A DNA stretch of 39,484 bases from an uncultured Clostridia bacterium (GCA_944382895.1 CALWNV010000011.1:1-39484), one strand, 5' to 3'. Shown: positions 1 to 39,484, counted from the first letter of the stretch. Notes: generated by a model from the letters alone, not told the origin. A program made the numbers and translations.

Positions 1-1635
1 CGTTTCGGCGCAAAACGGATTTTCAAGTCCCGCTTCTTTGACCAGTTCCGTAAAATCTTCTGTTCCGCCTTTTTTTAGAAGATCCATATATTTTTCAAAC
101 GCGCCGTTATAATCTTCCATCATGAGAAGCCAAAACAAAAGAGAAACAGTTTGAGCAAGACAGTAATCTATATAGTAAAACGGATTTTCATAAATATGCC
201 CCTGATATTGCCAACGCGTTCCTTTTTCAAAATAATCTATTCCCTCGCTTGAAAGATACGGTCGATATCTTTTTTCAAGTTCAAGCCAAAGCATATTTCT
301 CTGTTTTGGCGTCATATCAGGATTTTCATAAACTTTCTGTTGAAACCGATCAACCAAAACTCCGTAACATAAAAAAGATATTGCGTTTGATATATGCATT
401 TTTCTATAATTATCTGCCTTTTCCCCGAAAAAACTTTCCATATATTTCCATGCAAAAAATTCCATTGTCATGGAATGGACTTCGCATGTTTCCATTCCGC
501 CTTCCCACAACTCATAAAAAGGGATACTCCGCTGCGCAACATATGCGGAAATCGCATGTCCTGCCTCATGTGTAAGAACGTCTATATCCCCATATGTTCC
601 GGAAAAATTAGCAAAAATAAACGGCATATTATAATCCGGAAGATCTATCTGATATCCTCCGCAGGATTTTCCCGGTCTGGCGATAACATCAAAAAGTTCG
701 TTTTCAAGCATAAAATCAATGAACTCACCGGTTATTGCGGACATTGATTTATACATTTTTTTACCGTTTTCAAAAATTTCGTCGGGAGTTCCGATCGGCT
801 CCGGATTACCATCTTTAATCCATATACTGTCATCATACAGCATAAGTGACCCTACATCCAGGTCTTTTTTCTGAATTTGTTTTAACCGAGTAACAAAAGG
901 TACCCAATATTTTTCAACCGCGTCAGCAAATATTTTCACGTCAGCGCAAGTATAACAGGTCCTCCCCATTCTAAGATACGCAACCTCAGAATAATCATTA
1001 AAACCAAGTTTTTTAGCAATTGTACTGCGAACCTTAACCATTCTGTCATAAATAGAATCAAACTCATCAGCATGCTCTGCCATCCATCTTCCGTGAGCTG
1101 AAAACGCTTCAGCTCTTGTTTGCCTGTCCGCACTTTCTTTATATTTATACATCTGCTCAATATTGCATACTTCACCCCTGAACGGAATTTTAGCTGAAGA
1201 TAAAAGTTTTTTATACTCCGTACACAGTCTGTTATCCTCCTGCATTTCACATATTATTTCAGATGAAAAACATTTACGGGCAGCTTCATATTTTTTGAAA
1301 AGAAGCGGAGGCAACTCCTTTTCAAGCCGGTCACGAAATCTTGAATCAAGCATTGCAGAATCGAATTCTATGCATTTTTCCTCGAACAACGGAGAATATT
1401 CATCAAAAAAATCTATCTCAGAAGCATAAAAAGAATCACGTGTATCCAAAGTAAAACGTATATATGCCAAATTTGACATCGTATTAAAATGCTTTTTTAT
1501 CTCTACATATCGCCGATAGCATTGCAGTTGTTTTCCCGCGTTTTCAGCATTTTTAAGCTCTGTACACAAGCCGGAAAGCTCAAGGATAAGCCCGTTTATA
1601 TCCGGACGTACATAAGCGATTTCTGATATCTTCAT
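1..1635 (-). CDS. M3 family oligoendopeptidase (3' end outside the window)
   Basis: Zinc metallopeptidase that cleaves short peptides, probably in the cytoplasm because no signal peptide is visible. I read the frame codon by codon from the ATG at 1635 to the window edge: 545 open codons with no stop. The zinc motif HEAGH is at residues 356-360, and a Glu about 29 residues on (E385, in TCEVHSM) fits the third ligand spacing of thimet-type peptidases. The overall pattern resembles the 'M3, not PepF' oligoendopeptidase subfamily of about 560 residues, so only a short C-terminal piece should be missing. The start is fixed by a GAGGTG ribosome site 5 bases upstream. It follows typA on the same strand, but a strong terminator lies in the 50-base gap, so it needs readthrough or a promoter inside typA. 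The exact peptide substrates cannot be told. Confidence 0.93.
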   Translation of the reverse strand, partial: MKISEIAYVRPDINGLILELSGLCTELKNAENAGKQLQCYRRYVEIKKHFNTMSNLAYIRFTLDTRDSFYASEIDFFDEYSPLFEEKCIEFDSAMLDSRFRDRLEKELPPLLFKKYEAARKCFSSEIICEMQEDNRLCTEYKKLLSSAKIPFRGEVCNIEQMYKYKESADRQTRAEAFSAHGRWMAEHADEFDSIYDRMVKVRSTIAKKLGFNDYSEVAYLRMGRTCYTCADVKIFADAVEKYWVPFVTRLKQIQKKDLDVGSLMLYDDSIWIKDGNPEPIGTPDEIFENGKKMYKSMSAITGEFIDFMLENELFDVIARPGKSCGGYQIDLPDYNMPFIFANFSGTYGDIDVLTHEAGHAISAYVAQRSIPFYELWEGGMETCEVHSMTMEFFAWKYMESFFGEKADNYRKMHISNAISFLCYGVLVDRFQQKVYENPDMTPKQRNMLWLELEKRYRPYLSSEGIDYFEKGTRWQYQGHIYENPFYYIDYCLAQTVSLLFWLLMMEDYNGAFEKYMDLLKKGGTEDFTELVKEAGLENPFCAET

Positions 1636-1652
1636 AATGCACCTCATTTCTG

Positions 1653-1686
1653 AAAAAAGGGCGGCTCCGCAAAACCGCCCTTTTTT
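1653..1686 (-). terminator. Intrinsic terminator after typA
   Basis: A GGGCGG/CCGCCC stem (1659-1664 with 1675-1680) has runs of A on the left and T on the right, so on the minus strand it reads as a hairpin followed by TTTTTT. It begins at the typA stop codon and ends about 17 bases before the M3 peptidase start. Confidence 0.85.
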
Positions 1687-3512
1687 CAACTGTTTTTATT
1701 TTTCATAAAAGCTTTCATACGTTTAGAATGGTCAAGTTCTTTTTTACGAAGGCGTATGCTTTTCGGAGTAACTTCAAGGAGCTCATCATCCGCAATAAAT
1801 TCAATAGCCTGTTCAAGACTGAATTTAATAGGAGGGATGAGACGTAAAGCATCATCATGGCCGGTAGACCGTACAGCTGACATATGTTTTTTCTTACAAA
1901 CATTTACAACTATATCATCACCCTTCATTCCCATACCTACGATCTGCCCGGCATACACAGATTCGGAAGGATCCACAAACATAGGACCACTGTCCTGTGA
2001 GTTAAAAATACCGTATGTCGTCGTTTCTCCTGTTTCAAACGCAATAAGTGAACCCACTGCCCTGGATGAGATCGCACCCTTAAAAGGCTGATAACTGTCA
2101 AAAACAGATGTCATTATCCCTTCACCGCGTGTATCTGTCAAAAACTCGTTCCGGTAACCGAAAAGACCTCGCGCAGGAACAAGGAACTCCAATCTTACGC
2201 GTGAACCCACATTCCCCATATGCACAAGTTCTCCCTTGCGCATCCCGAGCTTTTCAATAACAGAGCCTACAGATTCCTGTGGAACATCCGCGACAAACCG
2301 TTCGATCGGTTCACATACCTTTCCGTCAATCTCCTTCATCATTACCTTAGGTCTGCTTACCTGAAATTCATAACCTTCCCTGCGCATAACTTCTATAAGT
2401 ATCGAAAGAGACATCTCGCCTCTCCCGCATACACGAAAAGCCTCCGTAGTATCAGTTTCCTCCACTTTAAGAGAAACGTCTTTCAAAAGTTCTCTGAACA
2501 GTCTCTCACGCAAATTCCTTGATGTTACGAATTTTCCCTCTCGACCAGCAAAAGGACTGTCATTTACCATAAAAGTCATTTCTACAGTAGGTTCTGATAT
2601 TTTAACAAATGGAAGAGGCTCTACCGCATCAGGAGAACATATGGTATCCCCTATAGTAACCCCTTCAACCCCAGAAAGCGAAATTATTTCCCCTACTGAA
2701 GCCTCCTGCACAGGAACTCGGTTAAGGCCTTCAAACTGATAAAGATTTACTGCTTTAGCTTTTTTAACAGGGTGTGAACCGTGATAGTCTGCCAAAACTA
2801 TTTCCTGTCCTGTTTTAATCGAGCCTCGTTCGATACGGCCAACAGCTATACGTCCGACATATTCGTTATAATCAATTGCCGAAACAAGCATCTGTAAAGG
2901 CGCTGTCTCATCTCCCTGAGGCGGATTCACATAATTTACGATAGCGTCAAACAAAGGTTGAAGATCAGTTCCTGCTGTATCGGGAGAAAGTGATGCGGTT
3001 CCCGCTCTTGCAGAAGCAAAAAGCACGGGACTGTCGAGTTGCTCGTCAGTTGCGTCAAGGTCCATAAGAAGTTCCAGAACTTCATCAACGACCTCGTGCG
3101 AGCGCGCATCAGGTCTGTCTATTTTATTTACCACAATTATAACCTTATGCCCTAAATTAAGAGCGTGCTGTAAAACAAATCTCGTCTGAGGCATCGGCCC
3201 TTCAAACGCATCTACAAGCAAAAGAACACCATCGACCATTTTAAGAATCCGTTCAACTTCTCCGCCAAAATCAGCATGTCCCGGAGTATCGATAATATTG
3301 ATTTTAATATCCTTATAATGAACTGCAGTATTTTTAGCAAGAATTGTTATTCCCCGTTCCCGTTCAAGATCGTTGGAATCCATAACTCTTTCCGCGACAG
3401 TCTGATTTTCCCTGAATGTACCGCTCTGTTTCAACATCTCATCAACAAGAGTAGTCTTACCGTGATCAACGTGCGCAATTATTGCAATATTCCTGAGTTT
3501 TTCGCAAATCAA
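1686..3512 (-). CDS. typA: Ribosome-associated translational GTPase TypA/BipA
   Basis: TypA/BipA binds the 70S ribosome at the EF-G site and helps ribosome assembly and growth under stress. Counting from the TTG at 3512, the G1 loop AHVDHGKT is at residues 13-20, RGITI (switch I) at 53-57, DTPGH (G3, with the catalytic His) at 75-79 and NKID (G4) at 129-132. EF-G-like domains III and V and the TypA-specific C-terminal domain follow, giving 608 residues, the usual size. The open frame extends three codons further to a TTG at 3521, but AAGGGG sits only 1 base from that codon and 9 bases from the TTG at 3512. The resulting N-terminus, [19 protein letters not shown], also fits the family. It is transcribed alone from a good promoter and ends at a terminator. 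Confidence 0.97.
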
Positions 3513-3550
3513 AACCTTCAATCCCCTTATAACAGAATGTATACCATAAA

Positions 3551-3579
3551 ATTATACTCCCATATTTTTTATAAATCAA
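3551..3579 (-). promoter_or_regulatory. Sigma-A-type promoter for typA
   Basis: On the minus strand TTGATT (3579-3574) is followed after 17 bases by TATAAT (3556-3551), about 40 bases before the typA start. Confidence 0.75.
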
Positions 3580-3736
3580 GCGAATTACTTAAAATTTTGA
3601 ATTTTTTACAAAAAAATATCAATATATTCATAAAATCCCCTGCCGGGCTTGAACTGTGCACTTTCTAATTTACAGCAAAATTTATATAAAAAAATATTTA
3701 TAAAAGAAAATACAGACGTTACGCATATAAAAACTC

Positions 3737-3768
3737 AAGCCCGCCTTAGTTTTCATTCCGGCGGGCTT
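3737..3768 (-). terminator. Intrinsic terminator after proS
   Basis: A perfect 9-bp stem, AAGCCCGCC (3737-3745) with GGCGGGCTT (3760-3768), is followed on the minus strand by GAGTTTTTAT. It lies about 20 bases past the proS stop. The rest of the 3522-3786 gap holds only the typA promoter and AT-rich sequence with no further feature I can support. Confidence 0.8.
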
Positions 3769-3786
3769 CTGAAATATAAAAATATA

Positions 3787-5481
3787 CTATATAAGATCTT
3801 TTATTCTACGAAAAACATCCGTTAAAGCGACCTGTTCAGAAAAAACTTTGTCTCTTGAAACAAATTCGCAACATCCGTTTTTCATATTTCTCGGACTTAC
3901 TATAACACGGAGAGGGACACCCAAAAGATCTGCATCAGAAAACATTACTCCGGCACTTACCTTACGATCATCATAAATCACCTCAACGCCGGCTTCACAA
4001 AGGTCAGCGTAAAGTCTGTCCGCAAACTCACGAACTTCTGCGTCATCAGAACGTATCGCGCACAAATGCACCTGCCAGGGCGCTATCGCTTTCGGCCAAA
4101 TAGGACCGTACTCGTCATGATGCGCCTCGCAGACAGAAGCAGCAAGCCTTCCGACACCTATACCGTAACAACCCATGATCGGATAATGCGAAACACCCTC
4201 AGAATCAAGATATTGCATACGCATAGCCTCAGTATACTTAGTCCCAAGCTGAAAAATATTTCCAACCTCTATTCCTCTTGAAACAGTAATCGTCTTTTTA
4301 CCGCAAACCGGACAAATCCCTCCGGAAGCTATTTTGGCAAAATCATGATATTCAATATCATTCAAATCTCTCAGCATATCAAGACCTTTATAATGATAAC
4401 CTTCTTTATTTGCACCGCATATAAGATTATTCGCATTTTTAAGCGAAGAGTCAAACAATACAAAAACGTCTTCAAGTCCGACAGGACCGATAAAACCTGC
4501 GCAAATACCGCAATTTTCTTTGATTTCAGCAGGATGTATACCAAATCCGAGAAAATTTGTCAGCTTTGTCTCATTTGCCTCAAGATCACCTCTTATAAAT
4601 AAAACAATATAACTGTCGTCTTCATTTTTCTGATATACAACCGCTTTACAGGCTTTTTCGCTTTTCGATCCGAGAAATGCGCACACATCTTCTATCGAAC
4701 GACACTCCGGAGTTGAAACAGATGTCAGAGGCTCAGAAACGTCATCTCTTATATTCTCGACAATACTCTCGGCTGCTTCCATATTCGCACTGTATCCGCA
4801 TTCTCCGCACATCGCGATACTATCTTCACCTATAGGCGTGAGCAACATAAACTCATGTGAAACACTTCCACCCATCATTCCCGAATCCGATTTTACGGAA
4901 ATCACTTCAGGAACACCACAGCGGGCAAATATACGCTCATAAGCCTTGTGACAACGCTCATAATACCTTTCAAGATCTTCCTGTGAAGTATGAAAAGAAT
5001 AAGCATCTTTCATAGTAAATTCACGGACACGGATAAGCCCTGCGCGAGGACGCGCCTCGTCACGAAACTTTGTTTGTATCTGATATATCATAAACGGATA
5101 TTTATTGTATGTATTGGCGTATTCTCGCACAAGATGTACAGCAGCCTCCTCATGAGTCATACCTAAAACCATGGGAGCACCGGTTCTGTCATTAAAACGA
5201 AGCATCTCACTACCTATACTATCATAACGACCGCTCTCTTGCCATAAAGACGCGGGCATAACAACAGGAAACTGAACTTCCTGCCCATCAATCGCGTCCA
5301 TTTCCTCACGGATTATCTGTTCAATCTTACGTGTTATACGTCGTAAAGGCATATATGACGAATAAATCCCGTTCGCCACATTTTTCATGTACCCACCGCG
5401 AATCATCAGCGCATGGCTGTCAACAACGCAATCAGAAGGTCTCTCCTTGAATCTGTCGCCGACGAGTTTGTCAATTTTCAA
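3787..5481 (-). CDS. proS: Prolyl-tRNA synthetase, bacterial type with editing domain
   Basis: Charges tRNA-Pro with proline; class II aminoacyl-tRNA synthetase in the cytoplasm. The 564-residue product matches the long bacterial ProS form. The N-terminal KLVGDRFKERPSD and MIRGGYMKNVANGIY are typical, the motif-2 region holds RVREFTMKDAYSFH, an inserted editing (INS/YbaK-like) domain lies roughly between residues 220 and 400 and contains CGECG and CPVCG pairs, and a C-terminal anticodon-binding domain ends with DDRKVSAG and VIVSPRN. The frame could start at a TTG at 5496, but the only ribosome site (GGGGGA) is 7-8 bases before the TTG at 5481, giving MKIDKLVGDRF, the family's usual N-terminus. 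It is a single-gene transcript with a leader of about 30 bases, so there is no room for a T-box. Confidence 0.97.
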   Translation of the reverse strand: MKIDKLVGDRFKERPSDCVVDSHALMIRGGYMKNVANGIYSSYMPLRRITRKIEQIIREEMDAIDGQEVQFPVVMPASLWQESGRYDSIGSEMLRFNDRTGAPMVLGMTHEEAAVHLVREYANTYNKYPFMIYQIQTKFRDEARPRAGLIRVREFTMKDAYSFHTSQEDLERYYERCHKAYERIFARCGVPEVISVKSDSGMMGGSVSHEFMLLTPIGEDSIAMCGECGYSANMEAAESIVENIRDDVSEPLTSVSTPECRSIEDVCAFLGSKSEKACKAVVYQKNEDDSYIVLFIRGDLEANETKLTNFLGFGIHPAEIKENCGICAGFIGPVGLEDVFVLFDSSLKNANNLICGANKEGYHYKGLDMLRDLNDIEYHDFAKIASGGICPVCGKKTITVSRGIEVGNIFQLGTKYTEAMRMQYLDSEGVSHYPIMGCYGIGVGRLAASVCEAHHDEYGPIWPKAIAPWQVHLCAIRSDDAEVREFADRLYADLCEAGVEVIYDDRKVSAGVMFSDADLLGVPLRVIVSPRNMKNGCCEFVSRDKVFSEQVALTDVFRRIKDLI

Positions 5482-5517
5482 AAAATATTCCCCCAAACAA
5501 TCTGTTCATTTCAAATA

Positions 5518-5546
5518 AGTATACCACAGCCATAAAAAAAAATCAA
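5518..5546 (-). promoter_or_regulatory. Sigma-A-type promoter for proS
   Basis: On the minus strand TTGATT (5546-5541), a 17-base spacer and TATACT (5523-5518). It lies back to back with the promoter of the glycosidase-like gene on the plus strand. Confidence 0.75.
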
Positions 5547-5577
5547 GCCCGTAACCGTGATTTTGCATTGATTTCTC

Positions 5578-5606
5578 TTGACACATAAAAACATATCAAG
5601 TATAAT
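5578..5606 (+). promoter_or_regulatory. Perfect-consensus promoter for the GH-D-like gene
   Basis: TTGACA (5578-5583), a 17-base spacer and TATAAT (5601-5606) match the vegetative consensus at all twelve positions. A small inverted repeat CTTGA (5577-5581) / TCAAG (5596-5600) lies across the promoter and could be an operator, which would make sense for a sugar-use gene with so strong a promoter. Confidence 0.8.
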
Positions 5607-5630
5607 AAAAAAAACTCAAAGGAGATACTT

Positions 5631-7982
5631 ATGAATTTGAAAGGGAAAACAGAAACCAGTCTGCCTGTTCCGCAGTATTTTTCCTGGGTAAACAACTGCA
5701 ATGAAGGCTCCGATGAACAAATGACTCTTGACAATTTGGATTTTTTCAAATGGCTTGAAGACGAATATGGGATGAAAATCAAAATATACGCTTTTGACGC
5801 CGGAAATTTCGACTCACCTCAGGACAACTATTTTGACAGTGAAAACAAATGGTGGAAAAAGAAATTTCCTTCAGGGTTCGATACTGTTGCGGAAAAAGCG
5901 CGTGAATACGGTATCACCCTCGGAGTATGGGGCGGACCAGACGGGTTTGGGGAGACAAAAGAAAGTGAAGAGAAACGTTTTAACGAAGTTGTGTCTCTTT
6001 GTAAAAAGTATAATTTCGGTCTTTTCAAGTTTGACAGTGTCTGCGGAGTTTTACGAGAAGAAAAAAAAGAAATATTTGAAAAAATGATTGCTGAATGCAG
6101 AAAATACTGTCCGGAGCTGATTGTACTCAATCACCGTCTTGATTTGGGCGACGCTCAAAAATACGTAACCACCTTTTTATGGGAAGGGCTTGAAACGTAT
6201 GTTGACGTAATGACGTATAATCATACAACTGCCCCGCATCACCGCCAATCACTGCTCGCAAGAGGTCTTGTGCCGGATCTGCTCAGACTATGTGAGGATC
6301 ACGGTGTGTGCATCTCTTCTTTTAATGATTTTTTTGAGGATGATCTCGTTCTGCAGGCATTTAACCGCGCACTTGTTTTGTCACCGGAAATATATGGTAA
6401 TCCGTGGTTTTTGCGAGATGATGAGTTTGCGCGTCTCGCCAGGATCTATAATCTTGCCGAAAAATACGCGAAGCTTCTGGTTTCAGGAATAACTCTTCCT
6501 GAAAAATACGGACCTTATGCAGTGTCTCGCGGAAACAGAAAAAGCAGAATAATAACTCTTCGTAACCTTTCATGGAAACCTATGACAATTGAAATTTCAC
6601 TCAACAGTGAAATAGGTATCACAGAAAAAAAAGATATATATTTTTTACAATATCATCCCACACAGAAATATTTAGGAAAATTTGAATACGGAAGCGCCGT
6701 ATCGGTTAACGTTGAGCCGTTTCGTACTTATATGGCGCTTTTGTCAACGGACAGACCGGACGATATATTGATAAAAGGCTGTGATTACGAAGTTATAAAA
6801 GATATTCCGAACAGACCCGCGGAAATCAACATTGTGCGCGGTACCAAAGCGGAAATACTTGAACCTTTTACAAAAGCGGAGCTCAACGGCAAAGAAACAG
6901 AAAAAGAATTTTTTGCTAATACCGATGAATACCTTTATCCTCCGAGATTTCTCACAACGCTCGAACCATGTGAAGCTCCGAACGACTCACAAAAAATATA
7001 TGAAACCATATGCTTTGATGTCTGTTGTGACAGCCTTGAAAAACAAGCGGTCAAGCGCGCAGGAGAAACCCGCTTTCAGGCCGTACAAAAATGTCGCGAT
7101 AATTTTTTCAATCAGCTTTCATATAAAATCCGCGGCTGTGATTTTTCATATATGTTTGACCAGAATGAAGAAACTTTTTACGATACATGGACTTTACCTC
7201 TGTCATTAAGGATCAACGGCGGGGCACTGCGCATTGATCTCGGAAATGAATATGATATCGAAGAAATGACAGTTGAATATTTCAATTCAGACGATCCAGA
7301 ACATATCAAACCCAATAAACCGGCCTACAGAGGCGATTTTTCTTCCGATCTTGAAACATGGACAGATTTTTTTCTTTCAAAAAAGCAAACAGGACAACCT
7401 AAAGAAACATTTCTCGCGTTACAAAACGTAAATACCGCTCTTCCTGTTTACGGGACACTTGACAAGTCAATATACCAGATCAACGGAAAACTTCGTTATA
7501 TACGGCTCTATGACGCGCCTGACAGAATATATCACGTTAAATTTTTTATAAATAATAAACAGATCAATATCAAGCCCTTAAACGCAAACAATCTTTTTGC
7601 CCCGTATGCATTTAAAAAACCACGCTCAGCCAGAAAAAAAACAATTACACTTCCTGATTTCAAACCGGGAAGCTATCTGGCCTTCGCTCTTAACGGTAAT
7701 CATGGGAAAGAAGGTGCATACTGCGCTGCGAAATTTGACGGCCGTATCCTGCCATGCTCGGACAGAGCGCCGTCATATCCGGTAAACTTCTGGAACAGTT
7801 TCGTCCCGAGCTCCGCAAATAACAACACATATTATATGCCTCTTCCTCAGGCAGCACGTAACAAAGAAATCACTCTTTACACATTGATCCTTTCCGACGG
7901 GTGCGAGGATTTTACCGCTGATATATGGCTCTGCAACCCCAATGATAAAAAACACGGCAAGCGACTGATACTCTGGAAATAG
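5631..7982 (+). CDS. Large GH-D-clan-like (alpha-galactosidase-related) glycosidase with a discoidin-like C-terminal region
   Basis: A 783-residue protein without a signal peptide, so probably cytoplasmic. Residues 1-300 look like a TIM barrel of the GH27/GH31/GH36 type: Y-A-F-D-A-G at 53-58, GVWGGPDGF at 98-106, and LFKFDSVCG at 131-139, in which D135 sits where clan GH-D enzymes carry the nucleophile (compare KWD or KYD). Acidic residues in WEGLETYVDV (184-193) are candidates for the acid/base. A beta-rich part follows, then a region near residues 535-655 with LRIDLGNEYDIEEM, SSDLETW and GKLRYIRLYD, the pattern of F5/8 type C (discoidin) domains. The start is fixed by AAGGAG a few bases before ATG. 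It faces the GH27 gene. I do not recognise a named enzyme; alpha-galactosidase activity is inferred, and alpha-N-acetylgalactosaminidase or another activity is possible. Confidence 0.7.
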   Translation: MNLKGKTETSLPVPQYFSWVNNCNEGSDEQMTLDNLDFFKWLEDEYGMKIKIYAFDAGNFDSPQDNYFDSENKWWKKKFPSGFDTVAEKAREYGITLGVWGGPDGFGETKESEEKRFNEVVSLCKKYNFGLFKFDSVCGVLREEKKEIFEKMIAECRKYCPELIVLNHRLDLGDAQKYVTTFLWEGLETYVDVMTYNHTTAPHHRQSLLARGLVPDLLRLCEDHGVCISSFNDFFEDDLVLQAFNRALVLSPEIYGNPWFLRDDEFARLARIYNLAEKYAKLLVSGITLPEKYGPYAVSRGNRKSRIITLRNLSWKPMTIEISLNSEIGITEKKDIYFLQYHPTQKYLGKFEYGSAVSVNVEPFRTYMALLSTDRPDDILIKGCDYEVIKDIPNRPAEINIVRGTKAEILEPFTKAELNGKETEKEFFANTDEYLYPPRFLTTLEPCEAPNDSQKIYETICFDVCCDSLEKQAVKRAGETRFQAVQKCRDNFFNQLSYKIRGCDFSYMFDQNEETFYDTWTLPLSLRINGGALRIDLGNEYDIEEMTVEYFNSDDPEHIKPNKPAYRGDFSSDLETWTDFFLSKKQTGQPKETFLALQNVNTALPVYGTLDKSIYQINGKLRYIRLYDAPDRIYHVKFFINNKQINIKPLNANNLFAPYAFKKPRSARKKTITLPDFKPGSYLAFALNGNHGKEGAYCAAKFDGRILPCSDRAPSYPVNFWNSFVPSSANNNTYYMPLPQAARNKEITLYTLILSDGCEDFTADIWLCNPNDKKHGKRLILWK

Positions 7983-8010
7983 TTTGAACCTGATTTCAAA
8001 CTGTTTCATT
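7981..8010 (+). terminator. Weak hairpin directly after the GH-D-like gene
   Basis: AGTTTGAA (7981-7988) pairs with TTCAAACT (7995-8002), starting at the stop codon. Only a short T-rich tail follows, so it may be an aid to the stronger terminator just downstream. Confidence 0.4.
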
Positions 8011-8020
8011 GAATAAATAT

Positions 8021-8064
8021 AAAAAAGACGCTGTGGTTTTGACAGAAACCGCTGCGCCTTTTTT
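8021..8064. terminator. Bidirectional terminator between the convergent glycosidase genes
   Basis: AAAAAAG, an interrupted GC-rich stem with GGTTT/AAACC at its core, and a TTTTTT tail read as a hairpin with a U-run from both strands. It serves the GH-D-like gene (plus) and the GH27 gene (minus). Confidence 0.75.
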
Positions 8065-8116
8065 ATATTTTCATAGTAATACAATTAACCTAAACTACCC
8101 GCAAAAAAACTGACCG

Positions 8117-9250
8117 TTAAAATATGGGTTCAAATATATAAACTTTCATTTCATGTCCGTGTGTTTCCGCCGAAAATCCCCCCTCGAAACGAAGGACCTC
8201 CCCTGTCCACACATCTAACAGATTCCCTTTGATATTATTTGTCAACCCCATATCTTCTGCTGAAAAAGAAAGTGTTTCTGCCTCGGAGGTCCTGTTCAGC
8301 AAACCTACTGCCCACCGTACTCCCGAAAGAGGCTTGACCCATATATCAAATTTGCTTTCCTCCCGCCGAACTACCCTCCCCTGCATACAAAGAGAGTCCT
8401 GGTCAATTGAAATAAGATATTTATTCGTCAATATCGTTTTTGCAGTTTCATCCATCCTGCGCAAATCAAGACCTATAAGGAGCGGCGCCGACATCATACA
8501 CCAAAGCGAAAAAATACTGCGATATTCAATATCGCTACATCCTGCTCCCATCCAGTCATTTTGACAATGCATCCCAACAACGAGCATATCAGGGTCGTTA
8601 TAATGCGAAACGCCGGCAGAGCTGAAAATAGGCCCGTTTATTTTATCAACGATAGTCATGATTCCGCAGTCTCCGTCCCAAACATCTCTTACATCAAATC
8701 CTGTCCGCCATAACTGACCCACTCCGTATGCCCACAGCCACGGATTTGTCGTACCGTGCTCACAAAGATTATATACCATCTCTCTTCCGCAGTTTTTTAC
8801 CGCCATGCCCATTTTCACATATTCCTCAACCGTATCCCGGACAGGATCGTCGCCGCACGGATGTCTGTCATACTTAAGATAATCAAATCCCATTTCCGCG
8901 ACAGTTCTCGCATCTTCAAACTCATGCCCTAAAGACCCCGCGTCTCCATGCCATGTGGTAAGCCCGCATCCGAGATATATACCGGCCTTCAAACCCATAG
9001 AATGTAATCTATCTGTAAGATATCTCATTCCATGAGGGAATCTATCGGATCGAGCGACTATCCGACCATTTACATCACGTTCTTTCTCTGCCCAGCCGTC
9101 ATCAATATTAACATATATATATCCACAATCACGAAGACCGCTTGAGACCAATATTTCGGCATGCTCCAATATAAGATCTTCCGTAGGATCACAATTCACG
9201 GTACAATACGAGTTCCAGCCCATGGGTGGAAGAGGTTGTTTCATATACAT
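8117..9250 (-). CDS. GH27 family alpha-galactosidase
   Basis: Retaining glycosidase that removes alpha-galactosyl (or alpha-N-acetylgalactosaminyl) groups; 377 residues with no signal peptide, so intracellular. It carries the hallmark PMGWNSY at 9-15, NIDDGW at 48-53, the nucleophile D128 in GFDYLKYD, the likely acid/base D186 in WRTGFDVRD (aligned by eye with WRNFADIDD of human alpha-galactosidase A), and the conserved YNDPDML at 217-223. The usual KYDNC after the nucleophile is KYDRHPCG here, a small variation. ATG at 9250 has GGAG 8 bases upstream; a second ATG two codons later is less well placed. It has its own promoter and shares a terminator with the convergent GH-D-like gene. No sugar transporter lies nearby. 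Confidence 0.92.
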   Translation of the reverse strand: MYMKQPLPPMGWNSYCTVNCDPTEDLILEHAEILVSSGLRDCGYIYVNIDDGWAEKERDVNGRIVARSDRFPHGMRYLTDRLHSMGLKAGIYLGCGLTTWHGDAGSLGHEFEDARTVAEMGFDYLKYDRHPCGDDPVRDTVEEYVKMGMAVKNCGREMVYNLCEHGTTNPWLWAYGVGQLWRTGFDVRDVWDGDCGIMTIVDKINGPIFSSAGVSHYNDPDMLVVGMHCQNDWMGAGCSDIEYRSIFSLWCMMSAPLLIGLDLRRMDETAKTILTNKYLISIDQDSLCMQGRVVRREESKFDIWVKPLSGVRWAVGLLNRTSEAETLSFSAEDMGLTNNIKGNLLDVWTGEVLRFEGGFSAETHGHEMKVYIFEPIF

Positions 9251-9280
9251 AATACATTCTCCGTTTATAAATTTTTTATA

Positions 9281-9309
9281 AGTATACCATATAAAAAATC
9301 AAAAAGCAA
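9281..9309 (-). promoter_or_regulatory. Promoter for the GH27 gene
   Basis: On the minus strand TTGCTT (9309-9304), a 17-base spacer and TATACT (9286-9281), about 30 bases before the start codon. Confidence 0.65.
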
Positions 9310-9345
9310 TATACCGGGAGATTCTTTTCAATAAATGTTCTGCTG

Positions 9346-9374
9346 TTGCAATTTTTCTTTTTTTATGATATAAT
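9346..9374 (+). promoter_or_regulatory. Promoter for the ABC ATPase gene, flanked by an inverted repeat
   Basis: TTGCAA (9346-9351), a 17-base spacer and TATAAT (9369-9374). CTGTTGC (9343-9349), overlapping the -35, and GCAACAG (9392-9398), just past the start of transcription, form a 7-base inverted repeat around the promoter. That placement would suit a looping or paired-site repressor, but it could be chance. Confidence 0.65.
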
Positions 9375-9420
9375 TTTTATGCATAAATATAGCAACAGAA
9401 CGAAAAGGAGAATATTATAA

Positions 9421-10116
9421 ATGTCCCTGATAAAATGCACCGACGTTACATTGTCGTATGAAAACCGTATAGTTGTCCATGATCTGACTTTTGAAGTAAA
9501 CGAAGGGGACTTTTTATGTATCGTCGGAGAAAACGGCTCAGGGAAAAGCACTCTCGTGAAAGCGTTGCTTTCTCTTAAAAACATCAGCGGCGGTAAAATA
9601 GAATTCGGAGATGGGCTCAAAAAAAACGAAATAGGATATCTGCCTCAGCAAACAGGCGCCCAAAAAGACTTTCCCGCCAGCGTATGGGAAGTTGTGTTGT
9701 CCGGATGTCTCAACAAATCAAGGACGCATCCGTTTTATTCCCCGGAACAAAAACAAAGAGCCTCTGCCAATATAAATAAGCTCGGATTATCCGGCCTTGA
9801 AAAACAAGGTTACCGAGAACTTTCGGGAGGCCAACAACAGCGTGTTCTGCTTGCAAGAGCTCTTTGCGCAGCAGAAAAAATTCTTTTGCTTGATGAACCT
9901 ACCGCAGGTTTGGACCCTAACGTAACAGAAGAATTTTACAACCTCATAAAACAAATAAATAAAGACGGAATGACCATAGTCATGGTTTCGCACGATACAG
10001 CCAGGGCAATAGAATGCGCAACACATATCCTTCACCTCCATAATACGCCTGTGTTTTTCGGGAAAAAAGAGGATTATAAAAACAATCATGCATACATGGG
10101 AAATTTTACACCATAA
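9421..10116 (+). CDS. Metal-type (ZnuC/MntB-like) ABC transporter ATP-binding protein, orphan
   Basis: ATPase subunit of an ABC importer. Walker A GENGSGKST is at 36-44, the Q-loop at LPQQTG (74-79), the signature LSGGQQQR at 134-141, Walker B ILLLDEP at 154-160 and the switch His at 191. The 231-residue length and the sequence around GYLPQQ and FPASVWEVVLSG are typical of the zinc/manganese ABC ATPases. The ZnuB-type permease and metal-binding lipoprotein that normally sit beside such a gene are absent; a nitroreductase follows 59 bases later on the same strand. It must pair with a permease encoded elsewhere, or it is a relic. The start has AAAAGGAG upstream. Metal choice cannot be read from the ATPase. 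Confidence 0.9.
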   Translation: MSLIKCTDVTLSYENRIVVHDLTFEVNEGDFLCIVGENGSGKSTLVKALLSLKNISGGKIEFGDGLKKNEIGYLPQQTGAQKDFPASVWEVVLSGCLNKSRTHPFYSPEQKQRASANINKLGLSGLEKQGYRELSGGQQQRVLLARALCAAEKILLLDEPTAGLDPNVTEEFYNLIKQINKDGMTIVMVSHDTARAIECATHILHLHNTPVFFGKKEDYKNNHAYMGNFTP

Positions 10117-10175
10117 TAAATGAAATCATATTTTATAAATCCATACTTTTTGACAACAAATAAGGAGGTTTTATT

Positions 10176-10682
10176 ATGACCGTTACCGAAACAATAAGGC
10201 AAAGAAGAAGTATACGAAAATATATACACGGAGCCGATATACCTCCGGATGACTTAAATACTATTCTGGAAGCAGCCATGACCGCACCAAGCGCATGTAA
10301 TTCCCGACCATGGGAGTTTATAATAATTAAAAGTGAAGAAATTAAAAAAGAAATAATAAATATCCATCCGTTTGCGAAACATCTTAAAGATGCAGCTACA
10401 GGGATAGTTATATGCGGTCGTCCGGATTTACAGCACGGAGTAAGCGACGGGTTTTGGCCGCAGGATTGTGCCGCAGCTGCCGAAAATATTCTTCTCCAGG
10501 CCTCAGGATTAGGCTATGGAAGCTGTTGGTGCGGGATATATCCGAAAAAACCTCTTGTAGAAAAATTTACTAACCTTTTGAATATAACTTCAATACCATT
10601 TGCGCTGATAACCATAGGAACACCCTCGGAAATTCCTCCGGCAAAGGGATTCTATGACGAAACACGTATATCTTTTCGCTGA
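10176..10682 (+). CDS. Nitroreductase family FMN oxidoreductase
   Basis: A 168-residue flavoprotein of the NfsB/FRP fold that uses NAD(P)H to reduce nitro compounds, quinones or other acceptors. The N-terminal RQRRSIRKY contacts the FMN phosphate; TAPSACNSRPWEFI (residues 36-49) and the C-terminal half with QDCAAAAENILLQASGLGYGSCWCG are standard. AAGGAGG lies 7 bases before ATG. It probably shares the promoter of the ABC ATPase gene 59 bases upstream and ends at a strong terminator. The natural substrate is unknown. Small nitroreductases like this are common in anaerobes as redox-balancing enzymes. Confidence 0.9.
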   Translation: MTVTETIRQRRSIRKYIHGADIPPDDLNTILEAAMTAPSACNSRPWEFIIIKSEEIKKEIINIHPFAKHLKDAATGIVICGRPDLQHGVSDGFWPQDCAAAAENILLQASGLGYGSCWCGIYPKKPLVEKFTNLLNITSIPFALITIGTPSEIPPAKGFYDETRISFR

Positions 10683-10710
10683 ATTATATCTGTTGATATA
10701 TTAACTCCTA

Positions 10711-10745
10711 AAACCGGAAAGTAAAAAGCTTTCCGGTTTATTTCA
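10711..10745 (+). terminator. Intrinsic terminator after the nitroreductase gene
   Basis: A perfect 11-bp stem AAACCGGAAAG (10711-10721) / CTTTCCGGTTT (10729-10739) with a 7-base loop is followed by ATTTC. The gap on to 10900 is AT-rich and holds a second TTGACA at 10869-10874 without a convincing -10 partner. Confidence 0.8.
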
Positions 10746-10900
10746 TATACCCGTATATATGTTACAGGCACAAAACCGGCCGCACAAAACTATTATTTGA
10801 TAAATTGATTTTTTGAATAACTTTTTAATATGAATATTTAGTTGCATCTAATTTCTAAAATAAAACTCTTGACAAAAAAAGAAAATTTTAGAAAAATATA

Positions 10901-10929
10901 TTGACAATTCAAAATATCGGAAGTATAAT
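10901..10929 (+). promoter_or_regulatory. Promoter for the marR-degV unit
   Basis: TTGACA (10901-10906), a 17-base spacer and TATAAT (10924-10929), a perfect consensus match. The predicted transcription start falls inside the palindrome directly downstream. Confidence 0.8.
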
Positions 10930-10930
10930 T

Positions 10931-10960
10931 GTTTTAAGTTAAAACTATTTTAAGTTGAAA
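10931..10960 (+). promoter_or_regulatory. Probable MarR operator: palindrome plus imperfect repeat
   Basis: GTTTTAAGTTAAAAC (10931-10945) is a perfect 7+1+7 palindrome beginning one base after the -10 box. A near-copy TTTTAAGTTGAAA (10948-10960) follows 16 bases on and runs up to the ribosome binding site. Palindrome type and location suit autorepression by the encoded MarR protein; this is inferred, not shown. Confidence 0.6.
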
Positions 10961-10972
10961 GGATATAAAGCG

Positions 10973-11425
10973 ATGGATTCTGTTGAAAACCGGCTCAATG
11001 AATTTTTCATAACTACCTTCAATAAAATCCTGAACAGTGAGGAACGTTCTCTGCAAAAAAGCGAACTGACTGACATTTCAGTGAGAGAAATCCATATAAT
11101 AGAAGCTGTAGGGCTTTCCAAACCTTATGCCAAAAACACAATGAGCAACATCGCGCGCGAAGTGGGGATATCGCTTGGAGCGCTATCAACGGCAGTGAAT
11201 GCGCTTGTCAGAAAAGGCTATATCAGCAGAGGAGGAGATGCGTCAGACAGAAGGAAAGTATACATATATCTTACCGAAACAGGTGAAAAAGCTTTCCTGC
11301 TTCACAAGGAATTTCATAAAAAAATGATTTCCGGGATAACCAAGCTTCTTAACGAAAACGAATGCGAAACACTTATAAAGGCGCTTTCAACAATCACGTG
11401 TTTTTTCAATAATTCAGATATCTAA
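10973..11425 (+). CDS. MarR family transcriptional regulator, FabT-like
   Basis: A 150-residue winged-helix regulator. The DNA-binding part runs from about residue 50 (NTMSNIAREVGISLGALSTAVNALVRKGYISR) through the wing DASDRRKVYIYLT. The N-terminal LNEFFITTFNKIL and the EIHIIEAVG segment resemble the MarR proteins that control fatty-acid synthesis operons in Clostridia (FabT group). The reading frame can be extended to a TTG at 10955, but AAAGGA sits 9 bases before ATG 10973, which I take as the start. A palindromic operator overlaps its promoter, suggesting autorepression. It is followed 30 bases later by degV, whose family binds free fatty acids, which supports a lipid-related role. The ligand is unknown; FabT proteins respond to acyl-ACP. 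Confidence 0.85.
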   Translation: MDSVENRLNEFFITTFNKILNSEERSLQKSELTDISVREIHIIEAVGLSKPYAKNTMSNIAREVGISLGALSTAVNALVRKGYISRGGDASDRRKVYIYLTETGEKAFLLHKEFHKKMISGITKLLNENECETLIKALSTITCFFNNSDI

Positions 11426-11455
11426 ATTGCGATAATTTTATCGGAGGAGATTTTA

Positions 11456-12271
11456 ATGAAAATAATAGCGGACAGTACCTGTGATATACCTCTTGAAGAA
11501 GCAAAGGAAAAAGGAATAGAAATTATACCGATGACTTTGTTTTTCGGGAAAGAAGAATACATAGATAAAGTTACAATTACCGACAGCGAATTCTATAAAA
11601 AACTTTCAGAAACCAGCGAACCACCTAAAACCACACTGATCAACAGCGGAAGATTCCTTGAAGAATTCGAAAAATATCCTGACGAGGAGATCCTTGTGAT
11701 TTGCTTGTCATCGGAACTTTCAGGGACCTACGGCTGCGCTTGTACCGCCTGCGGGATGACGGAACGTAAAGACATACGGGTATTAGATACAAAATCTGTC
11801 ACGATAGGATCTGTCCTTTTGATAGATGAGGCGGTACGTATGCGTAATGAAGGAAAAACTCTTGACGAAATATTTGACTCGCTTTGTGCGTTAAGAGAGA
11901 AAATAAAGGTAATCGCGGCTGTAGACACACTTAAATATCTTGTTCTGGGAGGAAGGATCTCGGGGTTTAGCGGAAAAATAGGAACACTCCTTAACATAAA
12001 ACCGATAATATGCTCAGACAACGGTAAAATCATAAATATCGGAAAAGCAAGAGGAAGAACAGCCGCGTTTGAAAAACTCAGGGAAAATGTTTTAACAACT
12101 TTTAGAATGGATATGTCCCGTCCCCTTTTATACGCACATACAGGAGACAAAGAGTCTGTCGACCTGTTAAAGAAAATTATCGGTCGCGATGCTCCGGATT
12201 ATATCCTCGGCAGTATCGTAGTGACACATGCCGGTCCCGGGACTGTAGGAATAGCATATTTTACCGAATAA
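11456..12271 (+). CDS. DegV family fatty-acid-binding protein (FakB-like)
   Basis: DegV proteins bind one fatty acid in a buried tunnel; as FakB subunits they present it to the kinase FakA to make acyl-phosphate for phospholipid synthesis. The 271-residue product begins with the family motif IADSTCDIP (residues 3-11) and has SSELSGTYG, DTKSVTIG, the lid-region LKYLVLGGRISG, LLNIKPII and a C-terminal HAGPGTVGIAY. The ATG has GGAGGAGA upstream. It lies in a two-gene unit with a FabT-like MarR regulator, so exogenous fatty-acid use and its control may be linked here. No fakA kinase gene is in the window. Membership of the family is clear; the FakB role is inferred from characterised relatives. 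Confidence 0.92.
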   Translation: MKIIADSTCDIPLEEAKEKGIEIIPMTLFFGKEEYIDKVTITDSEFYKKLSETSEPPKTTLINSGRFLEEFEKYPDEEILVICLSSELSGTYGCACTACGMTERKDIRVLDTKSVTIGSVLLIDEAVRMRNEGKTLDEIFDSLCALREKIKVIAAVDTLKYLVLGGRISGFSGKIGTLLNIKPIICSDNGKIINIGKARGRTAAFEKLRENVLTTFRMDMSRPLLYAHTGDKESVDLLKKIIGRDAPDYILGSIVVTHAGPGTVGIAYFTE

Positions 12272-12324
12272 ATATTTCATAAACAATCACACAAAGAAAA
12301 AACTGAGATCAAAAAAGCTTTCTC

Positions 12325-12353
12325 TTGAATATTTTTGGAAAATATGATATAAT
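12325..12353 (+). promoter_or_regulatory. Promoter for zapA-U32
   Basis: TTGAAT (12325-12330), a 17-base spacer and TATAAT (12348-12353), about 20 bases before the zapA start. Confidence 0.7.
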
Positions 12354-12373
12354 TCAAATAAGAGGTGATCAAG

Positions 12374-12727
12374 ATGGGAAAAATCTATCACGAAAATATA
12401 TGTGGTATTGACGTATCGTTTTTCTCGGATGAAAGTGAAGAATATACACAAGCGATCATGTCAAACGCAAAAAGGAAAATGAAAGAACTTTTAGACGGCT
12501 CCCAAACCATGACTCCGCCCAGAGCGGCAGTCATCGCATGCCTTGAACTTTGTGACGAACTTGAGAAAGAAAAAAATAATACGGAAAAACTCTCCGAAAA
12601 GATTGAAGAACTTACAAAAAAACTTGATCGAGCCGTAGTTGACCGGGCTGAAGCGGAAACAAAATCCGCCATGCTGAAACAAGAAGTTCTGGATCTGTCA
12701 ATAAAACTTTCTGATTTGAAAGGCTGA
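12374..12727 (+). CDS. zapA: ZapA-like cell division protein
   Basis: ZapA binds FtsZ and bundles its filaments at the division site. The 117-residue product has the short beta-strand N-terminal domain, the conserved helix with YTQAIMSNAKRKMKEL, then AAVIACLELCDELE and a long charged coiled coil to the end (about residues 60-115). A GTG at 12365 is in frame, but it lies inside the ribosome site GAGGTG that points to ATG 12374. The downstream U32 gene begins 4 bases after the stop, so the two are translated together, an arrangement I know from other Clostridia. Confidence 0.85.
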   Translation: MGKIYHENICGIDVSFFSDESEEYTQAIMSNAKRKMKELLDGSQTMTPPRAAVIACLELCDELEKEKNNTEKLSEKIEELTKKLDRAVVDRAEAETKSAMLKQEVLDLSIKLSDLKG

Positions 12728-12731
12728 TAAT

Positions 12732-14717
12732 TTGGAAATACTTGCTCCCGCAGGCTCTTTTGAAGCACTTAAAGCAGCTGTCTACGGCGGAGCTGACGCG
12801 GTATATTTTGGAACTGAAAATTTTAACGCCAGAAAAAACGCCAAAAACCTTACCCGCGATGAAATAATGCGCGGGATTTTGTTTTGTCGTGAATATGGTG
12901 TAAAAACAGCCGCCGCGCTTAATACACTTATTTCACAAAAAGAAATGGATGAGGCTCTGTATGAAGCCGAATTTCTTACAAAAGCCGGGATTTCGTCATT
13001 TATCGTACAGGATATAGGTCTTGCCTCAGTCTTGAGACAATGTACAAACGTTCCTCTATGCGCATCGACCCAGGCATCCTGTCACAGCCTTGACGGCGTG
13101 AATACGCTTGCCGAACTCGGGTTTTCCCGTGTTGTACTCGCCCGTGAGCTTGAAAAAAAAGATATTGAAACCATAGTGCAAGGCACGAGGATAGAAGTCG
13201 AGGTCTTCGCACACGGGGCTTTATGTGTCTGCTACAGCGGTCAATGTTATATGAGTTCCGTTATCGGCGCCCGAAGCGGGAACAGAGGTGTTTGTGCACA
13301 GCCTTGTCGCTTACCTTATAAAGGAGGCTATCGTTTAAGTCTCAAAGATCTATGTCTTTTGAAGTATGTAAAAGAACTTGAGAATATCGGTGTATCGAGT
13401 CTGAAAATAGAAGGGCGCATGAAAAGCCCCGAATATGTATATGCAGTAACAAAAGCATATTCCGACGCAAAAAAAGGGATCCCCTATGACCCGGAAACAG
13501 AAAAAGAACTTGCCCGTATTTTCAGCAGAGACGGTTTTACAAATGCATATTTTCTGGGAAAACCCGGAGCAGACATGTTTGGTATAAGAAAAGAAAATAA
13601 TGAACACGTAAAAGGAACGTCAAACAAAACGGTTTGTAAAAAAATCGGTCTATCCGTAAGTGCGAATATAAATGAGGATATGTCAGTACGCATATCCGCC
13701 ATTACTGATGACGGATTCACAGCGGAAAGTAAAGTCACAGGATTAAAACCCCAAAACAGAGAAAGCGGCGCCGAGGAATTGCATAAAGCTTTTTCAAGGC
13801 TCGGCGAAACACCGTATTTTCTGAAAAATACAGAATTTAACGGTAGTGGGATTTTTATACCACAATCGCGGCTCAACGGCGCGAGACGGGAAATTATTGA
13901 GACTATAAAGAAAATGCGTCTTATAAACACCAATTGTTTTTCGGCAAAACATTTTGAAAATATATCAGATAAGCCAACCAAAACAGTTTATGAAGGACAG
14001 TTTTCATCAATTGAGCAAATTCCGGAAGCTGCTTACAGGCTTTCAAAGATATGGCTGCCTCTTACTGTTTTATGCGAAAAAAAGGCTCCCAGTTTTATAG
14101 AAGAGAGAAAAATAAAGCCCGGCGCAATCATGCCGAGAATATGCGAAGACAGGGAATACTCTTTGATTGAAAAAATGCTCAGGCAAATAAATGAACTCGG
14201 TATAACAGATGTTTTATGCGGGAATATAGGTCAAATAAATCTTCTGTATAAAATGGGATTCACTATACACGGCGATTTCGGGCTAAATGTTTTCAATGCT
14301 GTCTCAAGAGATACATATTTGAAAATGGGACTTTCGAGTATTACGCTTTCTTTTGAGCTCAACCTGCCCCAAATATCCGAGATATCAACAAAAAACACGG
14401 GAATAATCGCATACGGAAGACTACCGTTTATGATTATGCGAAACTGCATAAAAACATCCTGCGGGGCAAAAGAATTTTTAACGGATCGCATGCATAAAAA
14501 TTTTTTAATAACATGCTCATTCGGATGCAGGAACGAACTTTTTAATTCTGATAAATTATGGCTTGCAGATATGAAAATCCCACCTGTCGGGTTCGCGCGA
14601 TTGCTTTTCACGGATGAGGACACAAAAGAAGCGGAAAAAGTAATAAACGCATATGTATGCTCAACAGGAACGATAAAAGAAAATATAACCAGAGGGTTAT
14701 ACCGAAAAAAAGTTTGA
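12732..14717 (+). CDS. U32 family protein, probable Fe-S RNA-hydroxylation enzyme (TrhP/RlhA type)
   Basis: U32 proteins were once called peptidases; characterised members help hydroxylate tRNA uridine-34 (TrhP), 23S rRNA C2501 (RlhA) or ubiquinone precursors (UbiU/UbiV). This 661-residue protein starts EILAPAGSFEALKAAVYGGADAVYFG and carries the U32 signature EVFAHGALCVCYSGQCYMS. Its cysteines C165, C172, C188 and C192 have the CX6CX15CX3C spacing reported for the 4Fe-4S site of this family. A second, more variable half follows, and the protein ends TRGLYRKKV, like the TRGLYY end of long U32 proteins. The start is TTG with only a weak ribosome site inside the end of zapA, so translation is probably coupled. 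Which RNA it modifies, if any, cannot be told. Confidence 0.88.
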   Translation: MEILAPAGSFEALKAAVYGGADAVYFGTENFNARKNAKNLTRDEIMRGILFCREYGVKTAAALNTLISQKEMDEALYEAEFLTKAGISSFIVQDIGLASVLRQCTNVPLCASTQASCHSLDGVNTLAELGFSRVVLARELEKKDIETIVQGTRIEVEVFAHGALCVCYSGQCYMSSVIGARSGNRGVCAQPCRLPYKGGYRLSLKDLCLLKYVKELENIGVSSLKIEGRMKSPEYVYAVTKAYSDAKKGIPYDPETEKELARIFSRDGFTNAYFLGKPGADMFGIRKENNEHVKGTSNKTVCKKIGLSVSANINEDMSVRISAITDDGFTAESKVTGLKPQNRESGAEELHKAFSRLGETPYFLKNTEFNGSGIFIPQSRLNGARREIIETIKKMRLINTNCFSAKHFENISDKPTKTVYEGQFSSIEQIPEAAYRLSKIWLPLTVLCEKKAPSFIEERKIKPGAIMPRICEDREYSLIEKMLRQINELGITDVLCGNIGQINLLYKMGFTIHGDFGLNVFNAVSRDTYLKMGLSSITLSFELNLPQISEISTKNTGIIAYGRLPFMIMRNCIKTSCGAKEFLTDRMHKNFLITCSFGCRNELFNSDKLWLADMKIPPVGFARLLFTDEDTKEAEKVINAYVCSTGTIKENITRGLYRKKV

Positions 14718-14744
14718 ATAATTTGTTTATTTTTAAAAAAACAC

Positions 14745-14773
14745 TTGCTTTTTGATAAAATATCTGCTATAAT
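14745..14773 (+). promoter_or_regulatory. Promoter for rpmB
   Basis: TTGCTT (14745-14750), a 17-base spacer and TATAAT (14768-14773). Confidence 0.7.
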
Positions 14774-14811
14774 TAATTTCCGAGCGAATAAAGTTATGGA
14801 GGTGTTTGAGC

Positions 14812-15000
14812 ATGGCTAAATGTGATATTTGCGGTAAAGGCGTTTCTTTCGGGATAAAAGTGTCGCATTCACACAGACGTTCCAACAAAATATGGAAACC
14901 CAACGTAAAAAGAGTTAAAGCTGTTGTAAACGGCTCCGTAACTCACATATATGTTTGCACAAAATGCTTAAAGTCAAACAAGGTGCAAAGAGCTGTATAA
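14812..15000 (+). CDS. rpmB: 50S ribosomal protein L28, zinc-binding form
   Basis: A structural protein of the large ribosomal subunit, 62 residues. AKCDICGK at the N-terminus and YVCTKCLK near the C-terminus give two CxxC pairs, the zinc-binding (C+) version that zinc-starved bacteria may replace with a cysteine-free copy. SHSHRRSNKIWKPN is the conserved core. Start: the frame can run back to a TTG at 14806, but GGAGGTG lies 7 bases before ATG 14812. It is a single-gene transcript with its own promoter and terminator. Confidence 0.96.
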   Translation: MAKCDICGKGVSFGIKVSHSHRRSNKIWKPNVKRVKAVVNGSVTHIYVCTKCLKSNKVQRAV

Positions 15001-15070
15001 CACAAAACAGACTGAGCCGCGACAGTTTTGACGATTTGCTGTTGTTAACCGTAAACTTATAATGTAATAA

Positions 15071-15106
15071 AACGCCTTTGCGTTATTATGACGCAAAGGC
15101 GTTTCT
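15071..15106. terminator. Bidirectional terminator between rpmB and purN
   Basis: A perfect 13-bp stem AACGCCTTTGCGT (15071-15083) / ACGCAAAGGCGTT (15091-15103) with a 7-base loop. The tail is TTTCTC on the plus strand and TTTTATTA on the minus strand, so it can end both rpmB and the pur operon. Confidence 0.85.
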
Positions 15107-15130
15107 CATATCAAAAATAATAATCTTATT

Positions 15131-15742
15131 TCAAAAATTCTCTTGTTTCTCAAGCAACATACAAGCGCACAATTCCTCAACCGCTTCCGGAAGTATGATC
15201 TGCTCGCATTCTGTCATTATACGCCGCTGCAAGGTTTCAGCCGTATCATCAGGAAGAACATCAACAGCTTTCTGTTTCAGGATTTTACCTCCGTCGACAA
15301 CATCTGTCACGATATGCACAGTAGCCCCACTGACTTTGACCCCATAAGCAAGCGCCGCTTCATGTACCCGGAGCCCGTAAAACCCTTCACCACAAAAGGA
15401 CGGGATAAGAGATGGATGAACATTGATTATCCTGTTTCGATATTCTTCAAGAAGAGTCCCACCCAAAATACACATAAATCCGGCCAGAACCACAAGGTCA
15501 ATATTTTCACTTTTCAGAACTGCGCAAATCTCATCTCCGTATTCCTCAGGAGTTTTGCCTTTCCTCTGTAACACAACTTTTTTTATACCGGCATTTTCAG
15601 CACGTTCAAGAGCATATGCGGATGGATTTGAAGAAACAACCAAACATAATCTTCCGCTTTTCAACAAGCCTGTATCACATGCTTTAATCAGGGCTCCAAG
15701 GTTTGTCCCTCCACCCGATACCAAAACCGCAATATTTATCAT
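15131..15742 (-). CDS. purN: Phosphoribosylglycinamide formyltransferase
   Basis: Transfers a formyl group from 10-formyltetrahydrofolate to GAR, the third step of purine synthesis. At 203 residues it is the usual length, with the phosphate loop VSGGGTNL (8-15), the catalytic N107 and H109 in [17 protein letters not shown] and the folate-site D147 in VTDVVDGG. Its ATG overlaps the purM stop by 4 bases (ATGA), so the two are translationally coupled. It is the last gene of the pur operon and is followed by a strong terminator; purH, purD and purL are not here. Confidence 0.97.
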
Positions 15743-16770
15743 AAAACGACCTCTTTGTTACCCTCGATAACATACCCCATCACATAGGCTTTTTTCCCAT
15801 TTTCTTTAAGAATGTTCAACGCTGTGTCCGCATCGGACTGATCGACCGCAAGACAAAAACCTGTCCCCATGTTAAAAGTATTGAACATATCTTTTTCCGT
15901 AATGTTCCCAAGCCTCTGCATAAGCCGAAAGATCGGCGGGATATCAAGAGTTTCCGTGATCTGGACCGATGTCCCCTCTTTAAGCATTCTGGGTATGTTC
16001 TCAAAAAATCCGCCACCTGTTATATGTGACATTGCGTGAACATTGATTTTATTCATAAGCTCTGTTACGGGCTTTACATAAATTTCCGTGGGCTCAAGCA
16101 AAGTTTCTCCGAGAGTTTTTCCCAGTTCATCGGAATACATTTCAAGACGCTTTACAGCATCAGGGGCATTAAGCCCGAACAATTTTCTGACAAGAGAAAA
16201 TCCGTTTGAATGAACCCCTGATGAAGCAATGCCTATAACGACATCTCCTTTTTTTACTTTGCTTGAATCTATAATTTCACTTTTATCAACCAAGCCCACC
16301 GAAAAGCCCGCAAGATCATATTCATCCTCAGGATAGAATCCGGGCATTTCGGCGGTTTCGCCTCCGATCAATGCGCATCCGGATCGTTTACAACCTTCGG
16401 CGACACCTTTGACGATTTCAGCTATTTTTTCCGGGTAATTCTTTCCTGTCGCAATATAATCCAGGAAAAACAAAGGCGTAGCTCCCGCGCAAAGAACATC
16501 ATTGACACACATTGCGACACAATCTATACCCACTGTATCATGTTTATCAAGCAAAAAAGCTATTTTAAGCTTTGTCCCGACACCGTCGGTACCGCTTACC
16601 AATACAGGCTCAGAAAGACCGGTCAGATCCGGCATAAAAAGCCCTCCGAACCCGCCTATATCCTGTAAAACCCCTTGCGTAAACGTTGCTTTGACGTGTT
16701 TTTTCATAAGTTCAACAGCTTTATAACCGGCGTTAACATCCACGCCGGAGTTTTTATACGCTTCGTTCAT
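15739..16770 (-). CDS. purM: Phosphoribosylformylglycinamidine cyclo-ligase (AIR synthetase)
   Basis: Closes the imidazole ring of AIR with ATP, the fifth step of purine synthesis. The 343-residue product has the family patterns [22 protein letters not shown], the ligand-binding [25 protein letters not shown] and the glycine-rich [16 protein letters not shown]. The frame extends to a TTG at 16791, but AAGGGG lies 7 bases before ATG 16770, which gives the normal start [12 protein letters not shown]. It sits between purF (41-base gap) and purN (4-base overlap). Confidence 0.97.
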
Positions 16771-16811
16771 ACAAGAACCCCTTAAAATCAATACTTTTAA
16801 GCATATTTACA

Positions 16812-18209
16812 TTATTTTTTCTCGTCGTCGACTGTGATCGGATATTCACCGGTAAAGCATCCCTTACAAAAACCGATACCGGAATTGTCCGCGATTTTAT
16901 CCACATTCTCAACACTCAGATATCCGAGACTGTCCGCTCCGACATATTCACATATCTCGGCTTCCGTCATCCTGCATGAAATGAGAAATTCACGCGAAGC
17001 TATATCAGTCCCGAAATAGCACGGATTAGTAAAAGGCGGAGAAGATATCCTGAGATGTACTTCTTTCGCTCCCGCGTCTTTAAGAAGACGGATAGTATTT
17101 CTGATTGTCGTACCGCGAACGATACTGTCATCAATAAGAACCAAGCGTTTGCCTTCAACAGCCACTCTGAGCGCATTCAATTTTATCTGAACAGCGCGTT
17201 CCCTCTGCCCCTGTGTAGGTTGAATAAAAGTACGACCTATATATCGGTTTTTGATAAATGCCACTCCGTAAGGGATACCGGATTGCTCTGCGTATCCGAG
17301 AGCCGCGTCAAGCCCGCTGTCCGGAACTCCACACACCATATCCGCGTCTACGGGATGTTCCTTCGCAAGAAATCTTCCGGCTTGTTTTCTTGCCTCGTGT
17401 ACGCTTGCCCCATCAATAACGCTATCAGGTCTTGCAAAATATATATATTCAAATATACAGGCTCCGGTTTTACATTTTTCTTTACTTTTATAACTACTTG
17501 TGCATCGCTCGTCAACTACAACTACTTCACCGGGCTCTATATCCCTTATAAATTTCGCGCCAAGCGTCTCTATTGCACAACTTTCAGAAGCGAAAATAAC
17601 GCTTCCGTCCTCAAGCTCTCCCATACAAAGAGGTCTAAACCCTGTTTTATCCCGTACGGCAATAAGCTTGTGCGATGTCATAACCACCATCGAATACGCG
17701 CCCTTGACTTTAGTAGTAAGACGCATTACCGCGTCTTCCAGACAATGGCATGACAAACGCTCTTTCGCCAAAACATACAAAAGTATTTCACAATCGCTAT
17801 TAGTCTGAAATATAGCTCCCGATTGCTGCAACTTTTCATGAAGTTCAGAAGCGTTTGATATAGCTCCGTTATAAGCAAGGGCAACCGAACCCTTTTTATA
17901 TTTTGACACAAACGGCTGAGCGTTTTCGCGCGATGACCCCTTTGTTTTTTCTATCCCGTAATGAGTATGACCAATCGCTATATGGCCTCCCCGCAGGTGA
18001 TTCATCACCATCGGATTGAACACCTCGGGAACAAGGCCGAGATCACGATAAGAAGTTATCTCCTCAGAATCGGCAACAGCGATCCCGCAGCTTTCCTGCC
18101 CTCTGTGCTGAAGAGCAAAAAGAGACAAATACGCTTCTTCCGCGACATCTGTTTTATCACTTCTTGCATAAATTCCAAAAACTCCGCAGGCTTCTTTGAT
18201 CTTTCTCAT
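16812..18209 (-). CDS. purF: Amidophosphoribosyltransferase, Fe-S type
   Basis: Commits PRPP to purine synthesis by making phosphoribosylamine from glutamine. The 465-residue protein starts MRKIKEACGVFG: a seven-residue propeptide would be removed to free the catalytic C8 as the N-terminus. The glutaminase domain is followed by the phosphoribosyltransferase domain with the PRPP loop VLIDDSIVRGTT (357-368). C251, C397, C448 and C451 match the four cysteines that hold the 4Fe-4S cluster in the Bacillus enzyme, so activity should be oxygen-sensitive. It starts one base after purC ends, with GGGAG upstream. Confidence 0.97.
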   Translation of the reverse strand: MRKIKEACGVFGIYARSDKTDVAEEAYLSLFALQHRGQESCGIAVADSEEITSYRDLGLVPEVFNPMVMNHLRGGHIAIGHTHYGIEKTKGSSRENAQPFVSKYKKGSVALAYNGAISNASELHEKLQQSGAIFQTNSDCEILLYVLAKERLSCHCLEDAVMRLTTKVKGAYSMVVMTSHKLIAVRDKTGFRPLCMGELEDGSVIFASESCAIETLGAKFIRDIEPGEVVVVDERCTSSYKSKEKCKTGACIFEYIYFARPDSVIDGASVHEARKQAGRFLAKEHPVDADMVCGVPDSGLDAALGYAEQSGIPYGVAFIKNRYIGRTFIQPTQGQRERAVQIKLNALRVAVEGKRLVLIDDSIVRGTTIRNTIRLLKDAGAKEVHLRISSPPFTNPCYFGTDIASREFLISCRMTEAEICEYVGADSLGYLSVENVDKIADNSGIGFCKGCFTGEYPITVDDEKK

Positions 18210-18210
18210 T

Positions 18211-18918
18211 TTATTCTCCCAAAAGTCTTTTCATTATCTCATGATACGCTCCCTCAACATTGCCGAGATCACGTCTGAATCTGTCCTTATCAAGTTTTTC
18301 GTGCGTTACGCTGTCCCAGAAACGACAAGTATCGGGGCTTATCTCGTCCGCCAAAACAATCGTGGAATCAGGCAAACGTCCGAATTCAAGCTTGAAATCA
18401 ACAAGTTCAATATTAAGGTCTTTAAGATAATCTGTCAAAAAGCCGTTGATTTTAAGAGCATATTCGGAAATAAGCGAGATTTCTTCTTTTGTCGCAAGCC
18501 CCATCGCATATATGTGATACTCATTTACCATAGGATCGCCAAGAGCATCATCTTTATAGCAAAATTCCAAAACAGTTGTCTTCAGCTTTGTTCCCTCTTC
18601 AAGACCAAGCCTTTTCGCAAGCGAACCAGCGGCAATATTCCGTACAATTACTTCCAAAGGAACAATCGAAACTTTTTTAACTATAGTCTCTCTGTCTGAG
18701 ATTTCCTTAACCAAATGTGTGGGGATCCCTTTTTGTTCAAGCATTTTCATCAGATGATTAGTGACTTTGTTATTGATAACGCCTTTATCATGGATCGTCC
18801 CTTTTTTAAGCCCGTTGAACGCAGTGGCGTCGTCTTTATAATCAACAATAAGCTCGTCCGGGTTTTCAGTCGTCCAGACTTTTTTAGCTTTACCCTCATA
18901 CAATAACTCTTTTTTCAT
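18211..18918 (-). CDS. purC: SAICAR synthetase
   Basis: Joins aspartate to CAIR with ATP to give SAICAR. The 235-residue product has the standard order: [11 protein letters not shown] at the N-terminus, [38 protein letters not shown], and [10 protein letters not shown] with [14 protein letters not shown] at the active site. The ATG overlaps the purE stop by 4 bases, with GGAGG about 10 bases upstream. It is the second gene of the pur operon. Confidence 0.97.
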
Positions 18919-19421
18919 ATCATCGCAGCCTCCGTTTGTATTTTAATATCCTTTTCCTCGATTTCTTCCACCATTTCTGCTTTATACCTAACTAACTTTT
19001 CATAAAGAGCTTCATCCTTAAGCGCAAGCATCTGGATCGCAAGCAACGCGGCGTTCGCTGCGCCGTCTACAGCAACCGTGGCGACAGGGATTCCTTTAGG
19101 CATCTGAACCGTAGACAAAAGACTGTCAAGCCCGTCCATCATAGATGATTTTATAGGAATACCTATAACCGGAAGAGCAGTATATGCAGCCATAACACCG
19201 GCAAGATGCGCTGCTTTTCCTGCGGCACATATAAGCACTCCATATCCGTTTTTACGCGCGTTCGAAGAAAATTTCTCAGCTTTTTCAGGGCTCCTGTGCG
19301 CGGATATGATATGAACATCATACTCCACACCGAAAGCCTTAAGAATTTGAACAGCGCCCCTGACAACAGGGAAATCACTGTCACTGCCCATAATTACGGC
19401 AACTTTCATTTTACTCACCAT
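18915..19421 (-). CDS. purE: N5-CAIR mutase
   Basis: Class I PurE moves the carboxyl group of N5-CAIR to give CAIR. The product is 168 residues: [14 protein letters not shown] near the N-terminus, the catalytic-site SAHRSPEK and the [20 protein letters not shown] and [10 protein letters not shown]-type region (here [17 protein letters not shown]). A longer frame runs to 19508, but GAGGTG lies 8 bases before ATG 19421, and the extension has no family resemblance. It is the first gene of the pur operon behind a leader of about 226 bases with a terminator. No purK gene lies next to it. Confidence 0.95.
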
Positions 19422-19489
19422 ATGCGGGACACCTCTAAGGTACATTTTTACTGTACCGCCTGTCGCGCAATTCCCTTCTTCTGATATAA

Positions 19490-19618
19490 TTAAAAACACA
19501 GAGGCCAAAAAAATAAATTTGATTCAAAATCAAAAAACTGCGCACTTACGCAGTTCTCTATTCCGGAAATTTTTAACGCACGAAAAATCAGAGAATATCC
19601 TTCCTGGCTATCACACAT
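19490..19618 (-). CDS. Small leader ORF upstream of purE (42 codons)
   Basis: An ATG at 19618 is preceded by GGAG with 8-base spacing, as good as the sites of real genes here. It reads 42 codons (starts MCDSQEGYSL, ends WPLCF) to a TAA at 19490. It spans the terminator hairpin of the pur leader, and its A of ATG ends the 5' arm of the leader stem. I do not recognise the peptide. It could be a regulatory leader peptide or a chance frame. Confidence 0.3.
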   Translation of the reverse strand: MCDSQEGYSLIFRALKISGIENCVSAQFFDFESNLFFWPLCF

Positions 19619-19633
19619 AAAAATCACTCCGGA
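19532..19633 (-). promoter_or_regulatory. Structured pur leader with intrinsic terminator (candidate attenuator)
   Basis: Minus-strand RNA: TCCGGA (19633-19628) and ATTTTTA (19624-19618) pair with TAAAAAT (19575-19569) and TCCGGA (19567-19562), closing a 42-base loop that holds a CAGGAA/TTCTCTG hairpin. Directly after comes a terminator: AACTGCG (19555-19549) / CGCAGTT (19542-19536) followed by a T-run. It lies between the promoter at 19654-19682 and purE. TTCTCT in the loop could instead pair with AGAGAA next to the terminator, a possible switch. It does not match the purine, ZTP, PRPP or THF riboswitch patterns I know. Confidence 0.5.
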
Positions 19634-19653
19634 CAAAACAAATTCTTATATTT

Positions 19654-19682
19654 ATAATACACTATAGTATGTTAAAAATCAA
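19654..19682 (-). promoter_or_regulatory. Promoter for the pur operon
   Basis: On the minus strand TTGATT (19682-19677), a 17-base spacer and TATTAT (19659-19654), giving a leader of about 226 bases before purE. A further 7-base inverted repeat TTTGATT/AATCAAA with a 3-base spacer lies at 19518-19534, just past the terminator. Confidence 0.6.
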
Positions 19683-19704
19683 TAGTTAATAATTGAAATA
19701 ATTA

Positions 19705-20319
19705 TTACATTTGACGCGACATAAACCGCTCAATGATTTGCAAAAAAACACAGCCGTAATAACGGTTTTCAAGATCCCCGGCAAATTTCTCAAAAACCCC
19801 CGCTTCCAAAGAACTTTCCAGATAAATCTTATCTGTAAAATCCTTTTTCTCTGTTTTCGCCCCGTAATCATCCAGCATGCGCAAAACCTGATTATGCAGA
19901 TCATATCCGTATTCAAGAAAAAACTTTACCGTTTCCTTGATTTCCGCTCTGCCAGCAGCCTCAACAGCCTCCGCAGCAGCTTTTGTATACGCACGAACTA
20001 ACCCTCCGGCTCCGAGCAATATTCCGCCAAAATATCGCGTAACAACTACGCATGCATCAACCAATCCGTTATATTCTATAACCTTCAGAACAGGCATGCC
20101 AGCCGTTCCGGAAGGTTCCCCGGCATCCGAGAACCTTTTTATTCCCCTGTCCCGAAGAGAATACGCATATACATGATGTGTGGCATCAGGATATTTATTC
20201 CGGACTGAATCTAAAACCGAAAGCGCCTCATCCTCGGAACGCACATAAAATGCATCGGCGTAAAAAACGGATTTTTTTTCCGTTATTTGAACGGAAACAT
20301 TTTCTCCAAATGTAAACAT
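19705..20319 (-). CDS. YigZ/IMPACT family protein
   Basis: A 204-residue member of the YigZ family (UPF0029), related to the eukaryotic translation regulator IMPACT; its bacterial role is poorly known. The N-terminal domain has the family motif FSDAGEPSGTAGMPVL (residues about 63-78), then VVTRYFGGILLGAGGLVRAY, and a C-terminal ferredoxin-like domain of about 70 residues. It has GGTGAT shortly before ATG and a predicted promoter so close that the leader is under 15 bases. The pur operon promoter lies just downstream of its stop, on the same strand. Confidence 0.9.
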   Translation of the reverse strand: MFTFGENVSVQITEKKSVFYADAFYVRSEDEALSVLDSVRNKYPDATHHVYAYSLRDRGIKRFSDAGEPSGTAGMPVLKVIEYNGLVDACVVVTRYFGGILLGAGGLVRAYTKAAAEAVEAAGRAEIKETVKFFLEYGYDLHNQVLRMLDDYGAKTEKKDFTDKIYLESSLEAGVFEKFAGDLENRYYGCVFLQIIERFMSRQM

Positions 20320-20334
20320 AATATCACCGTGATT

Positions 20335-20363
20335 ATTTTAACATATTTATAAAGATAAGTCAA
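20335..20363 (-). promoter_or_regulatory. Predicted promoter for yigZ
   Basis: On the minus strand TTGACT (20363-20358), a 17-base spacer and TAAAAT (20340-20335). The transcript would start only about 9 bases before the ATG. Confidence 0.5.
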
Positions 20364-20457
20364 TCAAAGCACTTAAACATATTAAAAGTTTATATGCAGC
20401 CGATACAATAATTCATACGAATTTTTGTTAATATGTAATAAAAATACCAATTCAGTA

Positions 20458-20486
20458 TTGCAATTTTTGACTTTTTATTGTATAAT
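20458..20486 (+). promoter_or_regulatory. Promoter for the EF-G-like gene
   Basis: TTGCAA (20458-20463), a 17-base spacer and TATAAT (20481-20486), about 55 bases before the start codon and divergent from the yigZ promoter. Confidence 0.7.
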
Positions 20487-20539
20487 AACTTTATTATATA
20501 TACAATAATCATTATTTACATAAAAGGAGCTGCACAGTT

Positions 20540-22558
20540 ATGCAATACACATCTGATAAAATCAGAAATGTCTGCCTTCTCGGCCATGGCGGAGACGGAA
20601 AAACAACTCTTGCGGAAGCCATGCTGTATTCAACGAAAGGAACGGACAGGCTTGGAAATATCACCGACGGGACTACGGTGTGTGACTATGACCCGGAAGA
20701 GATCAAACGTAAAATTTCGATCTCCACGGCCATTGCTCCGGTAGAATATAATGGATATAAAATAAACATAATAGACACTCCGGGATATTTTGATTTCGAA
20801 GGAGAAGTTTTACAAGCCGTCAGAGCGGCAGAAACAGCGCTTATCGTGGTAAACGCGAAAGACGGAATACACTACGGAACCACAAAAGCAATGAAAGTCG
20901 CTGAAAATAACAAAATGCCATGTCTGTTTTTCATTACTAAAATCGACGAGGAAAATGCCGATTTTGAAAAAGTATATACCGCTATAAAAGAACGTTACGG
21001 TCAAAAAATATGTCCGATTTCAGTTCCTATAATGGAAAACGAAAAAATGACCGGATACGTTGACCTTATAGAAATGAAAGGTAAAAACATTGAAGGCGGC
21101 AAAGTAACTGAAATACCCATTCCCGACGCACTAAAAGACGAGGTAGCACAGTTGCGCCATTCTCTTGACGAAACAGTCGCCGAAACCGAAGAGGAACTGA
21201 TGGAAAAATTCTTCGCGGAAGAGGAATTTACCGCAGAGGAAATAAAAAGAGCGTTCAGTCACGGTATAAAAGAAAGAAGCATCTTCCCTGTAATGTGCGG
21301 TTCAGGGACCACACTTGCCGGAATACAAATATTGTTGAAATTCATCCAACAGTATACACCGGCACCGTCCGCAGATCCATCCGCGCCTACAGCGGCGTTT
21401 ACATTCAAAACCGTAGCGGATCCGTTTGTAGGCAAAATGTCATTTCTCAAGATTTTGGCAGGACAGCTTAAAAGCGGGATGACTCTTACAAACAAAAGAA
21501 CTGACACCGCTGAAAAGCTTGGGCATATTTTTACAATCAAAGGTAAAAAACAAACTGAAGTTGAAGAACTTGCAGCCGGAGATATCGGAGTTGTTACAAA
21601 ACTCGTATCGACCGCTACAGGCGATGTACTTTGTGCTCCGGGCTCGAACATTGAGGTTGAGCCTATCAAATATCCTCGTCCGTGTCTTTCAATGGCTATA
21701 TTCCCTCTTTCAAAAGGCGATGAAGAAAAAATTGCACAAGGTATACAAAGAATAAGTGAAGAAGACCCGACATATTCTTATACCATAAACTCCGAAACAC
21801 GCGAACAGATAATAAGCGGTATGGGCGAAACTCATCTTGATGTTTTGGTAAGCAAGCTTAAATCAAAGTTCGGTGTCGGCGTAGAACTTCGTCCCGCAAA
21901 AGTAGCATACAGAGAAGCAATACGCAAAAAAGTAAAACAGCAGGGAAAACATAAAAAACAATCAGGAGGTCACGGACAATACGGAGACGTGTGGATTGAG
22001 TTTGAGCCGTATGACGGAGAAGATCTTCTGTTTGAAGAAAAAATATTCGGAGGCTCGGTTCCCAAAAACTTCCATCCGGCCGTTGAAAAAGGGTTGAGAG
22101 AATGCGCACAGCACGGTGTTCTTGCCGGTTATCCTGTCGTAGGTCTTAAAGCTACGCTTGTAGACGGATCTTATCACGATGTAGACAGTTCGGAAATGGC
22201 GTTCAAAATGGCCGCGAGTATCGCGTTCAAAGAAGGGCTCAAAAACGCAAATCCGACTATCCTTGAGCCTATAGGCAAACTTTTAGTCTATATTCCGGAC
22301 AGAATGATGGGAGATATCATCGGAGATATCACAAAACGCAGAGGACAAATAATCGGAATGACGCCTACCGGAGACGGATTACAGGAAGTGGAAGCTGAAG
22401 TCCCGATGGCGGAGATGGCTACATACGCTATAGACCTACGTTCCATGACAAGAGGCAGAGGCGTCTTTACCCTTGATTTTATCAGATATTCAGATGCACC
22501 CGCAAATATTGTGGCAAAAGTAATTGAAGACGCGAAGAAAAACAAAGAAGAAGAATAA
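20540..22558 (+). CDS. Elongation factor G-like protein (EF-G paralogue)
   Basis: A 672-residue translational GTPase with the five-domain EF-G layout: G domain, domain II (about 285-370), III, IV and V (to IDLRSMTRGRGVFTLDF). It is not ordinary FusA: the P-loop is GHGGDGKT (15-22) rather than AHIDAGKT, G3 is DTPGYFDF, so the catalytic His is Tyr83, and G4 is TKID (133-136) in place of NKMD. These are features of the 'elongation factor G-like' paralogue group in Firmicutes, whose role is uncertain (ribosome recycling, stress or fine tuning are proposed for EF-G paralogues). Start: AAAGGAG upstream of ATG. It stands alone, with its own promoter and terminator, away from the rpsL-rpsG-fusA-tuf cluster. 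Confidence 0.9.
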   Translation: MQYTSDKIRNVCLLGHGGDGKTTLAEAMLYSTKGTDRLGNITDGTTVCDYDPEEIKRKISISTAIAPVEYNGYKINIIDTPGYFDFEGEVLQAVRAAETALIVVNAKDGIHYGTTKAMKVAENNKMPCLFFITKIDEENADFEKVYTAIKERYGQKICPISVPIMENEKMTGYVDLIEMKGKNIEGGKVTEIPIPDALKDEVAQLRHSLDETVAETEEELMEKFFAEEEFTAEEIKRAFSHGIKERSIFPVMCGSGTTLAGIQILLKFIQQYTPAPSADPSAPTAAFTFKTVADPFVGKMSFLKILAGQLKSGMTLTNKRTDTAEKLGHIFTIKGKKQTEVEELAAGDIGVVTKLVSTATGDVLCAPGSNIEVEPIKYPRPCLSMAIFPLSKGDEEKIAQGIQRISEEDPTYSYTINSETREQIISGMGETHLDVLVSKLKSKFGVGVELRPAKVAYREAIRKKVKQQGKHKKQSGGHGQYGDVWIEFEPYDGEDLLFEEKIFGGSVPKNFHPAVEKGLRECAQHGVLAGYPVVGLKATLVDGSYHDVDSSEMAFKMAASIAFKEGLKNANPTILEPIGKLLVYIPDRMMGDIIGDITKRRGQIIGMTPTGDGLQEVEAEVPMAEMATYAIDLRSMTRGRGVFTLDFIRYSDAPANIVAKVIEDAKKNKEEE

Positions 22559-22583
22559 AACAGTATATATCATCAAATATTTT

Positions 22584-22628
22584 CACCCGGCAAAAGAGAT
22601 TGACTCTCTTCTTGCCGGGTGTGATTTT
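22584..22628 (+). terminator. Intrinsic terminator after the EF-G-like gene
   Basis: A long stem, CACCCGGCAA...AGAGA (22584-22599) with TCTCTT...TTGCCGGGTG (22605-22621), followed by TGATTTTTAT. The rest of the gap to 22810 is AT-rich, with an 11-bp inverted repeat at 22657-22667 / 22684-22694 and no gene I can support. Confidence 0.85.
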
Positions 22629-22810
22629 TATATAACAAAAATTTTTAGATAAAGATATATTTTTTACTTGTTCGCGGAAGACCGTAAAAAATATTTATTT
22701 TTTTACTACGGTGCAAACAATTCCAAAAATCATATCTTAAATACAAAGAAGTTCATACGAGACCTTCTGGAAAATCTGCACATCAAGCATACAGACTTTT
22801 TACGTCATAA

Positions 22811-23191
22811 TCATTTTTTTGCTATCGTATACTGATAGAAACCTTCTTCATTATCATCGATGATATATCGAACAAGTACGATATATTTGATCCCGCTCTC
22901 AGTCTCTATCTGATATCTCGCGTCTTTTTGCGTAACACCGTCACTTATTTCAACATTCCGCGCCAAAGGCTGGATATCCTTAACCGTACCTTCCACCGAG
23001 ACATTTTCCTGATATACCGCATCAGAACGATAAAGAGCTTTCTGAGCTTCCTCATCGCCGTCAACAAGGGCAACGAACATCTCTTCCACCGCGTCATCAA
23101 GCTCGGGATCCGAAACTATAAGAGAAATCTGAGTACACGAACTCAGCAACAATAAAGCCGTAATTGTCATAAAACAAATAAATTTTTTCAT
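22811..23191 (-). CDS. Small predicted lipoprotein coupled to leuS
   Basis: A 126-residue protein with a lipoprotein signal: [19 protein letters not shown], with the lipobox LSSC and the modified Cys at residue 19. It should be anchored on the outside of the membrane. The mature part has an acidic helix ([27 protein letters not shown]) followed by beta-strand-like segments ending in [24 protein letters not shown], a fold shape like the NTF2-type or DUF5104 lipoproteins, though I cannot confirm this. Its ATG overlaps the leuS stop by 4 bases, so it is read with leuS. No function is known. Confidence 0.75.
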
Positions 23192-25593
23192 TTCACAACC
23201 AAATTGACCAGTTTACCCGGCACATAAACTTCCTTGATTATCTGTTTACCGCTTATCTGCGCGGCAATTTTCTCGTCAGATTTAGCGATTTCAAGAACGG
23301 AATCTTTATCGGAATCCGCTTCAACCTTAATAACGCTTCTCAACTTCCCGCAAACCTGGACCGGAATTTCAATCACACTATCTTTTGTCTTTGCCTCATC
23401 ATAAACAGGCCATGCTGTCTGACAACACAATCCTTCAAACCCACAGCGTGACCACAGTTCCTCAGCAAGATGCGGCGCAAACGGCGTAAGCAAAGAAAGA
23501 TATATCCTCATCTCTCCCTTTGTAATTCTCTTTAAGGAATAAATATCGTTAAGTAAAGTCATCAATGCCGCAATAGCTGTATTAAACGATATTCTTTCGA
23601 TATCCTCATCAACCTTTTTCACGGTCTTATGGATTTTCCCCTCAAGTTCCGCAGACAGTCCGTTTTCATCAGAAAGCATATACATCATGCCTTCCACGCG
23701 GTCAAGGAACCTGCGACAGCCTTTAACTCCGTTTTCAGACCACGGGGCAGCCTTTTCAAAATCGCCTATGAACATTTCATAAAGGCGCATTGTATCGGCG
23801 CCGTATTCACTTACAATATCATCAGGGTTCACAACATTTCCCCTGGATTTTGACATTTTTTCTCCGTTAGAGCCTAAAATCATACCGTGCGAAGTTCGTT
23901 TAGCATACGGCTCAGGCGTGGGGACCACACCTATATCATACAAAAATCTGTGCCAGAAACGGGAATACAACAAATGCAATGTAGTGTGTTCCATACCTCC
24001 ATTATACCAATCGACAGGCAACCAATACTTCAAAGCCTCAGGTGACGCTATAGCTGTGTCACAATCAGGATCGCAATATCTTAAAAAATACCATGACGAA
24101 CCCGCCCACTGCGGCATTGTATCGGTTTCGCGTTTCGCAGGGCCTCCGCAACGAGGACATACGGTATTGACCCAACTATCCACTTTAGACAAAGGAGATT
24201 CCCCGTTATCAGTCGGTTCAAAATTTTCAATATCGGGCAAAGTAAGAGGAAGCTCATTTTCCGGGAGCGGCACACATCCGCACTTATCACAAAAAACGAC
24301 CGGGATAGGCTCCCCCCAGTACCGCTGGCGAGAAAACACCCAATCACGAAGCTTATAATTCGTTTTTCTTTCTCCGATACCTTTTTTTATCAAGAACTCA
24401 ATTATTTTATCTTTAGCATCAGAAACAGAAAGACCGTTAAGAAAATCAGAATTACACATCGTACCGGTTTGAATATCTGTAAAAGCTTCTTTTGAAACAT
24501 CCCCGCCGCTTACAACTTCTATTATCGGTAAATCAAACTCTTTTGCGAACGCATAATCTCTTTCATCGTGAGCAGGAACGGCCATTATAGCTCCGGTACC
24601 ATAACTCATAAGGACATAATCCGAAACAAACACTGGGATTTCTTTACCGTTTACAGGATTAACGGCCATTACCCCGTCAAGACGAACACCTGTTTTTTCC
24701 TTTACAATTTCAGTACGCTCAAATTCACTTTTCCGCGAGGCTTTTTCACGGTAATCAACAGCTGCGTCATAATTTTTAAGAATATTTTTCCATTTTTCAA
24801 TATACGGATGCTCAGGCGAAATTACCATATATGTCGCGCCAAACAAAGTATCGGGACGGGTAGTATAAACACGTATCTTGTCCCCGGCCGTCGTATCAAA
24901 ATCCACTTCCGCGCCGGTCGATTTACCTATCCAGTTTATTTGTTGCGTTTTTACACGCGGGATATAATCTACCGTATCAAGCCCATCAATCAGTTTTTGC
25001 GCATATTCGGTAATCTTAAGAAGCCATTGTGTTTTGTTTTTTCTTATAACTTCACTGCCACAACGTTCACAAACACCGTTGACCACTTCCTCGTTGGCAA
25101 GCACACATTTGCACGATGTACACCAATTTACCGCCATTTCCTTTTTATAAGCCAGCCCGTTTTCGAGAAGTTTAAGAAAAATCCATTGAGTCCAGCGATA
25201 ATAATTCGGATCGGTAGTATTTATTTCACGCGTCCAGTCAAAAGATAGACCCAAGGATTTTATCTGGGCTTTGAAATGCCTGATATTCCTTTCAGTGACA
25301 ACTCCAGGATGTATATTGTTTTTTATCGCATAGTTCTCTGTCGGAAGACCAAAAGCATCCCAGCCCATCGGGAACAATACATTAAACCCCTGCATTCTCT
25401 TTTTCCGGGCAACAATATCAAGCGCCGTATACGGACGGGGATGACCGACATGAAGTCCTTGGCCCGAAGGATATGGAAACTCAACCAATGCATAAAATTT
25501 GGGTTTTAAATAATTATTTTTTACCTCATACACATGATTTTCATCCCAGACCTTCTGCCACTTTTTTTCAATACTCTTATGATCATATCCCAT
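23188..25593 (-). CDS. leuS: Leucyl-tRNA synthetase
   Basis: Charges tRNA-Leu; class I synthetase. The 801-residue protein has HVGH (48-51, the HIGH motif) after FPYPSGQGL, the editing (CP1) domain with [14 protein letters not shown], a zinc-type CxxC pair (CTSC, CERC), [16 protein letters not shown], and a C-terminal anticodon-binding part. GGGGGA lies upstream of the ATG, and only 2 bases separate it from the rsfS stop. The order nadD-yqeK-rsfS-leuS is usual in Firmicutes. No T-box is present, since leuS is inside an operon. Confidence 0.98.
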
Positions 25594-25595
25594 TA

Positions 25596-25952
25596 TTATT
25601 CCCCCAGTAATCCAGTTATATCTATTTCTTTTCCATCAGCCCAGAAGCGTTCAAGATCATAATGCTCACGGGTCTCCCTGTTATATATATGGATAACTAT
25701 ATCCTTATAATCAAGAAGTATCCAGTTTCCGGAATCCTTACCCTCACGGTGAAGAAGCTTAAACCCTGCCTCTTCCAACTTAAATTCACATTCATCCGCC
25801 AAAGCTCTTATTTGTGTGGTCGACGTACCATTACAAATTATAAAATAATCCGCTAAAGTAGTAAGATCATCAATTTTAATAACCTTAATATCAACAGCTT
25901 TTTTACTGTCAAGAGCTTTAACGGCAGTTTCCACCATTTTTTCAATTATCAT
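25596..25952 (-). CDS. rsfS: Ribosomal silencing factor RsfS
   Basis: Binds L14 on the 50S subunit and blocks joining with 30S when nutrients are short. The 118-residue product has the family pattern [27 protein letters not shown] and [35 protein letters not shown] is 8 bases before ATG. It begins directly after the yqeK stop (TAG) with no gap. Confidence 0.97.
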
Positions 25953-26513
25953 CTAAACTACCTCCGTCAAACTGTTATAGAACTCAAACGTATCTTTATA
26001 TATATACGACCCTTTTTTAACATTCTTTTCAATACAAAACTTTATATAGGCAAAACATGCTTTATCTAAGTCTTTGAAAGCAAGGCTTCTGCATGTATCT
26101 ACATCGGCAAAATCACGTTCAGGCTCGATAAAATCCGCAATATATATGATTTTTTCAAACAACGTCATATTTTTATGTCCGGTAGCATGATATCTGATAG
26201 CACCGAAAATATCCGGATCATTTATATGCAGTTCACATTTAACAAAATACGCACCAGTTATCTGATGAAAAATTTTCGGGGCTCGTAATAATTCTGTATC
26301 GTATTCAATATTGTATTTTTTGAACATTTCGATATGTTCCGATTCAGAGCAGTTTTTAGTAACATCATGTAAAAGGCCGGCTGTTTCAGCTTTTTTTACA
26401 TCCATACCGTAATGCTCGGCAAGCTTACCGGCCGTCTCCATCACACCAAGAGAATGATTGTAACGCTCCGGAAGCAGCCTGCATTTAAGTAGCTCAAAAT
26501 ATTCATCCATCAC
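25953..26513 (-). CDS. yqeK: HD-domain hydrolase YqeK (Ap4A hydrolase type)
   Basis: YqeK-type HD enzymes split diadenosine tetraphosphate into two ADP. The 186-residue product has H20 in RYNHSLGV, the HD pair H49-D50 in GLLHDVTK, and IFHQITGAYF, IRYHATGH and IIYIADFIEPER, which supply the other metal ligands of the family. The start is GTG at 26513, with an ATG as the next codon; AAAGGGG is 8 bases before the GTG. The GTG overlaps the nadD stop by 4 bases. It ends with a TAG stop, evidence that TAG is a normal stop in this genome. Confidence 0.95.
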   Translation of the reverse strand: MMDEYFELLKCRLLPERYNHSLGVMETAGKLAEHYGMDVKKAETAGLLHDVTKNCSESEHIEMFKKYNIEYDTELLRAPKIFHQITGAYFVKCELHINDPDIFGAIRYHATGHKNMTLFEKIIYIADFIEPERDFADVDTCRSLAFKDLDKACFAYIKFCIEKNVKKGSYIYKDTFEFYNSLTEVV

Positions 26514-27100
26514 TTATAAAGCCCCTTTTTCTTTATATAATCCGCCACAGCGTCCGGTAAAAACTGTTCATAAGGTTCATCTGCTTTTATCATCTGCCTG
26601 ATCTGTGTTGAAGACACTACAAACGGTTCTGATTTATAAAGTAAGATTTTCGCGCCGTAACGAGCTTCCAGATAATGAGAATGCTCAGTCAAACACCCGA
26701 AATCATCACCGGTCCGTGAAAGAACGACAACTGTACACATTTTCAGAATATCCTCAAACCTGTACCACACTTTTTCTACGTTCAATATCATATCCGAACC
26801 CATATATAAATATAGCTCATCACATTTTTTTATGAAGCTCTCAAGAGTGTCTATTGTATAGCTCTTGCCTTTCCTGCGTATTTCCAAATCACTTATCTGC
26901 GCAAGATCACCGAAAGCACATCGAGCCATCTCCAATCTGTCTTCATCGCTTACTACCCGTAAAAAAGACTTATGAGGCGGAGTCCCCGTGACTGTAACAA
27001 CACACTTATCAAGTACGGGATAAGAAATAAAATTTTCAAGAGCTTTACGATGCCCTATATGGGGAGGATCAAAAGTCCCACCGAAGATACCGAGTTTCAT
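26510..27100 (-). CDS. nadD: Nicotinate-nucleotide adenylyltransferase
   Basis: Joins nicotinate mononucleotide and ATP to make deamido-NAD. The 196-residue product has the nucleotidyltransferase motif GGTFDPPHIGH (7-17), GTPPHKS, LYLYMGSDM and the C-terminal SSTQIRQMI. The ATG overlaps the yhbY stop by 4 bases. It belongs to the yhbY-nadD-yqeK-rsfS-leuS order. The window contains no other NAD-synthesis gene. Confidence 0.97.
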   Translation of the reverse strand: MKLGIFGGTFDPPHIGHRKALENFISYPVLDKCVVTVTGTPPHKSFLRVVSDEDRLEMARCAFGDLAQISDLEIRRKGKSYTIDTLESFIKKCDELYLYMGSDMILNVEKVWYRFEDILKMCTVVVLSRTGDDFGCLTEHSHYLEARYGAKILLYKSEPFVVSSTQIRQMIKADEPYEQFLPDAVADYIKKKGLYK

Positions 27101-27384
27101 CGCGGCAACACAATAACAGGCTTTTTTGCAGGCCTGTAAAGAACCGCTTTTGAGCCTATAACCTGTACCACATCTCCGCCAACCGCAGAAACAATCTCCG
27201 TCGCTACTTCCCGCACCGGGGCAGGGACTGTTTCAAGACATTTTATTTTAATCAGCTCACGTGCTTCAAGCGCTTCGTCAGCTTGTTTTAGAACATTATC
27301 CGTGACGCCGTCTTTTCCTATTATAAGAACAACCTCATATCCGTTAGCCATACCACGCAAAAAAGCTCGTTGTTTACTTGTCAT
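27097..27384 (-). CDS. yhbY: YhbY family RNA-binding protein (CRM domain)
   Basis: A 95-residue CRM-domain protein that associates with 50S precursors. It shows the usual SKQRAFLRGMANG start, the GxxG-like VLIIGKDGVTDNVL loop, and VVQVIGSKAVLYRP. GGAG lies about 8 bases before ATG, and the gene overlaps the end of rdgB by 11 bases and the start of nadD by 4. Confidence 0.95.
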   Translation of the reverse strand: MTSKQRAFLRGMANGYEVVLIIGKDGVTDNVLKQADEALEARELIKIKCLETVPAPVREVATEIVSAVGGDVVQVIGSKAVLYRPAKKPVIVLPR

Positions 27385-27964
27385 TTATTTTCTCCTTTAT
27401 CACCGGGGCTATTTCCGCAAGAGCACGCCCTCTGTGACTTATCTTATTTTTTTCGTCCGGGCTTAATTCAGCAAATGTTTTTTTATACTTTTCTATATAA
27501 AAAAGCGGATCATATCCAAAACCGTTTTCGCCTCTCGGTTCGGAAAGAATAACTCCTGCGCACTCACCGCGCGAAAAAAATTTCTCTCCGTTCGGCATAC
27601 AAAAACACACAGCGGAAATAAATCTGGCTTTTCGGTTTTTTTCACCCTTAAGATTTTCCAACAAAAGCTTATTATTTTTATCGTCATTTGTATTTTCTCC
27701 GCCATAACGAGCTGAATATGCGCCAGGGGCTCCTCCGAGAGCGTCAACGGAAAGACCGCTGTCATCCGCAACCGAAGGCAATCCGGAAGCTTTACATGCG
27801 CTTACCGCTTTTATTTCTGCATTTTCCTCAAAAGTAGCGCCGGTTTCTTCCGGTTCCGACATAACTCCGGCCTCGGCAAGAGTCAAAACCTCAAACTCCG
27901 CACCTAAAATAGATTTGAGTTCTTTTAATTTCTTTTTATTATTTGACGCTAAAAGTACTTTCAT
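27374..27964 (-). CDS. rdgB: XTP/dITP diphosphatase
   Basis: Removes XTP, ITP and dITP from the nucleotide pool so that they are not built into DNA or RNA. The 196-residue product has ASNNKKKLKELKSIL, EETGATFEENAEIKA, VADDSGLSVDALGGAPGAYSARYGG, NGFGYDPLF and SHRGRAL, the full RdgB/HAM1 pattern. GGAG lies 9 bases before ATG. It follows ftsY by 4 bases. Confidence 0.97.
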   Translation of the reverse strand: MKVLLASNNKKKLKELKSILGAEFEVLTLAEAGVMSEPEETGATFEENAEIKAVSACKASGLPSVADDSGLSVDALGGAPGAYSARYGGENTNDDKNNKLLLENLKGEKNRKARFISAVCFCMPNGEKFFSRGECAGVILSEPRGENGFGYDPLFYIEKYKKTFAELSPDEKNKISHRGRALAEIAPVIKEKINDK

Positions 27965-27968
27965 ATAC

Positions 27969-28877
27969 TTATTCTCCTATAAGAGCCTTTGCAAAATCAC
28001 GAGGGTCAAAATACTGCAGATCATCTATTTTTTCTCCTACGCCGATAAGCTTTACAGGAACACCCGTAATATTTTTAACGCCTATAGTAACCCCGCCTTT
28101 AGCCGTCCCGTCAAGCTTTGTAAGAACGACACCAGTAACACCAACAACTTCTTTGAAATCTCTGGCCTGAGCGACCGCGTTCTGTCCTGTAGTAGCGTCC
28201 ACTACAAGCAATACCTCTTTATCCGAATCGGGAAGTTCCCTGTTTATGACACGTAAAATCTTTTCAAGCTCACCCATAAGATTTTTTTTGTTATGAAGTC
28301 TTCCGGCTGTATCACATATAACAACATCGGCATCACGTGCGCAAGCAGCTTTCAGCGCGTCAAAAACGACCGCCGCGGGATCAGAACCATCCTGATGTTT
28401 TACAATATCTATTCCTGCGCGTTCCGCCCATATCGAGATCTGATCAATAGCTGCTGCCCGGAATGTATCCGCCGCGGCTATTATAACCTTTTTCCCCTCA
28501 TCTGTCAAGAGATGAGCGAGTTTACCGATAGTTGTGGTTTTACCGACCCCGTTCACTCCGACAACCAAAATAACTGACGGTTTTGTAGAAATCTTCAAAC
28601 CGTTCTCCCCGGTCATCAATTCGGTTATTATATCCTCCAGTGCCTTTTTCAGTGATGAAGGATCCTCTATTTTTTCAAGCTTCGCACGCTCCCGCAACTG
28701 ATCTATGATCTCTTCGGCAGTCTCAAACCCTACATCCGCAGTAATCAGTATCTCAAGAAGCTCATCAAGAAACTCATCATCAACTTTCCTGAAATTAGCG
28801 ATAATGCTGTTGAATCCACTTTCCACATTTTCTCTGGTTTTTCTAAGACCTTCTTTTATTTTATCAAAAAAACCCAT
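27969..28877 (-). CDS. ftsY: Signal recognition particle receptor FtsY
   Basis: The membrane-side receptor for SRP; hands ribosomes making membrane proteins to the Sec channel. The 302-residue product is a compact NG-domain form without the long acidic A region. G1 GVNGVGKT is at 107-114, followed by ADTFRAAA, CDTAGRLH and TKLDGTAKGG. The frame extends to 28910, but AAAGGA is well placed before ATG 28877, giving the usual MGFFDKIKEGL. A weak promoter-like TTTACA with TTATAC 17 bases on lies at 28899-28927. It is downstream of smc, a conserved pairing. Confidence 0.97.
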   Translation of the reverse strand: MGFFDKIKEGLRKTRENVESGFNSIIANFRKVDDEFLDELLEILITADVGFETAEEIIDQLRERAKLEKIEDPSSLKKALEDIITELMTGENGLKISTKPSVILVVGVNGVGKTTTIGKLAHLLTDEGKKVIIAAADTFRAAAIDQISIWAERAGIDIVKHQDGSDPAAVVFDALKAACARDADVVICDTAGRLHNKKNLMGELEKILRVINRELPDSDKEVLLVVDATTGQNAVAQARDFKEVVGVTGVVLTKLDGTAKGGVTIGVKNITGVPVKLIGVGEKIDDLQYFDPRDFAKALIGE

Positions 28878-28944
28878 TTCATTTCCTTTCATAGTCCCGT
28901 ATAAAAACATTCCCTGTACATTGTAAATACGATAATAAAATCAT

Positions 28945-31900
28945 TTATACATGTTTTTCTATTTCAGAAACATCTATCGCAAGAATTTTTGAAATCCCTT
29001 TTTCCTTCATGGTCACGCCGTAAAGCATTCCGGCGGCTTCCATGGTTCCTCGGCGATGGGTTATAACAATAAACTGAGTTTTATCGTGTCTGGCAAGATA
29101 TTCGGCATAACGCACAACATTTACATCATCAAGCGCCGCCTCTATCTCATCAAGAAGACAAAACGGAGCAGGATGAACTGTCAACAAAGCAAAATAAAGA
29201 GCTATCGCCGTGAGAGCTTGTTCTCCTCCCGAAAGAGCTGTAAGATTCTTTATTATTTTGCCAGGAGGCGCAACATATATTTCCACACCGCTGTTAAGAA
29301 TATCGGAACAATCATCAAGCTCCAGCTTTGCAGCGCCTCCGTCAAACAGTTGACGAAAAGCTTTTTCGAATTCTTTATTTATGACCGCGAACTTTTCCTT
29401 GAATATCTCCGTCATTTGCTTTTCAAGATCCGAAATGATCCCTTCCAACTGCTTTCTGGCTTTTTCCATATCATTTATCTGAGCGCTGAGATCATCATGA
29501 CGGGATTTAACCGAAATATATTCATCTATAGATGAAGGATTGACATCTCCTAAGGTTTTTATTTCCGTTTTTATCCGAGCTACTTTTTTCCGTGCAATTT
29601 CAGTATCCTCTTCCGAACGTTCCTTTTCCGCTTCTGAAAGAGTAAGTTCATACTCATCCCATATACGTGTTATTATACTGTCGCGTTCCGCCTCCACATT
29701 TTCAAGAATCATCTTACTCTTCTCTGCCTCACGAACTGTCTTTTCCCTGGCAGCGAACAAGTTCCTTTCCTCATCACGTAAATCAGTTATCTTTTTTTCA
29801 CACTCATTACGCTCTTCAGCTTTCACTGAAACCAACTCCGACGCAGCGCGTATATCAGCATCAGCCTTTTTATTTTCCTCAATATCCCGAGATATAACAT
29901 CGCGGTATTCGGAAACAAGTTTTTCCACCGCCGATATTTCTCTCCGATATCCTTCAAGAATTTCTGATGTACGTAAAGCAGAATCTGAAATCTCCTTTTT
30001 ACGCTGAAGCGCCGTTTCAAGGTCTTTCTCCTTTTCCAACCGATCAAGTTGCAGAGTATGGATTTTTTCCGCTTTCCCGGCGACAACAACATTCAGTTCT
30101 TCTGCTTTTACCCGTAGATCAGTCTCCGCTTTCTCAAAAATTTCAAGCTTTTCGCGACTTTCATTAATTCTTGTTTTTACAGCCTCTTTTTCATGCAAAG
30201 TTTTTTCATTTGTTTCTGAAAACAATTCAATATCTTTATTTATCGCAGCTTCCTGTTCAGAAATGTTTGAAATATATGTTTTGATATGATCAGCATCGCT
30301 TTGTTCTTTTATGAGCTGTTCTTCACATATACGTGTCTCCGCCTCAGTCCCGGATATAAGCGCACTTATCTCAGAAAGTTCATCACCGATCTTCTTTAGT
30401 TTAAGAGTCGCCGCTGCTTCTTCATCCAAAAAACGTTTACATTCTATATCGAGCTCTTCAATCTCGTTTTTACGGCTCAAAACACCAAGCCCCCGCTGCG
30501 CGGAGCCTCCGGTAAGAGAACCGCCTACATTTACCAATTGACCGTCAAGCGTGACTATACGAAAGGAATATCTGTTTTTACGTGCAATAGCGACCGCAGT
30601 ATTCATATCCTCCGCAACCAATGTCTTTCCCAACAAAAAATCCGCTATTTTACGGTATTTATCCTCACACTCCACAAGATCAGAAGCTACTCCGATAAAA
30701 CCCGGCTCTCCCGATATTGTTTTGATATCAAGCCTGAGCGGTCGGATCGTATCAAGTGGCAGAAAAGTTGCCCGTCCCGCATTTCTGCTTTTAAGGAAAG
30801 ATATCCCGTTTTTCCCGCTTTTCTCATCAGAAGTAACAATATTCTGTAATGATCCGCCCAAAGCGGTTTCTATCGCTGTTGTATATTCACGAGACACGTC
30901 CAAGATATCTGAAACAGTTCCTTCTATCCCTCGCAGCACACCTTTTTTTGCTTCTTCCATAACCAGTCGTATACTGTTTTGGAAGCCTTCATAGTGTTTT
31001 TCCATACCACGCAGGATCTGCAACCTGTTTTTTCTGTCAGATATATTCGTCCGGAGCCGTTCAAGTTTCTCTTTATCAGCTTCAAACAGCATATTTTTAG
31101 ATTTAAACTTTGCTTCATATCCATTTTTTATATTATTGTTTTCATTAAGCTTTTCTTTAAGATTCTCGATGTTCCTTACTGCGGTTTTCTCGGAAGCAAG
31201 CAAAGCTTGCAGTCTTTCTCTCGCGTCTTCAATCTCTTTTTTTCTGCCTTGAATCATTTTTTCGCGATTTTCGGTTTCCTGTTCAAGCGACTGAAATCTG
31301 ATCTGTAAATATGTAATCAATTCTTTGATTTCGGTTATCTGTTTCTCTGTTTCCGTTGTCTTTTCAGCAATTTTTCTTATTTCCGTATAAACAACATCGG
31401 ACTCTTCACGCACACGCAATTGCTCTTTTTCAAGAAAATTTATACTTTCATTCAAACAATCAATTTGCCTGTCACAGTCAAGAGCAGACTCCTCGCTATG
31501 TTTCGCGTCATTCTCAATGCGGGAAATATTCTGAGTTAAACGTTCTATATCCTTGCCGGCATGCTCAATATCATTTTCTTTTACAAGTATTTCAGCCTTT
31601 CTTTCCTGAATCCTCTCACGTACAGTGCGTTCCGTGATACGCAGATCTTCTATCTCGGCAGTTAATTTTTCTTTTCGAGAAATCTCGGCTGTCGTCTGCG
31701 TTTCATTTCTCCGAAGTTCGTTTTCAAGCCTCGACATATCCTCTTCACAGAACATATATAAACTACGGTTTTTTTTCAGATTTTCCTCAAGGCTTTTTAA
31801 CTCATCTGTCCAAAGCATAAGTTCAAGCCCTTTTTTCTCCTGACGCAAATCAAGATATCTGCGAGCTTTCGCCGATTGCCGCTCAAGTTCGGGGATTCTC

Positions 31901-32499
31901 GCAGCAAGCTCAGACAATATATCACTCAACCGCGAAATATTTTCTTCGGTTCTATTAAGCCTACGCTCACTTTCTTCTTTTTTATATCGAAACTTCGCGA
32001 TCCCGGCTGCTTCTTCAAAAATAAAACGCCTGTCAGTACTTTTTGCCGCTATTATCTCAGTAATAGAACCTTGTCCGATTATTGAATAACCCGCTTTCCC
32101 AAGACCCGTATCACGCAGTAAATCCTGTATATCTTTAAGCCTCGCGGGAGTACGGTTAATAAAATACTCACTTTCCCCTGATCTATAATAACGCCGCGTC
32201 AGAACAACTTCCTCGAATTCGATGGGGAGAGTTTTATCGGAATTATCCAAAACAAGGGAGACTTCCGCATAACCGAGAGGTTTACGCAAAGAAGTACCGT
32301 CAAATACGACATCTTCCATTTTCTGTCCGCGAAGCTGTTTTGAAGAAGTTTCTCCCATAACCCATCGTACAGCATCCACAATATTTGATTTTCCGCTGCC
32401 GTTGGGACCTACGATCGCTGTTATCCCGCTTCCGAACCGTATCACGGTTTTATCGGGAAACGATTTGAACCCCTGCAGTTCTATATTTTTTAACTGCAA
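28945..32499 (-). CDS. smc: Chromosome segregation ATPase SMC
   Basis: Core of the bacterial condensin that organises the chromosome with ScpA and ScpB. The 1184-residue protein has Walker A GPNGSGKSN (31-39), a long coiled coil, a hinge near 515-670 with the glycine-rich VGGSLTGGSAQRG, a second coiled coil, the signature LTALSGGEQALTA and Walker B PFCLLDEIEAALDD. Two consecutive TTG codons could start it; GGGGGAG is 3 bases before the first and 6 before the second (32499), and alignment with MFLKRLDVIGFKSF-type starts favours the second. It lies between an AroE-like gene and ftsY, rather than next to rnc and acpP as in many Firmicutes. Confidence 0.97.
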   Translation of the reverse strand: MQLKNIELQGFKSFPDKTVIRFGSGITAIVGPNGSGKSNIVDAVRWVMGETSSKQLRGQKMEDVVFDGTSLRKPLGYAEVSLVLDNSDKTLPIEFEEVVLTRRYYRSGESEYFINRTPARLKDIQDLLRDTGLGKAGYSIIGQGSITEIIAAKSTDRRFIFEEAAGIAKFRYKKEESERRLNRTEENISRLSDILSELAARIPELERQSAKARRYLDLRQEKKGLELMLWTDELKSLEENLKKNRSLYMFCEEDMSRLENELRRNETQTTAEISRKEKLTAEIEDLRITERTVRERIQERKAEILVKENDIEHAGKDIERLTQNISRIENDAKHSEESALDCDRQIDCLNESINFLEKEQLRVREESDVVYTEIRKIAEKTTETEKQITEIKELITYLQIRFQSLEQETENREKMIQGRKKEIEDARERLQALLASEKTAVRNIENLKEKLNENNNIKNGYEAKFKSKNMLFEADKEKLERLRTNISDRKNRLQILRGMEKHYEGFQNSIRLVMEEAKKGVLRGIEGTVSDILDVSREYTTAIETALGGSLQNIVTSDEKSGKNGISFLKSRNAGRATFLPLDTIRPLRLDIKTISGEPGFIGVASDLVECEDKYRKIADFLLGKTLVAEDMNTAVAIARKNRYSFRIVTLDGQLVNVGGSLTGGSAQRGLGVLSRKNEIEELDIECKRFLDEEAAATLKLKKIGDELSEISALISGTEAETRICEEQLIKEQSDADHIKTYISNISEQEAAINKDIELFSETNEKTLHEKEAVKTRINESREKLEIFEKAETDLRVKAEELNVVVAGKAEKIHTLQLDRLEKEKDLETALQRKKEISDSALRTSEILEGYRREISAVEKLVSEYRDVISRDIEENKKADADIRAASELVSVKAEERNECEKKITDLRDEERNLFAAREKTVREAEKSKMILENVEAERDSIITRIWDEYELTLSEAEKERSEEDTEIARKKVARIKTEIKTLGDVNPSSIDEYISVKSRHDDLSAQINDMEKARKQLEGIISDLEKQMTEIFKEKFAVINKEFEKAFRQLFDGGAAKLELDDCSDILNSGVEIYVAPPGKIIKNLTALSGGEQALTAIALYFALLTVHPAPFCLLDEIEAALDDVNVVRYAEYLARHDKTQFIVITHRRGTMEAAGMLYGVTMKEKGISKILAIDVSEIEKHV

Positions 32500-32544
32500 C
32501 AAAAACTCCCCCTGTTGTTTTTATACGCAAAAACCAAATAACGA

Positions 32545-33324
32545 TTATACTTCATCTACAAGATATTCTATCATATCCGTAAATTCAGGGCTCAAAGAAT
32601 GCCCTTGCCATATCTCCTGAGCAAGAACAGCCTGATGTATCAACATCGCTCTGCCTGATACGGCAACAAGCCCTGCACGTTCTGCCATTCTTATAAACTC
32701 AGTCTGTGTCGGTCCGCATAAGTCAATCGCATATTTGAAATTATGAAAAAAAATCTCATCCGGAATTTCAAAGTCATCAGAAAAACTTTTACCGTTTATT
32801 ATAACATCAGCGGAAATATCCGAAATAAGATCATATGGTACCATGCGCATATTTTCAAACGGACAATCTCCTATAGTATCGCTGATAAGGATTATTTCAT
32901 CTATTCCGGAATCATGAAGATACAGAATCACACTATCAGTGTTCCCGGGATCAGAAATAACCGCTGCGCTGTTAAGACCTTGCGGACAAACTCCCTCATA
33001 AAGTTTCCCGAACCCTCTGTATGCAGTGTTATAGCCGGTTATGCAGCCGTTATCATTGAGCAAAACATCAACAGACCCGGTTTCCGTAACAGATTTATCA
33101 AGAATATCGCAAAACGCAATAATACTCTTTTTGTACGGCATTGCCACGTTAACACCTTTTATAGATAATGTCCGTATAGAATTTATGACCAAACTTATCT
33201 CTTCACCTTCAAGTTCGAAATCCTTATATGCAGCAGATCTTTGAGTCAACAGAAAAAAACCATTGTGCAAGCGGGGAAGATATCCGCCTGAACAACCTCT
33301 GCCTATTAATCCGTAGAATTCCAT
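32545..33324 (-). CDS. Divergent AroE-like (shikimate dehydrogenase-related) protein
   Basis: A 259-residue protein with the two-domain AroE outline, but many key residues are changed. YGLIGRG at the N-terminus, LHNGFF and NVAMPYKK (59-66, with catalytic-type K65) are recognisable, as is the C-terminal GRAMLIHQAVLAQEIW, close to the AroE end. The shikimate-binding HSLSP motif reads CSGGYLP, the catalytic Asp of NTD is Ala101 (YNTAYRGF), and the NADP loop GAGGA is replaced by SDPGN. It is therefore unlikely to be a normal shikimate dehydrogenase. Start: CAGGAG 8 bases before ATG 33324; the frame itself extends further upstream. It may be a relic under decay or an enzyme with a new substrate; the frame is fully open. 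Confidence 0.75.
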   Translation of the reverse strand: MEFYGLIGRGCSGGYLPRLHNGFFLLTQRSAAYKDFELEGEEISLVINSIRTLSIKGVNVAMPYKKSIIAFCDILDKSVTETGSVDVLLNDNGCITGYNTAYRGFGKLYEGVCPQGLNSAAVISDPGNTDSVILYLHDSGIDEIILISDTIGDCPFENMRMVPYDLISDISADVIINGKSFSDDFEIPDEIFFHNFKYAIDLCGPTQTEFIRMAERAGLVAVSGRAMLIHQAVLAQEIWQGHSLSPEFTDMIEYLVDEV

Positions 33325-33412
33325 CTTGCGTACTCCTGTCAATGACCGTAATCAAAAAAACCTATTAATATTCCGTAAAAAATGGTATCAATATATTGTT
33401 CTTTGTAAAAAC

Positions 33413-34588
33413 TCAGCTTTTGAATATAACTTTCACAAAACGGTTTTTACCGCGACTTACCACAAGTCCGTCGCACGGCTCCACTACAAGTGCGCAATCA
33501 TCAACGGTTTCATTATTTATTTTAATCCCTTTGCCCTGAATCAATCTTCTCGCGTCTCCGTTAGATGATGCAAAACCCGCTTTTTTCAAAAGTTCAAATA
33601 TCTGGATACCGGTATCAGGAACAATCAGCTCGTCCATAACATCAGGAATACCGCCTTTTGCTATTTCTCTGTATCTTGCCTCCGCGGCCGCAACGTTATT
33701 GTCTCCGTGATACATACGGACCAGCTCACGGGCATAAATAAAATGTGCTTCACGTATATCACCGCCAAGAATCATTTTATAATCAAATTCATCAATATCC
33801 GTTGTAAGTCTGAAATAATCCTCTAAAAGCGAGTCCGGAACTTTCATTGCTTTCTCAAACATTATCTCGGGGGCCTCGTCTATACCGATATAGTTATCAA
33901 GGCTTTTGGACATCTTCTCGACGCCATCAAGGCCCGGAAGAAGAGGAAATGTTATAACATCCTGAGACGCCTGGCCATAATCTTTCTGAAGCTCTCTGCC
34001 GACAAGAAGATTAAATGTCTGATCGCTGCCGCCGACTTCTATATCCGCATTAAGAGCGACACTGTCATATCCTTGCATAAGAGGATAAAGCATTTCGTGT
34101 ACGCCTATAGCCTGTTTTGCCGCGAATCTTTTTGCAAAATCATCACGTTCCATAATTCTTGCCACAGTATATTTCCCTGCAAGAGAAAGGACATCGGCAA
34201 AAGTCATCTTGCCAAGCCAGTCTGAATTATAGACTATTGTTGTTTTTTCCTTATCAAGAATTTTGACGACCTGCTGCATATAGCTTTCAGCGTTAAGCCG
34301 TGTCTGCTCAAAAGTAAGAGGTTGACGTGTTTTAGACTTTCCAGAAGGATCTCCGATCATCCCTGTAAAATCACCGATAACAAAAATGATCTCGTGCCCG
34401 AGCTGCTGAAACAGCCTGAGCTTCCTTAAAATTACCGAATGCCCGAGATGAAGATCCGGGCGAGAAGGATCGGCTCCAAGTTTGATCTTAAGTTTTTTTC
34501 CACTTTCAAGCTTTTCTTTCAGACTTTCCAGAGAAAAAATATCTATAGCATCTCTTTCAAGTATCTTAAGCAATTCTTTATTTGTCAT
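33413..34588 (-). CDS. tyrS: Tyrosyl-tRNA synthetase (TyrZ type)
   Basis: Charges tRNA-Tyr; class I. The 391-residue product carries HLGH (47-50), TGMIGDPSGK (75-84), VGGSDQTFN and KMSKS (225-229), with a C-terminal S4 RNA-binding domain (GDARRLIQGKGIKINNE). The HLGHSVILRKLRLFQQLGHEIIFVIGDFTG segment is typical of the TyrZ branch rather than the TyrS branch. GGAGAG lies 5 bases before ATG, 11 bases after the amidase gene. It has no T-box leader of its own. Confidence 0.97.
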   Translation of the reverse strand: MTNKELLKILERDAIDIFSLESLKEKLESGKKLKIKLGADPSRPDLHLGHSVILRKLRLFQQLGHEIIFVIGDFTGMIGDPSGKSKTRQPLTFEQTRLNAESYMQQVVKILDKEKTTIVYNSDWLGKMTFADVLSLAGKYTVARIMERDDFAKRFAAKQAIGVHEMLYPLMQGYDSVALNADIEVGGSDQTFNLLVGRELQKDYGQASQDVITFPLLPGLDGVEKMSKSLDNYIGIDEAPEIMFEKAMKVPDSLLEDYFRLTTDIDEFDYKMILGGDIREAHFIYARELVRMYHGDNNVAAAEARYREIAKGGIPDVMDELIVPDTGIQIFELLKKAGFASSNGDARRLIQGKGIKINNETVDDCALVVEPCDGLVVSRGKNRFVKVIFKS

Positions 34589-34599
34589 ATGTACTCTCC

Positions 34600-37203
34600 C
34601 TACGATTGTAATCTGAAATATTCCACGACTGCGTCAGTAATACTGTCTGCCGAAAGCGCCTTGTTCCCGCTGCTCAGATACCACCCGACATCAGACGAAT
34701 TTGACATAAACAAAGTCTCAAATAAAACTGACGGGAAATAGCAAAAACGCGAAACCTTATACATACCCATCGGGGATCCCCCATTTCTCAGCCCGGTCCC
34801 ATCGGTAAACCCGTCTACAAGCGTATCTGCAAGAAGCGCGCTGTTACGGTAACACCACCATACGGTCGTACCTCGCGCGGAAGTGGACGAAGCGGAATTA
34901 AAATGTATGGAAATATTTATATCCGGCCCCCACTCAATAATCTCCGGAATAAGCTGATCAAGTGTTTTTGCCCATTCACCGTTATGAGAAAGTTTAACAG
35001 TAGCCCCAAGATTCTCAAGCCTTGTTTTTACCATACGGGCGAGCTCCAGATTCCAGTCTTCTTCGTAATACTTTTTTCCGTTATATGTAGCGGTCGCACC
35101 ACCTCTCATACTGTGCCCGGGATCAAGTGAGATTTTTATCCCTGAAAGAGGCTTATCGGGATCAGGAGAAAGTGAAACCGGATTCTTAAATGTTACCCTG
35201 AATGTCCCGTTTTCATACCGGGAAGTGTACCCGAAAATATAATACCGGGTCTTATATGTAAGAATAATTTTTAATGTTGACTCTCCGTCACTTTCTACTT
35301 TTACAGCAGCAAACAATTTATCGGAAATAAGGCTCGGCGCCTTTATCTCGTCCGGATTATACACACCGTACAGTGTAATCACCGCTTCATAATCACCCTG
35401 CCACACCGTACTCGAGACATTTTGTGAACATGAGATAACAAATTCAGTCGATTCTTCTGTTTCTGTAAAATACGGGGATGATACAACCGTAGGACGATAT
35501 AGTTCTCCGCCAAGATATGTCAGCTGATCTCTACGGATATACAATCCGTTCGATAAAATAGCGTATTCCGTTTTTACCGGAGGGCTGGCGGCATTATCCG
35601 CAATAACAGTACCTATAACGCTTTCTTTCATCCCCAACGGCGCAAAACAGTATTCCGTAGGACCGTACTCGTCCGAATTCCCGGTTCGTTCCATGAGTTC
35701 GGCGTTGTCGGTATTGACTTCATAAGCCGGCATAGAAGAAGGAAAGTCCGGTTCAGAAACGGTGATGTATTCTTCATAAACATTTTTTAATGTTTCGGTT
35801 ATATTTGCAGCATTTGTCTCAATATCCTTATATGAAAAAAAAGAAGCCCCGTTGACACTTTGCTTTTCATTCAGATATTCAATCTGCCGCAATATCTCTT
35901 TACTGTCTCCAAAAGCTGAATCCGGACTGTCCGCACCTTTATACGCGGCGATGCCTATATACAACTCAACACCGTATTCTCCACAAAGCTCATCCCACCA
36001 ATCAACAACGGCTTTGAACGGCGCTTTCTCATGCGCTATTTCCCAATAAACCTGAGGGCATATGTAATCCACCCAATTATTCACTATCCACGTACGGCTG
36101 TCCGCATATATATCAAAATAACTTTGCAGCGTCCATCCTATACCATCTGTACCTTCAGGCATTGAAGAATCTTTTTTTGCCCATATACCGAACGGGCTTA
36201 TCCCAAAAACGGCTTCCGAAGCTTTTTCCTTAACCGTCTCATATACTTCTTTTACAAGAAGGTTGACGTTTTCACGACGCCAATCATCAATAGACATACC
36301 GTTGCCGTATTCTTTATACGTTTCCGCATCCTCAAATCCGGAAGCGTTTTCATACGGATAAAAATAATCATCAAAATGGATCCCATCCACGTCATAATTC
36401 TCCAATATCTCTTCGACACCGGAAACAATAAGTTCTCTCACCTGAGGAAGCCCCGGATCATACCACAACCCGGCAGGCGTTGTACCGTCTTCCGAAAAAT
36501 GTTTCACGACCCAATCCGGATGAAGAACAGCAGGATTTGATTCAGCAAGAGCCGACACGGAGTGCGAAGAAGACGATATTCTGTATGGATTTATCCATGC
36601 GTGCAAAGAAATGTTTTTGTCATGTGCCGCCTGTATAAAATACTCAAGACAATCAAGAGGAGCAGGGTCTCCTTGATTCTCGACTAAAATAGTGGATGTC
36701 GGGAAAATCGATGAATCATAAAAGGAATCTGAATATGGACGGACCTGGAAAAAAATCGTATTCAACCCGTTTTTTGCGGTAGTTTCCACGATTTTATCTA
36801 TTTCAGCTTTAAGCTTGTCCGCGTTAAGATTATCATATGCCGGGAAGTCCCCTGCTGCAGTAGCGACCCATACAGCTCTGGTACTCTCGCTTGTATTCGC
36901 AACGAACATATTACCTCCGGTCAAGGCCGACACCATGCAAAACCTCGCATCTTCTGTCGTAACTTTACCGTCTCTGTTATAATCCGCACAAGTCAAAGCC
37001 GCAGAAGAAAGCTCTGTTTTACCGACAGCCGCCCTTAAAATCATCCTCGCATCCGTACTGGTTATCTTTCCGTCCAGATCAACGTCTCCAACATAATACG
37101 ACGCTGCAAAGGAAAATATGGCGCAGCAAGAAAATACGACGACAAAAACAGCTGCAAAAACAAAAAACTTGATTTTACCTATACCTTTACTTTCAAATTC
37201 CAT
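34600..37203 (-). CDS. Secreted dockerin - GHL10 glycosidase - N-acetylmuramoyl-L-alanine amidase fusion
   Basis: An 867-residue envelope enzyme. Residues 1-35 form a signal peptide (hydrophobic FVFAAVFVVVFSCCAIF, probable cut near FAA). Residues 38-97 are a dockerin with two calcium loops (D40, D42, D44, D51 and D74, N76, D78, D85) for binding a cohesin. Residues 108-450 are a GHL10 (PF02638) barrel with RAVWVATAAGDFP, FQVRPYSDSFY, LHAWINPYR and GIHFDDYFYPY (D278/D279). A beta-rich linker follows. Residues 688-867 are an Amidase_3 domain with zinc ligands H697, E714 or E715 and H767, and catalytic E829. GHL10 member DigH (YddW) of E. coli cuts peptidoglycan glycans already stripped of peptides, which an amidase would produce. 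GGGAG lies 8 bases before ATG. It overlaps its GHL10 neighbour by 11 bases. Confidence 0.88.
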   Translation of the reverse strand: MEFESKGIGKIKFFVFAAVFVVVFSCCAIFSFAASYYVGDVDLDGKITSTDARMILRAAVGKTELSSAALTCADYNRDGKVTTEDARFCMVSALTGGNMFVANTSESTRAVWVATAAGDFPAYDNLNADKLKAEIDKIVETTAKNGLNTIFFQVRPYSDSFYDSSIFPTSTILVENQGDPAPLDCLEYFIQAAHDKNISLHAWINPYRISSSSHSVSALAESNPAVLHPDWVVKHFSEDGTTPAGLWYDPGLPQVRELIVSGVEEILENYDVDGIHFDDYFYPYENASGFEDAETYKEYGNGMSIDDWRRENVNLLVKEVYETVKEKASEAVFGISPFGIWAKKDSSMPEGTDGIGWTLQSYFDIYADSRTWIVNNWVDYICPQVYWEIAHEKAPFKAVVDWWDELCGEYGVELYIGIAAYKGADSPDSAFGDSKEILRQIEYLNEKQSVNGASFFSYKDIETNAANITETLKNVYEEYITVSEPDFPSSMPAYEVNTDNAELMERTGNSDEYGPTEYCFAPLGMKESVIGTVIADNAASPPVKTEYAILSNGLYIRRDQLTYLGGELYRPTVVSSPYFTETEESTEFVISCSQNVSSTVWQGDYEAVITLYGVYNPDEIKAPSLISDKLFAAVKVESDGESTLKIILTYKTRYYIFGYTSRYENGTFRVTFKNPVSLSPDPDKPLSGIKISLDPGHSMRGGATATYNGKKYYEEDWNLELARMVKTRLENLGATVKLSHNGEWAKTLDQLIPEIIEWGPDINISIHFNSASSTSARGTTVWWCYRNSALLADTLVDGFTDGTGLRNGGSPMGMYKVSRFCYFPSVLFETLFMSNSSDVGWYLSSGNKALSADSITDAVVEYFRLQS

Positions 37204-38359
37204 TTTTTATACTCCCGTAAGAAAAATATATAACACCGCTGCAAACGGGTTTACTTTCAAGATAAATATTTTGTCGTTTTATCTCTCCTGCCCATGCAGG
37301 AAGATCATTTTTATATGCGGCAAGACCGATATAAAGCCTCGTGCCGGTTTTTTCACAAAGACCGCACCACCAGTCCGCAAGCGTCCCGAAAGGGGCTGCT
37401 TCATTCTCCAAGCTCCAATAAAGCTGCGGGCATACATAATCCAGAAGTCCGTCTTCGACCCATTTTTTCACATCGGCATATACATCAGAATATGCCTGTA
37501 TAGTCGCGCCCAAGCCCTCTGTCCCGTCCGGAGTTTCTTCGCTTTTATGCGCCCAGACCCCACATGGACTTACACCAAACTGGACACTTTTTGTTATTTC
37601 ACGAAGCTCAGATATGAGTGCGGTTATATTATCACGCCGAAAATCAGCAAGACTCCTCCCGTCTGAATACTTTTTATAAGAAACGCCGTCATCAAAAACA
37701 ACACTGTCATAGGGATAAAAATAATCATCCAAATGTATCCCATCTACATCATAATTTTCCACGATTTCCATGACACCGTCACATATAAGCTTTCTGACCT
37801 CGGGGATACCCGGATCATACCATAAACCCAACGGCTCCGACCCTTTGCCGTAATTCTTAATAACATATTCAGGATGGATCACCGCAGGATTATCATGCGC
37901 AAGGCCCGACATATCATGTGTAACGGAAGTTATTCTGAAAGGGTTTATCCATGCGTGAAGTTCAATTCCCTTTTCATGCGCCTTTTCAACAAAACACCCA
38001 AGCACATCTATCGGGGGATCTTTACCCTGAGTTCCCGTTATCACCGCGGAAGAAGGGAATATATCAGACTTATACAACGCGTCAGAATAAGGTCGAACCT
38101 GTAAAAATATTGCAGTTATTCCGTTATCGGCACAAGTCTGTACGATTTTCTCCGCTTCATCAACAAGAGCTTCAGCCGAAAGGTTCTGACCGGACGGGTA
38201 ATCTATATTAGCGGCAGTCGCGACCCAAACACCTTTCATGTAATATGTTTCCTCCTCGCCTCCGACCGGCAGCTCTCCTGCCGGGAAAGCGTGTTTGCCT
38301 GAACATCCTGATACAAATACCAGTAAAAACATAACACAGGCCAAAGCCAACCGATTCAT
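37193..38359 (-). CDS. GHL10 family glycosidase lipoprotein (DigH-like)
   Basis: A 388-residue lipoprotein: MNRLALACVMFLLVFVSGC gives a lipobox with the modified Cys at 19, so it is tethered outside the membrane. The rest is a single GHL10 domain with MKGVWVATAANIDYPSG, FLQVRPYSDALY, LHAWINPFR, GIHLDDYFYPY (D211/D212), FGVSPCGVWAHK and YVCPQLYW. It is plainly a paralogue of the GHL10 part of the next gene, from which it probably arose by duplication. The characterised relative DigH cleaves denuded peptidoglycan strands; other GHL10 proteins are uncharacterised. Start: GGAG about 9 bases before ATG; the ATG shares one base with the stop of the gene before it. Confidence 0.9.
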   Translation of the reverse strand: MNRLALACVMFLLVFVSGCSGKHAFPAGELPVGGEEETYYMKGVWVATAANIDYPSGQNLSAEALVDEAEKIVQTCADNGITAIFLQVRPYSDALYKSDIFPSSAVITGTQGKDPPIDVLGCFVEKAHEKGIELHAWINPFRITSVTHDMSGLAHDNPAVIHPEYVIKNYGKGSEPLGLWYDPGIPEVRKLICDGVMEIVENYDVDGIHLDDYFYPYDSVVFDDGVSYKKYSDGRSLADFRRDNITALISELREITKSVQFGVSPCGVWAHKSEETPDGTEGLGATIQAYSDVYADVKKWVEDGLLDYVCPQLYWSLENEAAPFGTLADWWCGLCEKTGTRLYIGLAAYKNDLPAWAGEIKRQNIYLESKPVCSGVIYFSYGSIKNGI

Positions 38360-39063
38360 TATTTTTTTCTCCGTATTAAAATTATCGGGGTTTGCTGATC
38401 ATCCTGACCGGCAGGATTATCACGAACTATCTCCTCAAGAATCCTGTCCGGGATATCCAGACAGGCTGCTTTCCCGAGAATTGCAACGCTTATATCACAT
38501 GCGTCAACTATCATTGACTTTATCCCGAGCTTCTCATATATCTCGTCACAAACGCGGCCGGGGTTTTCCGGATTAAGTATCCCGTAATTGACGTATTCGC
38601 TAAAAGAAATATCATAATCGATAAGTCCGTCAATCCCCTCTACCTGATGTCCACAGACCTTATAAAAAACTCCTTTAATACCGAAAAGTTTAGTAACTGC
38701 GGAACAAAACGCGGCAAACAAAACACGAATAAGCCCGCATTGCATTATTACCAATTGCATTTTGTGAGGAGTCCCGGCTCCCGGTCCTGCTGCCGTGACA
38801 CGAACTCGCTTGGATAAAAACTTTGCCCAGAATCCGGGATGGATATCTTTACGCATGACTATCCTTTTCTGACATAAAGCAATGATTTTTTCGCTGATTG
38901 AAATAAAGTCTCCCTCTTCAATATACGGTTTTGCAAATTCTTTTATTACTTCAATATAATCATCGCCTATATTGACAAAGCGTGTACGTATCGCAAACCG
39001 CTGATAAGTCACACCTTCGACTGTACGCTCCACAGCTTTATTATCATTTGATGTTAGATCCAA
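38359..39063 (-). CDS. CofE-like protein (coenzyme F420-0:L-glutamate ligase family)
   Basis: A 234-residue member of the COG1478/CofE-like group. FISISEKIIALCQKR and VVGGDDY-type patterns (here FVNIGDDYIEVIKEFAKPYI) are typical, and the C-terminal part ends SVAILGKA and a short basic tail. True CofE adds glutamate to F420-0, but Clostridia of this kind usually lack F420 and nothing else for F420 synthesis is here, so another amide-forming role is likely. It shares an operon with two cell-wall-type GHL10 genes. The frame extends to a GTG at 39081, but AAGGAG lies 9 bases before the TTG at 39063, giving MDLTSNDNKAV. Function is inferred with caution. Confidence 0.7.
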   Translation of the reverse strand: MDLTSNDNKAVERTVEGVTYQRFAIRTRFVNIGDDYIEVIKEFAKPYIEEGDFISISEKIIALCQKRIVMRKDIHPGFWAKFLSKRVRVTAAGPGAGTPHKMQLVIMQCGLIRVLFAAFCSAVTKLFGIKGVFYKVCGHQVEGIDGLIDYDISFSEYVNYGILNPENPGRVCDEIYEKLGIKSMIVDACDISVAILGKAACLDIPDRILEEIVRDNPAGQDDQQTPIILIRRKK

Positions 39064-39105
39064 AACTTCAGTCTCCTTCACAAAATATTGAACAACAGCA
39101 AAAAA

Positions 39106-39450
39106 TCAAATGATTTTTTCGCCCATGTTTTTCCCACCTAAAAGATGGAAGTGAAGATGCGCAATAGTCTGTCCGGCATCAGTTCCGCAATTATTTATAA
39201 CACGATATCCGTTCTCAAGACCTTCCGACACAGCTACTCTACGAACAGCCAACATAATCTTTCCTATCATATCGGCATTTTCAGGCGTTATATCATTAAG
39301 TGAAGACATTATATGTTTTTTCGGAATAAAGATTATATGCACAGGAGCCTGAGGCGCGATATCGCGAAAAGCCAAAACATCTTCATCCTCATACACTTTC
39401 TATGATATAATAGCTCCCTCTGCAATTTTACAAAAAATACAATCAGGCAT
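39106..39450 (-). pseudogene. HIT family (histidine triad) nucleotide-binding protein, interrupted by an in-frame amber codon
   Basis: HIT proteins hydrolyse adenosine phosphoramidates and related nucleotides. The ATG at 39450 has GGGAG 8 bases upstream and opens MPDCIFCKIAEGAIIS, with the CxxC zinc pair typical of the family. Codon 17 (39402-39400) is TAG, where relatives usually have Lys (…PSKKVYED). The frame then continues KVYEDEDVLAFRDIAPQAPVH to the active-site HLHFHLLGG and a normal end. From the next possible start, GTG at 39396, 96 codons are open, but the nearest purine-rich site is about 17 bases away. TAG is used as an ordinary stop by yqeK and the GH-D-like gene, so general recoding is unlikely. 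A fresh nonsense mutation, restart or sequence error fits best. Confidence 0.8.
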
Positions 39451-39484
39451 ACGTTTCACTCCCTGTTTTTTATCATTTGATTTC

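Follow-up and report, generated by a model that had tools for sequence, protein, structure and literature searches.

The locus

The window analysed here is a single contig of 39,484 nucleotides (C11) from the draft genome of an uncultured Clostridia bacterium, an assembly of 1.79 Mb in 122 contigs that is 92.8% complete. The genes relevant to this study lie on its minus strand:

33413–34588, minus strand: tyrosyl-tRNA synthetase (Pfam)
34600–37203, minus strand: predicted secreted Dockerin–GHL10–(SH3-like/AMIN-like)–Amidase_3 protein, 867 residues (ORF, Pfam, AlphaFold with Foldseek)
37193–37203, minus strand: 11-base gene overlap (sequence)
37193–38359, minus strand: GHL10 lipoprotein, 388 residues, lipobox VSGC, tandem paralogue (ORF, Pfam, tree)
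38359–39081, minus strand: F420-ligase-like protein (Pfam, family locus comparison)

Both GHL10-encoding reading frames were confirmed at these coordinates. A GGGAG motif is located ~8 bases ahead of the second ATG, at which the gene for the 867-residue protein starts, and this motif together with the overlap suggests that the lipoprotein and fusion genes are translationally coupled. Upstream, the stop of the F420-ligase-like gene and the start of the lipoprotein gene share one base. The tyrosyl-tRNA synthetase gene is directly downstream of the fusion gene and lies outside its function.

Domain architecture of the fusion protein

The 867-residue protein is laid out as a signal peptide, a Dockerin_1 domain, a GHL10 domain, an SH3/AMIN-like region, and an Amidase_3 domain:

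37102–37203, minus strand: putative signal peptide, residues 1–34, a hydrophobic run ending in SFAA (read by eye, not by a trained predictor)
36946–37089, minus strand: Dockerin type I of the “DAR-type”, residues 39–86, two intact Ca-binding loops (Pfam, 37.2 bits, cut-off 22.9; alignment)
35938–36879, minus strand: GHL10 catalytic barrel, residues 109–422 (Pfam PF02638, 209 bits, cut-off 27.9; Cwp19 match by phmmer and Foldseek)
35134–35763, minus strand: residues 481–690, a low-confidence stretch followed by a beta-rich, SH3-like plus AMIN-like region (alignments, models)
34627–35133, minus strand: Amidase_3 (N-acetylmuramoyl-L-alanine amidase), residues 691–859 (Pfam, 86 bits, cut-off 27; alignments)

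The dockerin, GHL10 and Amidase_3 assignments of the first-pass annotation were borne out by the domain search that it had suggested, and the Pfam and fold matches are all far above chance. Its reading of the active-site and calcium-binding residues also holds. The dockerin (ITSTDARMIL...VTTEDARFCM) retains both calcium loops in its sequence, at D40/D42/D44/D51 and D74/N76/D78/D85. Across 33 aligned rows, most positions of the GHL10 signatures HAWINPYR (201–208) and DGIHFDDYFYP (273–283) show little or no variation, and the same is true, among 32 relatives, of the zinc ligands H697/E714/H767 and the catalytic E829 of the amidase. Between the two catalytic domains, the protein has ~210 residues versus ~390 in its relatives, and it lacks the Glucodextran_B/Ig-like domain found in their middle part.

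An AlphaFold model of the full-length protein, built from 33 alignment rows, has a mean pLDDT of 81.9 and a pTM of 0.50. The barrel and amidase mostly score about 85–98, the dockerin about 60–70, and the linker at residues 477–545 below 50. Foldseek matched the model to Cwp19 (TM 0.95 on target, rmsd 1.8) and to LytH (TM 0.90), with the poly-GlcNAc hydrolase domain of PgaB also matched by fold at lower scores. LytH and CwlV are the closest solved structures for the amidase domain. A second model, confined to residues 481–867, has a pLDDT of 87.6, and its best fold matches are Bacillus subtilis YrvJ and Escherichia coli AmiC, with alignments that span both the middle part and the amidase at high rmsd. 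YrvJ is an SH3b-amidase and AmiC an AMIN-amidase. From the models, the middle part may be regarded as SH3-like plus AMIN-like.

Cwp19 of Clostridioides difficile (PDB 5oq2/5oq3) is the best solved-structure match for the GHL10 domains of both the fusion (E 5e-85, phmmer) and the lipoprotein (E 9e-83). It shares the GHL10 barrel and its motifs and is likewise a secreted wall enzyme with an exchangeable anchor, in its own case CWB2 repeats. It differs from the 867-residue enzyme in having neither an amidase domain nor a dockerin.

The GHL10 lipoprotein

The 388-residue protein carries GHL10 at residues 41–352 (218 bits, cut-off 27.9). In the GHL10 tree, the fusion, the lipoprotein, the G004 copy described below and the clade of Big_2-bearing relatives form one supported group (99/97), and the lipoprotein is therefore a duplicate from within the family. 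Among the retrieved loci, a single-domain GHL10 paralogue adjoins the fusion in the source genome only. The 11-base overlap and the lipobox support the membrane-tethered paralogue noted at first pass, but the tandem pair was rejected as a conserved module, since the paralogue was not found beside the gene in the other retrieved loci and represents a duplicate.

The fusion family and the origin of the dockerin version

Forty-five of 59 relatives matched the query significantly, many of them carrying both GHL10 and Amidase_3, and a scan of genome contigs added further proteins with both domains, e.g., from Pseudobacteroides cellulosolvens (L114). Clostridia commonly combine GHL10 and Amidase_3 in a single protein, and the joining of the two is not in itself new. 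The earlier impression of the two-enzyme fusion as something special, and with it the idea of a unique invention, was consequently abandoned, because the combination is widespread in the class and present at the same locus in genomes of the same family.

In the bacterium’s own family, 15 loci carry a GHL10-amidase gene that has no dockerin. Where the N-terminus is complete, the encoded proteins have about 1,400 residues and the order 5×Big_2, GHL10, about 390 residues, and Amidase_3. In most of these loci, the F420-ligase-like and HIT-family neighbours known from the source locus adjoin the gene too; the F420-ligase-like gene is a conserved upstream neighbour with 74–78% identity. Given the shared neighbours and domain order, the fusion gene is a syntenic orthologue in which the N-terminal part was swapped for a dockerin and the middle became shorter. 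The protein thus belongs with the Clostridia GHL10-Amidase_3 proteins, its domain order and locus matching those of same-family orthologues, and it differs from them in bearing a dockerin where they have Big_2 repeats or nothing, and in its shorter middle part.

Within the family, the dockerin in this position is found only in the source genome and in G004 (L059, 51% identity), and an order-wide search (E≤1e-150) returned no dockerin-fusion orthologue besides that of G004. Branching among the copies of these two genomes is unsupported in the GHL10 tree, and one or two gains of the dockerin both fit. A further GHL10 match interrupted by stops, in G037, yielded a frame (L216) that holds GHL10 only, with no dockerin or amidase found in it.

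Similar combinations were assembled elsewhere. In G058, a genome of another family, Amidase_2, dockerin and GHL10 occur on one chain, all above cut-off. G022 encodes a Glucosaminidase-like domain (25.3 bits, cut-off 30.2), a dockerin (22.6 bits, cut-off 22.9) and Amidase_3, and is the weaker case. Judged by these architectures, amidase, glycan cutter and dockerin would have come together at least two times, perhaps three. Their separate combination in at least one other family, and probably a second, is new.

Cohesins and dockerins in the genome

The genome encodes seven cohesin domains in seven proteins, plus 21 dockerins. The cohesin search had been proposed as a refutation test of a surface tether for the enzyme, and it supplied candidate partners; the presence of both modules therefore makes a tether plausible. 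The majority of the cohesin proteins also bear a dockerin. One 2202-residue cohesin protein (C67), the clearest candidate for membrane anchoring, has at its end a hydrophobic segment, truncated where the contig stops, that is likely a membrane anchor. The dockerin of the 867-residue enzyme probably hooks it to its own cell surface through a cohesin.

Dockerins in this genome accompany CHAP-SH3-Big_2, GDSL lipase, glycerophosphodiester phosphodiesterase (GDPD), LRR and transglutaminase domains, cohesin adaptors, and phage lysins. Few of these proteins match plant-polymer (CAZyme) families, with one weak GH5-like match, and no multi-cohesin scaffold was found in the 122-contig draft, in which each cohesin protein has a single cohesin and a scaffold could have been missed. 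This set is not a cellulosome profile of the plant-fibre kind. In G004 (85% complete), only three dockerin proteins were found, namely the GHL10-amidase enzyme, an LRR protein, and a cohesin-fn3 adaptor, the last of which adjoins a cohesin-FIVAR-transmembrane protein.

Dockerins are usually associated with complexes that act on plant fibre, and one on a cell-wall enzyme was first flagged as notable, but such a pairing is not in itself new. Dockerin-linked wall hydrolases of Ruminococcus champanellensis, and the concept of a “lyticome”, have already been described (PMC6403190, PMC6780208). As in the present case, the cellulosomal lysozyme and dockerin-bearing wall hydrolases of that species tie peptidoglycan hydrolysis to the cohesin-dockerin system (Morais 2016 and Bensoussan 2017, via the same sources). 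In contrast, they involve a GH25 lysozyme on the scaffoldin of a plant-fibre degrader, and no GHL10-amidase pair was found described there.

DAR-type dockerins and phage endolysins

The genome’s own dockerins fall into two groups, most with the motif xDAMxxFxxVAGK and the others with TDARxxL. The latter group consists of the 867-residue enzyme, a cohesin protein (C22), a prophage-like endolysin, and the second repeat of the GDSL protein. A strict pattern written at the DNA level for the DAR-type matched six IMG/VR contigs, five of which encode amidase endolysins, but only one of 394 genomes in the order and two of 391 in the class. Of the three proteins matched in the order and class genomes, two are Amidase_3 proteins with a dockerin (C86; L264 in G622). 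The dockerin of the 867-residue enzyme falls one codon short of the strict pattern. The DAR-type dockerin is thus rare in bacterial genomes, yet peptidoglycan amidases, mostly phage endolysins, account for seven of the nine strict-pattern proteins, or six of eight if C86, from whose dockerin the pattern was partly drawn, is left out of these small numbers. This association, in which the dockerin alternates with SPOR, is new. The two class-level genomes with the strict pattern (G000 and G622) both also encode cohesins, as does G004.

The alternation is clearest in one endolysin family with a variable C-terminus: a dockerin (L240, L251, L253), SPOR plus half a dockerin (L252, L254), SPOR (L255, L257), or other ends. 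A related-locus search of IMG/VR gave relatives that end in SPOR, and a tblastn search of the C86 endolysin against annotated phages matched its amidase half only. Phage amidase endolysins with DAR-type dockerins (L238, L239, L240, L242, L243, L253, and that of the prophage-like contig C86) share with the 867-residue enzyme a peptidoglycan amidase and the same dockerin type, but have no GHL10 or evident signal peptide and carry the dockerin C-terminally. The enzyme’s dockerin is 54% identical to that of endolysin L242 and 46% identical to those of L240 and of its closest own-genome counterpart (C50). Over ~57 columns, these values are suggestive of a dockerin at least as close to those of phage endolysins as to those of its own genome. 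The Group A dockerin pattern was found in four stretches of viral contigs, and the two with a readable frame hold no dockerin. No paper on GHL10-amidase-dockerin proteins or on dockerin endolysins was found among the open-access papers searched.

The presence of one dockerin type on phage wall-breaking enzymes as well suggests that these dockerins are used for wall targeting. It is tentatively proposed, with some doubt, that DAR-type dockerins have specialised in bringing peptidoglycan amidases to the wall: through them, host autolysins would plug into surface cohesins, and phages infecting these bacteria, by placing the same dockerin on endolysins in place of or beside SPOR, would use host cohesins as a docking site for lysis.

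Proposed mechanism and alternatives

The reading that we favour, and consider reasonably probable, is that of a secreted, bifunctional peptidoglycan autolysin of gut Clostridia, a GHL10-Amidase_3 family member in which Big_2 was exchanged for a DAR-type dockerin whose most likely partner is a cohesin on the cell’s own surface. The Amidase_3 domain would remove stem peptides and the Cwp19-like GHL10 domain would cut the glycan strand. This calcium-stabilised dockerin takes the place of the N-terminal Ig-like (Big_2) part of same-family orthologues and would plug into a candidate cohesin, either the one beside the C67 membrane segment or an adaptor cohesin, so that a cohesin tether would replace Ig-like repeats as the anchor. 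The duplicated lipoprotein would serve as a membrane-held glycan cutter acting on the same wall from its inner face.

Precedents exist for both activities, as the first-pass annotation had assumed. Besides the known Amidase_3 amidases, the GHL10 domain of Cwp19 works as a lytic transglycosylase whose products also included ones with an unsubstituted NAM end (PMC6016235), and E. coli DigH degrades the denuded glycans produced by amidases (PMC12288456). DigH remains a useful functional parallel on account of this activity, but Cwp19 is the better match among solved structures, and DigH is an enzyme separate from the amidases. A strip-and-cut reading of the fusion is reasonable, although GHL10 would not need prior amidase action, since peptidoglycan that still bears peptides is also digested by Cwp19 (PMC6016235). 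This last property, along with the long flexible linkers implied by the low pLDDT at 477–545 and the pTM of 0.50, leaves a fair share of probability, somewhat short of even, to a variant compatible with the autolysin reading, in which each catalytic domain works at a site of its own, with no order of stripping and cutting on one strand, and the fusion provides co-delivery only. The joining of amidase and glycan cutter on one chain more than once argues instead for a benefit of proximity.

Departures from the autolysin reading concern the target and the tether. An outward-facing complex directed against other bacteria or the peptidoglycan of dead cells, instead of the cell’s own wall, would be in keeping with the “lyticome” reports (PMC6403190, PMC6780208) and with the CHAP-SH3-Big_2-dockerin protein and several cohesin-plus-dockerin adaptors of this genome. 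It is nonetheless unlikely, as the Big_2 version at the orthologous locus suggests an ancestral housekeeping role in the wall, and the draft genome revealed no scaffold with multiple cohesins. Comparably improbable is that the DAR-type dockerin binds the wall directly, or another partner, in the manner of SPOR or SH3b. Phage endolysins do hold it where close relatives hold SPOR, or after SPOR/CW_7, and its similarity to the phage versions points the same way; against this, both its Pfam score and its sequence are those of a canonical dockerin with two loops, and G000, G622 and G004 also encode cohesins. That the substrate of GHL10 is some surface polysaccharide and not peptidoglycan, as the lower-scoring PgaB fold match might hint, is very improbable in light of the 39–40% identity to Cwp19 across the whole barrel, the retained signature motifs, and the fused amidase.

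Biological significance

Of these findings, the one that most deserves following up is the link of DAR-type dockerins to amidases in host and phage alike. If the autolysin reading is true, these gut bacteria, in which no cellulosome is evident, would use the cohesin-dockerin system to position wall-remodelling enzymes on the cell and not to hold plant-fibre enzymes. The fusion would then also offer a natural, calcium-dependent system in which to study the cooperation of an amidase and a glycan cutter on one chain, and the same system would account for the dockerins on the endolysins of phages of such bacteria.

Related chains and a window gene

Two other chains combine an amidase, a glycan cutter and a dockerin, and in both the domain families and their order differ from those of the window enzyme (Dockerin_1-GHL10-Amidase_3):

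2816-5974, minus strand: L215, in G058 (another family)
2592-5036, plus strand: L217, in G022 (a weaker case, its glycan-cutter and dockerin matches both lying under cut-off)

G005, a 98% complete genome from the window's own family, encodes 29 dockerins and 2 cohesins, and its search returned no GHL10-amidase match at E<=1e-20. One further window gene is either a pseudogene or an assembly error:

39106-39450, minus strand: HIT-family gene, in-frame TAG at codon 17 (39402-39400)

Dockerins of phage and of other contigs

The DAR-type ('TDARxxL') dockerin terminates six phage amidase endolysins from IMG/VR (L238, L239, L240, L242, L243 and L253); their relatives have either SPOR or a combination of SPOR and half a dockerin. 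Other contigs of the window's genome encode the following:

C50, 3-2027, minus strand: L248, 675 aa; Ig/cohesin-like N-terminus and Big_3 domain, then half a DAR-type dockerin motif
C21 (phage contig), 512-1471 and 9766-12192, both minus strand: L086, two dockerin-bearing genes, one endolysin-like (host group A type dockerin), the second virion-like
C86, 3367-4128, plus strand: L079, Amidase_3 endolysin with a C-terminal DAR-type dockerin

The L079 gene is flanked by tail-fibre-like genes on one side and a holin on the other; this region is a dockerin-using phage lysis cassette.
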